In this document: positions 1 to 64,000 of the stretch, one piece after another
Numbering within the stretch: the stretch's first letter is position 1
Layout: every line of letters begins with the position of its first letter
From: Pirellulales bacterium
Lineage (GTDB): Bacteria > Planctomycetota > Planctomycetia > Pirellulales > Lacipirellulaceae
NCBI GenBank assembly: GCA_022448265.1
Contig: JAKVCC010000020.1
Coordinates: 1-64,000, forward strand
Direction: 5' to 3'
Length of the DNA stretch: 64,000 nt
The notes under the pieces: model-generated
Seen by the model: the letters and a program-made list of their open reading frames with translations, nothing else
Database searches by the model: none
Told to the model about the DNA's origin: nothing
Made by a program: the position numbers and the translations under genes

Positions 1-349
1 AGGAAACTGCCGCGACTGCCATTTTGAGTCTGTAGGATTTCATGTTATTCAGATCCTTTGAATCGTTGGTACGATACGCAGCGCCAGCTATCCGTGCTGG
101 CCCAAATTTGCTGTTCTGCTTCTGGGACTGGCCTTTCTCAGACACACAACAAACAAACCACCCTTCCCCCGATGAGTACATATCCTCCGTGGCCGTAGGT
201 GGTATCGGCACCGTCTCGCCGGATTCTGTAGTTGAAATCCAGAATGAAATGGACGAACAGGGCAGGCCTGGCCATGTCGACCCCAAGTCGATGGGGCGCG
301 TCAAAAACTCAAGCGGGCAACAGGAGGAGCCGCCACTTATCAGGCGCTG
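1..349. other. No supported gene at window start
   Basis: A plus-strand open frame runs from about 42 to 485, but it overlaps the end of the minus-strand metallopeptidase gene by more than 100 bases and its translation resembles no family I know. I see no convincing RNA gene or terminator here. Confidence 0.5.
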
Positions 350-1150
350 CTATCGATGCCAGTTCTTGAAGTGCCGGGCATATTGCATTTGCAAATTCGG
401 CACCGCCTGGACCATCCGCTCCGAGAGCTTCCCGGGCGGATTTCCAGCCTGCACGTCTCGCAGGAAATGCACCAGCACCCGATGAGCTAGCAGTGGCCCA
501 TGCAGCATGAAATGAACCCAGGCCCACGCAAAACGGTATTCGGCCGCGCCCATATCTGACAGCGTTTGGCACGATTCGAGAGACTCGACACCACGTACCA
601 TACCCAGCCGAAAATTCCAGCGCAATTTGGCCAGATGGGGATGACCGAAGGCACGTCGCGGGGCCGACATCTCAAAGTACTCTGCCAAACCTTCATCGAG
701 CCAGAGCGGCACCATAGGCAAATTCGTGTGCAGCAAGGCATGTGTGCATTCGTGCCTTAAATCGACTGGCAATTCGGCATGCCGATAGGCGTACACGCTC
801 CCATGCCCAGCCCGCTGCACGTACAGTGCACGGCGATACGGAACACGTGGATAGAGGGTCTGCAGCAGTTCACGATGGGACTGCTGATCGTCCAGCAAAT
901 ATACATCCACCCGCTGCCTGGCTGGCGGTACCGCTAGCGTACGTTGCAACTCGAGTTCCAATGCCGACAATTCCTGAAACAGCGGAGCGAAGTTCGTCAG
1001 CGGAAACGTCGCCTGGACCTGGAATGGCCCATGAGTGCGATGATCGACCCATCGTGACGCCGCTTGGCAGGGCAGGGCGGAGGCCGACCAAAGGGGAGCC
1101 GTGCCGGTGAGGGCCAGAAACTGTCGCCGTGAAAGACTACTTCGGGACAC
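350..1150 (-). CDS. Putative Tat-exported gluzincin-type metallopeptidase
   Basis: This 266-residue protein is probably a zinc peptidase of the peptidase-MA-like group acting outside the cytoplasm. The N-terminus carries a twin-arginine-like signal (SRRQFLAL, residues 7-14). The zinc motif is HECTH (His133, Glu134, His137), followed by WLDEGLAEYF at 150-159, where Glu153 fits the third ligand of gluzincins. The start is GTG, chosen because AAGGA lies 5 nt upstream. The gene stands between an empty window edge and a CpsB-like phosphatase, so context says little. Substrate unknown. The fold assignment is a family inference from the motif pattern. Confidence 0.75.
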   Translation of the reverse strand: MSRSSLSRRQFLALTGTAPLWSASALPCQAASRWVDHRTHGPFQVQATFPLTNFAPLFQELSALELELQRTLAVPPARQRVDVYLLDDQQSHRELLQTLYPRVPYRRALYVQRAGHGSVYAYRHAELPVDLRHECTHALLHTNLPMVPLWLDEGLAEYFEMSAPRRAFGHPHLAKLRWNFRLGMVRGVESLESCQTLSDMGAAEYRFAWAWVHFMLHGPLLAHRVLVHFLRDVQAGNPPGKLSERMVQAVPNLQMQYARHFKNWHR

Positions 1151-1212
1151 GAGAATCCTTGTTCGGTATTGGCTACACGCGCGCTAGCACGGGTGTGAAG
1201 CTAAGGCAGACT

Positions 1213-2010
1213 CTAGGCCGCTTTGGATTTGGCAAATAATCGTCGCCAACCGCTCGGATGGGGCCGGCGTAGCCGGCCAGCCGGCACGCTTTCACCGCAA
1301 GCCACGCAAGCCGGATGGTGGGCGGTCAGGTCAGCAGCAGTCTGGGAATCAGTCAACTCCGCAACCCGATCGAAGGCCCGTCGCAAGAGCGGTCGCCGGG
1401 AACGGGTGCCATGGGCGTCGGTGGCGACGAAATGCACCAGCCCTTCGGCCAGCATCCACTCGGCCAAGCGCTGAGATTGCTTCCCAAAAGTGCCCATCAA
1501 ACTGCCGGCTGTGATCTGCATCAAACATCCCGCATCCACGAGTCCCGGCAGCAGACCCGAATCATGTAGCAGCCCCTGGTTTCGTTCTGGATGGGACAAA
1601 ATTCCCGTCATGCCCTCCCGCGCGAGATCGGCCAACAAACCTTCCAATGGAAAGTAAAGTTCGTGCGGCAGCTCCAGCAATACATGCCGCCGCTGGTCAG
1701 CCAGCGACATTACCTCGCCGCTGACCAGATGCTCAGCCAAGTGAGCCTCAATCCGCACATCGCCGCCCGCTAGCACCTGGAGAGGGATGTCGTGCTGCGC
1801 GAGCACTTGCTGAAGCTCGTGCGTGCGCGTGCGAATATCGTCGCCATGATTGCAGGCAAAATTTCCTAGCTGGTGGGGAGTGACAATGACGGTCTCGATG
1901 CCATCGGCAACCGCCATCCGCGCCATGCCAAGCGTAGTTTCCCAGTCGGCCGCCCCGTCGTCGATCCCGGGTAGCAAATGGCAATGGATATCTACAAACG
2001 GGGCGTTCAT
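1213..2010 (-). CDS. CpsB/YwqE-type PHP-domain tyrosine phosphatase
   Basis: The protein (265 aa) belongs to the PHP metal-dependent phosphohydrolases that dephosphorylate tyrosine kinases controlling capsule or exopolysaccharide export. Metal-binding signatures are visible in order: VDIHCHLLPGIDDG near residues 6-19 (Asp7, His9, His11), TPH at 44-46, LSHPERN in the middle and ATDAHG near the C-terminus. The length matches the family. ATG is preceded by GGAAGG at about 8 nt. No cognate tyrosine kinase or polysaccharide genes are adjacent, so the exact target cannot be told. Confidence 0.85.
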   Translation of the reverse strand: MNAPFVDIHCHLLPGIDDGAADWETTLGMARMAVADGIETVIVTPHQLGNFACNHGDDIRTRTHELQQVLAQHDIPLQVLAGGDVRIEAHLAEHLVSGEVMSLADQRRHVLLELPHELYFPLEGLLADLAREGMTGILSHPERNQGLLHDSGLLPGLVDAGCLMQITAGSLMGTFGKQSQRLAEWMLAEGLVHFVATDAHGTRSRRPLLRRAFDRVAELTDSQTAADLTAHHPACVACGESVPAGRLRRPHPSGWRRLFAKSKAA

Positions 2011-2111
2011 AACAAGGCCCTTCCAGGTCGATCCAAGGGGAGAATCACGGGCAGGAGTCTAGCTGGAGGGGCGATAAGGCGAAAGGGAGAATGGCGAGCG
2101 GGAACTCTATC

Positions 2112-3251
2112 TCACAGCTCTAGCGGATAGTCCGTCAATCGCTCGACACCGCGATCGGTCACGCGGTAGTTTTCCTCCAGGCGAATACCACACCTGAGTT
2201 CCTCGTGGTACAGGCCCGGCTCGACTGCAATGTAATCGCCAACTTCAAAATGGTCGTCCCAGCGCGGATTCAGATGCGGCCCTTCGTGCGGTGCCAGCCC
2301 CACGCCATGGCCCAGATGGTGATTGAATACCCAGGGACGGTTTTGGTCGAGCAATGCTTGCACCTGCTCAAAAAGGGCTTTGCAACTGGCGCCCGGGCGG
2401 ACCTCCGATTCGACCAGCGGAAAGACTTCGGCCAGCCGCTGCCAGGCCCGCTGCTGCACTTTGGTGGGCGCACCGCCGACTGCGATCGTGCGGGCATTGT
2501 CACTGTAGTAGCCGCGAAAACCAACGCCCAAATCCAGAATAAAAAGCTCGCCCGCTTGCGCTTGCCGATCACGAGGCAAGCCGCCTCGCGCATTGCAGCG
2601 AAAATCCTGGCCAAAGTAGGTGAGCGCCTCACCCAACTCACGCACAGCTACCGCATGCAAACTGCTGTAGAGTTCCAGCTCATTGATCCCAGGTTCAATC
2701 ACCTGGCGAGCATGCTCGTACATGGCGCGATTCGCCTCGTTGGCCCGCTGCATCTTGCGCAGCTCGTCGGGGTCTTTGCGCCGCCTAAGTTCAAAGAGGA
2801 GAGGCTCTATGTTTTCGATGATGCTGTTTTCAAAGTCACCATTACCGATGTCACCGCCAAACTGGGCCAGCAGGCGCGGACCAAGGGCAGACCACTCCCC
2901 GCCTACCCGCTGTGGCCGCACAGGCAATGCCGCCAGTAAAGATTCGTGGCAGGCGGCCCGCTGCTCGTCAAGGAGTGTCGAATGCCATTTTTCCTCATAA
3001 GGTACGACTTCGTCGGCGGCAACGGAAAGCGATAGCTTGCGCGATGGCAAGACCAGCGTGACCTTTCCTTCAACGTCCAAAACGACCGCAGACGCAAACA
3101 GTGGCCCCACGCGGGCGCCGGTGAGCCATTGTACTGACTCGTCGCGCAACACCAAAACCAACTCCAGGCCGCGCTGCTCCATCGCGGCTAGAAGCCGCCT
3201 TTGGCGCTGCCGACAAGCGGCTTGGTCGACGCCAAAATCATTGTTCTCCAT
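2112..3251 (-). CDS. Xaa-Pro peptidase family M24 (aminopeptidase P/prolidase-like)
   Basis: A cytoplasmic 379-residue metallopeptidase with an N-terminal creatinase-like domain and a C-terminal pita-bread catalytic domain. The five metal ligands of M24 can be recognised: Asp in LDLGVGF, Asp in YSDNART, His in HHLGHGVGL, Glu in VEPGLYH and Glu in IRLEENY. It should cleave peptides with proline in the second position. It is one of two M24 paralogues in the window; the other lies at 37150-38244 and shares only the motif regions. ATG is preceded by GAGGAG about 11 nt upstream. Confidence 0.88.
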   Translation of the reverse strand: MENNDFGVDQAACRQRQRRLLAAMEQRGLELVLVLRDESVQWLTGARVGPLFASAVVLDVEGKVTLVLPSRKLSLSVAADEVVPYEEKWHSTLLDEQRAACHESLLAALPVRPQRVGGEWSALGPRLLAQFGGDIGNGDFENSIIENIEPLLFELRRRKDPDELRKMQRANEANRAMYEHARQVIEPGINELELYSSLHAVAVRELGEALTYFGQDFRCNARGGLPRDRQAQAGELFILDLGVGFRGYYSDNARTIAVGGAPTKVQQRAWQRLAEVFPLVESEVRPGASCKALFEQVQALLDQNRPWVFNHHLGHGVGLAPHEGPHLNPRWDDHFEVGDYIAVEPGLYHEELRCGIRLEENYRVTDRGVERLTDYPLEL

Positions 3252-3632
3252 GAGTCTACTTGCTCCTCGAAAAAACCGCGTCCCGTCATCCTAGAGGTCG
3301 CTCCATCAGACCGGTAGCTGGCCGGGGCTGAACGAGACGAGCTGTCCGCCCGCCCCCCTGGAGCGTCTCTATATCGGAATACCATCTCATTTCGGGACAA
3401 AGAAATCGATAATCGCCGTTTGTCCTACCAGCTGCCGCTCACTGGCAGAGTTTTCACAAGTTGTTTGTTCAGAATAGTTTAAGCGAATGACTTCGGTGCC
3501 CAGAGGGTACAAAAATTGTCAATGGCATGCCGATTGCGATTATTTGAAAACGTCACACAACGTGATGGCACTCCCAAAGTCGGAGTCACGCTCACAGCAC
3601 TGTTTGCAATGTTATGAAGGAGGGAAGTCAGG
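3252..3632. other. Divergent intergenic region upstream of csrA
   Basis: The region separates the M24 peptidase gene from csrA. It contains a candidate sigma-54 promoter (listed separately) and the csrA leader. No other coding signal is visible. Confidence 0.5.
3523..3538 (+). promoter_or_regulatory. Candidate sigma-54 (-24/-12) promoter of csrA
   Basis: The string TGGCATGCCGATTGCG has GG at 3524-3525 and GC at 3536-3537, exactly 12 bases apart as required by RpoN. It matches TGGCA and TTGC of the consensus; the weak points are T for C at position 6 and G for A/T after TTGC. It would give a csrA leader of roughly 85 nt. This is a sequence match only. Confidence 0.45.
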
Positions 3633-3929
3633 ATGCTCGTATTAAGTCGCAAGGTTGGCGAAAGAATTCACATTGGTAGCGACGTATTTTTCGAAGTCCG
3701 CCGTGTGGCGGGAAATCGCGTCACCTTGGCAATTAACGCTCCCAAAAACGTACGCATACTGCGCGGCGAACTGGTGGACGCGTCCCGGGAATTCGATGTG
3801 CTCGACGACGCGCCCCATAGCGAAGCCACAAAGGATACGGTCATCATAAAAGATGGCGATCCTTTGTGCGGAGTTCCAACGCAGAAAGTCGTCCCACTGG
3901 ACGCGACTCCAACTACACCCACAGAATAA
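3633..3929 (+). CDS. csrA: Carbon storage regulator CsrA (extended C-terminus)
   Basis: CsrA is a small dimeric RNA-binding protein that blocks or stabilises mRNAs by binding GGA motifs. Residues 1-50 are canonical: MLVLSRKVGERIHIG at the start and ILRGEL with the RNA-binding arginine. At 98 residues it is about 35-40 residues longer than usual; the extra acidic, proline-containing tail has no recognised domain. The ribosome site AAGGAGGG is very strong, and both it and the CAGGATG over the start codon contain GGA, so autorepression is plausible. A second csrA lies at 8880-9083. No fliW or flagellar gene is adjacent. Confidence 0.95.
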   Translation: MLVLSRKVGERIHIGSDVFFEVRRVAGNRVTLAINAPKNVRILRGELVDASREFDVLDDAPHSEATKDTVIIKDGDPLCGVPTQKVVPLDATPTTPTE

Positions 3930-3976
3930 TTGTTGATTTGGACGTTTGAATTACACCTCACTCCCTGGCCGCCCAG

Positions 3977-4011
3977 CTGCCTTGGCATGTCATCCCCCTC
4001 TGTCAAGGCAG
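3977..4011. terminator. Hairpin between convergent csrA and aminotransferase genes
   Basis: CTGCCTTG at 3977-3984 and CAAGGCAG at 4004-4011 are perfect inverted copies with a 19-nt loop. They lie between two convergent genes, which fits a bidirectional terminator, but there is no T-run, so the role is uncertain. Confidence 0.35.
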
Positions 4012-4051
4012 TCCGACCCGTTGCAAGACACTATATAGTCGTTGGACGACA

Positions 4052-5161
4052 CTATTTGTTGGACAACACTAATTCACGGACGAAGTAGTCGAGCACAGCA
4101 GTCACCTCATGGGCGGCTTTTTCTTGCGCCAGCAAAACTGGGTGATGGAGCAGAATTGTCGATTGGCTCAATCGGACGCTCGTCGCCAGGGGCAGTGGTT
4201 TTTCGCAGCGCCTTCCGCTGCGAGATGCAAAACCACGGAAGCCCGCGCCGAAAGGCGCTGCCGCCGCCTGCAACTCGGCCAGCAACGGTTCGCGCATTTC
4301 CGCCTGACTTTCGGCAGGCAAATAGGACCAGGCCAATTTAAAAAAAGCCGGTTCCGCATTCGCGGGACCTAGAGCAGGGCGCAGCCATGGCGACAACTGA
4401 GTGGTCTGCGCAAGAATCTGTGCCACCCGCTTCCCTCGGATTCGATTGCGCTCTCGGAGTTTTGACAATTGGGGACGGAGGACCGCCGACTGCAGTTCAC
4501 TGAGTGGAAAGGCCTGGTTGCCTCTGTCGCAATAGATCTTTACGCGTTGCAAGATCTGTGCATCACTGGTGAGCAGGGCTCCGCCACGCCCCGCGGTAAG
4601 CAGCTTGCTGCCGCCGAAGCTGAGCACCCCCACATCTCCCCAACTTCCGATTGCTCGCCCACCGAGTTGGGCCCCCGGTTGCTGACAGGCATCTTCGATC
4701 ACCGACCAACCCCTCCCGCGGGCCAGGGCCACAACGGCCGGCATATCGACCAACCCACCGTGCAGATGCGAGACGATCACAGCCTTCACCTCTGGCCGAA
4801 TAATTTCGGCCAACTGCTCGGCATCCAGCGACCAAGTGTCGGAAGACACATCGACCAATACGGGTCGCGCACCAATCGCTTCGACGGCTCGGAAATTGCC
4901 TGGAAAATCATACGCTCCGAGCACAACTTCATCACCGGCCGTCACCCCACAGCCTCGGAGGGCCAGTTCCACTCCGATCGTGCCAGACGAGCAGAGCAGT
5001 GCATGTTCGCAACCAAAGTATTGGCACAATTCAGCCGCCAATTGCTCGCCCTCCGGACCGTCGTAAATCCCCCAACTGCCATCGCGATAGGATTTGGCCA
5101 GCGCTTCGCGCACTTCGTCGTCGGCGATGGGCCAGGCAAATGGGCCACTTGTAATACGCAT
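4052..5161 (-). CDS. DegT/DnrJ/EryC1 family PLP-dependent aminotransferase
   Basis: This 369-residue protein belongs to the sugar aminotransferases that act on nucleotide-linked keto sugars, or to close relatives with other keto substrates. The cofactor sites are visible: CSSGTIGVEL near 57-66 (phosphate pocket), IEDACQ with Asp157, and SFGGSKLLTAG with the Schiff-base Lys186. The C-terminal part is less typical, and the overall length is slightly short for the family. It diverges from a G3E GTPase gene with only 24 bases between the two start codons. No nucleotide-sugar genes are adjacent, so the substrate is unknown. Confidence 0.85.
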   Translation of the reverse strand: MRITSGPFAWPIADDEVREALAKSYRDGSWGIYDGPEGEQLAAELCQYFGCEHALLCSSGTIGVELALRGCGVTAGDEVVLGAYDFPGNFRAVEAIGARPVLVDVSSDTWSLDAEQLAEIIRPEVKAVIVSHLHGGLVDMPAVVALARGRGWSVIEDACQQPGAQLGGRAIGSWGDVGVLSFGGSKLLTAGRGGALLTSDAQILQRVKIYCDRGNQAFPLSELQSAVLRPQLSKLRERNRIRGKRVAQILAQTTQLSPWLRPALGPANAEPAFFKLAWSYLPAESQAEMREPLLAELQAAAAPFGAGFRGFASRSGRRCEKPLPLATSVRLSQSTILLHHPVLLAQEKAAHEVTAVLDYFVRELVLSNK

Positions 5162-5185
5162 GGGAATATCGTTCTACTAAAGGCT

Positions 5186-6310
5186 ATGGACAAAACTCGC
5201 TTCCTTATGATCGGCGGTTTTCTTGGCGCTGGCAAGACAACAACTATTGCCCGTCTGGCCCGCCACTACTGCGACCAGGGGGAGCGCGTCGGCATCGTCA
5301 CCAATGATCAAGCCCATGGGCTGGTTGATACCGCATCGCTGCGGGCTCAAGGATTTGACGTCGGCGAAATCGCCGGAGCTTGTTTTTGCTGCAAATTCGA
5401 TGAACTTATGGCGGCAACCGCGGCCTTGGGCGCCGAGCATCAGCCAAGCGTAATTCTTACCGAACCGGTCGGCAGTTGCACGGATTTAGTGGCTACCGTG
5501 CTGCATCCCCTGCAACACCTCTATGGAGACCGATACACACTCGGTCCTTTGGTGGTACTATGCAAACCAGAGCACGGCCGAAAAATCTTGGGCCGTAGCA
5601 CGGGGCACCAAGGGAAAATGGGCGGTTTTTCGCCGCAAGCGTCCTACATTTTTTCCAAGCAACTTGAAGAAGCCGACGTCATCGTACTGAACAAGATCGA
5701 TCGCCTGACCGCCACCGAACAAACAGAATTACTAGGTCTTCTTGAAGAACGTTTTCCCAAAAAGCGGATCCTTGCGGCCAGCGGGATGACGGGTGTGGGC
5801 CATGCGGAACTCATGCAAGTGTTGGCCGAAAATCCGGCTAGTCGCGAGCATGCGCTCGAAATAGATTATCCAACCTACGCCGCCGGAGAGGCGGCCCTGG
5901 GCTGGCTCAACGGCGCCGTTCATTTTTCTAGCGAGGCCAAACCCTGGTCGCTCGACGCACTTGCCGAGGGGTTGGTCACACATATCAGCAAAGCGCTCAC
6001 CCTCGCGGAGATCGAACCAGGCCACGTGAAGGTGCTCGCCTCATCTGGCCCCGCTACGGCCGTTGCCAACTGGGTGGCTACCGATGCGCCTGTCGAACTT
6101 TCGGTTGCGTCCGAGCGCCGAGTATCCACTGCCGATACGCTTATCAATGTCCGCGTTCACGGTGACCCCGATCGGCTGGCGAGATTCGTGCAGCAATCCA
6201 TCACAACGGTAGCCAGCGAAAAAGGGCTTGAATATCAGCGGGGTGCCTGGCAGACCTTTCGACCTGGTCGACCGGAACCCATCCATCGCTATGCCACGCC
6301 GGACGGTTAG
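5186..6310 (+). CDS. G3E family GTPase (CobW/COG0523-like metallochaperone)
   Basis: A 374-residue cytoplasmic GTPase of the CobW/YjiA/HypB/UreG class, which couples GTP hydrolysis to metal delivery. Seen: Walker A GGFLGAGKT at 10-18, the metal-binding CxCC pattern ACFCCKF with Cys66, Cys68 and Cys69, a switch-like TEPVGSC, and the guanine motif LNKIDRL. The C-terminal half is more divergent than in COG0523 proteins and contains inserts. The frame is open for a further 239 codons upstream, but that part is the antisense of the aminotransferase gene; the Walker A position argues for the ATG at 5186. Which metal or client is unknown. Confidence 0.85.
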   Translation: MDKTRFLMIGGFLGAGKTTTIARLARHYCDQGERVGIVTNDQAHGLVDTASLRAQGFDVGEIAGACFCCKFDELMAATAALGAEHQPSVILTEPVGSCTDLVATVLHPLQHLYGDRYTLGPLVVLCKPEHGRKILGRSTGHQGKMGGFSPQASYIFSKQLEEADVIVLNKIDRLTATEQTELLGLLEERFPKKRILAASGMTGVGHAELMQVLAENPASREHALEIDYPTYAAGEAALGWLNGAVHFSSEAKPWSLDALAEGLVTHISKALTLAEIEPGHVKVLASSGPATAVANWVATDAPVELSVASERRVSTADTLINVRVHGDPDRLARFVQQSITTVASEKGLEYQRGAWQTFRPGRPEPIHRYATPDG

Positions 6311-6563
6311 GCCCCAAGGTGCGGGCAGGGCCTCGTAGCGAGACGAGCTGAAAGAACGGTCCCGCCTGCGGCGTGGTTTCCGCGAATTGTTACCTAGACA
6401 CGTTGCCATGCCGCCAAACCGTCCGGGCTGCACTCGGTTTACGGCTGCGCCGATGCAACCGTATCCAGCGGGCCCCACCCTAACCAAGCTAGCGAACTTG
6501 ACGCCAGCAGGCGGCTTGTCTAGTCTCCGCGACCGGTATTTCTGCTGAGATTCGGCTGGGCCT

Positions 6564-8519
6564 ATGACTTCTCCTATTCGCGCATATTCTCTGACGGTCG
6601 TTGTACTCGTAGCCAGTGCAGCGGGTTGCGCAAGCGCGTCAAACAAATGGGTGGCGCTTCGCACAACGCCGCGCAACCCACTTACCGAATCCTTGGGGCT
6701 ACTCACGCGCCAAGGGCCCAAACCAACCACCCGGACTCTCCAGTGGATCCGTCGTTACGATTTGGAAGATGACCTGAACAACAATCGCCCTGGGCTATTG
6801 GCCAAATTGGCCATAATCGACCAGCAGGAGCCTCACCGCGAGAACGCTTATGCCATGGCCGAATTGGCCTACGTTGGCGCAAAGCAGGCAGAACTTTCCA
6901 AACATAGCAGCGAGGCGTTGGAATTGTACGGATCCGCGGTGCTGCACTCCTATCGTTACTTGTTCGATGACAATTACGAAGTGGCTTCCAATCCTTATGA
7001 TCCCGAATTCCGCCGCGCCTGCGATTTGTACAATTCTGCCCTGGAAGGCGCGCTGCGCATTGTTCAGGCGCAGGGCAACTTGCGGCCCGGTACGACACAG
7101 ATCATCCAAACGGCCAATCACCAATGCCGTTTAGAGATTCAACTCAAGAGCGATGACTGGCAGGAGGACGACTTTCACGAGTTCCAGTTTGTTTCCGACT
7201 ACGAGGTGCATGGACTCCGCAACCGCTACCACAACTATGGCCTTGGTGTACCACTCATTGCGGTGCGCTCAAAGCACGTGGGCATGTCCGGCAGCGAAGA
7301 GTTCTATCCGCAAGACCTGTCTTTTCCGGTTACGGCTTTTTTGCGTGTGAATACGGAAACCTCGACCAACTCGCCGATGCAACACGCCGTCCTGGAACTC
7401 CACGATCCGCTGGAAAAACCGTCTGTGCGGATTGCCTCAGTCGAAATACCACTCGAAACGGACCTTAGTACGCCCCTTGCGCACACGCTCAACCAACCTT
7501 CTCTTGACGACTCGCGACTCTCTACGCTGGGTCTACTCAAGCCCGAAAAGGCCGAAGGGCTCCGCGGCCTCTACATGCTCGAACCTTACCAGCCCGACAA
7601 AATCCCTGTCGTTATGGTACACGGCCTGTGGTCAAGCCCGGTCACTTGGATGGAGATGTTTAACGATCTGCGCAGCGATCCACAGATACGAGAGTACTAC
7701 CAGTTCTGGTTCTACCTCTACCCGTCGGGACAGCCGTTTTGGTTCAGTGCAGCCGCAATGCGCAAAGACCTTGCCCACATGCGCGAATCGCTCGACCCCA
7801 CCAATGTGTATCCGGCCCTTGATCAAATGGTACTTGTGGGGCATAGCATGGGCGGCCTAGTATGCAAATTACAGACCATCGATAGCGGCAACGATTTTTG
7901 GGACGTGCTGAGCGAACAGCCATTTACTCAGGTGCAAGCGGATGACGAGGTTCGGACCGGACTTGCCCAGACTTTTTTCTTTGATCCCAACCCGTCGATT
8001 CGGCGCGTCGTCACCATCGGAACACCCCACCGGGGCAGCGACTTCGCCAACGACACAACGCGATGGCTGGGACGTAAACTCATCAAGATCCCCAGCAGAA
8101 TCATGCAAGGCCGGCATCAGCTCATCGCGCGCAATCCGGGCTATTTCCGCGCTAGCGCACCCCTGAACGTAACGACCAGCATAGGCTCCTTAGACCCCAA
8201 GTCGCCGCTCTTTCCAGTGCTGCTCACAGCCGAACAGGGTTCGTGGGTCAAATACCACAACGTTGTGGGCGATACACCGAAAAAAGGCATTTCTAGTTGG
8301 TGGGACAAAAGCAAGGGTGACGGGGTCGTTTCGCTGACGAGCGCGCACCTCGACGATGTGCAATCTCAAATCGTCGTACCAGCTCAGCACAGCGGTGTGC
8401 ACCGTCATCCGCAAAGCATTTTAGAAGTCCGTAGAATCCTAGTACAACACCTCGCAGACTTGCGCACCTTCCCTCACAAAGTTGCCAGCGAGGAAAAAGT
8501 TGTGGGCAGCAGCCTGTAG
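6564..8519 (+). CDS. Lipoprotein-like alpha/beta-hydrolase (lipase class)
   Basis: A 651-residue probable exported hydrolase. The N-terminus is a hydrophobic signal ending in a weak lipobox, AAGC, followed by Ala-Ser, so it may be lipid-anchored. The hydrolase domain is in the C-terminal half: VVMVHGLWSSPVTW gives the oxyanion-hole strand and GHSMGG the nucleophilic serine elbow; TPHRGS is typical of triacylglycerol lipases and PGAP1-like proteins. The first 300 residues form a large helical and beta region of unknown role. It is monocistronic, with the next gene convergent. Confidence 0.85.
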   Translation: MTSPIRAYSLTVVVLVASAAGCASASNKWVALRTTPRNPLTESLGLLTRQGPKPTTRTLQWIRRYDLEDDLNNNRPGLLAKLAIIDQQEPHRENAYAMAELAYVGAKQAELSKHSSEALELYGSAVLHSYRYLFDDNYEVASNPYDPEFRRACDLYNSALEGALRIVQAQGNLRPGTTQIIQTANHQCRLEIQLKSDDWQEDDFHEFQFVSDYEVHGLRNRYHNYGLGVPLIAVRSKHVGMSGSEEFYPQDLSFPVTAFLRVNTETSTNSPMQHAVLELHDPLEKPSVRIASVEIPLETDLSTPLAHTLNQPSLDDSRLSTLGLLKPEKAEGLRGLYMLEPYQPDKIPVVMVHGLWSSPVTWMEMFNDLRSDPQIREYYQFWFYLYPSGQPFWFSAAAMRKDLAHMRESLDPTNVYPALDQMVLVGHSMGGLVCKLQTIDSGNDFWDVLSEQPFTQVQADDEVRTGLAQTFFFDPNPSIRRVVTIGTPHRGSDFANDTTRWLGRKLIKIPSRIMQGRHQLIARNPGYFRASAPLNVTTSIGSLDPKSPLFPVLLTAEQGSWVKYHNVVGDTPKKGISSWWDKSKGDGVVSLTSAHLDDVQSQIVVPAQHSGVHRHPQSILEVRRILVQHLADLRTFPHKVASEEKVVGSSL

Positions 8520-8879
8520 GCCGCCGGCTATCGGCCGTCACCGTTCTTCAAAGCCACAGGCAAGTGCTCGCATCTAATTACTGTGCCAGATTATTCGCGG
8601 CTTGTGCTAGATCAGAGGTGACCGCAATCTGCAGCCAACTCTTGCTACCCGGTACCACTAAAAACTATTAAATCACAGTTCAATCTGCAACGAAAGCGTG
8701 CCCGTTAAGGCCTAATAAATGTTGCTGGCTGCTCCATAGCAGTCGCCCCCCCATCGCAACTCAATAAGTGCGACTTTGTGATTGCGGTGATTGCAGACAA
8801 AGAGTCTTCCAACGTGGTCTTATCGGCCTTGTGCACCAAGAATCCTCTGTGCCAGCGATAGTACTTCGTCGCCAAACGA
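8520..8879. other. Convergent intergenic region, nothing recognised
   Basis: The stretch separates the 3' ends of the hydrolase gene and the second csrA. Open frames here are short and without family resemblance, and I see no strong hairpin with a T-run. Confidence 0.5.
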
Positions 8880-9083
8880 TCAGCCTGCCTCGCACAAGAC
8901 ATCTTCTGTGTCAGCTGCTTCCGCTGCGGGCAACTCAAACTGCAACTCGCCACGAATAACACTCACGTTATGCGGCGCTTCAATTCCGAGTCGGATCGAC
9001 TTACCCTTCAGCCGTAATACCGTAATGGTAATTGAATCTCCGATGCGGATTTTCTCATTCTGCTTGCGTGTAAGAACCAACAT
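8880..9083 (-). CDS. csrA: Carbon storage regulator CsrA, canonical-length paralogue
   Basis: This 67-residue protein has the full CsrA fold: it starts MLVLTRKQNEKIRIGD and keeps the VIRGEL segment with the RNA-contacting arginine. Its length is standard. The ATG at 9083 is chosen because AGGGAG sits 7-8 nt upstream and because MLVLTR is the invariant CsrA start, although the frame stays open to 9206. The protein differs from the first copy throughout its middle (ITITVLRLKGKSIRLGIEAP), so the two are old paralogues and not a recent duplication. They may regulate different mRNA sets. Confidence 0.95.
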   Translation of the reverse strand: MLVLTRKQNEKIRIGDSITITVLRLKGKSIRLGIEAPHNVSVIRGELQFELPAAEAADTEDVLCEAG

Positions 9084-9739
9084 ATCACACTCCCTTTGTT
9101 GGTAATGAAAAGTTTCTCTTCCGTAGAAAAGCTGACCGCGCCGGTAATTCGCGGTGACACGTAGAAACAATACGCACACTTCATACCAAGGGTGCGATAA
9201 TTGCAAAGATCACTGCGCAAACAGTGACACTGCAATGATTTACGCCTCACGACAGACTGACAGCATGCACACCTGGCGAGTGAACTTTTGCCAAGTAATT
9301 GTAAATGTTCCCTCGAAAACAACTGGCGTAAAGATGGAAACTGACAACCTCATTCGCAAAACGGCGCTTGCCCTCAACATGCCGCGGCAAGAAATAAACA
9401 ACCGTATCGCCCTGTGTGCAACTGTTGCGCAGCAACATCATTAATACTTTGCCAACACACTGCTTAACGAATTTCAGGACAAATCTCACCCGCAGAGCAC
9501 TCATCCGACCGGCACAGTGCTAGTTCTATTACAACGCAACTCACACGGACGGTCGCTCCGATCCCTCCTGGTGCTGCTGGCAGAGACAACACCGCACACT
9601 GTCAGGCGTCAACAGTATCGCCCCCTCGAAGAGTTGCCTTGGCAATTGATCCTGGCAAGAAAGACAACAAGGGGGCTGAAAAAGACGGGAACGCGTGCCC
9701 TGCAACCGAAACCCAAAGTTTGCGATTGAAACGCTCGCC
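9084..9739. other. Long intergenic region upstream of second csrA
   Basis: About 650 bases without a convincing gene. A short inverted repeat (ACCGCG at 9135-9140, CGCGGT at 9150-9155) lies in the csrA leader. A plus-strand frame at 9154-9444 overlaps the csrA promoter region and looks unlike a real protein. Confidence 0.5.
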
Positions 9740-10483
9740 TCACTTCCCCCCATGCCGATCATCCATTCGATCACGGAGCTCCGCGGCCAACTCATACTGT
9801 TCTGCTTCAATAGCGCTAGCCAATTGCTCGGCGAGCGACGGGCCCAATTCATATTGCTCGATAATCGAATCTCGCATCTCACGTAGTTTGATCACGAAAG
9901 TATCTTTGTCAAAATACTCACTTGCATCGTACTTCTCAAAGACCCCCACCAAATCCTGGAGCCCCTTGTCAATTTCAGCAGTCGCTGCACTGGGATCGCT
10001 TTGCTCAAGTTCGATCAGCGCAGCAGCCTGGATCTTGTGAAACATGACGAATGGGCGGTACTGCTCATGCAGCTGCGCCCAATCAGAATTAGGAGCATAC
10101 GCCAAACTAAAATCCATCAGTGACAATGTGTGCTGTGCGTCTTTCATCGCTTCTGGATACTTTTTCAATGTCAGCCAACAAATGCGCCGGTGATAGAACT
10201 GATAAAATTCCCTATCTATTTCGTTGCAGCGATCCTGGTCCAGCTGGTACGATTCGCCCTCGGCGAACGAAAGTGAGAGCAGGTAGTCGAAGTAGGTATC
10301 AAACCCTTCGGGCTGGACTCCATCCGGCCGCCCTGTCACCTCCATCTGTATCATCCCCATGTCGATGCGCATTTGGAGTACGTCTCGCCCATCGGCCCCC
10401 TGAATCTGACGCACGAGAACCTGACCGAGAGAGAAAGGCCAGTCGGCAAGTAGATGGTCAAACGAATGTGGACTTTTCGACAC
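9740..10483 (-). CDS. UVR-motif protein of unknown function
   Basis: A 247-residue soluble protein. The only recognisable element is a C-terminal UvrB/UvrC-type helical hairpin (UVR motif), residues about 213-245, with EQLASAIEAEQYELAAELRD. In UvrB and UvrC this motif mediates protein-protein contact; it also occurs in McsA and in stand-alone regulators. The N-terminal 200 residues contain no nuclease or helicase motif that I can see. It lies between hemerythrin-like and csrA genes on the same strand, with 134 bases to the former. A role in excision repair should not be assumed. Confidence 0.8.
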   Translation of the reverse strand: MSKSPHSFDHLLADWPFSLGQVLVRQIQGADGRDVLQMRIDMGMIQMEVTGRPDGVQPEGFDTYFDYLLSLSFAEGESYQLDQDRCNEIDREFYQFYHRRICWLTLKKYPEAMKDAQHTLSLMDFSLAYAPNSDWAQLHEQYRPFVMFHKIQAAALIELEQSDPSAATAEIDKGLQDLVGVFEKYDASEYFDKDTFVIKLREMRDSIIEQYELGPSLAEQLASAIEAEQYELAAELRDRMDDRHGGK

Positions 10484-10617
10484 CAGTTCACAGGGGCAGA
10501 GGATCTGACGTAGGATACCCGTGGGGCAACATATCGCTTCGGAGCGCCCCTTACTATTGTACCCTATGGCGAGCAGCGCTGAAGAGCCGGTGGCATAAGA
10601 AACCCGGCCAAAAAAGC

Positions 10618-11067
10618 CTATCCCTCGCCCCCTTCATCGCAAAGCAGCGTCTCCTGCATCAGATCGATCTCATCTACGTCGTGCTTATCGATTCGCTCTA
10701 GAAGCTGGCGAATGTTCGAGCAAACGTCTTCAAACTCGTCGTTCTGGTGCTCGCTAAGTGCCTCAACCTCGGGCAACAGATTGCGGATCTCACAGCGGAA
10801 CAAATCGTGTTCACGCTCGAGATGCTCCACTCGGAGCAACATATTTGGCTTGGCCTCAGCAACAAACACCATGTATCCGTCCCGCTCCTCCAAATCCATC
10901 ATGCGTTCGAGATGACGCTGAAACGCCTTAAGTGCAAACTGCACACTGGAGAGTTTGCGTGACAATCCTACCGAAGGAACCTTCCAGTCAAGCGTCACAC
11001 GTAAGGCATCCTTCACGTGGTCCAACATTTTGTGTTCCATCCAAGCCCCGTTGGCCTGTGTCCGCAT
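10618..11067 (-). CDS. Hemerythrin-like (HHE) helical protein
   Basis: This all-helical 149-residue protein resembles planctomycete hemerythrin-domain proteins. Possible iron ligands are spread along four helices: FQRHLERMMDLEE, LEREHDLFR and DKHDVDEIDLMQE near the end; the C-terminus is GGEG as in relatives. Hemerythrins bind a di-iron centre and sense or store oxygen. Not every canonical ligand can be assigned by eye, so metal binding is unproven. The second of two ATGs (11067) is preferred because AAGGAG lies 5 nt before it. Confidence 0.65.
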   Translation of the reverse strand: MRTQANGAWMEHKMLDHVKDALRVTLDWKVPSVGLSRKLSSVQFALKAFQRHLERMMDLEERDGYMVFVAEAKPNMLLRVEHLEREHDLFRCEIRNLLPEVEALSEHQNDEFEDVCSNIRQLLERIDKHDVDEIDLMQETLLCDEGGEG

Positions 11068-11684
11068 GTGTGCTCCTTGCATGATTTAGCCCTCCATAAT
11101 CTAACTGCATGGCGCGAGTTCGCTGGCCACACGACCAAGACGCAGCGCGCCAAGATACGGCCCACCACTACTGACGTGCACGCCAGCACTCCGTCATGCA
11201 GGTGACAAAATCGTCCCCCTCGTTCAAAATTCCTATACTGAAATCCCTACACTGTAGTACGACTTCGGAGTACGATTCCGAGTCCTTAACCTTCGACACT
11301 AGTTTAGAACCCGGATTTAGCCTGAGCCCCGAACCTTCAGGGACCCAAATCTTCAGAAACTCAGCGGCCATCCCCCACAGACTCGGCCAATCACAAGACT
11401 CGTCACCGCTGACGGCCCAAAGCCGCCCGGCCTTCGCATATGAGATCAACTATGAGGTACGTCAGAAGTATGAGCGAAAACCACGCCGACGAGGCCATGT
11501 ATTGTAGCCCAATTCCGGCTATCTGCAAACCATTCCACCCAACAGCGGGGTAAAACAGGCACCTGAGATCGTAGGCCAGGCCTTTGCCAGTACAGTTTTC
11601 GACCAGTTCAGCGCTTGGTCGACTAGTGGCAGGCTACCCGGTCGAATTGGTGCCGAAAAATCCAGCGCCGATGGTACCATCTGG
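11068..11684. other. Intergenic region with two doubtful overlapping frames
   Basis: Frames at 11168-11449 (minus, 93 codons) and 11196-11507 (plus, 103 codons) overlap almost completely. Neither has a clear ribosome site or a family resemblance, so at most one is real. A degenerate direct repeat, TACGACTTCGGAG followed by TACGATTCCGAG, is visible near 11260. Confidence 0.4.
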
Positions 11685-12119
11685 TCAATTTTCGCGGTCC
11701 CACCTCTGACGTCTTTGTTTCTTTTTCTGGGAAACTTGGCCCTTGCTGCTCAAGCGCCGCTCTATCGAGCCTGAGGTAGGACGAGTCAGTCGACGAACCC
11801 GCGGTGCTGTCAGCACGCCTAGGATCAATTGACGAAGTTTTTGATAACAATCGGCAATATTGCGCGGCTGATCGCGGTGCCGCTGACTCGAGATAACGAT
11901 ATGGCCACCTACGCTAATTCGGTGCGCATATCGTTCCATGAAACGCACCTTCGCCAGTACGGGCAAACAGGTGGTTTTCCGCACGTTCCACCGAAGGATC
12001 GCCTTACTATTGACTTTGTTCACGTTCTGGCCACCCGGACCCGCACTCCGGGCAAAGGTCAGGGAAATCTCTGAAGCAAGAATCTGGGTGTTCGCATTGA
12101 CGATCAAAGGGCGCGACAT
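11685..12119 (-). CDS. arfB: ArfB-type peptidyl-tRNA hydrolase (ribosome rescue)
   Basis: The 144-residue protein releases stalled peptides from ribosomes without a stop codon. It has the catalytic GGQ at residues 29-31 in the release-factor context ARSAGPGGQNVNKVNSKA, a central domain III-like fold, and a basic C-terminal tail (SQKKKQRRQRWDREN) that in ArfB enters the empty mRNA channel. It lacks the stop-codon-recognition domains of full RF1/RF2. The next gene in the same direction ends only 10 bases upstream, so the two may be cotranscribed. Assignment is strong. Confidence 0.93.
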   Translation of the reverse strand: MSRPLIVNANTQILASEISLTFARSAGPGGQNVNKVNSKAILRWNVRKTTCLPVLAKVRFMERYAHRISVGGHIVISSQRHRDQPRNIADCYQKLRQLILGVLTAPRVRRLTRPTSGSIERRLSSKGQVSQKKKQRRQRWDREN

Positions 12120-12129
12120 AGCAAGTGGT

Positions 12130-12933
12130 TCAACCCTTCACCACAGGCGATGTCAAACGCTGAAAGGCCTGCATGGAGAGCGTCAACAACTTTTCGTAGT
12201 TGTGACATTCAATGTCCTGCCCCGCCAACTCGACGTCGAAGTCACCCGTGTATCCGGCCTCGAACAGCTTTTGCATGAGTTCTGGAAGCGGCACAACACC
12301 TTCGCCCAACGGGCAACGATCCTGATCGATATTGTGCTCAGTAAGTCGATCACCAAGCTGCACTAAGGCCGTGTGCGCCACAATTTCTTGCAAGTTCGTG
12401 ACGATCGCGGGGTCATGACCAAAATGATATGCGTCAAATACCAGCTTGAGATGGGGAGTTCTATAGCTTTCGACCAGAGCTAAGGTCGACTCCAGATCGG
12501 TGAGAAACGTCCACTCGCTTGCGCAAGCGGGGTGCATCGGCTCAATCGCGAGGGTAACTCCGGCCGCCTCGGCCAACACCAACAACTTATCCAGGGCAAT
12601 CCGCAGCAGACGATCTGCATGCCGAAAGGTGTGGTTATTGCGTCCGCCTGTGTACACGACCAAACAGCCGGCATTCATGGCGGCTGCCAGACGAACCGCG
12701 TACAGCGCGTCATCGATCGCTTCTTGAAGGCTGTACCCGTCGCTACCCGTGAAGCCACCGGCCCACAACAAATTGGTGACTCGCAAGCCGCTCTCGGCTA
12801 ACAGATCGACCCCTTTTTCGTCACCAAAGTCGGTCAGCTTTTGCCGCCAGACACCGATCGCTTCGTATCCCGCCTCCGCATATCGCCGCACGTCCTCATC
12901 GAAGGACCACCGGTAGGTCGTCACTTCGTTCAT
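12130..12933 (-). CDS. Sugar phosphate isomerase/epimerase-like TIM barrel protein
   Basis: A xylose-isomerase-like TIM-barrel protein of about 267 residues. Typical features are IGVWRQKL near the first strands, the glutamate in TLAIEPMHP, the histidine region VFDAYHFGHDP, and DVELAG at the barrel end; these supply the metal ligands in the family. The substrate cannot be told. The ATG at 12933 has no ribosome site. A TTG at 12960, preceded by AAAGGA with 7-nt spacing, would add 9 residues (LPISSYRFS) and is the better supported start by that criterion. The gene diverges from a response regulator. Confidence 0.85.
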   Translation of the reverse strand: MNEVTTYRWSFDEDVRRYAEAGYEAIGVWRQKLTDFGDEKGVDLLAESGLRVTNLLWAGGFTGSDGYSLQEAIDDALYAVRLAAAMNAGCLVVYTGGRNNHTFRHADRLLRIALDKLLVLAEAAGVTLAIEPMHPACASEWTFLTDLESTLALVESYRTPHLKLVFDAYHFGHDPAIVTNLQEIVAHTALVQLGDRLTEHNIDQDRCPLGEGVVPLPELMQKLFEAGYTGDFDVELAGQDIECHNYEKLLTLSMQAFQRLTSPVVKG

Positions 12934-13196
12934 CGAGAATCTGTAAGACGAGATGGGCAATTCACAATCCTTTGCCAATTCCAACGAGCGGGAAACTGAG
13001 TATGGGAGATCGGTCAGCCAGTGTAAACCCGAAGTACGCCAACACTCGTAGCGCCCGCAGATAAGTCTGTCTCTCCGCTGGTAAACAGTCCAGCGGAGAG
13101 ACGAATTGGTATTTTCCTGCCCTCCCATTGCCCCCCCATCCATACGTGTTTATGGTAGAAACAGAGCGCACGTGGTTTCCCACAAATCGGTGCTTT

Positions 13197-13829
13197 ATGG
13201 CTATTCGGATGCTTATTGCCGACGACCATGCTGTTATGCGGGCCGGGGTGCGCAGCCTGGTACAGAAAACTGAGATCGAAATTGTGGCCGAAGCGGCCGA
13301 CGGCGATTCCGCGTTTCAGTTGGCGCTCAAGCACCTCCCAGATTTAGTTCTCCTCGACGTGCGCATGCCGAATAACGACGGAATTGCATGCTTGGGGCGC
13401 CTGCGTGCCGAGCTGCCCCAAATGCCCGTCTTGATGTTCAGCGCCTACGACAATCCAACTTACATCGCCCGCGCGGTGGCCCTGGGTGCAGCCGGCTATC
13501 TTGTAAAAACAGCCTCACCCGAGGAACTACTTGCGGCCATGCGTCGTGCGGCGACAGGCGAGTCGATCTGGACACGCGAAGAACTCCGTCGTGTTACCGG
13601 CGCGCTTTCGACTCCGCACGGCGCAGTCGATCTGGAAGTCCCCCTTACCAAGCGCGAGAATGAAGTACTCAAACAACTTGCGTTAGGACTTAGCAACAAG
13701 GAAATCGCCCTGGCACTGTCGATCAGCTACGAGACCGTTAAAGAGCACGTCCAGAATGTTCTACGCAAGGTGGGAGTTTCCGACCGGACCCAGGCAGCGG
13801 TTTGGGCCGTGCGGAAAGGGATTGTTTAG
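13197..13829 (+). CDS. NarL/FixJ family response regulator
   Basis: A 210-residue two-component regulator. The receiver domain occupies residues 1-120 with Asp9 and Asp10, the phosphoacceptor Asp54 in LLDVRMP, a serine in MFSAYDN and Lys in YLVKTASP. The C-terminal LuxR-type helix-turn-helix spans roughly 145-205 (LTKRENEVLKQLALGLSNKE). No histidine kinase is adjacent, so it is an orphan regulator here. It diverges from the sugar isomerase gene across about 260 bases, which could be a shared control region. ATG at 13197 begins the receiver's first strand. Confidence 0.93.
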   Translation: MAIRMLIADDHAVMRAGVRSLVQKTEIEIVAEAADGDSAFQLALKHLPDLVLLDVRMPNNDGIACLGRLRAELPQMPVLMFSAYDNPTYIARAVALGAAGYLVKTASPEELLAAMRRAATGESIWTREELRRVTGALSTPHGAVDLEVPLTKRENEVLKQLALGLSNKEIALALSISYETVKEHVQNVLRKVGVSDRTQAAVWAVRKGIV

Positions 13830-13905
13830 GAACTTCAAATTGCCGGTTAATCGACCCCGATCCGGACGACAAGCCCAGCCACGGATTGTGCGGTAGCAAT
13901 CCGGA

Positions 13906-14733
13906 TTAGCGCAAAAAATCTAACCAACCCGCCTGCGTGGCAATGGTTATCGTCAAGTTGTACAGTCCATGGCACAGGATGGCGGCAATGAGCCACGGAA
14001 GCCCAAGTGCAACCTTGGGCCGATGGCGGCCGCGTATGGCGTTGCCCCAAACCCGCGCCAAACCAAGGCCTGCCACAAGTGAGCAACCGACATGTAGTCC
14101 CACGCAAACAGTCCAACGAAATTGAACGAACAGGATCGAGTGTTCGGGTACGTAAATATAAATGTATATTAGATTTTCGATGGCCGCGAACGCAAAGCCT
14201 CCACACGCCGCACAGAATAGAATTTGCGGTGTCGTGCGAAACAGATACGGCCGCTTCTCGACGACCCACCAGGCAGCCGAAATTTTGACCACCTCTTCGG
14301 TAACCGGCCCCACCACCACTGCCAAAAACCCGACTCCCTGCCAGCCCGTCGAACGCATACCTGTCCATATGGCTCCCAGCACACCCCATGGCCCTGCGGC
14401 CAGAGCCACCAGCAGCGTCGCGCCCATACTTTGCAACAACGTCGTTTTTTTGATACCAGCGGCTAACCAACGGGTGTAAGTCAGTTGGCTTTCGCCAGAC
14501 GTTCCGACAAGCTCGCTGGAAAGGGCCGGTTCTTCCCAAACACCATGCTCGACGCGGTCCGCCTCGGACTGGTGCAGGCGTTCGCGCCGCAGCCAACGCT
14601 CGACCTTGACCTCACTTGGATCAAACTCGTGACCACCACTTCGCAAATGCGGCTCGTTTTCGACCCCATGCTCGTTCCGCCCGCGAGGATGTCTGGCACC
14701 TTGGGCGTCAAAATCGCCTGACGGATCGGTCAT
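13906..14733 (-). CDS. PrsW-type intramembrane metalloprotease (CPBP/PrsW fold)
   Basis: A 275-residue polytopic membrane protein. The first 110 residues are polar and cytoplasmic; after that come several hydrophobic segments carrying the PrsW motifs: TEEVVK (glutamate pair), AAIENLIY (Glu and Asn), HVGCSLV and HGLYN (histidines). PrsW proteins cut membrane anti-sigma factors. The gene begins 3 bases after the stop of the YbjQ-like gene, so the two are translationally linked. No anti-sigma factor is seen nearby; the substrate is unknown. Confidence 0.85.
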   Translation of the reverse strand: MTDPSGDFDAQGARHPRGRNEHGVENEPHLRSGGHEFDPSEVKVERWLRRERLHQSEADRVEHGVWEEPALSSELVGTSGESQLTYTRWLAAGIKKTTLLQSMGATLLVALAAGPWGVLGAIWTGMRSTGWQGVGFLAVVVGPVTEEVVKISAAWWVVEKRPYLFRTTPQILFCAACGGFAFAAIENLIYIYIYVPEHSILFVQFRWTVCVGLHVGCSLVAGLGLARVWGNAIRGRHRPKVALGLPWLIAAILCHGLYNLTITIATQAGWLDFLR

Positions 14734-14736
14734 GGA

Positions 14737-15213
14737 TCACCGCGATCCGGCATTCGAACAATCGAAGTGATAGGCCGTCGCACAGCCCAGAATGGCCACC
14801 ATCGCCGCGCTTTTTTTGCTGGCCGAACTACCACCGACATCGGCGGTCTCCAGCCGTAGATTGCAAATCGCATCGAAGCCAAGTTGTTGAGCCTGCTCGA
14901 CAAGGCGCTGCGTCGTCTCGCGGCGCGCGCGGCTCAAGAGGGAGTGATAGCTCTGCACTTCGCCGCCAAACAAACCACGCAAATTCGCCAAAAACGTCTT
15001 GAAGTAGTCCGTCGCCACAACCGTCTCTGCCACAACTATTTGCGGGGGCTGGCTGCCCGGACTATGGCCTGGAAAGGTTTTCAACTGGGTCACCAAAAAA
15101 AGTCCGTTCGCCGCTTCACGCGAGGCAAGACTGGCCAAATGCCGTTGTTCAGCCCATACACCAAACGTAAATCCCACGACAATCAGCACCAAGACTAAAA
15201 AAAGTTCTATCAT
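14737..15213 (-). CDS. Membrane-anchored YbjQ-like heavy-metal-binding-domain protein
   Basis: This 158-residue protein has an N-terminal transmembrane helix (residues 1-18, FLVLVLIVVGF), a linker, and then a YbjQ/DUF74-type domain from about residue 58: TVVATDYFKTF, a GEVQSYHSLL segment and GFDAICNLRLET. Family members form pentamer-like rings of unknown function. The membrane anchor is unusual compared with the soluble copy just upstream at 15363-15683. It is directly followed by a PrsW-type membrane protease, so the anchored protein could be a partner or substrate of that protease; this is inference from gene order. Confidence 0.75.
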   Translation of the reverse strand: MIELFLVLVLIVVGFTFGVWAEQRHLASLASREAANGLFLVTQLKTFPGHSPGSQPPQIVVAETVVATDYFKTFLANLRGLFGGEVQSYHSLLSRARRETTQRLVEQAQQLGFDAICNLRLETADVGGSSASKKSAAMVAILGCATAYHFDCSNAGSR

Positions 15214-15362
15214 CGATTTCGTCTGCCACGGTTCCGCGCCACATCTTCAGCTTCCCGTTACAGTCCCCTATGACAGTTTGCCGTCACGGTTTCCCTTCCC
15301 AAATGCCATACCCAGCTACACGTGATAGCTACCGTCGCACCTTAATTTGGCACCAACGTTGG

Positions 15363-15683
15363 CTAGGAAAGCTGCACCGTGACTGCTGTCCCATATGCGT
15401 ATAGTTCGGCCGCCCCCGCGGTGACCGCACTGGTCGTAAAGCGGACGTTCACTACCGCGTTGGCGCCCAACTGCTCCGCCTGGGCAAGCATCCGCTCGAC
15501 TGCTTGCCGACGAGACTCGGTCAACAGCTCCGTGTAGCCCTTCAGCTCACCGCCGACCAAATTCTTGAAGCTGGCCGCGATGTCACGACCGGCGTGCTTG
15601 GCACGGACGGTATTGCCTTGCACCAGCCCCTTAATCTCAGCGATGTGGTAACCGGCGATAGTTTCGGTGTTTGTCACGATCAT
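15363..15683 (-). CDS. YbjQ family soluble protein
   Basis: A 106-residue YbjQ/DUF74 protein of standard length: ETIAGYHIAEIKGLVQGNTVRAK at the N-terminus, GGELKGYTELL in the middle and GANAVVNVRF near the end. Its biochemical role is not established in any organism; the family name 'heavy-metal-binding' is weakly based. The same strand continues after 150 bases into the anchored paralogue, and the two probably arose by duplication of one domain. Confidence 0.9.
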   Translation of the reverse strand: MIVTNTETIAGYHIAEIKGLVQGNTVRAKHAGRDIAASFKNLVGGELKGYTELLTESRRQAVERMLAQAEQLGANAVVNVRFTTSAVTAGAAELYAYGTAVTVQLS

Positions 15684-15936
15684 AGGTCGTTCTTTCGTAG
15701 TGACTTGCGAAATAATCTTGGACTGGAGTTCCCGAAGACTGTCGGTATTGTGGCGCGGTCACCACCACATTGCAATGGTTCTTTCGCCGACAGTCAGCCG
15801 CACGGTTTGTGGGCAGGTCTGCCCAAGTTGACTATCACCAATTTGACTATCTTCAACGCCGATGGATTTGTAGAATTGGCCACAGACACCCTGTAAGAAA
15901 CCTGCGCAACTAGCCCGCCTGAACCCAAAGATTTTC

Positions 15937-17637
15937 ATGTCAACGCCACCCGAAAAATCTGAAGACAAGGGCCCCTCGCGGAATTTTATCCAACAGATAA
16001 TCGATACCGATCGAGTAGCCAGCAAAAATAACGGCCTCGTACGAACTCGCTTTCCGCCTGAGCCCAATGGCTATTTGCATATCGGCCATGCCAAAAGCAT
16101 CTGTCTCAATGCAGGTCTGGCACATGAATTCAACGGCGAATTCAATCTGCGATTCGACGATACGAATCCAGCGAAAGAAGAGCAGGAGTATGTCGATGCC
16201 ATCATGGAGGACGTCCGTTGGCTGGGGGCCGATTGGGAAGATCGGCTATACTTTGCATCCGACTACTTCGACCAGTTACATGCGTGGGCTGTTCGATTGA
16301 TCGAGGCGGGCAAAGCCTACGTTTGCGATCTCAATGCCGACCAGATGCGGGAACATCGAGGTACGCTGACCGAACCCGGCAAAGAGTGCCAGTATCGAAT
16401 GCGCAGTCCGGAGGAGAATCTTGATCTGTTTGAGCGGATGAAAGCAGGTGAGTTCCCCGACGGGTCGCGTACGCTGCGTGCAAAGATCGACATGGCCTCA
16501 CCAAATCTTAACTTGCGCGACCCAGTCATGTACCGCATAAAACGGGCCCATCACCACCGCACGGGCGACAGCTGGTGCATTTATCCCTCGTACGATTTTA
16601 CCCACGGCCAAAGTGATTCGATTGAAAAAGTGACCCATTCCATATGCACGCTGGAGTTTGAAAACCACCGTCCGCTTTATGACTGGTTTTGCGAATCGCT
16701 CGGTATTTATCACCCGCAGCAAATCGAATTTGCCCGGCTCAACCTTTCCTACACCGTGATGAGCAAAAGGAAGCTCCTACAATTGGTCACGGAAAAACAT
16801 GTTGGTGGCTGGGACGACCCTCGCATGCCGACCATCGGTGGGCTGCGGCGGCGAGGCTATACTTCAGCCGCGATTCGCTCGTTTTGCGACCGCATCGGTG
16901 TCGCCAAGGCAGCCAGCACGATTGATATGGCCTGGCTCGAGGACGCGATTCGCGAAGATCTCAACCAGCATGCACCCAGGGCAATGGGAGTCTTGCGGCC
17001 TCTCAAAGTCGTAATCGAGAACTATCCGGAGGGCGAGGTCGAGTACCTCGAGGCGGCCAATCACCCCCAAAACCCGGAAATGGGGACCCGCACAGTGCCA
17101 TTCTCGCGGGAACTGTACATTGAGCAGGACGATTTCAAGGAAGACGCGCCAAAGAAATTCTTCCGATTGTCGGTCGGTCGCGAAGTTCGATTACGCTATG
17201 CCTATTTCATCACCTGCACCGACATTGTGAAGGACTCCAGTGGAAACGTAACGGAGCTACGCTGCACCTACGATCCGGCGACTCAAGGCGGGAACGCACC
17301 CGACGGGCGAAAAGTCAAAGGCACCATTCATTGGGTGTCAGCCGATCATGCTGCGAATGCCGAAGTGCGATTGTACGACCACCTCTTTCGGGTCGAAAAT
17401 CCTAACGATACCCCGGAGGGTGGCACGTTTCTTGACCATCTCAATCCGAATTCCGTCGAACAGATTGCGAACGCCCAGTTGGAACCTGCCCTAGCCGCGG
17501 CACAACCGGGTAGCCATTTTCAGTTCGAGCGGAACGGCTACTTCTTTGTCGATCCGGTCGACTCCGCAACGGGCAAGCCTGTTTTTAATCGCACGGCGAC
17601 CCTGCGCGATACCTGGGCCAAGCTAAGCAAGCGGTGA
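15937..17637 (+). CDS. glnS: Glutaminyl-tRNA synthetase
   Basis: GlnRS charges tRNA-Gln with glutamine in the cytoplasm. The 566-residue protein shows the class I signatures: [15 protein letters not shown] with HIGH at residues 48-51, and a KMSKS-like VMSKRKL at 274-280. The FRFDDTNP-type segment ([16 protein letters not shown]) and the C-terminal anticodon-binding beta-barrels are present and the length is normal for bacterial GlnRS. A direct GlnRS suggests the transamidation route is not essential for Gln-tRNA in this organism. There is no clear ribosome site before the ATG. Confidence 0.97.
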
Positions 17638-17758
17638 CATGGGTGCGGATTCCATTTCGTCCGTCAGAGGGTGTCAAACGAAAAGTCTCATCGGATGGCG
17701 CAAAGATAGCCGTTTTTGACTAGTGGCTTGGCTCTGCGCGCGTCGCTCCGCACGCACA

Positions 17759-18505
17759 CTATTTTTTGCGTGCCCAATAGTACAGAGGCTTGTACTTTTT
17801 AGATCCGCTAGTCCAACGCGGATGGGACTCGACTCGTACCAGGTCGCCACCACTTTCCTCGACCAGTTGCTGCACCCGCTCCCTGGCCAAACGATGAATC
17901 TGGACAGGCCGCTTGCCACGAACCCATTTATAGAACGGGCGAAAACGCTCTCGATAAAACTTGTCGAAGCGAGCGGGCAGTGAACCATGCGAAAACAGGG
18001 GCCCGTCAGGCACTAGAAAGAGAGCTATACCGCCTGGGGTCAAAAGGCGGAGAAAATCTCGAATGTAGTTCTCCGAGGCCGGCGGCGGAATATGCTGAAT
18101 GGTAATGTCGCTATAGATGAAGCTGAAGTGACCACTCTCAAATTGCGAAAGGTCTTCTCGCTTATTGACTACAAACGAACAGTTTTCGCTCCTTCGCTGG
18201 ATCTTAGCGTTTTCGATCATCGTCGATGATATATCGACGCCGATCACCTCGTCGAAATGCCGCCCCAGAGCATTGGTAAGTCGCCCCACACCGCAGCCAA
18301 AATCCAATGCGCGCGAACGATCGAGCTGGATCTTTTGGGCAGCGATGGCTTGCATTTGTCGATCGATGAGTTCCTCGCCCGTACGAAAAAACTCCTCGAT
18401 GTCCACGTTGCGACCCTTGTACTTGGCGCTGGTCAGAACCGCATAATAGGGTTCCTCCGCGCCAAACTTTTCATAAACTGACTCGACACTGGCAAACGCG
18501 CTCAT
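17759..18505 (-). CDS. Class I SAM-dependent methyltransferase
   Basis: A 248-residue methyltransferase-like protein. The SAM-binding motif I is LDFGCGVGRLTNAL, followed by the acidic end of strand 2 in VIGVDISSTMI and motif IV-like YSDITIQHI. The substrate is unknown; sequences of this sort often act on small molecules or lipids. The ATG at 18505 (MSAFASVESVYEK) is preferred over an upstream in-frame ATG at 18610 because the extra 35 residues are basic and lack domain character. It diverges from a PfkB kinase gene. Confidence 0.8.
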   Translation of the reverse strand: MSAFASVESVYEKFGAEEPYYAVLTSAKYKGRNVDIEEFFRTGEELIDRQMQAIAAQKIQLDRSRALDFGCGVGRLTNALGRHFDEVIGVDISSTMIENAKIQRRSENCSFVVNKREDLSQFESGHFSFIYSDITIQHIPPPASENYIRDFLRLLTPGGIALFLVPDGPLFSHGSLPARFDKFYRERFRPFYKWVRGKRPVQIHRLARERVQQLVEESGGDLVRVESHPRWTSGSKKYKPLYYWARKK

Positions 18506-18790
18506 CGGAATTCGACTCAAAAAATGGAGGAGATATGGATTGACCCCTGGCGCCAACCATTGTGGAGGGTGGCGGCGTGGATGGTATCGACACGCTTTCT
18601 GCCACGTCAACGTCGGTTAATCCAATCCGAGCCCAGAAAATGCTAGCATCCCCTTGCGACACCAGAGGCTCCAGGCACATAATCGTCGGTTCTTAATCGT
18701 TCTAGTCTCGATCGTTAAGGTCTTGTTCTGGGGGTGTTGCCAAAGCGGTTCGCCTCCGTTTTTTGTTTTTTTCGGGTGCGGGGACTCCTC

Positions 18791-19693
18791 ATGCCACTGC
18801 TTGTTGTTGGATCAGTTGCCATTGATAATGTCGAAACGCCTCACGAGCGGCGCGACGATCTACTGGGTGGATCTGCCACCCATTTCTCCTATGCTGCCAG
18901 CTTCTTTACGGGTGTGCGGCTCGTGGGCGTAGTGGGAGCCGATTGGCCGGCGAAGCATACTGAACTGCTCAAGAGCCGCGGGATTGACACGACAGGCCTG
19001 AGCGTTGTCGGGGATGGCAAAACATTTACTTGGACCGGTCGTTATCACGACAACATGAACGACCGCGATACGGTGGCGGTCGAACTCAACGTATTTGGCG
19101 AGTTTAACCCGGTGCTTCCGGAAGACTATCGACAGGCCAAATACGTCTTTCTGGCCAATGGCGTCCCAACGGTCCAAATGGACGTGCTTTCGCAGGTACC
19201 CGGACGGAGACTTGCAGTAGCCGACACTATGGACCTCTGGATCAATACCGCGCGGGAAGATCTTGACAGGTTGCTGAACCAACTCGATGGCCTGGTACTC
19301 AACGACAGCGAGGCAAAGCTGTTGACCGGAACAGAGAACTTAGTGGTTGCCGGTCGCCAGATCCTCGAAATGGGACCCAAGTTTGTCATCATCAAGAAAG
19401 GCGAGCACGGGGCAATGTTCTTTAGTGAACACGAAACTTATGTCATGCCGGCCTTTCCCACGGAAAATGTAGTCGATCCTACCGGCGCAGGCGACAGTTT
19501 TGCCGGCGGCATGATGGGATATTTATCTGAGCAAGACGATTTTGATTCCGCCACGCTCAAAACAGCTATGGCCTACGGCACGCTCACGGCCAGCTTCAAC
19601 GTCGAGGGTTTCGGCCTTGAGAGGATGCAAAAAATAACCCGCGAGGATATTGAGCGTCGCATGCAGGACTACCGCCGGATGTTGAGTTTTTAA
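18791..19693 (+). CDS. PfkB family carbohydrate/nucleoside kinase
   Basis: A 300-residue ribokinase-like kinase. The N-terminus, MPLLVVGSVAIDNVETP, followed by LGGSATHFSYAA, is the substrate-binding part, and the C-terminal VDPTGAGDSFAGG contains the anion hole and the catalytic aspartate. Similar planctomycete proteins are annotated as sugar or adenosine kinases, but I cannot name the substrate. The ATG at 18791 starts the first beta strand; codons upstream of it are T-rich and are probably leader. The gene is followed after 59 bases by thpR on the same strand. Confidence 0.9.
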   Translation: MPLLVVGSVAIDNVETPHERRDDLLGGSATHFSYAASFFTGVRLVGVVGADWPAKHTELLKSRGIDTTGLSVVGDGKTFTWTGRYHDNMNDRDTVAVELNVFGEFNPVLPEDYRQAKYVFLANGVPTVQMDVLSQVPGRRLAVADTMDLWINTAREDLDRLLNQLDGLVLNDSEAKLLTGTENLVVAGRQILEMGPKFVIIKKGEHGAMFFSEHETYVMPAFPTENVVDPTGAGDSFAGGMMGYLSEQDDFDSATLKTAMAYGTLTASFNVEGFGLERMQKITREDIERRMQDYRRMLSF

Positions 19694-19752
19694 AAAGTGG
19701 CTAGCCGCTGGCGACTGACGTCTTTTGCCTTCGCCTGTCTGATCTCTGCCTT

Positions 19753-20325
19753 ATGTCCAAGACCCGTACCTTTATTGCGATCAAAGCGACCGATGAAGTA
19801 CGGAACTGCGCGCTGGCGACCATCAAAAAGTTGCGCGGTTTGGCCGACAACATAAAGTGGGTCGCGCCCGAAAATCTTCACTGGACGCTGCAGTTTTTGG
19901 GCGATGTCGGCGACGCGCAAACATTTGAAGTCTGTCGTCACGTAGCCCAGGTCGCCGCCGAAGTTTCTTGTTTTACCCTGCACGCTGACCGCGTGGGGGC
20001 TTTTCCTTCGACCGACCGGCCCCGCGCCATTTGGCTGGGAGCCGGCGAGGGGAGCGAGCCGATCTGCCGCCTGCAAGGTCTGATTGAGGCTCGCATGTCG
20101 GAACTGGGCTTTCGTTCAAAGCAAAGGCGATTCGTTCCACATCTTACATTGGGACGCGTGAATAAGGGGAGCCACGCGGGAACAGCTTTGGGACATCACA
20201 TTGCTGGATTGGAAGGTCTGGAACCTAGCGCCATGGTAGCGGAGGAAGTAATCATTTTCGGCAGCGAGCTGGAGCGCAATGGGCCAACCTATCACGTACT
20301 GGGACGGGCGCTACTGGACGACTGA
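19753..20325 (+). CDS. thpR: RNA 2',3'-cyclic phosphodiesterase ThpR (LigT)
   Basis: This 190-residue protein is a 2H phosphoesterase that opens 2',3'-cyclic phosphate ends of RNA. Both catalytic HxTx motifs are present: HWTL beginning at His43 and HLTL beginning at His130. Family length and the flanking strands (TFIAIKATDEV, FVPHLTLGR) fit. The gene lies 59 bases after the PfkB kinase gene on the same strand; the two may share a transcript. Its biological role in bacteria remains uncertain, although the activity is well established. Confidence 0.93.
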   Translation: MSKTRTFIAIKATDEVRNCALATIKKLRGLADNIKWVAPENLHWTLQFLGDVGDAQTFEVCRHVAQVAAEVSCFTLHADRVGAFPSTDRPRAIWLGAGEGSEPICRLQGLIEARMSELGFRSKQRRFVPHLTLGRVNKGSHAGTALGHHIAGLEGLEPSAMVAEEVIIFGSELERNGPTYHVLGRALLDD

Positions 20326-20358
20326 ATTCGGGAAATCGCAAGGGGGCTGGCAGCTTGC

Positions 20359-20712
20359 CATCGCATAGTGGGCGACCTCAAGAGCAATGCCGGCTAGGCT
20401 GAACAGGCCATCGAGCACTACTCGCAGGCAACCAAGGTGCTTGAAGAGTTAAGCATTCGCAATCCCGTTGTCTGGCAATACACGGCAGATTTGTCCCGCG
20501 TTTACATGAATCTGCGTCAGCAGCTTCCTGTTGTTCAGCAGCCACCCGACGCATTAAAAACGGCGAGGCAGTCCATCACGTTGCTACGCGATCTATCGGC
20601 CACCGTACCTCACTATCAACTCGACCTTGGGGTGGCCCTAAGTGCCGCCGACCGACTTCTTGCAATAACCAAAGAGTGGAAACAAGTCATTGCGCGTCTG
20701 GAAAAATCGTAA
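20359..20712 (+). pseudogene. Remnant of a TPR repeat protein (kinase-type tail)
   Basis: In one frame the sequence reads VGDLKSNAG, a TAG stop at 20395-20397, then AEQAIEHYSQATKVLEELS and QYTADLSRVYMNLRQQL, ending at 20710-20712. This is the style of tetratricopeptide repeats found in the C-terminal part of large planctomycete serine/threonine kinases. The stop replaces what is probably a CAG glutamine codon. The downstream 91-codon piece starts with GTG but has no ribosome site. I read it as a decayed fragment of a larger gene; no kinase domain is left in the window. Confidence 0.6.
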
Positions 20713-20963
20713 AGAGTCCTCTCGCAGCTGCTCAAAGAACATCTCTCTAGCACCGTGACTACTTGGGAATTGTAACTCACCAACGATGAGCTGGCGTGGG
20801 TAACCAGTGGACTAGCCCAGCCGAAGAGATCCGGAACAGAATGGGTGCTGAGGAAATCCCTGGGCCGCGGGTTTCTCACAAGGTTTCTGCCACGAGTTGA
20901 CTTATGGCTGGCTGACACGCCATTTCGCCCCAAAATTGCTAGTAAAATGCCGGAAAAATCCTC

Positions 20964-20992
20964 TTGCAGAGATTACTGAACATATCTACAGT
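20964..20992 (+). promoter_or_regulatory. Candidate sigma-70 promoter of recA
   Basis: TTGCAG at 20964-20969 and TACAGT at 20987-20992 are separated by 17 bases and match the consensus hexamers at 4 of 6 positions each. The -10 box overlaps the right half of the LexA-type operator, as expected for repression. Confidence 0.4.
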
Positions 20993-20996
20993 AATC
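20971..20996. promoter_or_regulatory. LexA-type SOS operator upstream of recA
   Basis: GATTACTG (20971-20978) and CAGTAATC (20989-20996) form a perfect 8-base inverted repeat with a 10-base spacer. The inner 20 bases, 20974-20993, have the form TACTG-N10-CAGTA and agree with the Escherichia coli SOS consensus at 17 of 20 positions. It lies 75 bases upstream of the recA start. lexA itself is not in the window. Confidence 0.75.
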
Positions 20997-21024
20997 ATGC
21001 GTGCAGTACGCATATTGGCAATAT
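20997..21024. repeat. Two further palindromes beside the recA operator
   Basis: Immediately after the LexA-type box, ATGCGT (20997-21002) pairs with ACGCAT (21008-21013) and the next element, ATATT-GGC-AATAT, occupies 21012-21024. Together with the operator this makes three consecutive symmetric elements before recA. Confidence 0.55.
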
Positions 21025-21070
21025 CCGCCGCTTGCAACCCAACTCAAACTGATGCATAAAGGGGCCAGAA

Positions 21071-22411
21071 ATGGTGACGGCAGAAAAGGCGAAAAACGCA
21101 AACGTAACGGAAAAAAATGGCCCAACCAAGAACGTTAACCAAAAAAACAATAGCGACCAGAAAAACAACCGAGCCGCAGGGCCAAAAAACATCGCCACTA
21201 CTAGTAATACCGGCAATAATGCCAATAGTGTTGATGTCAGCGGCAGAAACACAGTAAGCAGCAATAGGGCGTCGGGTAAAGCGGCAACGAAAACCACAAG
21301 TAGTACCATGGGAAAAAAACAAAAAAGCAAAGGCAAGCGGGCATCCTCCAATAAGGTGCTGGCACCGGCCGAGAAGATGCTCGCTGCTAGTGACGAGTTG
21401 CGCCATACGGTGGCCGCGATCGAAAAGCAGTTTGGCGAAGGCTCGATTATGCCGCTGGGCACCGAAAACATTCGCCGTATCGAGGGAATATCTACTGGCA
21501 GCTTGTCACTCGATGTGGCCCTGGGAGGCCAAGGGATACCCCGCGGCCGCATCATAGAAATCTACGGCCCCGAATCGAGCGGCAAGACGACGCTAGCGCT
21601 ACACATCATTTCCGAATCACAAAAGGCCGGCGGTATCGCCGCCTTTATCGATGCCGAGCATGCACTGGACCCTAGTTGGGCCAAAAAACTAGGGGTCGAC
21701 CTGGAAACACTTCTGGTAAGTCAACCGGGCCATGGCGAAGAAGCGATGCATATCACAGAAATGCTCATCAAGTCCAACGCTGTCGACATTATCGTAGTCG
21801 ACTCAGTAGCCGCGCTGGTTCCCAAGAAGGAGCTAGACGGCGAAATCGGCGACTCGCACGTCGGCCTCCAGGCGCGTCTCATGAGTCAATCGATGCGGAA
21901 GCTTACCGGAGCGATCGCCAAATCGAAGACGTCGGTCATCTTCATTAACCAAATCCGAGAAAAAATTGGCGTGATGTTTGGCAGCCCGGAAACAACCCCT
22001 GGTGGACGGGCGTTAAAATTTTACTCCTCCTGCCGGATTGACGTGCGCCGCATCGGTCAGCTCAAAGACGGCGAAGATGTCGTCGGCCAACGCGTACGTG
22101 CTAAAGTCGTAAAAAACAAAGTTGCTCCGCCCTTCCGCATCTCCGAATTCGACATGATGCACACCGACGGCATCAGCTATGAGGGAGATATTTTGGATCT
22201 GGGCACCGAACAAAAAATCGTCACCCGCACCGGCGCCTGGTTCCGCTACGGTGAAATGCAGCTTGGCCAGGGTAAGGAAAAGTCGCGACAGTTTCTCAAA
22301 GAAAATCCGGAGATTACCGAAGAGATCAAGCAAAAAGTGCTGGCCGCAGGTGGTTTCGACGATCTCCTGACAGCTCCCATCGGCGACAGAAGCGAGCTGA
22401 ATGGCGATTAA
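21071..22411 (+). CDS. recA: Recombinase RecA with long Asn/Lys-rich N-terminal extension
   Basis: RecA catalyses homologous strand exchange and LexA cleavage. The core is complete: Walker A GPESSGKT at 166-173, [13 protein letters not shown], the [12 protein letters not shown] region, and [22 protein letters not shown] loop 2. Numbering is shifted by exactly 100 relative to E. coli (Lys172 for Lys72). The first 95-100 residues are low complexity, rich in Asn, Lys, Ser and Thr. The ATG at 21071 has AAGGGG about 6 nt before it; an internal ATG at 21308 ([10 protein letters not shown]) has no ribosome site. The SQPGHGEEA segment differs from the usual SQPDTGEQA. Confidence 0.95.
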
Positions 22412-24234
<1,823 letters not shown>

Positions 24235-24333
24235 CGGGGCGGCTGTGCCCCTAAGGAACCACGAAACCTAAATGGTGTAAACCATAGAAGCTGTATACCC
24301 GTCTACACACCCCACATTCAAGCGGACCCTACC

Positions 24334-24681
24334 ATGCGAGCCCTGTGTATTTTTTCTGCCGTCTTGGCCATCAGTACCGGCTGCAATTCCCCATCGGCTC
24401 CCCAGCAACAGCCGGCTGAACAAGCCCCATTTACGATTACCTCCTTCAATCTAGAACAGGCGCCAACCGTGACTCTGAAGGTACCGGACATGCATTGCCA
24501 GTATTCGTGCGCTCCCAAGGTGTATGAAACCCTGGTCGCTCAGCTAGGAGTCAAAGACGTCAAGGTCGAACTGGAGACAAAAACGGCCACCGTTGCCATT
24601 GACGAAGCGCAATTTGATGCTGAAGCAACCATCGCCGCGCTCGTCGACCACCAGTTCACCAATACGACCGTGTTGGAATAG
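24334..24681 (+). CDS. Lipoprotein with heavy-metal-associated (HMA-like) domain
   Basis: This 115-residue protein begins with a lipoprotein signal ending in STGC (Cys17), followed by a Pro/Gln-rich spacer. From about residue 45 it has an HMA-type ferredoxin-like domain: VPDMHCQYSCAPKVYETL, then VKDVKVELETKTATV. The metal loop is Cys55-x3-Cys59 instead of the usual MxCxxC, so metal choice may differ or binding may be lost. It probably sits on the inner or outer membrane facing the periplasm. Transcribed alone after thiC. Confidence 0.8.
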   Translation: MRALCIFSAVLAISTGCNSPSAPQQQPAEQAPFTITSFNLEQAPTVTLKVPDMHCQYSCAPKVYETLVAQLGVKDVKVELETKTATVAIDEAQFDAEATIAALVDHQFTNTTVLE

Positions 24682-24957
24682 GGGAAATCGGCCGACTCGT
24701 CTTAATGCCCCTCTTCAGTAGCACCTCAACCTCGTTGGTGCCAGGCTAAACGTTGACGGTAAGATCCGTCGGTTTGCGACATCCTTCCAGCGTACTGCTT
24801 TCGAGCTCTTTGCCACCTTCAATAGCAAAAAAGTGAGCGAATGCGTGCTCTGCAGGATTAAAGAAGGTTTTTGCAGTCCCAATCCAGCCACCGTAGGCCA
24901 AACTACGCTGGAACAGACGGCCGCCAAAAAACGTGCCCGATGGCCGCGGCCCTCAGG

Positions 24958-26268
24958 TCAGATTTTCGCCACAGACGGCTCGCGCTGCGGACGGTAGAAC
25001 AGCGCGATTGGCAGCATGATCGCAGCGGTAATCGCAAAGACAGTGCTGCGAGGAAAACCAATGGGCTCGAGTATCAAAATGCTCGCCTTGAAAAGAATTG
25101 CGCCCAAAATAATGCCAACCCAGGTGCACTGATTCATGGCGGCAATCATGCGTCCCTTTTCATTGATGGGCGGACGTGATTGCAAGATAACTTGTATGGG
25201 CACTATGAACATTCCAGTAAACGCACCCAGTAGAATCAGCACAGGGATGCTGCCGGCAAAACCCAAGAAATGCTGATGCTGGCCACCAGGAATCGCGAGC
25301 AACACCAACGTTGCCACCGCTCCAGTCGCACCTGTCCTCACCACGCGGGCGCTGTTGCCGCGAGACCAAAGCCCACCCACAATACAGCCGACGGCAATTC
25401 CCAGCCCGATACATGCTTGCATGGCAGAGGTAGGCCCATCATCCAGCCCTAGCTGTGTTTTCCCTAAGGCATTGACCGTTTGTTGGACAATGCCGCCAAT
25501 CATCCAGAATAGACTGCAGACTAAAAGTGCCATGCGAAGTTGGCGATCGTTTCGCAGCAAACTCCATATATCGCGCGGGATGCCAAATGACGACCACTTG
25601 AACTGGAGACTCGGATCGGCAACCGCCACACGCCGGATGGGCAGCGATGTCAGCGTACCGAGAACCGCAATGCCAACGCAGATGAAGGAAGCCAGCCACA
25701 CCCTTTCACCTAGCACATCGAGCAAAACACCCGCCAAAGCCGCACCAAAAATGATCGCCAGAAACGTAAGCATGAGAATCACGCCATTTGCCCTAGGCAA
25801 ATCATCTTCCCGCAGCATCTCAGGAAGAATGCCGTATTTAGCTGGACCGAAAAACGCACTCTGCAGGCCCATAAAAAACAGGATCACCATCATGCCTTTG
25901 ATGCCAAAGGATTCGTAGTAATAGAATCCAATCATTCCGACAAACATGACAATGATTTCAGCAAATTTGGAAGTAATAATTATTGTGCGCTTGCTCGTCT
26001 TATCCGCCAAATAGCCAGCGATTCCTGAGAACAATAAGAACGCGGTAGCGAAAACAATCATGGCTTCGCTCTGCAAATCCTTCGCCTCTTTCCCAGCTGC
26101 TATTGCCGCCGCGGTAGGTGTTGCCATGAGCAAAATGAGAAACTTGAACAAGTTATCGTTGAAGGCCCCCAAGAACTGGGTGGCCGCCATCCCCCAGAAA
26201 CTGCGGTCCGAGCTAAGCGAGGGCTGGGAGGCCGGATCAGCAGTGGCGGTCGCATCGGCGAGGATCAT
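24958..26268 (-). CDS. MFS transporter, lysophospholipid transporter LplT-like
   Basis: A 436-residue, 12-helix major facilitator. The QFLGAFNDNLFKF N-terminus and the LQSAFFGPAKYGILPEML segment are characteristic of LplT-type proteins that flip lysophospholipids inward for reacylation. The acyltransferase/acyl-ACP synthetase domains often fused or linked to LplT are not present here. The substrate is therefore an inference from family resemblance; a general MFS drug or metabolite role is the alternative. No operon partner is apparent. Confidence 0.82.
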   Translation of the reverse strand: MILADATATADPASQPSLSSDRSFWGMAATQFLGAFNDNLFKFLILLMATPTAAAIAAGKEAKDLQSEAMIVFATAFLLFSGIAGYLADKTSKRTIIITSKFAEIIVMFVGMIGFYYYESFGIKGMMVILFFMGLQSAFFGPAKYGILPEMLREDDLPRANGVILMLTFLAIIFGAALAGVLLDVLGERVWLASFICVGIAVLGTLTSLPIRRVAVADPSLQFKWSSFGIPRDIWSLLRNDRQLRMALLVCSLFWMIGGIVQQTVNALGKTQLGLDDGPTSAMQACIGLGIAVGCIVGGLWSRGNSARVVRTGATGAVATLVLLAIPGGQHQHFLGFAGSIPVLILLGAFTGMFIVPIQVILQSRPPINEKGRMIAAMNQCTWVGIILGAILFKASILILEPIGFPRSTVFAITAAIMLPIALFYRPQREPSVAKI

Positions 26269-26339
26269 GGGGCGATTATGGTTGTCGCGCGGATGTGCGA
26301 CAAGACGAATCTTATCGACGCGTAATGGCCTCCGCGGAT

Positions 26340-26708
26340 TTACTCCAGCCCCCGTTTGTTTTGCTCCAGAACTTCCGGAAGGGGGTACTCAATAATTGGA
26401 ATCTCCAGATTGGAGATCTCTTTAAGCCGATGCCAGCCGCGCGTGAGGAGTTGCTGTTGCTCCACCACATATTCCGGGTCGAGCGCGCGCTTGTCAAACG
26501 GCCCTGCAACCGAAACGGGCGCAAAATCGTCGGCGACAATAAACTGGGCCAGCGTCGGATTGCACCCGATGTGCCGTTCGGGCGTCGTGTGCAAAACTTC
26601 TGGATCGAGCATTCCAACAATGTAACGAAGATAGAGATCGCTATCGGACAGATGAGCGACGTCCTGGCCGCACACATCGCAAAGGTAGCCTTCGTCACAT
26701 TTGGCCAT
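26340..26708 (-). CDS. Conserved hypothetical protein with CxxC motif
   Basis: A 122-residue soluble protein. It begins MAKCDEGYLCDVCGQDVAHL, with CDVC that could bind a metal ion together with Cys4, and then has a mixed alpha-beta composition with no recognised domain (YLRYIVGMLDPEVLH, HIGCNPTLAQFIV). The coding look is good: no rare codons, internal stops or odd composition. It lies on the same strand as dapB, 130 bases away. I cannot assign a function. Confidence 0.7.
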   Translation of the reverse strand: MAKCDEGYLCDVCGQDVAHLSDSDLYLRYIVGMLDPEVLHTTPERHIGCNPTLAQFIVADDFAPVSVAGPFDKRALDPEYVVEQQQLLTRGWHRLKEISNLEIPIIEYPLPEVLEQNKRGLE

Positions 26709-26838
26709 GAAAAACCGAAGATCGAGGAGGAGTGAAGAACAAGGATTTAGCGCTGAGGGTCAGGTAGAGCGTATTAAATGGTAAGAGTTGAGCGTAGAGC
26801 TAGGTGTTAGTGCTCGCGCCCGTCCTTCCGCTTTTGGC

Positions 26839-27627
26839 TCACAGCCCCAACACGTCATTCATACTGTACAGGCCCGGCTCCTTGCCGCAGAGCCACTGGG
26901 CTGCCAAGAGGGCTCCCTGGGCGTAACTATCGCGATTGGTCGCGGCCACACGCAGTTCTATCGTCTCACCAAGCATGCCGAACACAATCGTATGCTCCCC
27001 CGGATTGTCGCCGGTGCGAACGGCGTGATAACCGATCTCCTCACGGCCGCGCACACCCGGTCGTCCAGCGCGACCATGCGTTGGTTCTGTTTGGCCCATA
27101 ACACCCGCCACAATCTCCCCAAACCGTAGCGCGGTGCCGCTGGGCGCATCTTCCTTGTAGCGATGATGCCGTTCGATGATTTCTACATCGACGCCACCTG
27201 GAAAATCCTTGAGAATCTCACCGGTGATCCCTGTCAACTTCATGACGAGATTCACGGCCGGACTCATGCTGGGCGCCCAGACGAGCGGAATGCGTTTGGC
27301 CGCACTGCCCAGGAATTTTTCCTGTTCTTTGTCAAATCCCGTTGTGGCAACAACCACCGGCTTGCCAAATTCCAGGCAATGGGCCACGACTGCAACTGCC
27401 GCGTCAGGCACTGAAAAGTCGATCACAACGTCGGCCGCTGACTCACCCACCACCGTAAGTGGCACGCCGATACTACCGATTCCGGCACCCAGGCCTGCAT
27501 CCTGACCGAGCGCGGGATGCGTTGCCGCTTCGAGCGCCGCAACCACCTCGACATGGGCGTCCCCGCTGGCCAGCGCAATCACACGCTGACCCATTCGCCC
27601 CGCTGCGCCATGTATGGCTACTTTCAT
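26839..27627 (-). CDS. dapB: 4-hydroxy-tetrahydrodipicolinate reductase DapB
   Basis: DapB reduces the dihydrodipicolinate precursor with NAD(P)H in lysine and diaminopimelate synthesis. The 262-residue protein has the nucleotide-binding VAIHGAAGRMGQRV (residues 3-16), VVIDFSVPDA, and the catalytic ERHHRYKEDAPSGTA with the histidine pair and lysine. Its start lies 8 bases after the thrC stop, so thrC and dapB form an operon joining two branches of the aspartate amino acid family. Confidence 0.97.
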   Translation of the reverse strand: MKVAIHGAAGRMGQRVIALASGDAHVEVVAALEAATHPALGQDAGLGAGIGSIGVPLTVVGESAADVVIDFSVPDAAVAVVAHCLEFGKPVVVATTGFDKEQEKFLGSAAKRIPLVWAPSMSPAVNLVMKLTGITGEILKDFPGGVDVEIIERHHRYKEDAPSGTALRFGEIVAGVMGQTEPTHGRAGRPGVRGREEIGYHAVRTGDNPGEHTIVFGMLGETIELRVAATNRDSYAQGALLAAQWLCGKEPGLYSMNDVLGL

Positions 27628-27635
27628 GGTTTGAG

Positions 27636-29099
27636 TTAACTATTGAGTTGAATGGCTCGGATGATTTCGTCCAGGTCGTTGGGCACGGCCACCGCCCGAT
27701 TGGCAAATTCTGCGCGTTTAACGCCGCGGCTGCCCAGCACGCGGTTAAACTCCTGTTGATCAGTGGTATGGTAAGCAACCGTCGCAGTCGGATCCTTTAG
27801 TTGATGGCCGGTCAGCACGCAGACAACACGGTCGGAAGGCGCAATGACACCCTCCCTGCGCAATAGCCGGGCCCCGGCCACACTAGCGGCACTGGCAGGC
27901 TCACACCCCAGGCCACTGGCCCCAACTTGGGCTTTTGCATCGAGAATTTGCTGGTCGGTGACCTCGCGAACCACACCCTGGCAAACGTCGAGTGCCCGTA
28001 GACACTTCTGATAGTTGACGGGCCGATTTATCTCAATCGCGCTGGCAATAGTTGAGGCACGGCGCTCACCCTTATCCAACTCTTGGTAATACTCTCCAGC
28101 AGCCTGGTGATCCACGCGTCCTCCATTCCAACGCTGTCCGCGCACTTCTACCAATTCGTGGAGCGTGTTCGCACCCACCGCGTTGACGATGGCCAGGCGA
28201 GGCACCCGATCAATTAGGCCCAACTCTCGCAGTTCTAAAAACGCCTTCCCAAAGGCACTGCTGTTGCCGAGATTTCCGCCAGGAACCACGATCCAATCCG
28301 GCACCTGCCAGGAAAGGCCTTCCAGCACGCGATACATAATGGTTTTCTGGCCTTCGAGGCGGAAAGGATTGACGCTATTGACCAGATAGATTCCCAACTT
28401 TTCGCTGATCTCCCGGACACGCTGCATCGCGTCGTCGAAGTCGCCCGCAATTTGAATCGTCAGGGCCCCATAGTCAAGCGCCTGCGATAGCTTACCGTAG
28501 GATATTTTCCCGGAGCCGATAAAAATGACCGCCTGCATCAACTTGCTTATGCCACAATAGAGGGCCAGCGATGCGCTTGTGTTGCCAGTCGAAGCACAGG
28601 CCGCACGCTTGGCGCTGATCGTATGCGCGTGGGTGAAGGCGGCAGTCATACCATTGTCTTTGAAACTGCCCGAGGGATTCAGGCCTTCATATTCCAGAAA
28701 TAGGCCCCCCGAATTCACGCCGACAAATTTCCCTACCCCGTCCGACGGGCAGAGCATCGTCTGGCCCTCCCCAATCGTGACGACTTTCTCCGGTGGCGCA
28801 AAAGGGAGTAGTTCATGAAAGCGCCAGACACCACTCCGGCAAAGAGGATCATTGCGTCGCGCCCACTTTTGCTCAAACACTTGGAGCGAGTCGGGCACCG
28901 GCAACCGATCCCAATCGTAGGCAACATCCAACAGGCCGCCACATTCGCTGCAGCCTGTGCGCACTTCCCCCACATCGTAGGTTGCGCCACAATCAGGCGT
29001 CAGGCATCGTTGAAATGCCAGATCGGTATTGGTACGTACGGCTGTAGCCAAGGCCCCTTGCTCGTTTCCCAATGAAGATAAGCACAAACAGCAAAACAA
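27636..29099 (-). CDS. thrC: Threonine synthase ThrC
   Basis: Threonine synthase converts O-phosphohomoserine to threonine with PLP. The protein has an N-terminal zinc-ribbon-like module with two cysteine pairs ([18 protein letters not shown]) and the fold type II core with the PLP lysine in GSFKDNGM and glycine loop [14 protein letters not shown]. No ATG exists before the conserved N-terminus: the first codons are TTG triplets (the outermost at 29099), and none has a convincing ribosome site. The true start is therefore uncertain by up to about 17 residues. Confidence 0.93.
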
Positions 29100-29617
29100 C
29101 TTATAGCTATTCTACTTGGCAATGCCCGTATTCGCAACGCGATCTTAGCGTCTAGCCGCGTGGGACGAGACGGTCCACGTCGCTTAGTGGTTTTAAGTCC
29201 TGAAGGTCTCTTGACCAAAGACGGATGGACAAACTGCACGAATGAATTGGCTCCGGGCTATCGGCTTACGGCTGACTCGCGAAATCACCGATAGACACGC
29301 TGTATGCCGCCACCTAGCGGCCACCAACAACGACCATAAAGGGTAGGGGAGGAGCCGCTCCTTTTTGCGGCGAGCCAAGCCGTGCAATAAAGAGCTACCT
29401 GCGCAACCTCTTGCCAGAGTCCCTCCGACACAGGCGACACACCTGTTCTTGCTCGCAATGACTTGGCATGCGTTCTCTAAAGGTTTCTGAGGAAAGGACT
29501 TAGGTCGCGGTTCAAATGGCGGGTGCCGTTTGACGCACCCGAATCCGCTTAATACAATGGCGGGGCTGGCCCCCACCCAAGTAGGCAGGGAGTGGCGGGG
29601 CCCCGCTGGAGAACACC
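29100..29617. other. Intergenic region between divergent thrC and dksA-like genes
   Basis: No gene recognised in about 520 bases. A perfect 7-base hairpin, CGGGTGC (29520-29526) with GCACCCG (29535-29541), lies about 75 bases before the DksA-type gene and could form in its leader. Its role is unknown. Confidence 0.5.
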
Positions 29618-29986
29618 ATGAAAAAATTGGAAATGAAGGTTTACAAGGAGCGGCTGTTGGACTTGCGAGCCCGATTGCGCGGCGACGTTTCTTCCATGGC
29701 CGATGCAGCCCTGGGAGGCGAAAATTCCGAGGCCTCTAGTATGCCGATCCACATGGCTGAGCTTGGTAGCGACAATTTTGAACAAGAATTCACGTTGAGC
29801 CTGATGGCCACGGAAGAAGATACGCTGGGAATGATTGAAGCGGCTCTCGAGCGCATCGAAAATGGCAGCTATGGTGTTTGCCTTAGCTGCGACCACTCCA
29901 TTCCCAAGACCCGATTGAACGCCATTCCCCACGCTCCACAATGTGTGAAATGTGCGTCTCTCCAGGACCGCGGCCTGGCTGGTTAA
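29618..29986 (+). CDS. DksA/TraR family C4 zinc finger protein
   Basis: A 122-residue protein with an N-terminal coiled coil (residues about 1-75) and the zinc finger of the DksA/TraR family: CLSCDHSIPKTRLNAIPHAPQCVKC, that is Cys-x2-Cys and Cys-x2-Cys. DksA-like proteins bind the secondary channel of RNA polymerase and modulate stringent-response promoters. The coiled-coil tip sequence lies around ENSEASSMP; typical DksA has acidic residues DxxDxA there, which I cannot identify with certainty, so function may differ. GGAG precedes the ATG by 6 nt. Confidence 0.85.
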   Translation: MKKLEMKVYKERLLDLRARLRGDVSSMADAALGGENSEASSMPIHMAELGSDNFEQEFTLSLMATEEDTLGMIEAALERIENGSYGVCLSCDHSIPKTRLNAIPHAPQCVKCASLQDRGLAG

Positions 29987-30011
29987 AGGCACGCTCGCGC
30001 ACGGCGACAGT

Positions 30012-30632
30012 ATGCCCACGAATACTCCCGCGGATGACGCTCCACTGCCTCAACAGTCGACAGGCCCGCTGCCAATTTCACCTCACCGTGTTTTCTCGTT
30101 TCTGACGCTCGCCGTACTCTGCTGCGCCGCCGACCTCGCCACGAAACATTGGGTGTTCGGCCGAGACGACATGTTTCGTGGCAATGAGTGGTGGCTATGG
30201 GAGGGCCATATTGGGATTCAAAAAACTCTCAATGAGGGCGCGCTATTCGGCATAGGACAGGGCAAGGTTTGGTTGTTCGCGATTTTTTCCGTGGCTGCTC
30301 TGATCGCAATTCCGGTCTGGCTTTTTTGCTTTCGCGCGGCCGAAGACGGTTGGCTGACCATCGCCTTAGGATGTACCACCGGGGGTATCCTGGGGAATCT
30401 GTATGATCGACTAGGACTCGCCGGCATCCAGTGGGATCGTTTCGATCCAAACCGCGAGGGGCAGCCTGTTTTTGCCGTACGCGACTGGATCCTCTGGCAA
30501 TGGAATGAGCAATGGGTCTGGCCAAACTTTAATATTGCCGATGCTTTGTTGGTCGGTAGTGCAGGTTTGCTTATGATACATTCGTTTTTTATCGGGCCGA
30601 AGGTTCCACCCAATTCTTCCCAGACCCCCTAA
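30012..30632 (+). CDS. lspA: Prolipoprotein signal peptidase LspA
   Basis: LspA is the inner-membrane aspartyl peptidase that cuts lipoprotein signal peptides. The 206-residue protein has four hydrophobic segments and the family motifs: NEGALFG, the first catalytic aspartate in GNLYDRLG, and the second in FNIADALL. An extra 20-residue segment before the first helix is unusual but polar. ATG at 30012 is preferred; a GTG upstream at 29952 would overlap the dksA-like gene by 35 bases. Proximity to the DksA gene (25 bases) suggests co-transcription. Confidence 0.95.
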   Translation: MPTNTPADDAPLPQQSTGPLPISPHRVFSFLTLAVLCCAADLATKHWVFGRDDMFRGNEWWLWEGHIGIQKTLNEGALFGIGQGKVWLFAIFSVAALIAIPVWLFCFRAAEDGWLTIALGCTTGGILGNLYDRLGLAGIQWDRFDPNREGQPVFAVRDWILWQWNEQWVWPNFNIADALLVGSAGLLMIHSFFIGPKVPPNSSQTP

Positions 30633-31125
30633 ATCTCCAAGCAGGTTCTGCGAATCGCGTCCTGCCGACAGCTTTTCGCCCCAGTCAATTCAAATAAGTA
30701 TGACGATATTTACCCTTTCTCATTGACATTAAATTATCAATAAGCGCACACTGTCCCTGCTTGCTTTTCAGATTGCCCAACTGCAGCTCGTCCGCTGAAG
30801 TTAGGCGACGTCAAAGTGGGGGCGGGGGGGTCCGCTGCTACTTTCCGCCGTTGTAGGCGTCTGCGGTGGCATGGGGCTGCCGGCGTAGGGGCGCCTTGGT
30901 TTGGGGATTGAGCCGAGTCAATACGCGGTAGAGTTTGCGCTGCATTGTAAGGTCACATGGTTCCTGAGTACGAACGATCTAAAGTGCTGGGAATCCGGAC
31001 GGCCTAGAAAACAAGTTCCAGGGGAAACGGAGTCCTTGTGAGGATCCGACCGTGTCGTCACTTGGTGACGTGAACTTGTAGCGCGGAGACCCTTCACGGC
31101 AATTGCTTGGCGGAAAGGATTCACA
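30633..31125. other. Intergenic region between lspA and rrf2-type gene
   Basis: About 490 bases. It contains a short minus-strand open frame (30838-30945, separate entry), a G-run at 30818-30830 and an A/T-rich patch with TTGACA at 30723-30728 that has no matching -10 box. Confidence 0.5.
30838..30945 (-). other. Short open frame, possible remnant of a larger gene
   Basis: On the minus strand a 35-codon frame reads MQRKLYRVLTRLNPQTKAPL and ends with ADAYNGGK and TAG. It can be extended upstream by about 10 codons (IVRTQEPCDLT) to an in-frame TAG. The composition is protein-like, with basic and helix-forming residues, but I can name no family. It could be the tail of a decayed gene or a small protein. 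Confidence 0.3.
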
Positions 31126-31548
31126 ATGCGTATGTCGCGCCCTGCAGCCTATGCCATCGGTGCCATTCTGCAATTACACGAAGCCCCTGCCGGGGTACCG
31201 GTTCCCTGCAGTCGCTTAGCCAAAACAGGCGAAATGCCAGAACGCTTCCTCTTGCAAGTCTTGCGCAACTTGGTGAATCACGGCATCCTTAAATCTACTC
31301 GGGGCGTGGACGGGGGTTACGCTTTGCAACGGCCCTTCGAAGAAATCACACTGCTACACATCTTCGAAGCGACCGATGGACCCCTGGCTCCGACCACGCC
31401 GCCGCTGGACAGTCTCCCCCAAAGCTCACGGGCCCGCTTGCAAGAGGTTTTGCACGACATCACGGCTGATGTCTGCCAAAGCCTGGCCAAGGTGAAACTG
31501 ACGGAACTCGTGGCGCCCTGCGTGAAACAGCGGCTGCCTGCCGAGTAG
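31126..31548 (+). CDS. Rrf2 family transcriptional regulator
   Basis: A 140-residue winged-helix regulator. MRMSRPAAYAIGAILQLHE and the recognition region (MPERFLLQVLRNLVNHGILKSTRGVDGGYAL) are the Rrf2/IscR/NsrR signature. Three cysteines occur (about residues 28, 115 and 132), but not in the CxxxxxCxxxxxC arrangement of cluster-binding members, so it may be a cluster-free regulator. AAAGGA lies 6 nt before the ATG. It is convergent with the stator-like operon (52 bases between), which does not imply a link. Confidence 0.9.
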   Translation: MRMSRPAAYAIGAILQLHEAPAGVPVPCSRLAKTGEMPERFLLQVLRNLVNHGILKSTRGVDGGYALQRPFEEITLLHIFEATDGPLAPTTPPLDSLPQSSRARLQEVLHDITADVCQSLAKVKLTELVAPCVKQRLPAE

Positions 31549-31599
31549 CGATGCTTTCGTTTGAAATGCGCCCAAATCCGAATCGCAAACGGCGAGCAC

Positions 31600-32661
31600 T
31601 TATTGGGCAGATGCCCGCGTGCCCCGCGACGACACCCTAATGGCAGTACCAGGCTGCAAGGGCCGGATCGCTACCGCGTAGCTCATTTTCCATAACGCGC
31701 TTTTGAGAATGCGAAACTCATCGAAACTATCGATGTAGAGCCACACCACCACCGGCGCTCTGGTGCGACGATTATCTAATAAATGGGAGTGCAGGGCGGC
31801 ACCCGGCATGAGTGCTTGCTCGACATTCTGACCGATCTTCTCAGAATTCGGCAAGAAGTCGCCCTCGTAGACATAGCGGCTGCGCTCCAACTGGCCCATC
31901 AAGGGTCCGCTTACCGCGTCTGGAGGCCGAGATTTTTGCACGACAAATTTGAGCCGGTATCCATCGATGGGGCCAAATACGTCCTGAATTCCCTCGCGGG
32001 TGTGCAGTCGTCTGCGCATATCTCCTAGGTGGTTTTCCACCTCGTTTTGTAACTGACGAAAAGGCACAACCGATACCAGGCCATGACGAAGTCGCAAATG
32101 AATGGCCTCGCCGTCGACTTCTTTGGCAAGCGGAGTCGGCACGCTCTCCACTTCGACTGTACTTGGTGTAGAATCGATCGCGAGCTGCTCTTGCATCATC
32201 TTTTCCAACTGCAATTGCGACTCTACAAGTTGTCGCTGAACATCGAACTCGCGCGTGCGCACGCTGTCAAGTTTTTCGCGACGATTGGCAATGTCTTCTT
32301 CGACCACTGTACGGTGCATGGCAAGCGCGATCCTCTGTCGATCCAGCGCAACGGCCTCGCTGCGAATTGCACTCGCGCGACGGGTCGTTTGACGAACCGT
32401 TCGCCTTGATGCCAATGCTTGCTCGGTTGCTTCTGCCAGTTCCTGACGCAGTTTTTCCACATCCTCCTCGGAAGTCACATTTGAGTGCTTAGCCGCATGG
32501 CCACTTAAAGACGCGTTTTTCAGTACGCTTTGCGAAGCCTGCAATCCGACAATCATTACCAGAATGATGAGCACGCCTACCACATTAGCAACCACATCCA
32601 AAAACGAGTCCTGGCCCGTTTCGTCCGCTACAATATTTCTGCGAGACCTATCGTAACTCAT
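31600..32661 (-). CDS. Single-pass ExbD/MotB-like stator subunit with coiled coil
   Basis: This 353-residue protein has one transmembrane helix near its N-terminus, FLDVVANVVGVLIILVMIVGL (residues 20-40), in the arrangement of ExbD, TolR and MotB, with Asp22 at the position of the proton-binding aspartate. A coiled coil of about 100 residues follows (E/Q/R-rich, 65-170), then a C-terminal alpha/beta domain without an OmpA peptidoglycan motif that I can recognise. It is the third gene of an overlapping operon: its ATG lies 14 bases inside the preceding gene. Function of the complex is unknown; see findings. Confidence 0.7.
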   Translation of the reverse strand: MSYDRSRRNIVADETGQDSFLDVVANVVGVLIILVMIVGLQASQSVLKNASLSGHAAKHSNVTSEEDVEKLRQELAEATEQALASRRTVRQTTRRASAIRSEAVALDRQRIALAMHRTVVEEDIANRREKLDSVRTREFDVQRQLVESQLQLEKMMQEQLAIDSTPSTVEVESVPTPLAKEVDGEAIHLRLRHGLVSVVPFRQLQNEVENHLGDMRRRLHTREGIQDVFGPIDGYRLKFVVQKSRPPDAVSGPLMGQLERSRYVYEGDFLPNSEKIGQNVEQALMPGAALHSHLLDNRRTRAPVVVWLYIDSFDEFRILKSALWKMSYAVAIRPLQPGTAIRVSSRGTRASAQ

Positions 32662-34522
32662 GATCGGTCTCCTGTTGTGCGGTCTCTAGGATACGGACTT
32701 CGACACCGCTTCCTCGCAAAAGACGCTCAACTTCAATAGCGGAACGTCCGGCATCGGGACCGACGTTGAGCTGCAGCACCGGTCGCCAGACCAGCCCGCT
32801 GCCCGCCAACCCCCAATCTTTCATCCGGTTTCTGAGTGCGATATTTATTTTTTCTGCGATCTGCCCGCGCGATTGATTAAGTGAGATCTCAATTCCCGTC
32901 GCTCCAACACCATGCGTTTCGTGGCGGCTCGGCAACAACGCCACATGATCGCGGCGCACGACGATGTGAATCGTCCGGCGAATCGGCACTGATCGCTGCG
33001 GACCGGTAGGTGCGGGTCCAGTACTGCCTTGCGGTTCCGCGATGCTTGCCATTTGGCCAGCCCCAACGCTGGAGGTACCCCGCGAAGAACTGCCTGTCGC
33101 TGACGACCCAGGTGCGCTTGCCTGTTGATCGTTTTCACCGGATGCGCCCTTGGAACCTACAGCGCTACCAGGTGTGCTCGCCTCTCCACCGGATGCATAA
33201 CGGTCGGCGCTGCCGCCCAGCTGACTACCACTGGATCCTAACTCAGAAGGCTCGGCAACGCCTAGCGCTGGCTCGGACCCACTAGCGCCCGTAATACCCC
33301 CGGCGCCATCATCGGTCGCAGATGAGCCAAGGGTCACGCCATCTGTATTTGCTTGCTGCCCAATCGGTCCTTCGCTTCCCGCCAGAGACGTATCGCCCGG
33401 CAGGGATGCGGCACCGTCGGCGGCAACCCCCACTGCACCTGCTGCGCCTAAGAGCCCTTCGCTGCTACCCCGGCCGTCGCCACCTCCTCTCCATCCATTG
33501 GGCCCAACGCCACCGGCTCGGCCACGCGCGGCCCCATCTGCGCCAAACCCTTGAAATTGACTTGGGGCCGATTGCACCAAACGTTCTAATCGCTGCCGGG
33601 CAATGAGCAAGGCATGTTTTTGAGCACGTGCAAGCTGCGGATCTGGGAGTTCCGGAAACTCCAACTGCCAATCACTATTAATAAACTCATAACCGAAATC
33701 CGCATCCCAGGATCGGATCGCGGCGCGTGCCTGGGCATATTGAAGGAGGCCGTCGGGGCGAACGAGAATCAAAGGGTAGGGATCGGGCGGCTCCGCATCA
33801 TGGCCCTCTCGGGCTGCTTTCGCCTTGAGATATTCCCTGGAAGCCCGCAGGGCTGCTGCCAGGGGATTTCCTGGCCAACTAGGTGCAAGGAAGTCGCGCT
33901 CTTTGAGCCGTATGCCTTCCGGGTGCAGAATGATCCCTTTTTGACTGCATTCGATATAGATTGGTTTGCGATACGTGCCGTGCGGTCCTTGGTAAGGTAC
34001 GATCGCATATGATTTCTTTGCTGCCGGCTGTAGCCGCATGTCGTCAAGGCGCGCTTGCGTTTCCTCGATAAGACGCCGCAATCGTTCGAGTTCTCCAGCC
34101 GCCTGATCCTGGTCAACGGACTGGTTTTCCTCGGTGGCGTCGAGCTGCTGAGCGGCAATAGAAAGTTGGGACAGCTCATATTCCAGACGGCGGGTGTGCT
34201 CTTCGAGGTGGCTCAGGCGCTGCTGCTCCTTGCCCAACTGCTGCTGGGCCTGTCGATGCAGTTCCTTCAGTTGCTGCCGATACTCCCGAACTTCAGCAAG
34301 CTGAACCGCGAGAGTGGCTGCAAACTGCTTGTGTTGATCCGCATCAGCGAGTGGCTGTGCGGCACAAACCGCCGGAGCTTCTGAATCCAGAACAAACCGT
34401 TTTCCGGCACGCTGCGCCATGACGATCAGCAGCACCAAGAGGGCTCCCATCGTGCAGAGCAGAACGGCAAGAAAGGGAAACAGGCCCGCGTCCGAATTCT
34501 CGCTGGTCGTGTGGTCACTCAT
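32648..34522 (-). CDS. Second single-pass stator-like subunit with Gly/Ser-rich linker
   Basis: A 624-residue protein with an N-terminal hydrophobic helix, LFPFLAVLLCTMGALLVLLIVM (residues 14-35), aligned to ExbD/MotB TM segments but with Ala19 where the catalytic Asp would stand. A coiled coil follows (about 60-165), then a globular region with YAIVPYQGPHGTYRKPIYIEC, then a long Gly/Ser/Ala-rich low-complexity stretch (about 325-510), and finally a C-terminal domain. Its ATG overlaps the upstream TGA by 4 bases (ATGA). It is not an ordinary ExbD, since it is five times as long. Confidence 0.68.
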   Translation of the reverse strand: MSDHTTSENSDAGLFPFLAVLLCTMGALLVLLIVMAQRAGKRFVLDSEAPAVCAAQPLADADQHKQFAATLAVQLAEVREYRQQLKELHRQAQQQLGKEQQRLSHLEEHTRRLEYELSQLSIAAQQLDATEENQSVDQDQAAGELERLRRLIEETQARLDDMRLQPAAKKSYAIVPYQGPHGTYRKPIYIECSQKGIILHPEGIRLKERDFLAPSWPGNPLAAALRASREYLKAKAAREGHDAEPPDPYPLILVRPDGLLQYAQARAAIRSWDADFGYEFINSDWQLEFPELPDPQLARAQKHALLIARQRLERLVQSAPSQFQGFGADGAARGRAGGVGPNGWRGGGDGRGSSEGLLGAAGAVGVAADGAASLPGDTSLAGSEGPIGQQANTDGVTLGSSATDDGAGGITGASGSEPALGVAEPSELGSSGSQLGGSADRYASGGEASTPGSAVGSKGASGENDQQASAPGSSATGSSSRGTSSVGAGQMASIAEPQGSTGPAPTGPQRSVPIRRTIHIVVRRDHVALLPSRHETHGVGATGIEISLNQSRGQIAEKINIALRNRMKDWGLAGSGLVWRPVLQLNVGPDAGRSAIEVERLLRGSGVEVRILETAQQETDHELR

Positions 34523-36012
34523 GCGGCCTGGTTCTTATTGCACGAGTCATCCTTATCCGTCAAATGGACAGGTTGACTCAGGCGAGCTCCCAGAACCTGC
34601 ACGGCTGCCGATAGAGCTGCTGCAGTTTCCCGGAAGCTATGAGCACCCGCCAACGCATTGAGATTACTGTTCAGGACATCTTCGAGCTGTTTAATCTGCC
34701 CAGTCGCCTCGACAACCTTCAACAAAATATCGCCTTGCTTCATCAGTTGCTCTTGCTGTGCCACAGTCGATCCTGCGGCTTCCACCAAAGCCACTTGCAT
34801 CTCTTTGAGCAGTATTTCGCTCTGCTCGATCAGATTCTCTTGCCGTGAAGTAGCGACGAGCATTGCCTCGCCGACAGCCGCTTCCACCTCAGCCAAATGT
34901 TGGCGGTTCTCTTGAGCAAGTTCTTTTTCTGCATCGGTCAGCGCTTGGCGATGGTGTTCCATGGTCTTCGCAAGTACCGAAGTATGATGCGCCAAACCTT
35001 CGTTGAGCAGTTCTGCGTGGCGAATGAGTACCTCTTCAAGCTCGCCAGCATGTGCCTTGACACCTTCGTTGAGAGCCTCGGCATGTCGCGCCAGCCCTTC
35101 AACGACTGCGCCTGAAAGCGCCTCGTCCAGAGTCGACGCAGTACTTGCCAAGAGGTCGGTCCACGCCTGACCGTTTTTTTCCATGCCGGTTTCTACCGCG
35201 ACCAGCAACTGTTCCGACATACGGCAAACTGACGCCAGATAGGGGTCATTCTCCGTACCGACCTGCTGAAAACGGCCGACCATCTGACGGCACGTATTGG
35301 CGTCTACGGCAGCAAGTAGCCGGATCTCAATACGTTCGACACAATACTTCATGAATAGCAATACGGTCGAAAGCGATAGCGCCAAAGCGGTCGTATCAAA
35401 CGCAACACTCAAGCCAGAAACGACCGCCGGCAAAGACTTTTCCATGGCGTCGCCCGACAGGTTCATTTGGCCAATGGCAAGCGTGATGCCAATGACAGTT
35501 CCCAAGAATCCCAAAATCGGGATCGTCGACAGGATAATTCGTAGCATGCCATAACTGTGATGCATGCTGGATAGGTCATTGTCTTCCAGGTGCCGCAAGT
35601 GCGGATCGAGGCCATCCACAGACCGTTTTTGCAAGACGTACTGCAGGGTCTCGCGAAGCCGGCGGACCAAGTAGCTGTCTTGCAGCGACGCAGGCGAGTC
35701 CTCCAGGCTGCGCAACAAATCTGGAACATTGTCCACCGTTTCGACGCCAGCAGGCGGCGTAGGTAGTTGAACACTCTTGAGCGTTGCACTCTGGAGACAA
35801 ATACCTAAGAACTTTATAACCAGCGCAGCAAGCCCCACGAAAAACAAGGCCGTCGTACAATACGCTATCGGGTGTCCTGCAAAGTAACGCTGCAGAAAGT
35901 CGCCCTCCGGCGCACCCCGTACTACGAGGGCATAAAATGCAAGGCACGCCAAGCCTCCCCAAATGAAGGACTGTCGCAATAACCATTCGGAAAACGAAGT
36001 TATGCGTGACAC
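34519..36012 (-). CDS. MotA/TolQ/ExbB-like proton channel with long helical tail
   Basis: A 497-residue membrane protein. Two hydrophobic helices near residues 17-74, then a cytoplasmic part, then two helices (about 160-184 and 197-225) with ILGFLGTVIGITLAIG and LPAVVSGLSVAFDTTALALS, the conserved part of MotA/ExbB. A long C-terminal helical tail of about 260 residues follows, with repeated HAEALNEGV/HAELLNEGL-like segments, as in ZorA. The first in-frame ATG is at 36021 but is directly preceded by AAAGG; the GTG at 36012 has AAAGGA with 8-nt spacing and is taken as start. Confidence 0.82.
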   Translation of the reverse strand: MSRITSFSEWLLRQSFIWGGLACLAFYALVVRGAPEGDFLQRYFAGHPIAYCTTALFFVGLAALVIKFLGICLQSATLKSVQLPTPPAGVETVDNVPDLLRSLEDSPASLQDSYLVRRLRETLQYVLQKRSVDGLDPHLRHLEDNDLSSMHHSYGMLRIILSTIPILGFLGTVIGITLAIGQMNLSGDAMEKSLPAVVSGLSVAFDTTALALSLSTVLLFMKYCVERIEIRLLAAVDANTCRQMVGRFQQVGTENDPYLASVCRMSEQLLVAVETGMEKNGQAWTDLLASTASTLDEALSGAVVEGLARHAEALNEGVKAHAGELEEVLIRHAELLNEGLAHHTSVLAKTMEHHRQALTDAEKELAQENRQHLAEVEAAVGEAMLVATSRQENLIEQSEILLKEMQVALVEAAGSTVAQQEQLMKQGDILLKVVEATGQIKQLEDVLNSNLNALAGAHSFRETAAALSAAVQVLGARLSQPVHLTDKDDSCNKNQAA

Positions 36013-36021
36013 AGCAAGCAT

Positions 36022-36622
36022 CCTTTCTCAGTGAAACCAGTATGTGCTGGAAGATTTTCGTCGGCGTGTGCCGACCCCGCCCAACTCAGCCCATGCTTCT
36101 TCCAAGTCCGGGTACCGAAGTGGAGGTTCGGTCGGCAAAAAACCGCAAGTGGATTGCTGGCAAGGAGGACAAGCGATTCAACCAGAGGCGTAGGATTTAC
36201 GCTGAGGAAGCGAATCGCGCTGGCTAACGCTGCGCGAGCATGCCACACGTGGACTCGTAGAAGAAACCTGGTGGAAATGTGAGCTAATCATCTACCCACA
36301 TAATCGGCCCAATCCGCAAGGTTTGTGAGACGTTTTGTCAAAATCCTGCCGCGAAAATAATGCTAGCAAACCAATGGCAACTTATTTGGGACGGGGCAAC
36401 CTTCGAACCCATGCGCTGCGATAGGCGCGGAAAAGCTTTGCTAATTGTTAGACTTTGCCAAATGCCAACCGGACAAAACGCCGATACAGCAAACGACCCG
36501 GGCTAATCTCCGGAATACGCGCAGCACAATAGTACACGGTCGCAAACCATTACGTGCTGGCAGCAATACACCCAGGGGGGCTAGCAGCCCGGGCGAAACA
36601 ATTCGTCCGGGCTGCATTTTTC
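36022..36622. other. Intergenic region before the stator-like operon
   Basis: About 600 bases between the operon and the queD-like gene on the same strand. The only structured element is the hairpin next to queD (listed separately). No gene is convincing on either strand; a plus-strand frame at 36445-36642 lacks protein character. Confidence 0.5.
36584..36621. terminator. Strong hairpin downstream of the queD-like gene
   Basis: GCAGCCCGGGCGAA (36584-36597) pairs with TTCGTCCGGGCTGC (36602-36615), a 14-base stem with one wobble. On the plus strand a run of Ts (36617-36621) follows, giving a classic intrinsic terminator for plus-strand transcripts; on the minus strand it lies just after the queD stop with an A-run in front. 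Confidence 0.6.
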
Positions 36623-37027
36623 CTACGGTGGCACATAGGTAGCGAAGCAACGCGGAGTCTCCCAGAGGCGCACTTCGACAATTGGCACTCCGCGTGAGTG
36701 ATTCGCTTCGTAGATCAACTTTGCGATATTTTCTGCGGTTGGGTTTTCATCTAATAGATACAGCGGTTCACCCATCTCCTGCAGAACAGCGACCACCGGG
36801 TCTGCGCGACTGAGTATCATCCGATGGTCAAGATTCTCATCGATCCAATTACTTACCGACCGCTTGATATCTGCGAAATCGAGCACCATGCCTCGATCAT
36901 CGACCTCTGCCCCCTCGATTGAAATCACCGCACGTCCATTATGCCCATGCAAGTGGCGACACTTGCCATCATAATTCAACAGCCGATGGCCGTAACAGAA
37001 ATCAATTTCTCGGGTTACACGAAACAT
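36623..37027 (-). CDS. QueD-like 6-carboxytetrahydropterin synthase/PTPS family
   Basis: A 134-residue 6-pyruvoyl-tetrahydropterin synthase homologue. The zinc-binding histidines are in CYGHRLL and HLHGHNG; the catalytic cysteine is in GKCRHLHGH, and the glutamate in RLWETP and the ENPTAENIAK segment follow the family pattern. Members make either 6-carboxytetrahydropterin for queuosine (QueD) or tetrahydrobiopterin-type products; other queuosine genes are not in the window. The ATG at 37027 has AAGGA about 10 nt upstream; a GTG two codons further upstream is an alternative. Confidence 0.85.
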   Translation of the reverse strand: MFRVTREIDFCYGHRLLNYDGKCRHLHGHNGRAVISIEGAEVDDRGMVLDFADIKRSVSNWIDENLDHRMILSRADPVVAVLQEMGEPLYLLDENPTAENIAKLIYEANHSRGVPIVEVRLWETPRCFATYVPP

Positions 37028-37149
37028 GGACACACATTCCTTTTCAAAGCGTGTACGCTTAACTTATCCCCGCCGACGACGCAAAGATTTATGATTTAAC
37101 AAACCACTATTTTAACGTATCATAGTCACCAACCAAGAGACATATCCCT

Positions 37150-38244
37150 ATGAGCCATTTCGTCCAACGTCGCGAAAAGATTCGCCGCCTTCTCCGAAAG
37201 GAGCGTCTGGACTCGCTGTTGGTAACCAGCGTCAAGAATGTGACCTATTTGAGTGGCTTCACCGGTGATGACAGCTATCTGCTGATAACACCCCAGCGCG
37301 ATTTAATTCTGAGCGACACACGTTATACCACACAACTGGAAGAAGAGTGCAGTGAGATCGAGCCCGTCATCCGACGAGCAGGAAAAACGATGCTGGGGAG
37401 TATCGCAGAGACACTTACCAAGTTGAAGATCAAGGGATTAGGCTTCGAAGCGAATACGATGACCGTTGCGATTCACGCAAAATTATCGGCAACTCTTTCT
37501 AGCGCAAAACTGGTGGCTACGCAGCTATGGGTGGAAAATTTGCGGCAGATAAAAAACCGCGAAGAAATCGCACGCACAAGGCTTGCGTGCAACCAGGCGC
37601 GACGCGCATTTGAGGTGGCACGGGCACTGATAACCCCGAATATGACGGAGTTGGACCTTGCTGCCGAACTGGAGTATCAAGCCCGTCATTTTGGCGGCCG
37701 ATGCCTTAGCTTTCCGCCCATCGTTGGCGTAGGCCCGCGTTCCGCATTACCGCATGGGACGCCAACCAATCGTCGAATTGGTTCCAGCGATTTCACGCTG
37801 ATCGACTGGGGAGTGAATGAGGGGCTCTATGTCAGCGACTTGACGCGGATTTTGGTGACCGGTAGAATCTCGGCCAAACTCCGCAAAATATACGAAATTG
37901 TTTTAAAGGCCCAATTGGCTGCAATCGAGGCTATACGGCCAGGCGCCACCTGCGGGTCCATCGACCGCGCCGCACGCGACGTTATTGCCAAGGCGGGATT
38001 CGGCAGGCATTTTGGGCATGGCCTGGGACACGGAATTGGCCTCGATGTCCATGAGGCCCCGCGAATGAGCCAAGGCCAGAAGACACCCCTCGCCGCAGGG
38101 ATGATTGTTACTGTCGAACCGGGCATATATCTCCCGGGTTGGGGTGGCATACGAATTGAAGACGATATACTAGTCACGCGTTCCGGCCATGAGATACTGA
38201 CCTCGGCGGTGCCAAAGCGGCTCGAACAGTGTGTCGTTGAATGA
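37150..38244 (+). CDS. Xaa-Pro peptidase family M24, second paralogue
   Basis: A 364-residue peptidase with the creatinase/prolidase-like N-terminal domain and an M24 catalytic domain. Metal ligands are visible: LIDWGVN, YVSDLTR, GHGLGHGIGL, VEPGIYL and IRIEDD. It starts an apparent operon with accB (22 bases downstream) and accC. Linkage of such a peptidase gene (often with efp) to accBC is common in bacteria, although its reason is not established. It is distinct from the peptidase at 2112-3251. Confidence 0.9.
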   Translation: MSHFVQRREKIRRLLRKERLDSLLVTSVKNVTYLSGFTGDDSYLLITPQRDLILSDTRYTTQLEEECSEIEPVIRRAGKTMLGSIAETLTKLKIKGLGFEANTMTVAIHAKLSATLSSAKLVATQLWVENLRQIKNREEIARTRLACNQARRAFEVARALITPNMTELDLAAELEYQARHFGGRCLSFPPIVGVGPRSALPHGTPTNRRIGSSDFTLIDWGVNEGLYVSDLTRILVTGRISAKLRKIYEIVLKAQLAAIEAIRPGATCGSIDRAARDVIAKAGFGRHFGHGLGHGIGLDVHEAPRMSQGQKTPLAAGMIVTVEPGIYLPGWGGIRIEDDILVTRSGHEILTSAVPKRLEQCVVE

Positions 38245-38266
38245 CGAATAAGGCAGGAGCATTTTA

Positions 38267-38767
38267 ATGGCTAGCGGCGAAGGATCCAGCCAGGTCGACG
38301 TATTTGACGTGCGCAAAGTGCGCCGTCTTGTCGAACTGATGAAAGAACATGAGTTGGCGGAAATTGATCTTAAGCAGGCCGATCAACGAATTCGGCTACG
38401 CCGGGGTCAGGACCCAATGATTCTGGCAGGGGGTGCTGCCGCTCCAACCAGGCCACCGACCGAGGCAGCTCCACAGGCAGTGAGTGAAAGTGAGCCGCCG
38501 CCAGCTGATGCGTCGGGCGATGCGGGCATGGCCTACATTACCAGCCCTATGGTTGGCACTTTTTATTCTTCTTCAAGCCCTGAAGCGGGCCCGTTTGTAA
38601 AGACCGGCGATCAAGTAGGTGCAGACACGGTGGTTTGTATTGTCGAAGCGATGAAAGTGTTTAACGAGATACCTGCTGAATGTTCTGGAAAAATCGTCGC
38701 GATGCTGGTCGAAAACGGTGACGCTGTCGAATTCGGACAGAAGCTCTTCAAGGTCGAAGCCAACTAA
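38267..38767 (+). CDS. accB: Biotin carboxyl carrier protein of acetyl-CoA carboxylase
   Basis: AccB carries biotin between the carboxylase and transferase halves of acetyl-CoA carboxylase. At 166 residues it is of normal size: an N-terminal helical region, a Pro/Ala-rich hinge (about 55-85) and a biotinyl domain with EAMKV, where Lys130 is biotinylated. AGGAG lies 8 nt before the ATG. It is followed by accC after 93 bases. Confidence 0.95.
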
Positions 38768-38840
38768 GAAATTGCGCATCGCAAGTTACGAGCCGTAAGT
38801 AACCTGCGAAGGTTTCGCCATTCGTCACACGCAAGTCAAA

Positions 38841-38854
38841 ACTCGCAACTCGAA
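38841..38854 (+). repeat. Short repeat ACTCGCAACTCGAA, copy 1
   Basis: This 14-mer lies 6 bases before accC. The same 14-mer occurs in inverted orientation, in front of pssA on the minus strand (45530-45543). Related degenerate strings (GCAAGTTACGAG, GCAAGTTGTGAG) occur in the accB-accC and zwf upstream regions. Confidence 0.5.
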
Positions 38855-38860
38855 ACTCCT

Positions 38861-40207
38861 ATGTATCAAAGAATTCTCGTTGCCAACCGAGGCGAGATCG
38901 CTCAGCGCATCATTCGCGCCTGTCGAGAGATGGAGATTGAGACGGTAGCCATCTATAGCGAAGCCGACCGAGGGTCTCATTATCTCGAATTGGCAGACGA
39001 ATCCTACTGTGTCGGTCCTGCCAAACCGGCAGACAGCTACTTGCGGATTGCAAACGTCATAAGTGCAGCTGAAGTTGGAAACGTGCAGGCCATTCACCCA
39101 GGCTACGGGTTCCTGGCAGAAAATGCTCACTTTAACGAGGTGTGCCGCAGTTGCAAAATTGACTTCATCGGCCCCGACCCTGAGGCTATGGCCAAGCTCG
39201 GCGACAAAAACGTGGCGCGTGAGCTGGCCAAAAAAGCCAACGTCCCTGTCGTGCCCGGCAGCGATGGTTTGATCGACAGCCCTGAACAAGCTCTTAGCTT
39301 TGCTCACAAAGTTGGCTTTCCCGTGTTGATAAAAGCGGTCGCGGGAGGCGGCGGCAAAGGCATGCGGGTCGCGGCCAATGACTTGGCGCTCAAATCTGCG
39401 TTACAGCAGGCTCAGGCAGAAGCGGAGGCCGCCTTTGGCAACGGTGCCGTCTACCTCGAAAAATACATCGAACAACCGCGTCACGTGGAAGTTCAGATAC
39501 TTGCCGACCATCATGGTAACGTTGTTCATCTGTGGGAACGCGATTGTAGCGTGCAGCGGCGCCATCAAAAGCTGATCGAGGAGAGTCCCAGCACGTGCAT
39601 CAACCAGAAAACACGAGATGCAATGTGCGAAGCTGCCCGGCGCATGATCAAACAGGCTGCCTATACCAATGCAGCGACGGTTGAGTTTATCGTTGATCGG
39701 GACGGCAAGTATTACTTTATTGAAGTCAATGCTCGCATCCAAGTCGAACATCCTGTAACGGAAATGGTAACTGGTATTGATTTGATCAAGCAGCAGATCC
39801 GGATTTCCAGTGGCGAGCCACTCGGCTTCCGTCAAAAAGATATTAAACAAAGTGGCACAGCCATCGAATGCCGGATCAATGCCGAGAACCCTCGCAAAAA
39901 TTTTCAGCCCTCGCCCGGAAGAATTGATCGGATGATTCTTCCTGGTGGATTTGGCGTCCGGGTCGAATCACATGCGCACAGCGGATATGTAGTACCCCCA
40001 TACTACGACTCAATGATTGGAAAGCTGATTGTCCATCAGCCTACGCGCGCAGAAGCAATCAGGACCATGCAACGGGCGCTTGCCGAGCTACGCGTTGATG
40101 GCATACAAACTACAACGTCTCTGCACCAAGAAATCCTCAACCACAGTGCGTTTGTTGAAGGGCGAATTGACACGACCTTTGTTGAACGAACGTTCTCTGG
40201 AGTTTAG
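38861..40207 (+). CDS. accC: Biotin carboxylase subunit of acetyl-CoA carboxylase
   Basis: AccC uses ATP and bicarbonate to carboxylate biotin on AccB, the first step of fatty acid synthesis. The 448-residue protein is full length: N-terminal [13 protein letters not shown], the ATP-grasp glycine loop [20 protein letters not shown], and the active-site [13 protein letters not shown], where the glutamate and arginine sit. It is the last gene of the M24-accB-accC operon. No ribosome site is visible before the ATG. Confidence 0.98.
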
Positions 40208-40407
40208 GAGCTTGCGAGACGCGTGCAAGATGGGCACCTTGCGGAGACTCGTGGCTTCGCCGCATCAAGACTTGGGTGGGCATTTCCCCCGCAGGTTGCC
40301 GGTGCCTACAATAGAATCGCCAATTCGGTATGGCTCTCCCGTTTCCGTGGGTAGTCCTATCTCCATAGCAGACTGACCCTTTATTCCCTCCCCATTTGGA
40401 ACCATCC

Positions 40408-41736
40408 ATGCCTAACAACACGCTCTCCAGGCCGCCCAAGATGAAGCACAACTTCCGCCGGGCAGCAATTCTGTTTTCTGGTGGACCCGCACCCGCTGCC
40501 AATGCCGTTATCTCGGCGGCCGCAACCTCTTTTCTGCGCAGCGACATCGAAGTTGTGGGCATCAAACATGGCTATGCCCGACTCATGGAATACAGCGCCA
40601 AAAATCCAATGGTCGAAGGTCAGGACTATGTGATGGTCGACCATAAGATGCTCGGAAGAACGCGCAATTCGCAGGGAATTATTATTGGAACCGCTCGGGC
40701 CAACCCGGGGAAAATGGTATCGCATCCCTCCCACCTGGACGACGAACAGCGATCGGCGCCGCTAAAGACTGTTTACGATGCTCTACGGTCGATAGGGGTC
40801 GACCTGCTCATTTCAATCGGCGGCGACGATACGCTAAAAACCGCCAATAAGTTTAAAATGTATCAAGAACGTCTACCGCCTGACGCACACCGCATTCCCG
40901 TTGCGCACCTGCCCAAAACAATTGACAATGATTACCGCGGAATCGACTTCACCTTCGGCTATTTTACGGCAGTCGATTTTCTAGCCAGGGAGGTGCGCAA
41001 CCTGCTTGCCGACGCGGAAGCCAATCGCAGTTACTTTCTGGTTGAGTCGATGGGCCGTAGTGCTGGTTGGCTTGCCTATGGAGTGGCTATCGCGGGCGAA
41101 GCAAGTCTGGTTGTGAGTGTCGAAGATATTGTGGGCAGCTATCTCACATCTGAAGAAGTGGTGATTCCGAAAACAGGGGAAAAAACAACTCGCCCTATCA
41201 TGGACATGGAGAAAGTTATCCCACGCATCGTTGCGACCATGACGGCCCGCGAACGGGAGGGTAAAGAGTACGGCGTGATCGTGATTGCTGAAGGCCTGGC
41301 TGAGTATCTGCCCGGCAGCTATTTGGAGGGTATTAGCCGCGACGAGCACGGACACATCAACATCTCTGCAATCAACCTGCACAGCGTTTTTGTCGAACTG
41401 ATTTCTCAAGAATACCGTCGGCAAACGGGTGGCAGCCGAACGCTGAAGGGATTGCAGTTGGGCTACGAAGCTCGCTGTGCCAAACCCCATGCATTTGACG
41501 TCATGCTCGGCAGTCAGCTAGGCGTGGGCGCCTATCGGGCCTTGGTCGAAAAGGGGCTCAATGGGGTAATGGTCTCGGTCTCGGGCCAACTCCAATTAGA
41601 ATACGTACCGTTCGAAGATTTAGTCGATCCTCAAACACTGGTCACCGTTGTGCGCTACATCGAGCGAGATAGCGATTTCCAGCGCCTGACCCGATTCCTG
41701 GAGACCTACGTCGATGACGGAGCCGAACTTCGATAA
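40408..41736 (+). CDS. Pyrophosphate-type 6-phosphofructokinase
   Basis: A 442-residue phosphofructokinase family member. The nucleotide or PPi site reads GGDD at 138-141: the aspartate in the fourth position, where ATP enzymes have glycine, together with Lys170 in PKTIDND, is the known sign of PPi dependence. The substrate motifs ESMGRSAGWLAYG and EGLAEYL are present. If PPi-dependent, the step is reversible and can serve glycolysis and gluconeogenesis. An alternative TTG start 4 codons upstream is less likely. A second, quite different PFK lies at 55188-56489. Confidence 0.88.
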   Translation: MPNNTLSRPPKMKHNFRRAAILFSGGPAPAANAVISAAATSFLRSDIEVVGIKHGYARLMEYSAKNPMVEGQDYVMVDHKMLGRTRNSQGIIIGTARANPGKMVSHPSHLDDEQRSAPLKTVYDALRSIGVDLLISIGGDDTLKTANKFKMYQERLPPDAHRIPVAHLPKTIDNDYRGIDFTFGYFTAVDFLAREVRNLLADAEANRSYFLVESMGRSAGWLAYGVAIAGEASLVVSVEDIVGSYLTSEEVVIPKTGEKTTRPIMDMEKVIPRIVATMTAREREGKEYGVIVIAEGLAEYLPGSYLEGISRDEHGHINISAINLHSVFVELISQEYRRQTGGSRTLKGLQLGYEARCAKPHAFDVMLGSQLGVGAYRALVEKGLNGVMVSVSGQLQLEYVPFEDLVDPQTLVTVVRYIERDSDFQRLTRFLETYVDDGAELR

Positions 41737-41795
41737 ATACTAGAAGGTCGAAGCTAGCTGTCCGACTCGCAATGTGACAGGACGGCCATCACATC

Positions 41796-42398
41796 TCAGT
41801 TGGAACTTCCCCCTAGCGTTCCTTTGGTGCTGGGAATACCTGTCATCCGCGAATCCGTTTCCACTGCCATTCTCAGCGCCCGCGCACCGGCCTTAAACAC
41901 ACCTTCGGCAATGTGATGGCTGTTGCGGCCGTAGTGCAGCAATACATGCAGATTGCAAAGCGCGTTGGCGGCGGTAGCCTGCCAAAAATCCTCTAACAGC
42001 TCGCTGTCAAAGTCGCCAATTTTTTCCGCCGGAGTCGGGGCATGATACGCGAGCGCGTAGCGTCCACTGAAGTCGAGCGCCACAGTGACGAGCGTCTCTT
42101 CCATGGGCAAGGTAAAGTGGCCATAGCGGCAAATGCCCATCTTGTCCCCTAAGGCTTCACGTAGGGCCAATCCCAGACAGATTCCTGTGTCTTCCACAGT
42201 GTGGTGCGCGTCCACCTGCAAGTCGCCCTTCGCACGGACCCTTAGATCCAATGCGCCATGCTTGGTGAACAGTTCCAGCATGTGGTCAAGAAAACCAACT
42301 CCCGTGGCGACATCAGCCTGCCCCGTGCCATCAAGACACAAATCCAACTCGATCTGCGTTTCCGCTGTGTTACGGCGAATCTTTGCGGAGCGCGACAT
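41796..42398 (-). CDS. hisB: Imidazoleglycerol-phosphate dehydratase HisB
   Basis: HisB dehydrates imidazoleglycerol phosphate in histidine synthesis. The 200-residue monofunctional enzyme has the two metal-binding repeats [16 protein letters not shown] and [10 protein letters not shown], and a second pair, [14 protein letters not shown], near the C-terminus. The ATG at 42398 ([14 protein letters not shown]) matches the usual start; a frame upstream is open but polar and proline-rich. The gene is convergent with the PFK gene. Confidence 0.96.
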
Positions 42399-42688
42399 AA
42401 GGTAAGGTGCTAGGGGCCGAGGGAGGTGGGGCGGTGCTCGCGATGAATTGTAGGGAGCCACAACGGCAACCGATTTCCCAAGCTTACCATGGACACGTGA
42501 GGCCCACGACCGGTTCGGTTGCCGCGCAGCTACATTCCATGGGAGTTTTTTGCTACCCAGCCTGCCCGTTTGTTATAATCCGGCGTACCGGCGATTTATC
42601 GGGTCTGGCCCAACCGCTGCCCCACCACCCAAATCAATCTCCCATCTCACGTCGCACCTTGAACATTTAAGCCCCTCAGGTTCTACCG

Positions 42689-42961
42689 ATGGCCCCTATG
42701 AAATCCCCTGCGAGGCGGCCCGCAGCCGACGCCGGCCAGGACACCTATTCCCTCCCTCAGTTGGCCCGCCGCTGGGAAGTATCTCAGCGCGCGGTGCGGC
42801 AGCTCCTGCAACAGGGCTTTCTCCCCTTCGTCCAAATCGAAGGCCGGCTCCGCGTACCGGTGACCGCCGCAGAAAAATTTAAATCTGCCCTACGCGAACG
42901 GCGACCGGGAGATCTATCTAAGGGTCCACTCGGGAACCCGCGCACGAAACAACTCCGTTAG
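42689..42961 (+). CDS. Small helix-turn-helix (excisionase-like) protein
   Basis: A 90-residue basic protein with a winged-helix/excisionase-like region: SLPQLARRWEVSQRAVRQLLQQG (about residues 21-43) followed by a strand-turn LPFVQIEGRLRVP. It probably binds DNA, but no targets are implied by the context. Its end overlaps the 3' end of the convergent ksgA gene by 48 bases. The coding signal is moderate; there is no strong ribosome site. Confidence 0.6.
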   Translation: MAPMKSPARRPAADAGQDTYSLPQLARRWEVSQRAVRQLLQQGFLPFVQIEGRLRVPVTAAEKFKSALRERRPGDLSKGPLGNPRTKQLR

Positions 42962-43822
42962 GCGCAGTAGTGTGGACACATCAAGTTGTTCGGTACGCGT
43001 GTCGGGTTGAAAATCCATTTTTGCCAGCTCCTGGTCCACCTCTTGCTTCGACAAAAATCCTTTCATAGCGGCCACGACATTCGCTCGCAAGTACTTGCGC
43101 CGATGAATAAAAAGAGTTTTGACAAACTTATGAAAATAGCACAAGTCTGGCACCCGAGCGCGGCGCTCTGTAGCAACCACAATTCGCACTATCGCGGATT
43201 CGACCTTGGGGGCCGGCCAAAACACGGTGGGCGCCATGACGCGCACAACTTCTGTGTCGGCCTGACATTGCAACCACGCGCTCAGCGCACCATAGTCTTT
43301 CGACCAGGGGGCGGCCACAATACGATCTGCCAGTTCCTTCTGAATTGTTGCGACCATCGTATGGGGCAGGTGCTCAGAACTCAGAAGATTTGAGAGTACC
43401 GGAGTTGCAATATTGTAAGGCAAGTTGGCAACAAGCTTCAGACGCCTGCCGGGCTCCTTTGCCAATTCCGTACCGATTGCATCCATAACCCGCGGATCAA
43501 AGTTGTTTTTGTTTTTCAGCGCGTCTTGCTTCAGCATTGTCACATTCTCAAAATCCAGCAACAGCTCACTGGCAAGCTCAAAGAGGTGACCATCAATCTC
43601 GACCGTCACGACCGCCCCCGCTCGCTGCGCCATCAAAGCCGTGAGCGCGCCCGTGCCGGTGCCTACTTCCAGCACGACATCCTGCGACGATAAATGGGCT
43701 GAATCAACGATCAATTGCTGCAGGTTTAGATCGATCAGGAAGTTCTGCCCATGCCGAGTTGCGGGCTGGATGCCCACCTCTCGAAACCGCTGCATCAGAA
43801 AAGTCTTTGTTTGGCGAGACAT
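42914..43822 (-). CDS. rsmA: 16S rRNA (adenine1518/1519-N6)-dimethyltransferase KsgA
   Basis: KsgA dimethylates two adjacent adenosines near the 3' end of 16S rRNA during late small-subunit assembly. The 302-residue protein has the motif I segment VLEVGTGTGALT, the adenine-binding ANLPYNIATPV (motif IV NLPY), and a C-terminal helical domain. The sequence RHGQNFLID at the start is typical. Its length is slightly longer than the E. coli enzyme. It stands alone on the minus strand. Confidence 0.95.
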   Translation of the reverse strand: MSRQTKTFLMQRFREVGIQPATRHGQNFLIDLNLQQLIVDSAHLSSQDVVLEVGTGTGALTALMAQRAGAVVTVEIDGHLFELASELLLDFENVTMLKQDALKNKNNFDPRVMDAIGTELAKEPGRRLKLVANLPYNIATPVLSNLLSSEHLPHTMVATIQKELADRIVAAPWSKDYGALSAWLQCQADTEVVRVMAPTVFWPAPKVESAIVRIVVATERRARVPDLCYFHKFVKTLFIHRRKYLRANVVAAMKGFLSKQEVDQELAKMDFQPDTRTEQLDVSTLLRLTELFRARVPEWTLR

Positions 43823-44015
43823 GGAGAGGCGAACCTTTAGGCGGCGCGAGTTTGTGAAAAGGAAAGGCTGCGTGGATTATGTTCGGATTTAGCTACTGGA
43901 GTACTGCTATAAGAGGCGCCGTTTGTGAGGCTCAGTCTTCCGGGAAAGCAGGATCAGTCTGGCGCCCAGCCGCATCACAACAGGTCGCGATTCGGCGCCG
44001 GAAAAACATTCGCCT

Positions 44016-44043
44016 CTCACTGTTTGCTCCTCACTGCTTGCTC
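44016..44043. repeat. Tandem 14-mer inside the ribE 3' end
   Basis: CTCACTGTTTGCTC (44016-44029) and CTCACTGCTTGCTC (44030-44043) are adjacent copies differing at one base. They encode the last residues of RibE (minus strand), EEQAVRSKQ and the stop, so the tail looks like a repeat-derived addition. Confidence 0.6.
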
Positions 44044-44637
44044 CTCGCCCCTGCACTCCATCTGTCTCTGGACATATTTTGCCAAAATATCGGTCTCCAG
44101 GTTTAGGCGATCGCCGATTTGGCGTTTTCCCAGAGTCGTCTCTTGGAGTGTGTGCGGGATGAGCGCTACGCTAAATCGCTCGTCTTCAACGTCTACCAGA
44201 GTCAGGCTCACTCCATCGACGGCAATCGATCCTTTGCTGGCCATCTGGCGCGTAAGACCCGGCGGCACTCGCACCCAAAATGTTGACCACTGGGCATCGT
44301 CCGTGCGCTGGTCAATCGTACCCACACCATCGATATGCCCACTTACTAGATGGCCACCCAGCGCATCGCCGGCCTGCAACGACATTTCAATGTTGACACA
44401 ATCACCTGTACCCAAGTCTCCCAGCGTCGTGCGACGCAACGTCTCAGCACCAGCTTCAAAAAAGAGGCTACCTTGCTCCACCTGCACGACGGTGAGGCAA
44501 CAGCCGTTAATAGCTATACTGTCCCCGACAGCCACGCTGTGCGCCGGGCCAACGTCCGTTAGCTCTAGGCGTATCGCTGCCCCATCTGGCACGATCCCTT
44601 TCACGTCGGCAATGCATCCGACCAGTCCAGTAAACAT
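44017..44637 (-). CDS. ribE: Riboflavin synthase (alpha subunit)
   Basis: This enzyme makes riboflavin from two molecules of 6,7-dimethyl-8-ribityllumazine. The 206-residue protein has the two similar barrels of the family: MFTGLVGCIADV at the start, INGCCLTVV, GGHLVSGHIDGVG in the first half and VDGVSLTLVDV, LETDILAKYVQRQ in the second. Its start lies 2 bases after the pssA stop, so it is translationally linked to phospholipid synthesis genes. The last 10 residues arise from a short tandem repeat. Other riboflavin genes are not in the window. Confidence 0.95.
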   Translation of the reverse strand: MFTGLVGCIADVKGIVPDGAAIRLELTDVGPAHSVAVGDSIAINGCCLTVVQVEQGSLFFEAGAETLRRTTLGDLGTGDCVNIEMSLQAGDALGGHLVSGHIDGVGTIDQRTDDAQWSTFWVRVPPGLTRQMASKGSIAVDGVSLTLVDVEDERFSVALIPHTLQETTLGKRQIGDRLNLETDILAKYVQRQMECRGEEQAVRSKQ

Positions 44638-44639
44638 AG

Positions 44640-45512
44640 TCAAGCCGCCTCGCCGGATTTGGCTTCGCGGCCTCGCTTGCTGCGGAGAACGACGACCCAG
44701 ACATGCTGAATCGCGGGAACCGCAGCATACAACCCGCAAAGAATGGGAATGGCATACCACCAGACGGCCTTGAGAACCATCAGCGCAAACACGAGGGTCA
44801 CCACCTGGGAAAAGCTCCTTTTTCTACGCAAGAATTGCGATACCAGATGCGGGTAGGGTACGCGGGAAACCATGAGCAGAGCCACCACTGCCGCAAACGG
44901 GGGCAATAACAATTGGAGCCAGTCATCGTATCTCTTGAACGTTTCAATTTCGAAATTACCCTCGTTCCGCAGCCAATATCGAAGCATGGCAAAGCTGGCA
45001 ATGACGGCCGCAGCAGCCGGCGATGGCAACCCGGCAAACGTACCATGGTCATCTGCTTCATCGGCCTCGACGTTGAAGCGAGCCAGTCTTAACGCCGCAC
45101 AACTAGCAAAAAGGGCCGCAATGCTCCACACCGCTTCACGGTGTACGCTGGTAAACTGCGGACACATCTTAACGAGCAAAATTGCCGGCGCCACACCAAA
45201 AGAGACCACATCACAAAGGCTATCGAGCTGACCGCCAAAATCGCTTGTCGTGCGCGTGATTCGTGCCACGTGGCCATCAAACATATCGCAAATCATTGCG
45301 ACAAAGATCAACAATCCGCAGAACATCAGATTGTGAGTTGGATCACCACTGTCAAATAATTGTCGGGCATTCTGAATCGTCGGCGACGCTACGGCCTCAA
45401 CCGTACCCGGTTTGGCAATCCGCGCAGCCACGACAATTGCAAAGAACCCGCATACGAGATTCCCCAACGTAAATAGCGTCGGCAAGACGGCGATGGCACG
45501 AACGTGTTTCAT
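44640..45512 (-). CDS. pssA: CDP-diacylglycerol-serine O-phosphatidyltransferase
   Basis: PssA makes phosphatidylserine from CDP-diacylglycerol and serine in the inner membrane. The 290-residue protein is polytopic and carries the CDP-alcohol phosphotransferase motif DGHVARITRTTSDFGGQLDS, with two catalytic aspartates after the DG. The N-terminus LPTLFTLGNLVCGF is typical of PssA type II. It lies in a psd-pssA-ribE run on the minus strand, which fits phosphatidylethanolamine synthesis via PS. Confidence 0.95.
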   Translation of the reverse strand: MKHVRAIAVLPTLFTLGNLVCGFFAIVVAARIAKPGTVEAVASPTIQNARQLFDSGDPTHNLMFCGLLIFVAMICDMFDGHVARITRTTSDFGGQLDSLCDVVSFGVAPAILLVKMCPQFTSVHREAVWSIAALFASCAALRLARFNVEADEADDHGTFAGLPSPAAAAVIASFAMLRYWLRNEGNFEIETFKRYDDWLQLLLPPFAAVVALLMVSRVPYPHLVSQFLRRKRSFSQVVTLVFALMVLKAVWWYAIPILCGLYAAVPAIQHVWVVVLRSKRGREAKSGEAA

Positions 45513-45529
45513 CAGGGGGGGATACGGGG

Positions 45530-45543
45530 TTCGAGTTGCGAGT
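45530..45543 (-). repeat. Short repeat ACTCGCAACTCGAA, copy 2
   Basis: On the minus strand this reads ACTCGCAACTCGAA and ends 17 bases before the pssA start. It is identical to the copy before accC at 38841-38854. Confidence 0.5.
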
Positions 45544-45582
45544 CTTGAGGCCTGAAGGCAAATCAGCCAGCTGCCAACCGAG

Positions 45583-46512
45583 TCATGATTCGACGTAGCG
45601 GGCCAGGATGGAGCTGCCTGCCTTTATTTTTTGGCCGACGAAGGCCTGGACCGCGACCGCATGCTTGGGCAGGATCAGCTCAGTTCTTGATCCCAGCTTG
45701 ATCATACCAAATTTCTCTCCTCGCTGAACCGTTTGGCCCAGTTTCAAGACACAGACAATCCGCCGGGCAATCAGTCCTGATATCGCACGCACGGCCAATT
45801 TGTGGCGTGGATCTTTGATCTCTTCCAGCCCAATCCACATGAACTCATTGCGTAGCGCGCTCTCCGGATTCATTGCGTTTAAGAATTCGCCCGGCTTGTA
45901 GTGCATATCGACAACTCGGGCCTGGCGAGGAGCACGGTTAACATGAACGTTGAAGATCGAAAGGAAAATGCCGATTCGAATCGCGGGACCGTCAAAAAAG
46001 TCGTAATGATCTACTTCGGTCACTTCGGCAATGGTTCCATCGGCAGGTGCGACGATCGCATTTACGTCCTGGGGCACAACTCGGGCCGGGTCACGAAAAA
46101 AATAGGCGACCAGGCCAAGTAGTACGGCCGGCACCAAGGACAACCATCGCCATAGCCCACCCGAAACGCACAGCCCAATCGTCATCAATAGGAGCGGCCA
46201 GCCGAAGAGTTGCAATTCGGCCAAACCCCAACGGGCAAACGGCAGCCTCTCCCGCCAGCGAAAGGGATCATCCTGCAGCTCCCAAAAGGCCGTACAGAGA
46301 TTACAACAATACTTGAGATCTCGAGGATCGAGAATCTCGTGGGGCGCGCCGTCCGCGCTACCACGACGCAACTCGGCCATCCGCCGCACATAGCCAGAAC
46401 GAAACCTCTTGAGATACCACCGCCGCATCCTGCCCCAGGCAAGTTCAATCTGGTAACACCTCCCGCCACCAGGTTGGACACTGCGAATGTTGTCAGGGAT
46501 TGGAACGGGCAT
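45583..46512 (-). CDS. psd: Phosphatidylserine decarboxylase
   Basis: Psd converts phosphatidylserine to phosphatidylethanolamine; it cleaves itself to make a pyruvoyl cofactor. In the 309-residue proenzyme the cleavage site is GMIKLGSRTEL (Gly-Ser). The central FLSIFNVHVNRAP carries the family's histidine motif. A transmembrane segment with WPLLLMTIGLCVSGG is near residue 110, and about 90 residues precede it; that N-terminal part is longer than in the short Psd type and contains a CxxC-like CCNLC. ATG at 46512 is preferred over an upstream TTG. Confidence 0.93.
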   Translation of the reverse strand: MPVPIPDNIRSVQPGGGRCYQIELAWGRMRRWYLKRFRSGYVRRMAELRRGSADGAPHEILDPRDLKYCCNLCTAFWELQDDPFRWRERLPFARWGLAELQLFGWPLLLMTIGLCVSGGLWRWLSLVPAVLLGLVAYFFRDPARVVPQDVNAIVAPADGTIAEVTEVDHYDFFDGPAIRIGIFLSIFNVHVNRAPRQARVVDMHYKPGEFLNAMNPESALRNEFMWIGLEEIKDPRHKLAVRAISGLIARRIVCVLKLGQTVQRGEKFGMIKLGSRTELILPKHAVAVQAFVGQKIKAGSSILARYVES

Positions 46513-46632
46513 CGAAATAGTCGGCAAACTAGAACCAGTTCTTAGACTTAGCCTGGGGTCACAATACTCGGGAATCTTGCCGCCAAATGTTGGTGTGGAA
46601 GTAAGTTCCAGGACAAATGCAAAGCCGCTCGC

Positions 46633-47718
46633 CTACACAGCGTCTCCGGACGTCGCCGTAGTCTCCTCAAGCGCCTCATACGCAGACCGCAACAAGTCTT
46701 CAGTCTCTTCCAAACTAATACACCCATCGGTGATCGACACACCGTACTCCAGCGCTGAGGAACCCTCGCCCAGACCTTGTTTGCCGGCCCTAAGATTACT
46801 TTCAAGCATCAGACCGACGATCGTCTCATTGCCAGCAGCCCGCTGCGCAACGACGTCATTCCACGCAATGGATTGCTTGGCGTAATCTTTGTTCGAATTC
46901 GCGTGGCTGCAATCGACGACAAACCTTGGCGGCAGCTTGGCGGCGGCGAGCATTCGACTCGCTTTGGCAAGACTGTCGGCATCGTAATTTGTCCCCAGTC
47001 GCCCGCCTCGCAAAATCAGATGCCCCATGTCATTGCCACGGGTGTTGACCATGCATGTCTTACCTGCGTGGTCGATCCCTAAAAATGTGTGGGGCGCTCG
47101 GGCGGCTTCCATCGCATTGATCGCCACCTCCAGACTTCCTTCGGTACTATTCTTAAAACCGACGGGCATGGACAGGCCGCTTGCCATCTGGCGATGCGTC
47201 GGCGATTCGGTCGTACGCGCGCCTATCGATGCAAGTGTTACCAAATCGGCAATGTACTGAGGGGTGATCGGCTCAAGCATCTCCGTAGCCGCCGGAAGCC
47301 CTACCTCGGTGATGTCGAGCAAAATCTCGCGCGCTAGTTTCAGTCCCCCCGACATGTCAAACGTGCCATTGAGGTGCGGGTCGTTGATGAGCCCCTTCCA
47401 GCCGACGGTCGTACGAGGTTTTTCAAAGTAAACCCGCATGATCACGACCATCCGGTCGCGTACCTCTTCTGCCAATGGGCTAAGCTTTTCGGCATATTCC
47501 ACTGCGCTGTCGCGATTGTGGATCGAACAGGGTCCGACGATCGCAATCACTCGGCGATCTTCGCCACGTAGGATCGCCCTGACCGCCTCGCGCGCCTGAT
47601 AGACCGCTTTGGCACCGTCACGACTCAGGCAAACTTCTTGCTTGAGTTCGACGGGAGGCGTCAAAGAGATCGTATTCAGAATGTTGATATCCTGAAGAGG
47701 ATGTCGCTCGCTGGCCAT
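46633..47718 (-). CDS. 3-deoxy-7-phosphoheptulonate (DAHP) synthase, class I
   Basis: This enzyme condenses phosphoenolpyruvate and erythrose 4-phosphate, opening the shikimate pathway. The 361-residue protein is of the AroF/G/H type: VGPCSIHNRDSAVEYA, MRVYFEKPRTTVGWKGL, FKNSTEGSLEVAINA and VVDCSHANSNKDY are all family signatures. Which feedback isoenzyme type it represents (Tyr, Phe or Trp) cannot be read from the sequence. It stands alone; no other aro genes are adjacent. Confidence 0.95.
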   Translation of the reverse strand: MASERHPLQDINILNTISLTPPVELKQEVCLSRDGAKAVYQAREAVRAILRGEDRRVIAIVGPCSIHNRDSAVEYAEKLSPLAEEVRDRMVVIMRVYFEKPRTTVGWKGLINDPHLNGTFDMSGGLKLAREILLDITEVGLPAATEMLEPITPQYIADLVTLASIGARTTESPTHRQMASGLSMPVGFKNSTEGSLEVAINAMEAARAPHTFLGIDHAGKTCMVNTRGNDMGHLILRGGRLGTNYDADSLAKASRMLAAAKLPPRFVVDCSHANSNKDYAKQSIAWNDVVAQRAAGNETIVGLMLESNLRAGKQGLGEGSSALEYGVSITDGCISLEETEDLLRSAYEALEETTATSGDAV

Positions 47719-48151
47719 TGAGTTCTCTTACCTAAAAAATCGATAATGCCGATTCGTGGAGCGCTTGCGAGATCCACCAGATCGGTCAGGAGAAACAGAC
47801 AGCTTATCCCAGACACGTCCGGCTGTCGAACTCGATTTGCCATTTGAAACCTAGTCGCTATGCTTCTGCCATTGCGTTTCGGAAAAGTCTCCTGCGGAGA
47901 CGCCCTAGGCACCAAGCCAAAAATCTCAAAAACACCTCCCCTCCATGGGCAGCTCGCGTTTGGCGTTTCTCACACGGTCCTTTGGCCCCATGCTAGGCCA
48001 CGTCTGTGGGGCAGGCTCTTAAGACGTATCGCAATCATTCCTATCGACAACAAAGATAAATCATTCTATGCTGACGCCGCTGACTGCCATTCCCTCCGCC
48101 TCCCTGTTTCTGACGCCCCGCGCCGGCCTATTGGGCTTGCGGCGCCGCTGA
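47719..48151. other. Divergent intergenic region, no gene recognised
   Basis: The region separates the DAHP synthase gene from the NT-HD gene. A plus-strand frame from 47860 runs into the NT-HD gene but out of frame and is not supported. No clear promoter or hairpin was found. Confidence 0.5.
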
Positions 48152-49252
48152 ATGTCAAATTCCAAATTGCGACTCCAAATCGCCTGGGAAGCCGCTCGGT
48201 TGATGTACGAACGGCAGGAGTCCGAGTATTATCGCGCCAAGATGAAAGCGGCGCGAAAACTCTGCCAGGGCTGGGCCAAGCCGAGCGATTTGCCCAGCAA
48301 TGCCGAGATCCGCGAGCAAGTTCAAACACTGGCAAGGCTCTACGAAGGCGATTCGCGATCCGATAATCTGCAAAAAATGCGTCTGGCAGCTCTCGGTTTG
48401 ATGCGCCAGCTCGCCCGATTTCGGCCTCAGCTGATCGGCAGCGTCCTCACGGGACACATTCGGCAGGGCTCCGACATCGATTTGCATCTCTTCTCAGATA
48501 CGGTCGAGGCGGTTACTCATAATCTTGATCAGGAGGGGTTAGCCTACGACGTCGAGCGCAAGCACGTCCGCAAACACGGCGAAGAACGAACGTACAATCA
48601 CGTGCACATCAAAGGCATTTATCCGTTTGAGCTAACCATCTATGCGGCCCAAGAGGCCCACTATGTTTTCAAGAGTTCGATCACGGGCAAGGCCATCGAG
48701 CGCGCCAGCATTGCACAATTGGAGCAGTTTCTCGCCAAGGAATACCCCCACGACAATATCGAAGCGGCTCTGGAAGAAGCTGAAAAACAGGTTGATCGTT
48801 TTATGATTTACGAGGCCTTGCTGCTGCCACTGGAGAATGTCCGGGGAAATTTGAAGTATCATCCGGAGGGGGACGTACTGTATCACAGCCTCCAGGTCTT
48901 TGATCACGCGCGTGACGCATTGCCTTATGACGAGGAATTCTTGACTGCAGCGCTGCTACACGACGTTGGCAAGGGGATCGACCCGCACGATCATGTCGTG
49001 GCAGGCCTCGAGGCTCTCCAGGATACGATTACAGAGCGCACAGCTTGGCTAATCGAGCATCACATGCTAGCCCACGCGATCAGAGATCAAACAATCGGCC
49101 GCCGCGCCCATCGCCGACTGCGCGAGTCGGAAAATTACGAAGATCTCCTATTGCTCGGCAAGTGTGACCGTGCCGGCCGCCAACCGGGCGTCGAAGCTCC
49201 GGAGTTAGAAGAAGCGCTAAACTGCCTCCGCGAACTAAACCAAACTATGTAG
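48152..49252 (+). CDS. Nucleotidyltransferase-HD domain fusion protein
   Basis: A 366-residue protein with a Pol-beta-like nucleotidyltransferase region, GSVLTGHIRQGSDIDL (Gly96-Ser97, Asp108, Asp110, with Glu160 in PFELTIY as possible third carboxylate), and a C-terminal HD phosphohydrolase region: LYHSLQVF (His245), LLHDVGKG (His270, Asp271) and HDHVV (His281). Both active sites look complete. It differs from CCA-adding enzymes in having no tRNA-binding tail that I recognise. The combination suggests opposing synthesis and hydrolysis activities, or one regulating the other; the substrate is unknown. Confidence 0.78.
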   Translation: MSNSKLRLQIAWEAARLMYERQESEYYRAKMKAARKLCQGWAKPSDLPSNAEIREQVQTLARLYEGDSRSDNLQKMRLAALGLMRQLARFRPQLIGSVLTGHIRQGSDIDLHLFSDTVEAVTHNLDQEGLAYDVERKHVRKHGEERTYNHVHIKGIYPFELTIYAAQEAHYVFKSSITGKAIERASIAQLEQFLAKEYPHDNIEAALEEAEKQVDRFMIYEALLLPLENVRGNLKYHPEGDVLYHSLQVFDHARDALPYDEEFLTAALLHDVGKGIDPHDHVVAGLEALQDTITERTAWLIEHHMLAHAIRDQTIGRRAHRRLRESENYEDLLLLGKCDRAGRQPGVEAPELEEALNCLRELNQTM

Positions 49253-49271
49253 CATGGGCCCATGCTACGTC

Positions 49272-50243
49272 CTACATCCCTAACCAACGCCCCACCGTGC
49301 GCCTCGCCTGGCCGACGAGCTTTCCCGATAGTAGGTCTTCGGTAATCGTTGTCTTGTCTGTGGAAAAATTTCGCCAAACGGCATCGACGTAGGGCTGGCT
49401 CGTCTCGGCTAGCGTAGCGTAATAGCCCTTAGTTTCGATGTCACTCAAAGCCGTCCGGTAATGGTCGACCACATGCCGATCAAACAGGCGTCCGACCGCG
49501 CGTGTCGAAGAAAGCGCTCCGCGACCAATCGAAGCCACCCGATCAAGCGAATGAAGCGCCATGGCGCTCGAAACCTCAAACAGGCTAACCTCCTCGTGGG
49601 CGGCAATAGCCTGCATCTCATTCCACATACGCTCCACCTCGGCCTGGGGTAGTACCTGTGTGGGATCGATCTCGCCAACCGCCGACTTGGTTTGCTCGAT
49701 CATTTCGCGAAGACCGTCCACCGAGATGGGCGGTGTGTTGAAAGCCGCCGCCGCAACACCTGAGGCCTTGCTGACCGCTGCGAGCAGATCGCTGGTGCGA
49801 TCAATTGTCGTGTCGGCGTCGATCACACCTTCGCGTTTGAGCTCGCTGGTGAGCTCGTTGAGATAGGTTTGCGAGCCGTAGGCGATGTCGCTAACCACTG
49901 CAAGAAGCATCATTGGTGAGACGTGCAGCGTTGCCAAACCGGCCATTTCTACGAAGTTACCGACCGTCTTCCTTGCTACAAAATCATCGATAGCAGGCTC
50001 ATCTACGCTAGATTGCTGCTCCGCAGCGACGCCCCCCACGTCCTCTGTCAGAAATTTTAGCGTCTCACCAACCAAAATTGAGTAAGTCTTGCTATCTTGA
50101 AATGCTTGAGGCACCAGCAGCGCGGCCGACTCGCGAATAGCCCCCCCGGCAACGCCGGTGGTCGTCCGCAAGGCTCGCTCTGGTAGACTCAGAGTATAGA
50201 GCAAGTAATCGCGAACGGACTTGGACGGTTGGCTTTCCGACAT
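49272..50243 (-). CDS. Conserved hypothetical protein at the end of the zwf block
   Basis: A 323-residue, mostly helical protein without a recognised domain. It has a polar N-terminus (MSESQPSKSVRDYLLYT), a Gly/Ala-rich segment (TTGVAGGAIRESAALL) and a moderately hydrophobic stretch ASGVAAAAFN; no clear signal peptide. Its start is 23 bases after the zwf stop, so it may be co-transcribed with zwf. I cannot assign a function; similar proteins seem to belong to planctomycetes. Confidence 0.65.
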   Translation of the reverse strand: MSESQPSKSVRDYLLYTLSLPERALRTTTGVAGGAIRESAALLVPQAFQDSKTYSILVGETLKFLTEDVGGVAAEQQSSVDEPAIDDFVARKTVGNFVEMAGLATLHVSPMMLLAVVSDIAYGSQTYLNELTSELKREGVIDADTTIDRTSDLLAAVSKASGVAAAAFNTPPISVDGLREMIEQTKSAVGEIDPTQVLPQAEVERMWNEMQAIAAHEEVSLFEVSSAMALHSLDRVASIGRGALSSTRAVGRLFDRHVVDHYRTALSDIETKGYYATLAETSQPYVDAVWRNFSTDKTTITEDLLSGKLVGQARRTVGRWLGM

Positions 50244-50266
50244 AATTAAACTTTCGAGCTAAGTGC

Positions 50267-51721
50267 TCATCCCAGTACCGGGCACGTATCAAACCACTCG
50301 CGACCCTGCTTCAGCATCCATTCCCGACACTCGTCGGGCCCCCAAAATCCGGCATCATACATGAACAGGGAAGGGCGGTCGCTGGTTCGCCACGCTTCCA
50401 ATATCGGATCACAAATGCGCCATGCCGCTTCAACCTCGTCAGCGCGGGCAAACAGACTGGCATCACCTTCCAGGGCATCGAGCAAAAGTCGCTCATAGGC
50501 TTCGGGCATCGAGCCGCGAAACTCCTTATAGTAGTTAAACGTTAGGTGGGTTTGCCGCATCCGCATTCCGGCGTCGGGCACTTTGGTTTGAAAGTGTACT
50601 TGGATCCCCTCGGCGGGCTGCACCTGGATTACTAGCCGGTTGGCCTCGCCTAAATCACGCGGACTGTCGGCGAACAATTTGTGCGGCGGTGCATGAAATT
50701 GAATCACGATCTGCGTCGTCCGGCACGACATCCCCTTGCCACTCCGCAAATAAAATGGGACACCCTGCCAGCGCCAGTTGTCAACCGCGAGCTTTATCCC
50801 AGCAAAGGTTGCCGTACGGCTTGTGGGTTCTACTCCCTCAGCGGACGTGTAACCTCGGTACTGACCGCGAAACGTATCCTCGGCAACATGTCGCGCCGTG
50901 AGCGGACGAATCGCATTGAGTACTTTCACTTTTTCATTGCGGATGGCGTCTGCTTCATAACGCACAGGCGCCTCCATCGCGGTCACCATCAAGAGCTGTA
51001 GCAAGTGGTTCTGTATCATATCGCGCACCACCCCCGCTGAATCGTAATACCCAGCGCGACTGCCGACATCCACCGCCTCGGCCACAGTAATCTGGACATG
51101 ATCTATGTAGTTACGGTTCCAAATCGGCTCATAGATCGTATTGCCAAAACGCAGCACCATCAAATTCTGCACCGTTTCCTTGCCCAAGTAGTGATCGATT
51201 CGATAAACCTGATGTTCGGAAAATACTTGGTGCGTCGCCCGGTTGAGATCCTGCGCACTGGCCAAGTCCGTACCGAACGGTTTTTCGACGACAATCCGGC
51301 GTGCCCCTAAGTTTTCATCTGCTAGTCCTGAACGCCCCAACTGCTCAATGGCTGGCTTGTAAAACCGTGGAGCAGTCGACAGGTAGTAGAGTCGGCTGCA
51401 ACGCGTGCACCCTTCGATCTCGTCCAAAAACTGGCTCAGCGACTGAAAGTCTTGCTCTTTGCCGATGTCGCCTTGATGATAGTAAATCTGCTTGGCGAAC
51501 TTGGCCCACTGTCCGGCGTCGAATTTTTCGCCCGCGAACTCCTCCGTGGTCTTCGCCAGCGCCGAGCGCCACGCGTCATGCGAAAATTCAGAACGCGAAA
51601 AACCAACCAAACGCAGTGGGCCCTCAATCCGCCCTTTCCGAAAGAGTTGATAGAGCGCGGGAACGAGTTTGCGGCTCGTAAGATCGCCCGATGCCCCGAA
51701 GATCACGATTGTAAAGGACAT
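50267..51721 (-). CDS. zwf: Glucose-6-phosphate 1-dehydrogenase
   Basis: Zwf oxidises glucose 6-phosphate to 6-phosphogluconolactone, making NADPH. The 484-residue protein has the N-terminal IFGASGDLTSRKLVPALY nucleotide-binding motif and the active-site RIDHYLGKETVQN with the catalytic histidine and lysine. It belongs to a same-strand block with gnd, giving the oxidative pentose phosphate pathway; the gene for the intermediate lactonase is not in the block. The upstream 122 bases contain degenerate short repeats. Confidence 0.97.
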   Translation of the reverse strand: MSFTIVIFGASGDLTSRKLVPALYQLFRKGRIEGPLRLVGFSRSEFSHDAWRSALAKTTEEFAGEKFDAGQWAKFAKQIYYHQGDIGKEQDFQSLSQFLDEIEGCTRCSRLYYLSTAPRFYKPAIEQLGRSGLADENLGARRIVVEKPFGTDLASAQDLNRATHQVFSEHQVYRIDHYLGKETVQNLMVLRFGNTIYEPIWNRNYIDHVQITVAEAVDVGSRAGYYDSAGVVRDMIQNHLLQLLMVTAMEAPVRYEADAIRNEKVKVLNAIRPLTARHVAEDTFRGQYRGYTSAEGVEPTSRTATFAGIKLAVDNWRWQGVPFYLRSGKGMSCRTTQIVIQFHAPPHKLFADSPRDLGEANRLVIQVQPAEGIQVHFQTKVPDAGMRMRQTHLTFNYYKEFRGSMPEAYERLLLDALEGDASLFARADEVEAAWRICDPILEAWRTSDRPSLFMYDAGFWGPDECREWMLKQGREWFDTCPVLG

Positions 51722-51843
51722 TGAAGGCGCAAGTTGTGAGGTACGTGTTGTGAATCGCGAGTTGATGGGGGCAAGACCAACTACCTAAACCCAAAACAAA
51801 CCCGAGCGCGCAACAACTCAGGCCCGTGTCCCATGACTCGGGC

Positions 51844-52626
51844 CTATATCGTCATGCTCGTAAATCCGCCATCGACATACAAGGCCGTTCCGGTAATGAA
51901 ACTGCCGGCCGAAGCCGAAAGCAACAGCAAGGCGGCGCCCACCAACTCTTCAGGAGAACCAAAACGGTCCATGGGTGTGTGACGCATGATGTCGGCAACT
52001 CGATCCGGGGTCAATATTTTTCGATTTTGTTCTGCCGGAAAGAACCCTGGGCAAAGGCAATTGACCCGCACATTTTGAGGGGCAAACTCACGGGCCACGT
52101 TCTGCGTTAAACTGAGCACCGCCGCTTTGGTGGCAGCATAGGTAAACACTTTCGAAAGAGGGAGAGAACTCGTCACGCTGCCGATATTGAGAATCGCCCC
52201 CCCGCCTGCTTTGGCCATGTGCGGCACAAAGGCCTGACAGGCCATATGCATGGTGGTGAGATTCGCGCTCAGGATTTGCTGAAACTCCTCATCCGTGATC
52301 TCCAGGTAAGGGGTCGCCGAGTTTATTCCTGCGGCGTTGACGAGCGCCTGCACGCGCCCATGCTCTGCCAGGACAGTGTCGCGCAATTGCTCGATTGACT
52401 CACGGGACGTAGCATCCACTGCAAAAAACGAAGCATCGCCGCCCTGATTCTTGATGGCGGCCACGCGCGCTTCACCCCGTTCGAGGCTGCGTCCGGCAAC
52501 CACCACATGGGCTCCTGCTTGGGCCAATCCCTCACTCAAGGCTCCGCCCAGTACTCCCGTGCCGCCAACGACGACGGCCACCTGGCCGTCCAACCCAAAC
52601 AGTTGCTTCAAGTACTCATCAGACAT
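51844..52626 (-). CDS. Short-chain dehydrogenase/reductase
   Basis: A 260-residue SDR oxidoreductase. The NAD(P)-binding GGTGVLGGALSEGL (about 21-34), NAAGINSA and the catalytic YAATK with the upstream serine region GSVTSSLPLS are present. The family includes gluconate 5-dehydrogenase and mannonate oxidoreductases, and its position between zwf and gnd suggests a role with sugar acids such as gluconate; this is inference only. Gaps to neighbours are 64 and 122 bases on the same strand. Confidence 0.9.
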   Translation of the reverse strand: MSDEYLKQLFGLDGQVAVVVGGTGVLGGALSEGLAQAGAHVVVAGRSLERGEARVAAIKNQGGDASFFAVDATSRESIEQLRDTVLAEHGRVQALVNAAGINSATPYLEITDEEFQQILSANLTTMHMACQAFVPHMAKAGGGAILNIGSVTSSLPLSKVFTYAATKAAVLSLTQNVAREFAPQNVRVNCLCPGFFPAEQNRKILTPDRVADIMRHTPMDRFGSPEELVGAALLLLSASAGSFITGTALYVDGGFTSMTI

Positions 52627-52690
52627 AGCTTCTCAATTTCAGCCAGGGGGATTACGGGCAGGCCGTTTCGCTTCGCGCAAACTGTATGCC

Positions 52691-54127
<1,437 letters not shown>

Positions 54128-54290
54128 GTTTTTCTCCATGCCTGCAGCCTGTTACGTCAGGCTGCGGCCGATTGAAATGCTTAAAGCCTCATCCAGCGGC
54201 AACGCCTGCCCCGTGCCAGCGCCGTCGTGTCAGCGCGTTTGCAGCCGTGCAGTTTCAATACTCTGCACACCGCACACCTTCCCTCAATCC

Positions 54291-55154
54291 TCATTCCATC
54301 CAAGGTGGCTCCGTCGGCAAACACTTATCAAAATCATTTAACAAGTCATCCTGATAATCTCCGGCGAATGTTCCGCCGACAAAGCGGTCAATCCCTTCCT
54401 CCAGAAGACGTTGCCAACTTGCCTCTTCGTCTCCTGGATTAATCGGAAAAAAGAGACAATTGTTGGCCACAGCCGCCTTGTGATCGCCCGGGGCATCGCC
54501 AAGCATCAACGTCTGGTCCTCCGCGTAGTGACCAGAGAGTTCCAATGTTTCACGTTTGGTACCCGACTCCTGCCCACAAATGGCCTTAACGAATCTGGCC
54601 AAGTTGTGCTCCTCCCACTCAGCTTGCAAAGCAGCATTGGGGGTTGCCGAAACAACCAGCATATCGGCAAACTGAGAAAAACGGTCCAGGCACGCCTTCA
54701 CGTGAGGAAAAGGCGGGACCCCGCGCACCATTTCCGCGATACTATGGTTCACCTGGCGAGACCAATCGAGAGCCTTCTTGAGGTCCGGGTCACCAGTGGC
54801 CTCCACGACCTTTTCCAGGGCCGGATTGCCCAACTTGGTTTCTTGTGCGATCCAATTGACGACCCCCTGCAGCTGCGGCACTGGCAAACCGCGGTTCTGC
54901 ACTTCAGCGCGGCCGCGCAGCCAGTCGAGCTGTTCGACCAGAGCGGGAAAACGGTTGATCCCGCGACTCTTAGAGTACAAATTTACAAACTCAGCGGCCT
55001 CGCGCGCAAAACGACTGACGCCTTGCAAGTCATAACAATTGATAAAGTTGGGAATGAAGCACTCTTTATGCTTCACTTCCATCGTGTCGAACACGCAGCC
55101 GTCGGAATCGATCCCGACGAGAAATTTGTGCTCGGGTTTATAATCTTCTGTCAC
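54291..55154 (-). CDS. HAD family hydrolase
   Basis: A 287-residue haloacid dehalogenase-type phosphatase. Motif I is GIDSDGCVFDTM with the nucleophilic and acid/base aspartates, motif II contains VVSATPNAAL, and motif IV is LMLGDAPGDHKAA. The middle helical cap is large, and phosphate esters of small molecules are likely substrates, but I cannot name one. The start is GTG. It lies between PFK and gnd genes, which makes a sugar phosphate plausible. Confidence 0.85.
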   Translation of the reverse strand: MTEDYKPEHKFLVGIDSDGCVFDTMEVKHKECFIPNFINCYDLQGVSRFAREAAEFVNLYSKSRGINRFPALVEQLDWLRGRAEVQNRGLPVPQLQGVVNWIAQETKLGNPALEKVVEATGDPDLKKALDWSRQVNHSIAEMVRGVPPFPHVKACLDRFSQFADMLVVSATPNAALQAEWEEHNLARFVKAICGQESGTKRETLELSGHYAEDQTLMLGDAPGDHKAAVANNCLFFPINPGDEEASWQRLLEEGIDRFVGGTFAGDYQDDLLNDFDKCLPTEPPWME

Positions 55155-55187
55155 AGGATAGTGCCTCGTCGATTTAAATCTTAAGCC

Positions 55188-56489
55188 TTACGCTTGCCCT
55201 TGGTCGCGATCGGCTTGGGGGATGTAATGCTTGAGCCTTTGCTCCGCAAAGATGGGCTGAATCCGCGCCAGGCGCTGGCGGCCTGCCTCCATGGGTAACG
55301 TAACCATTTTGTCGCCGATCAATGGACGGCAGTATTCAACAAAGCCATCAGTCACGTCGAGACCATTCTCCGTGATCCAGTCAGCGGGAAAGCTCCGCTC
55401 GCTATTTGCCACAAGGGATAGAGGCACCTTGTCAAACGTCACCTCGTAGCTTGGCCCCTGACTGCGAAGCAGCGTCGCCATAAACCCCGACTGGCCCGCA
55501 GCAGCAAGTTCGACCGCTTTCACGCCGGAACTGTAGGCCTCGTCCAAATCAACCGTCGATGCATACGCGATCGCATTGCGCTGATCGGTACCCGATATAT
55601 TGCACCGTGCCGCCCCCTTAGCGGCAAGCCCGTGCGTATTAAGATAATTGACAATACACTGCGCGACTGTGATTTGACTGGCCCCAAAGGAAGTATGCCC
55701 AAACGAATCCTTCACCTCGCCCAGGTCGCCGATGTCGAGTCCCTCGCTCACAACCACCATCACGCGTCCATCTGCTTTAAGTTGATCATTGACCTGATCG
55801 GCGATTTGCGGCAACGTTACCTCGCGCTCGGCCAAGTAGATCTGCAGCGGAAAATCTCGATTTGGGTCGGCCAAGCGCGCGGCGGCAGGGATAAAACCGA
55901 TACGGCGTCCCATGGCCTGCATCACCAGCACCGGATCGGCAGGCGAAGACCCTACATTCTCCTCATTACAGTTCTGCACCATATGCATCCAGTATTTGGC
56001 ACACGAGCCATAACCGGGAGTATGGTCGATTAACTGGAACTCGCTATCGCCGACATCATTGTCGATCGTTTTAGGGACCCCCACGCCCACTAGTTCGAGA
56101 CCACGCTGCTCGGCGAGTAGCGCCACCTTATTGGCAGTGTCCATCGAATCGTTACCACCAATGTAGAGAAAATAACCGATGTTGTGCGCTCTAAAAACTT
56201 CGATTACACGATCAAAATCTTCGTTTTGCCACTCCTTTAGTTTGTAGCGACACGTGCCAATCGAACCGGCGGCGGGCGTATACCGGAGCAGCGCAATTTC
56301 CTCCGGAGACTGAGCAGACAGATCGATCAGCTCTTCTTTCAGCACTCCCTCGATTCCATGCCAACCGCCATAAACAGTGCCAATCTCCTGCGACTCCCGC
56401 GCGGCTTCGACAATGCCGCGCAAGCTACTATTGATCACACAGCTCGGACCGCCACTTTGGGCCACTGCCATGTTTTTGGGACCACTCAT
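55188..56489 (-). CDS. Pyrophosphate-type 6-phosphofructokinase, second type
   Basis: A 433-residue phosphofructokinase of a different subgroup from the one at 40408-41736. It starts MAVAQSGGPSCVINSSLRGI, has YGGWHGIEGVL, the GGND motif at 111-114 and VPKTIDND with Lys140: Asp in the fourth position and the lysine indicate PPi usage. The substrate region MGRRIGFIPAAARL and ATLLRSQGP are present. It is the first gene of the carbon block (HAD gene 33 bases downstream). The two enzymes could work in different directions or conditions. Confidence 0.86.
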   Translation of the reverse strand: MSGPKNMAVAQSGGPSCVINSSLRGIVEAARESQEIGTVYGGWHGIEGVLKEELIDLSAQSPEEIALLRYTPAAGSIGTCRYKLKEWQNEDFDRVIEVFRAHNIGYFLYIGGNDSMDTANKVALLAEQRGLELVGVGVPKTIDNDVGDSEFQLIDHTPGYGSCAKYWMHMVQNCNEENVGSSPADPVLVMQAMGRRIGFIPAAARLADPNRDFPLQIYLAEREVTLPQIADQVNDQLKADGRVMVVVSEGLDIGDLGEVKDSFGHTSFGASQITVAQCIVNYLNTHGLAAKGAARCNISGTDQRNAIAYASTVDLDEAYSSGVKAVELAAAGQSGFMATLLRSQGPSYEVTFDKVPLSLVANSERSFPADWITENGLDVTDGFVEYCRPLIGDKMVTLPMEAGRQRLARIQPIFAEQRLKHYIPQADRDQGQA

Positions 56490-57207
56490 AGTCTCTTACA
56501 CCTCGGGGAACAGGAGTGCGTGACGGTCACGAAGTGCCCCGCCAACCCATCCAATAGTACAGCTCATCAAAAAACTCAGCCGGGAACGTGCCGTTTGCGG
56601 TTAAAGGGGCCCTGGCACAAGACCCACCAAAAGTATGCCCTACAAGATAACGGATTAGGCCCTTTGCTGGTGAACCGTTTTCAAAACCTGACCTGGAACT
56701 ACAACACTTGGGGATCTAGCCTGCATATTTCCTACGCCTACACTGACTACCAAATTTTAGCGGACCGCTTACGTCACTGTCGACGTGGGTCTGATTTGCG
56801 GCGACGAGCGCACAGGGCCCCTTGCTCGTGGTATTTGAGATTGGCCAGAGATCCTCCAGACCGGAGAAGAACCGGCCAAGCGATTTACGCGATTTACCGG
56901 TACTCGGTCAGGTGATTGACCTTAGTCTTCGTGAAAGGGGAAGCGTTGTTACACCTCAGTTTTACTACCCCTAAGGCCATCGCGCTATAGGCGTCGACTG
57001 ATGGTTTTGAGGCCGATAGACTCTTCGCGTAGACTCCGGAGGAGCGATGATTCTAATCTTGTCGCCAGCAGATCTACAATCGCACACGCACGCGAGCATC
57101 AGGCCCCCATAATCTTCCCGCAACCAATGTGCCCCGTCCGCGGCGCGCCAGCAGCACTCCTGCCGGCGGAGGTCTTTGCCATCGGGCCACCGCGAAAAGT
57201 AGAAAGT
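56490..57207. other. Long intergenic region, no gene recognised
   Basis: About 720 bases between two minus-strand genes. Several open frames exist on the plus strand but none has protein character or ribosome site. I see no strong terminator or repeat. Possible promoters for the carbon block lie in its first 150 bases. Confidence 0.5.
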
Positions 57208-59019
57208 CTAATCTGTAGTGGCCGCATGCTTTTCAGCGTAGGCCGGCAGTTCGAGAATACGCTCCTCGATACGGGCCAGCTCAGCCACCAGACGACTCAT
57301 CTCCTTACCACCAAATTGAGATTCCAAGGTATCAATCCCCAAGCCTTCTGCCAGATCAGCAATCGGTACCATATAGTCGGTAACCCGAAAATCTTGCGAC
57401 ACTTTTTCAACAGATATCTTGCCGGCCAGCAAGTGCTCAGCAAAGATCATGCCCGCTCGGTTAGCTGCCATGTCGGCAAAGCTGAATCCAGACCCGTCCC
57501 GGGCGTCTAATAGCTCTTTTGCCAAACCCGCGCCTCGCGTAGCCGCTGAACCCAAGATCACGAGCGAATGTGCGGAGACGAAAAAATGCTTGGCCAAATC
57601 TTGCCGGCCAAACATCGCAAGACGGCTCGGAAGACGGACGCGACTACGACGCTCCGCTTCCGACTCTGTCCGCCTGACAAAACGGGCGGTGGGCGGAAAA
57701 GTGCGCAGCATATCGCCATTGTCGGCAAAGATCCCCAGTGCGAGCAACAGCGCTTGGGCGCGACGCGAAGAATCGATTCGCAAGGCCACAGTGGCCGCGC
57801 GGCGAATCCACCTATTGGTTTGCCCATCGGTCAGTGTTTTCGAATCTGGCCGAGCTCCCGCCGGAGAATCCACGGTACCGCGATACTCCTGCGACGACGC
57901 TATTCGCACAAGCGCACGCAAAACCTGACGTGTATCCTCCACCAGTGGCGGTGTACGCACTCGGCCAATCAGCTGCTGGTATCGCTTGGCGGCAGGATCT
58001 TTAGGCATCGCGGCACCCAGCACTCTGTAGATCTCTAGCATCCGCTTTCGTGTTGGCCCTGAAAACTCGTTGATGCTCTTGGCGCCCCAGTGGCGAAGTT
58101 CTTCTGCCACGATGGCCATCAAAAGTGTATTTACCACGTCAAACTGAATACGGGATCCCGATCCGCGCTGTTGGCCGCCGGACAGCAACGGGCGCATCAC
58201 ACTTTGTGGCTCAGGACTGTGCGAGGCACCCAGAAAATGCCCCAACTCATGAACCAGCAACTCCAGTCGCTCGGTTTCCCGCACGTTGGGGGCCCTTTCT
58301 TTGACCATAATGTATGGATAGAGCACGCCGCGAGTGCCTCCCATATGCACGCGCCCCTTGGTAATCTGGTACTGACTGCTAAACCCAATCGCCACCACTG
58401 CCGGACTGGGCGAAACACGGCGCTCGAATTCACGCATCGATCGAGAAAAATCGTTTTGCGCGTTGTCGGACTCCCAGGTATCTACCGCCACCACTTTTAA
58501 GGTTACACCGCAGTGTGCTTCCAGGATCTGGGAAGCCCGGGCCACGCGCTGGCGCAATCGAGGCTCCCAAACTCTGCGGTGGGTCGGCTCATCTTCATCT
58601 ACCAGCAGTTTCACAGAAATAACTGTCGCGTCGGCCTGCCCGTCACCCGGGCGCAGCACAGGCGTCGTCTCGCCACTGTCCTGCGGTCCGAGGTCAATCT
58701 GCTCCAACTGCAAGCTGCCATCGTCCAGCGCATGTGTGAAATAGTAGGCACTGTTGGGAGTAAGTCGCAAATTATTCTGCGACAAACCTTCCCCAAAGCG
58801 AACACGCATCGTCGTCGAAAATCGCACTGCCCGCGCGTCGCCAGCCGCCAATGTCATACTCCGCGAACGCTCACCGGCCGGAAACAAATTAAACATCTGG
58901 GCGGAATTCGTCCGGTTGGCAAGCACCGCAACTTCCGCCCCAGCCTGTTCAGCTCCCCAGCAACCAATTCCTAGCATAACTAAGAACATGAAGCGGCAAT
59001 TGGATCGGAATCGCAGCAA
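57208..59019 (-). CDS. Secreted metzincin-type metalloprotease
   Basis: A 603-residue exported protein: signal peptide (about 1-28, FMFLVMLGIGCWGAEQAGA), an N-terminal beta region resembling a cell-surface stalk, and a protease domain with the extended zinc motif HELGHFLGASH (His257, Glu258, His261, Gly264, His267) and the Met-turn-like SVMRP at 273-277. The C-terminal half (about 300-600) is helical and of unknown fold. The substrate is unknown. Secretion is inferred from the hydrophobic N-terminus. Monocistronic by spacing. Confidence 0.85.
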   Translation of the reverse strand: MLRFRSNCRFMFLVMLGIGCWGAEQAGAEVAVLANRTNSAQMFNLFPAGERSRSMTLAAGDARAVRFSTTMRVRFGEGLSQNNLRLTPNSAYYFTHALDDGSLQLEQIDLGPQDSGETTPVLRPGDGQADATVISVKLLVDEDEPTHRRVWEPRLRQRVARASQILEAHCGVTLKVVAVDTWESDNAQNDFSRSMREFERRVSPSPAVVAIGFSSQYQITKGRVHMGGTRGVLYPYIMVKERAPNVRETERLELLVHELGHFLGASHSPEPQSVMRPLLSGGQQRGSGSRIQFDVVNTLLMAIVAEELRHWGAKSINEFSGPTRKRMLEIYRVLGAAMPKDPAAKRYQQLIGRVRTPPLVEDTRQVLRALVRIASSQEYRGTVDSPAGARPDSKTLTDGQTNRWIRRAATVALRIDSSRRAQALLLALGIFADNGDMLRTFPPTARFVRRTESEAERRSRVRLPSRLAMFGRQDLAKHFFVSAHSLVILGSAATRGAGLAKELLDARDGSGFSFADMAANRAGMIFAEHLLAGKISVEKVSQDFRVTDYMVPIADLAEGLGIDTLESQFGGKEMSRLVAELARIEERILELPAYAEKHAATTD

Positions 59020-59206
59020 GGGATTGGACTTCCTAAAACGAAAGGAAAAAGAAACTGCGGCCCTGGCAGCTACATCAGATGATTTTACACGAAATCAGAC
59101 GTTCCGGCGACGGCGCGGCGACTAAGCGGCCGCCCCAATCGTTTTTCAAGTGGGGGGAGGGGGTAGACAGTTGCGGCAGGGCCCAATTGCATTCACTGCG
59201 CCAAGG

Positions 59207-59944
59207 TCAACAGGCCGGGTGCAACAAGAGCTGCAACTCCTGCATAGCACAAACATCCCGCTGCTGGCCAAGCATAGCAAAAGCGCCCTGCAGATTGTTT
59301 AGCATTCGGCCCAGCCATTCGCGATGGGTCGCCCGCTCCACACGCAGCGGCCCAACCGTCGGACAGCCCGTGGCCTGGCCAATCCGCTCGACCACGTCAG
59401 ATTCATTGAGTACGGCCCCACCAAAAAACGGATCCACAACCATCGGCGCCCTCTGCAGCCGCTCGCGCCCTTCGGTTTTTGCGCGGGCACCCAATGTTTC
59501 CACAACTGCGAGCCCTTCCACCGCGGCCAAAAAGTGCCCCGGCGCATTCACACCATGTACGACCAGTCCCAGATGATCCGCCACGCGCTTGTAAATCAAA
59601 ACCAGCGAAATTGGAATTCCTCGACGCGTCTGCAAGACAACCGGCAGATAACTATTGGCCGGATCGTAGTAATTCTCAGAATTGCCAACAAGGCCATAGA
59701 CGTCAAACAGTACGTCATGCAAGTGCGCGAGCAGGGCACTTGCACTACGCGATCGTGCGCGACTCTTAACAGCGGCGGAAAGTTTTTCGACAGTGGCTTC
59801 CGCCTCAGCCAACTCGGCCTCGGGACGCTCGTGCAGCGCAATCGCAAAGGCAGCACGGAACAAACTACCTGCTTCTTCCAGCGTCGCCAACTCCTGGCGA
59901 AACAATCGATAAGCTTGAGGCCGGCAATAGGCGGGATCCGACAA
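59207..59944 (-). CDS. SirB1/transglutaminase-like protein
   Basis: A 245-residue cytoplasmic protein of the SirB1 type, a transglutaminase-like fold without clear enzymatic role. The family segment NYYDPANSYLPVVLQTRRGIPISL and HGVNAPGHFLA are evident. The start is TTG: AAGGAGG occurs 8 nt upstream of it, a near-perfect ribosome site that leaves no better alternative. No TPR extension such as in E. coli SirB1 is obvious. The function is unknown. Confidence 0.82.
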   Translation of the reverse strand: MSDPAYCRPQAYRLFRQELATLEEAGSLFRAAFAIALHERPEAELAEAEATVEKLSAAVKSRARSRSASALLAHLHDVLFDVYGLVGNSENYYDPANSYLPVVLQTRRGIPISLVLIYKRVADHLGLVVHGVNAPGHFLAAVEGLAVVETLGARAKTEGRERLQRAPMVVDPFFGGAVLNESDVVERIGQATGCPTVGPLRVERATHREWLGRMLNNLQGAFAMLGQQRDVCAMQELQLLLHPAC

Positions 59945-60395
59945 GTTTCTTTCCTCCTTAATCTATCCTAACGTCACTCGACATACACTCGCAACACATT
60001 CCGCGAGCGGCCCCGGTGGAGCGCGGTGTGTGCTTAGCTGCCCTCAAACCAAACCCCCGATTGACCAAATCCCCAATGACCAACAGCCAGTCACCATCGC
60101 AAGCCGTTTAGCGGAAACAGGCAGCTATCGGCTCCATGCCACCCACAGTCTACCAGATATCGCAAGACTCGAACGGCCGCAAGCTGTATCGTTCGCTGGG
60201 CAAGTATCCAGTAGGCGCCTCCCAGGTTAGACTGGCTCATGCAACATCATTTCTAGCAGGCAAGCGCTCCCACAGTAGCCATCACACGCCATGTGATGAT
60301 CGCTGTGGATGCAGTTTTGATTTGGCCACCCCAATCCACGTAAATTAGTTCGTGGAGTCCCAGCCAGGCAACCACAACCATAACTCAATCGTAGT
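59945..60395. other. Divergent intergenic region, no gene recognised
   Basis: About 450 bases between the SirB1-type gene and the spermidine-synthase-like gene. A 70-codon plus-strand frame at 60136-60348 reads MPPTVYQISQDSNGRKLYRS and may be protein-like, but it lacks a ribosome site. Confidence 0.4.
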
Positions 60396-61127
60396 ATGTC
60401 ACCATCAAATCTTGAAATCCTGGCTTTCGAACCTAGTGCACTGGGTCTGTTATGTCTGCGGCGGCGAGAATTACTAGCGCAGCCGGGCACGATGGTCACC
60501 GAGGTGACGCTGAATCATGAATTCTTGATGAGCAGCTTGACCACAGATTCGGAACGGGCCTTGGCAAAAATTGCATTGGAGACTCACCCGGGCAAAAATC
60601 TCCAAGTATTGGTCGGCGGACTCGGCCTGGGCTACACCGCCCGCGAGGCGCTAGTTGCCCGCCACGTCACAAAGGTTGAAGTTGTGGAACTTCTGCCCCC
60701 GGTGATCGACTGGCTGGCACGCGGTTTGATACCCCTTGCAACGGAACTAAGTGACGAGATGCGTGGGGACCCAGCGGACTGCGTCGGCACCCAACCGCGG
60801 TTGGTCGTAGCCCAGGGCGACATTTACGCGCGACTTGCGGGTAGGCCTGGCCACCAGTGGGACGCGATTTTAATCGATGTCGATCACTCACCCAGTGAGC
60901 GATTAGACACCGAGAGCGCATCCTTTTATACCGTGGACGGTTTGACGGCCGCTCGACAACACCTAGCGCCCGATGGCGTCCTCGCCGTCTGGTCCTACGC
61001 TGAAAGCTCGCCCTTTGCCGATGCCCTGCGCAAGGTGTTCCCCCAAGTCCGCGTCGAACCGATCACTTATCAAAACCAACTCGTCGACCAGACATGCACT
61101 GACTGGCTGTTTTTTGCCAAAGGATGA
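60396..61127 (+). CDS. Spermidine synthase-like methyltransferase-fold protein
   Basis: A 243-residue protein with the SAM-fold of polyamine synthases: VLVGGLGLGYTAREAL (cofactor loop), VEVVELLPPVIDW, and DAILIDVDHSPSERL at the active-site strand. Residues that bind putrescine in true spermidine synthases (the DSTDP-like segment) are replaced by VDHSP, so aminopropyl transfer is not assured. The protein may instead be one of the many spermidine-synthase-like methyltransferases. Transcribed alone. Confidence 0.75.
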   Translation: MSPSNLEILAFEPSALGLLCLRRRELLAQPGTMVTEVTLNHEFLMSSLTTDSERALAKIALETHPGKNLQVLVGGLGLGYTAREALVARHVTKVEVVELLPPVIDWLARGLIPLATELSDEMRGDPADCVGTQPRLVVAQGDIYARLAGRPGHQWDAILIDVDHSPSERLDTESASFYTVDGLTAARQHLAPDGVLAVWSYAESSPFADALRKVFPQVRVEPITYQNQLVDQTCTDWLFFAKG

Positions 61128-61305
61128 GGCGGCAGGGTGTAAGGAACATGGCCCCATCTGGTCTTGGGCGCTGCCCCGTTTCGTTTAGGCAATGATGAAA
61201 TAGATTTTCGATACAAAAAAGCGGCGGCGAGGCGGGACTCTCCCCCCAAAAGCATTGCGTATGGATGCAGCCGACACGCCACCGGAAAGCAGCGAATTAA
61301 GACCA

Positions 61306-63345
61306 CTACGCTTCTTCTTCAGGCTCTTCCTCGGAGTCGAGGGCGGCCAATTCCTCTGCCGTGAAGAAGCGTCCTGCGTAAAACCGGATGGGAACTAACA
61401 GCACTAAGAACAACGGAAAGAGAATTCCCAGCGGGGTGACTTCCACCAGTGCCAACACGATCAGGCAGATCAGTTGCAACAACGTAAAGCGATGAATTGT
61501 CCAGATGGGAACCCGCCGAATATAGTGCGTCGTCGGGTAGAGCGAAGAATCCATCAACCACAGCCGTAACCGCTCAAAAAATTGATTCCCCGCCATAGAC
61601 ACGATCCCCATAAACAGAAACAAGCCGTAGAGCACCGCCATGGGGATCTGCTTTAAGAGCGGCAAGGCAAACAGCGATAGCCCGATTAGCAGATGAATTG
61701 CCAGCCCGGTAACCCGAGTCTCTCGGACGTGCAGCACCGAATCCCGCGAGTCGCCACCTCGGGTTACAACGCTTTCGACCGTGGCAAGACTGCGGATATG
61801 ATTCAGCGAGCGGACCGTGGCCGCAACCAGCCAAGGCAGCCCAAAGAGCGAGCAAACCGCGATTAACACACCCATCACCGCCAGGTCGTAATGATAGGCC
61901 TCGCCCTTTTGCAGGCGATGGTCACGACTATTGATCAAACGGGCCGTAATATTCTGATCCAAATACACTAGCACAGCCGCCAACACAGCCGGTCCAGCAG
62001 CCGCAAACCACACCCAACGAGGGGCATCAAAAAGTGGAATTAACCACGATCGATCAATGGTGGGCTGAATGGCATCCGGTGCGGGAAGACTTGTCCTTTC
62101 GACATCGTGAAACCATGTCACGGCGACCACGGTCATTGCTGCCAATGCAATCGTAGGACCAAAGTCGGCAAAGAACTCCCGCAAGTGGGGCAGGAGATAC
62201 CGGCTGCGTCGGAACCTATAGAGTCCGTATGCGATAAAGAACGTACCCATCGCCAAAATCAGCGGGACCAGCGCCCGGTCGTGACTAATGCGGTCATCTT
62301 GATAAACATTCGACACAATCTGCGCAAGCGCTTCGACAGCCGCGTAGATAAATATAAGCGAGATGAGTGCGGAAAAAATCTCGTCGGTAAATCGAGTGAA
62401 GTATTTCACCAAGCAACTTGCATCTGTCGCCGCCAGTATGATGAGCAGCAGCCCGGTCCACAAACCGACCCATGCGCGCGCTTCCAAAAAACAACCGTCC
62501 AACCCTATTTGGCTGCAGAGCACATAGAGAAGCCACGTATAGACCAGTAGCGGACCCGTGCCACCCAAAATAATGAGCGGCTGCCCTGCCAACAGCGCAT
62601 AAACAACACCGCACAGAGCCGACCCGACAATCATCTCAACGGCACCAATATGGTGGCCGGTCAACTCGGCCATAATGCCACCGAACGTCACCGCCGGAGC
62701 GAGGCAGGCAAAGAACAAAAATAACGTCGAAGCTAGGCTTTTGGTGTGGAGCCCATCGCGAAAGTCGCTCACATAATGGGGCAGACGACGGCGCAAGTCT
62801 GCGGCGACCCCGCCAAACAGGCGACCCGTGTAGTCCAAACACTCTGACCGCTTTTCATCGTGTAACGCCTTCGGCGCATTTCGGGCGCCGAAACGATCGA
62901 GGGCAGCCAACAAATCGAGCTGCGTGTGCGCCATCCCGGCTTCGTAACGAAACTCGTCATCGGCTGCCAGCCGTGCAATATCCGCCAGTACGTCAAGGTG
63001 CTGGGCCGCTGCTCCCGCCGATCCCAAAAGAACAAAGACGAAACGAGTAGGAACACCATCCGGTGCACCCAGATTCAGCGGATGCGCCAGCCGCACAAAC
63101 ACGATTGTCGGTTCTCGCACAGCATCCAGATAGGCATGCGGTATAGCGACCGCGTTGCCAATGGCAGTCGAGACATCTTCTTCGCGCGCAAGCAGAGCCG
63201 CCTCGACCTCTTCCTGCTGCATCCCCACTACCGAGCCGCGCACGACCAAATAATTCACGACCTGGCGAAACAGAGACGGCAAATCCCGCTCATCCAGATC
63301 GAGCAGGAAACAACCGTCCAACAGCGCCTTACGTAGCAGCTTCAC
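61306..63345 (-). CDS. PTS EIIA domain fused to SLC4-like bicarbonate transporter
   Basis: A 679-residue protein. Residues 1-160 resemble EIIA of the mannitol/nitrogen type, with AIPHAYL and His70 at the phospho-accepting position. From about 205 there is a 10-14-helix membrane part with anion exchanger signatures: AGQPLIILGGTGPLLVY (253-269) and FTRFTDEIFSALISLIFIY (316-334). It ends in an acidic tail (DSEEEPEEEA). The SLC4 family moves bicarbonate or anions; eukaryotic SLC4 cytosolic domains have the same fold as EIIA. Likely a regulated inner-membrane bicarbonate or anion transporter; no PTS partner is in the window. Confidence 0.88.
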   Translation of the reverse strand: MKLLRKALLDGCFLLDLDERDLPSLFRQVVNYLVVRGSVVGMQQEEVEAALLAREEDVSTAIGNAVAIPHAYLDAVREPTIVFVRLAHPLNLGAPDGVPTRFVFVLLGSAGAAAQHLDVLADIARLAADDEFRYEAGMAHTQLDLLAALDRFGARNAPKALHDEKRSECLDYTGRLFGGVAADLRRRLPHYVSDFRDGLHTKSLASTLFLFFACLAPAVTFGGIMAELTGHHIGAVEMIVGSALCGVVYALLAGQPLIILGGTGPLLVYTWLLYVLCSQIGLDGCFLEARAWVGLWTGLLLIILAATDASCLVKYFTRFTDEIFSALISLIFIYAAVEALAQIVSNVYQDDRISHDRALVPLILAMGTFFIAYGLYRFRRSRYLLPHLREFFADFGPTIALAAMTVVAVTWFHDVERTSLPAPDAIQPTIDRSWLIPLFDAPRWVWFAAAGPAVLAAVLVYLDQNITARLINSRDHRLQKGEAYHYDLAVMGVLIAVCSLFGLPWLVAATVRSLNHIRSLATVESVVTRGGDSRDSVLHVRETRVTGLAIHLLIGLSLFALPLLKQIPMAVLYGLFLFMGIVSMAGNQFFERLRLWLMDSSLYPTTHYIRRVPIWTIHRFTLLQLICLIVLALVEVTPLGILFPLFLVLLVPIRFYAGRFFTAEELAALDSEEEPEEEA

Positions 63346-63862
63346 CTTTTAATTCCTATCCATAGGACCAGCGCCGACATCGCCCGGCACCAACAAGCTA
63401 GGGCATTACCAATAATAAATTCTGCACCAATAATCCTTTGAAATGCCAATGGATGTCAAGACGTTCAGCAGAAATTAAATTGCAATTCCACACAGATCGA
63501 GCATCCAAGAAAAACAGAGGACCGCGACATGGCCCCCGCTGACCTTGCGTTTTTTAGTACCAGCCTAAATACAAGAATCAAGGTTAACGGTATTGCTGTT
63601 TTTCTGGAGTGAGGCCGTAGACTCGCAGAAGAAGAACCAAGGGCGGTTCTCGCGAAAAAAAGTTGATTGGCGCGTGCCATTGCAGGATTTACGCACCTAA
63701 AACCTTTCCGCACCCCAGGCGCTTATATACACTCAGAGCCGTTCCGACCTCTCCATGGGTAGCATCGGGGACGAAATCACAACGTGCATGAGGGCACGTA
63801 TCTCCTTAGTGGAGATTTAAGTTCCTATCAGCATACACGAACGCATACAAAGAGAAGACAAC
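63346..63862. other. Leader/intergenic region with tandem hairpins
   Basis: Divergent region between the transporter gene and the truncated gene at the edge. It holds two abutting hairpins (separate entry) and no gene I can support. Confidence 0.5.
63782..63816 (+). promoter_or_regulatory. Two abutting hairpins before the last gene
   Basis: ACGTGC-ATGAGG-GCACGT (63782-63799) is followed at once by ATCTCC-TTAGT-GGAGAT (63800-63816); both stems are 6 bp and perfect. They end 46 bases before the next start codon and would fold in its mRNA leader if the promoter is upstream of 63780. Function unknown. Confidence 0.45.
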
Positions 63863-64000
63863 ATGAAAACATCTGGCAAGGCAAATGGGTCTGCTGCACT
63901 GGACATCGGCTCGCGGCTGGAGCTGTTTGTGGACGACTATCTGATCGACAACTTCAAGGACACTCGACTTGAGTTGCATCCTCCCGTGCCGCGAGAGGTG
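63863..64000 (+). CDS. N-terminal part of glycosidase-like planctomycete protein (cut by edge)
   Basis: The first 46 codons are present. The frame begins MKTSGKANGSAALDIGSRLE and goes on with LFVDDYLIDNFKDTRLELHP and PVPREV; the LFVDDYLID and HPPVPRE pattern is typical of a group of planctomycete proteins annotated as glycosyl hydrolase-like (five-bladed propeller). A weak ribosome site (AGAGAAG) precedes the ATG. The gene continues beyond the window, so domain content cannot be checked. Confidence 0.65.
   Translation, partial: MKTSGKANGSAALDIGSRLELFVDDYLIDNFKDTRLELHPPVPREV

Follow-up and report, generated by a model that had tools for sequence, protein, structure and literature searches.

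A central question about 5:2 ion-driven rotary motors is whether they require both acids of the B-subunit dimer, and it is also raised by a three-gene locus found in a window of 64,000 nucleotides from a Pirellulales bacterium (contig JAKVCC010000020.1, positions 1 to 64,000 of the forward strand). The sequence-only reading of this stretch had described three overlapping minus-strand genes at 31600-36021, encoding a stator-like channel protein, A, and two dedicated B-type proteins, B1 and B2. The ORF check returned exactly these coordinates. The A subunit (500 aa) occupies 34519..36021 (-), the B1 subunit (624 aa) 32648..34522 (-) and the B2 subunit (353 aa) 31600..32661 (-); A and B1 share 4 bases (34519-34522), B1 and B2 share 14 bases (32648-32661), as had been read. 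The coding reality of A, B1 and B2 is beyond chance, since their reading frames are conserved at ~25-73% identity over dozens of genera. In its own genome, A is present as a single copy together with three other ExbB-type genes, according to a genome search. Apart from generic coiled-coil matches, no Pfam, NCBIfam or PADLOC family was found for either B1 or B2.

When the trio was sought in other planctomycetes, the stator-like A and its two dedicated B proteins proved to be conserved as a unit; the lack of such conservation, which would have refuted the first reading, was not observed. Of 59 related genomes, 58 contain a relative of A (only a generic ExbB in one or two of them), and relatives of B2 occur likewise in 58. 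The same-strand order A-B1-B2 is displayed by 75 of the 80 loci collected and the identical 4-base A/B1 overlap by 54; the loci lacking this order correspond to contig ends or to an A located elsewhere (L103, L104, L106). The B2 profile matches 120 of the 148 sampled Planctomycetia genomes. In a phylum-wide sample it matched 27 of 246 genomes, all strong matches lying within Planctomycetia, and full-length B1 is, like B2, essentially limited to this class. The trio is wholly absent from 15 f23 genomes and from two further ones (G077 and G123), and a scan of genome contigs using A as the query gave a single locus, in Bythopirellula polymerisocia. No gene is conserved adjacent to the trio across families; no helicase or nuclease partner, already noted as absent in the first reading, was seen beside it, nor any other class-wide neighbour. 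MreB was considered as a partner and discarded, as true MreB (E <1e-50) is present in f22, G049 and G063, is not found in the other trio-bearing genomes tested and displays no correlation with the trio. No earlier description of the trio was found in the papers searched, which is weak evidence given that most subscription journals fall outside the coverage, and term searches did not find the trio genes in the main text of the Planctopirus limnophila essential-gene study (PMC10632474).

The A subunit was expected to be a MotA/TolQ/ExbB-like channel with a 260-residue helical tail. The Pfam MotA_ExbB model (PF01618) indeed matches its residues 124-225 with 41.9 bits (E 1e-10), above the gathering score of 22.9. 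The pore helix TM3 (IPILGFLGTVIGIT, 35464..35544 (-)) displays near-invariant P168, G171, L173, G174, T175 and G178, while D209 and T211 are conserved in the pore helix TM4 (GLSVAFDTTALAL, 35344..35424 (-)); P168, GTV and T211 are the pore motifs found near-invariant among the relatives of A. One relative (L201, the A of G071) has eroded pore motifs (GLLGSALLTAMT, ALDPT) and yet adjoins B1 and B2 proteins with the usual motifs. The cytoplasmic helical tail, of about 260 residues (34522..35304 (-)), is conserved among relatives, gives weak matches to the ZorA2 profile and to PDB 8vvi_F, and terminates in a conserved motif, LExxLNxNLxALA...F.ET...L.AA..LL, at about residues 446-477.

The resemblance of the tailed A to ZorA, also proposed at first, is weak: the PADLOC ZorA2 profile gives a weak match (E 1.5e-8) that includes part of the tail, and the scores are far below the NCBIfam cut-offs, the best NCBIfam ZorA model reaching 15.9 bits against a cut-off of 700. 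Zorya ZorAB likewise joins a long helical cytoplasmic tail on A to a motor-like core (PMC11890865). It is however a 5:2 complex with one kind of ZorB, bearing a Pal-like wall-binding domain, and with linked effectors, none of which is seen in the trio (PMC11890865). The ZorB models match neither B1 nor B2, no ZorB, ZorC, ZorD or ZorE is found alongside, and the distribution is that of core-genome genes. It is extremely improbable, notwithstanding the ZorA2 match, that the trio is an anti-phage motor of the Zorya type whose effector genes have disappeared. Membership of the Zorya systems was rejected on the missed ZorA cut-off and the lack of a linked ZorB or effectors.

The two B proteins were predicted to be single-pass coiled-coil proteins, and structure prediction agrees, with one N-terminal membrane helix each followed by long helices. 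B1 consists of a short N-terminus, a membrane helix (LFPFLAVLLCTMGALLVLL), a coiled coil, a domain D1, a Gly/Ser-rich disordered linker and a second domain D2. The helix itself (LFPFLAVLLCTMGALLVLLIVMA) lies at 34415..34483 (-). The periplasmic coiled coil (residues 61-164, 34031..34342 (-)) is predicted as long helices with pLDDT mostly >80, D1 (residues 171-290, 33653..34012 (-)) as an alpha/beta fold, and the linker (residues 329-508, 32999..33538 (-)), whose length differs among relatives, as disordered with pLDDT <50. D2 (residues 511-615, 32678..32992 (-)) resembles the ExbD periplasmic domain: VIA-align superimposes it on 8vgd/8p9r with a Z score of 7.6 and an rmsd of 2.6-2.7 over 69-71 of 72-74 residues, a score that ribosomal protein S11 and other unrelated folds equal. 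A profile comparison at 98.1% shows D1 to be homologous to D2. B2 is simpler in its predicted structure, with a membrane helix (SFLDVVANVVGVLIILVMIVG), a coiled coil (residues 65-162, 32176..32469 (-)) and a single periplasmic alpha/beta domain (residues 180-345, 31627..32124 (-)) for which structure comparison found no clear match. Foldseek gave no significant match for the whole B1 and B2 models, and positive-inside counts indicated no clear topology.

In the profile comparison, B1 and B2 match each other with 97.8% probability (E 8e-13) over the membrane helix and coiled coil, and the membrane helices alone align without gaps over 21 columns at 62%. On this evidence B1 and B2 are paralogs. 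Their relationship to known B subunits is more distant. The Pfam ExbD/TolR model (PF02472) matches neither protein with E values allowed up to 1, and the genome search likewise gave no match to it at C13; profile-profile comparison of B1 and B2 with ExbD yields at most 19%, and the full-length comparison gave no match. The OmpA Pfam model, representing the MotB-like wall-binding domain, is also without a match in either protein at the E limit of 1. The ExbD/MotB-like N-termini that had been attributed to both proteins can thus be retained for B2, which has the Asp, and only partly for B1, which has none, with neither matching PF02472.

The first reading had overlooked this asymmetry of the Asp. 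The B2 membrane helix (SFLDVVANVVGVLIILVMIVGLQ, 32539..32607 (-)) carries Asp22 (32596-32598) as the putative ion carrier, and its invariant columns are D18, D22, N26, V28 and G29. The corresponding position of B1 is Ala19 (34466-34468); the column may be equated, from the register of the motif, with the ion-carrying Asp of ExbD, MotB and ZorB. B2 has Asp at this position (DSFLD) in 80 of 80 loci. In the 79 B1 proteins read, the residue is Ala 67 times, Thr 3 times, Ser and Gly twice each and Asp 5 times (non-Asp in 74 of 79). Both members retain the Asp in those ordinary tandem ExbD pairs of this genome and of related ones that were read.

The reading for which we see an even chance is that of an A5:B1:B2 ion motor with a single ionisable leg, in which B1 doubles as a force arm. 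The three proteins would assemble in the inner membrane into one MotAB/ExbBD-like complex, with five A subunits surrounding a heterodimer of the B1 and B2 membrane helices. Ions, most likely protons, would cross the A ring through the single Asp22 of B2, while B1 would fill the second helix position with Ala and leave one of the two legs ionisable. Torque, if the complex rotates, would reach the periplasm through the coiled coils of B1 and B2 and through their ExbD-like domains. The disordered linker and D2 of B1 could then act as a built-in arm replacing a TonB/TolA-type protein, and the target would most likely be some part of the Planctomycetia cell wall or outer membrane.

B1 could instead sit outside the A ring. 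The trio would in that case be an ordinary A5:(B2)2 motor and B1 a TonB/TolA-like transducer, whose helix is packed against the outside of the ring and hence needs no Asp. TonB and TolA provide a precedent, as they attach to the edge of the motor and not to the pore (PMC12204202); the long flexible linker and C-terminal domain of B1 are those expected of a transducer, and the trio lacks a linked gene for a separate one. The B1 helix is nevertheless extremely conserved in a B2-like register and lacks the SHLS motif of TonB/TolA-type transducers. In addition, a tree of B1 from which the membrane helix was left out requires at least four changes to Asp at the exact homologous site, nested among Ala-bearing relatives and accompanied by a particular type of A; such changes would make little sense outside the pore and leave the external position rather unlikely.

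The A type in question, A_II, forms one strongly supported clade (100*) within A, marked by His in TM3 and by Asn replacing D209. All Asp-bearing B1 proteins co-occur with it, including that of a sixth genome (G014), and Asp is found in B1 at 0 of the 74 other loci. In genus g2 (L071:9845-13780, L072:6512-10123), a degenerate native A with destroyed pore motifs lies beside A_II in one operon. The constant association of Asp-bearing B1 with A_II and the degenerate native A of g2 suggest that the native A ring was replaced by a foreign A_II and that the second Asp came along. The covariation amounts to at most four events and is not significant (p 0.25 in a sign test over the starred branches); the direction of the change at the B1 ion site would follow from parsimony. 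An exceptionless association of A D209N with Asp in B1 was also considered and dropped because of L191, where an ordinary A has Asn at D209 all the same.

The family f21, probably Gemmataceae, presents the trio without its motor. B1 is retained in 31 of 31 genomes and B2 in nearly all, with no true A: the best A matches range from 1e-21 to 1e-37, versus 1e-82 to 1e-154 in genomes with a genuine A, and where read they are members of a different A-B pair. In almost every one of these genomes the B1 profile match begins past the membrane helix; at the five loci read, the helices bear no relation to the stator motif and A is not found alongside. The joint loss of A and the stator helices is what would be expected of parts that cooperate. 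That B1 and B2 persist when A is gone indicates that the periplasmic parts have a role independent of the motor. The same retention is what would be anticipated if B1 and B2 were mainly a periplasmic structural element or a tether to peptidoglycan or outer membrane, the motor being either a degenerate channel or an accessory of secondary importance that can be dispensed with. This is a very unlikely account of the trio, as the A pore motifs and the B2 Asp are strongly conserved in the other lineages, which is unexpected for a degenerate channel. Elsewhere in f21, a tailed A-like protein (430-512 aa) adjoins a single B (L172:7953-10314, L173:9581-12093, L176:8670-10910) whose helix (GEDSFVAVVVTKLTGALLFILLL) has Ala in place of Asp and a Lys within the helix.

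The A5:B1:B2 arrangement may be extended to the whole class, at a level that we regard as tentative and somewhat doubtful. Planctomycetia would possess a PMF motor based on an obligate heterodimer in which one Asp alone carries the ions, advancing by five and not ten steps per turn, with the inert partner serving as force arm; the replacement of the A ring by a foreign subtype would have been accompanied by the return of the second Asp, and one lineage would have kept the periplasmic machine only. The class offers what appears to be a natural experiment, comprising a one-acid rotor, lineages having the second acid along with a different A ring and a motor-less lineage with the periplasmic parts. 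An envelope role is plausible, no more, in view of the wide periplasm and budding division of Planctomycetia (PMC11958385, PMC10632474). The trio is a candidate envelope machine of a class whose division and wide periplasm remain poorly explained.

The conserved and somewhat ZorA-like cytoplasmic tail of A might alternatively belong to a tension- or wall-gated channel or sensor, in which B1 and B2 sense the envelope and the tail signals to the cytoplasm, as proposed for ZorAB. Both the ZorA tail and the wall binding of ZorB are needed for Zorya defence (PMC11890865), and a dimer with a single Asp could make a poor rotor. We consider a sensor of this kind unlikely: no effector gene is linked to the trio, and its class-wide, mostly vertical retention is unlike that of mobile defence systems, with no plasmid match found for B2.

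A last point of the first reading concerned known motors, which were said to have one A and one B type. This proved incorrect, as two B proteins are found in AglRQS, in the tolR-like pairs of the PVC group and at two loci of this very genome. The AglRQS gliding motor of Myxococcus xanthus has two ExbD/TolR proteins beside a TolQ-like A, that is, one A and two distinct B genes per operon as in the trio (PMC3169522). AglQ (162 aa) and AglS (194 aa) both match PF02472 (PMC3169522), whereas B1 (624 aa) and B2 (353 aa) miss this model and have additional domains as well as coiled coils, the Asp being absent from B1. Heterologous tolR-like pairs have been described in the PVC group, and the clusters of tolQ with such a pair and a vWA transducer are similar to the trio in their B pair (PMC12204202); unlike these clusters, the trio has neither a vWA nor a TPR gene as a conserved neighbour. 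The planctomycete ExbB-ExbD-ExbD loci also contain one A and two tandem B genes. They differ in their ExbD proteins of about 150-190 aa, with a TPMID or TPMVD motif and a PF02472 match, and in their short A (231-299 aa frames) devoid of a long tail. Two of the three other ExbB loci of the present genome have two ExbD genes; those on G000 C7 (about 50179-51635) and C8 (about 104779-106122) contain one ExbB and two different ExbD, both with Asp. One A with two B proteins is thus already known, and the trio differs in the size and domain build of B1 and B2, in the PF02472 miss and in the one-sided loss of Asp.

The asymmetry is shared by a group of paralogous zinc-ribbon trios (L108, L109, L111, L178, L179), in which B1' has Ser (LFPFLS) in all five cases read and B2' has Asp (DSLLD/DALLD) in the four whose B2' was read. 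They are unlike the present trio in their B1' of about 270 aa, without a second domain, and in the N-terminal zinc ribbon of their A. Their A' lies at about 8400-11200 in each of the five loci, and relatives of these trios also occur outside Planctomycetia (G376, G396). Other paralogs (L110, L113, L180) have Asp in both B proteins. At L113:7545-18014 and L180:3308-14353, a short A and two Asp-bearing B genes (FQD, LLLD) are followed by a gene for a small protein and by three larger ones, two encoding about 900-1000 aa and one about 450 aa; the whole looks like a multi-gene system of its own, perhaps of the conflict type.
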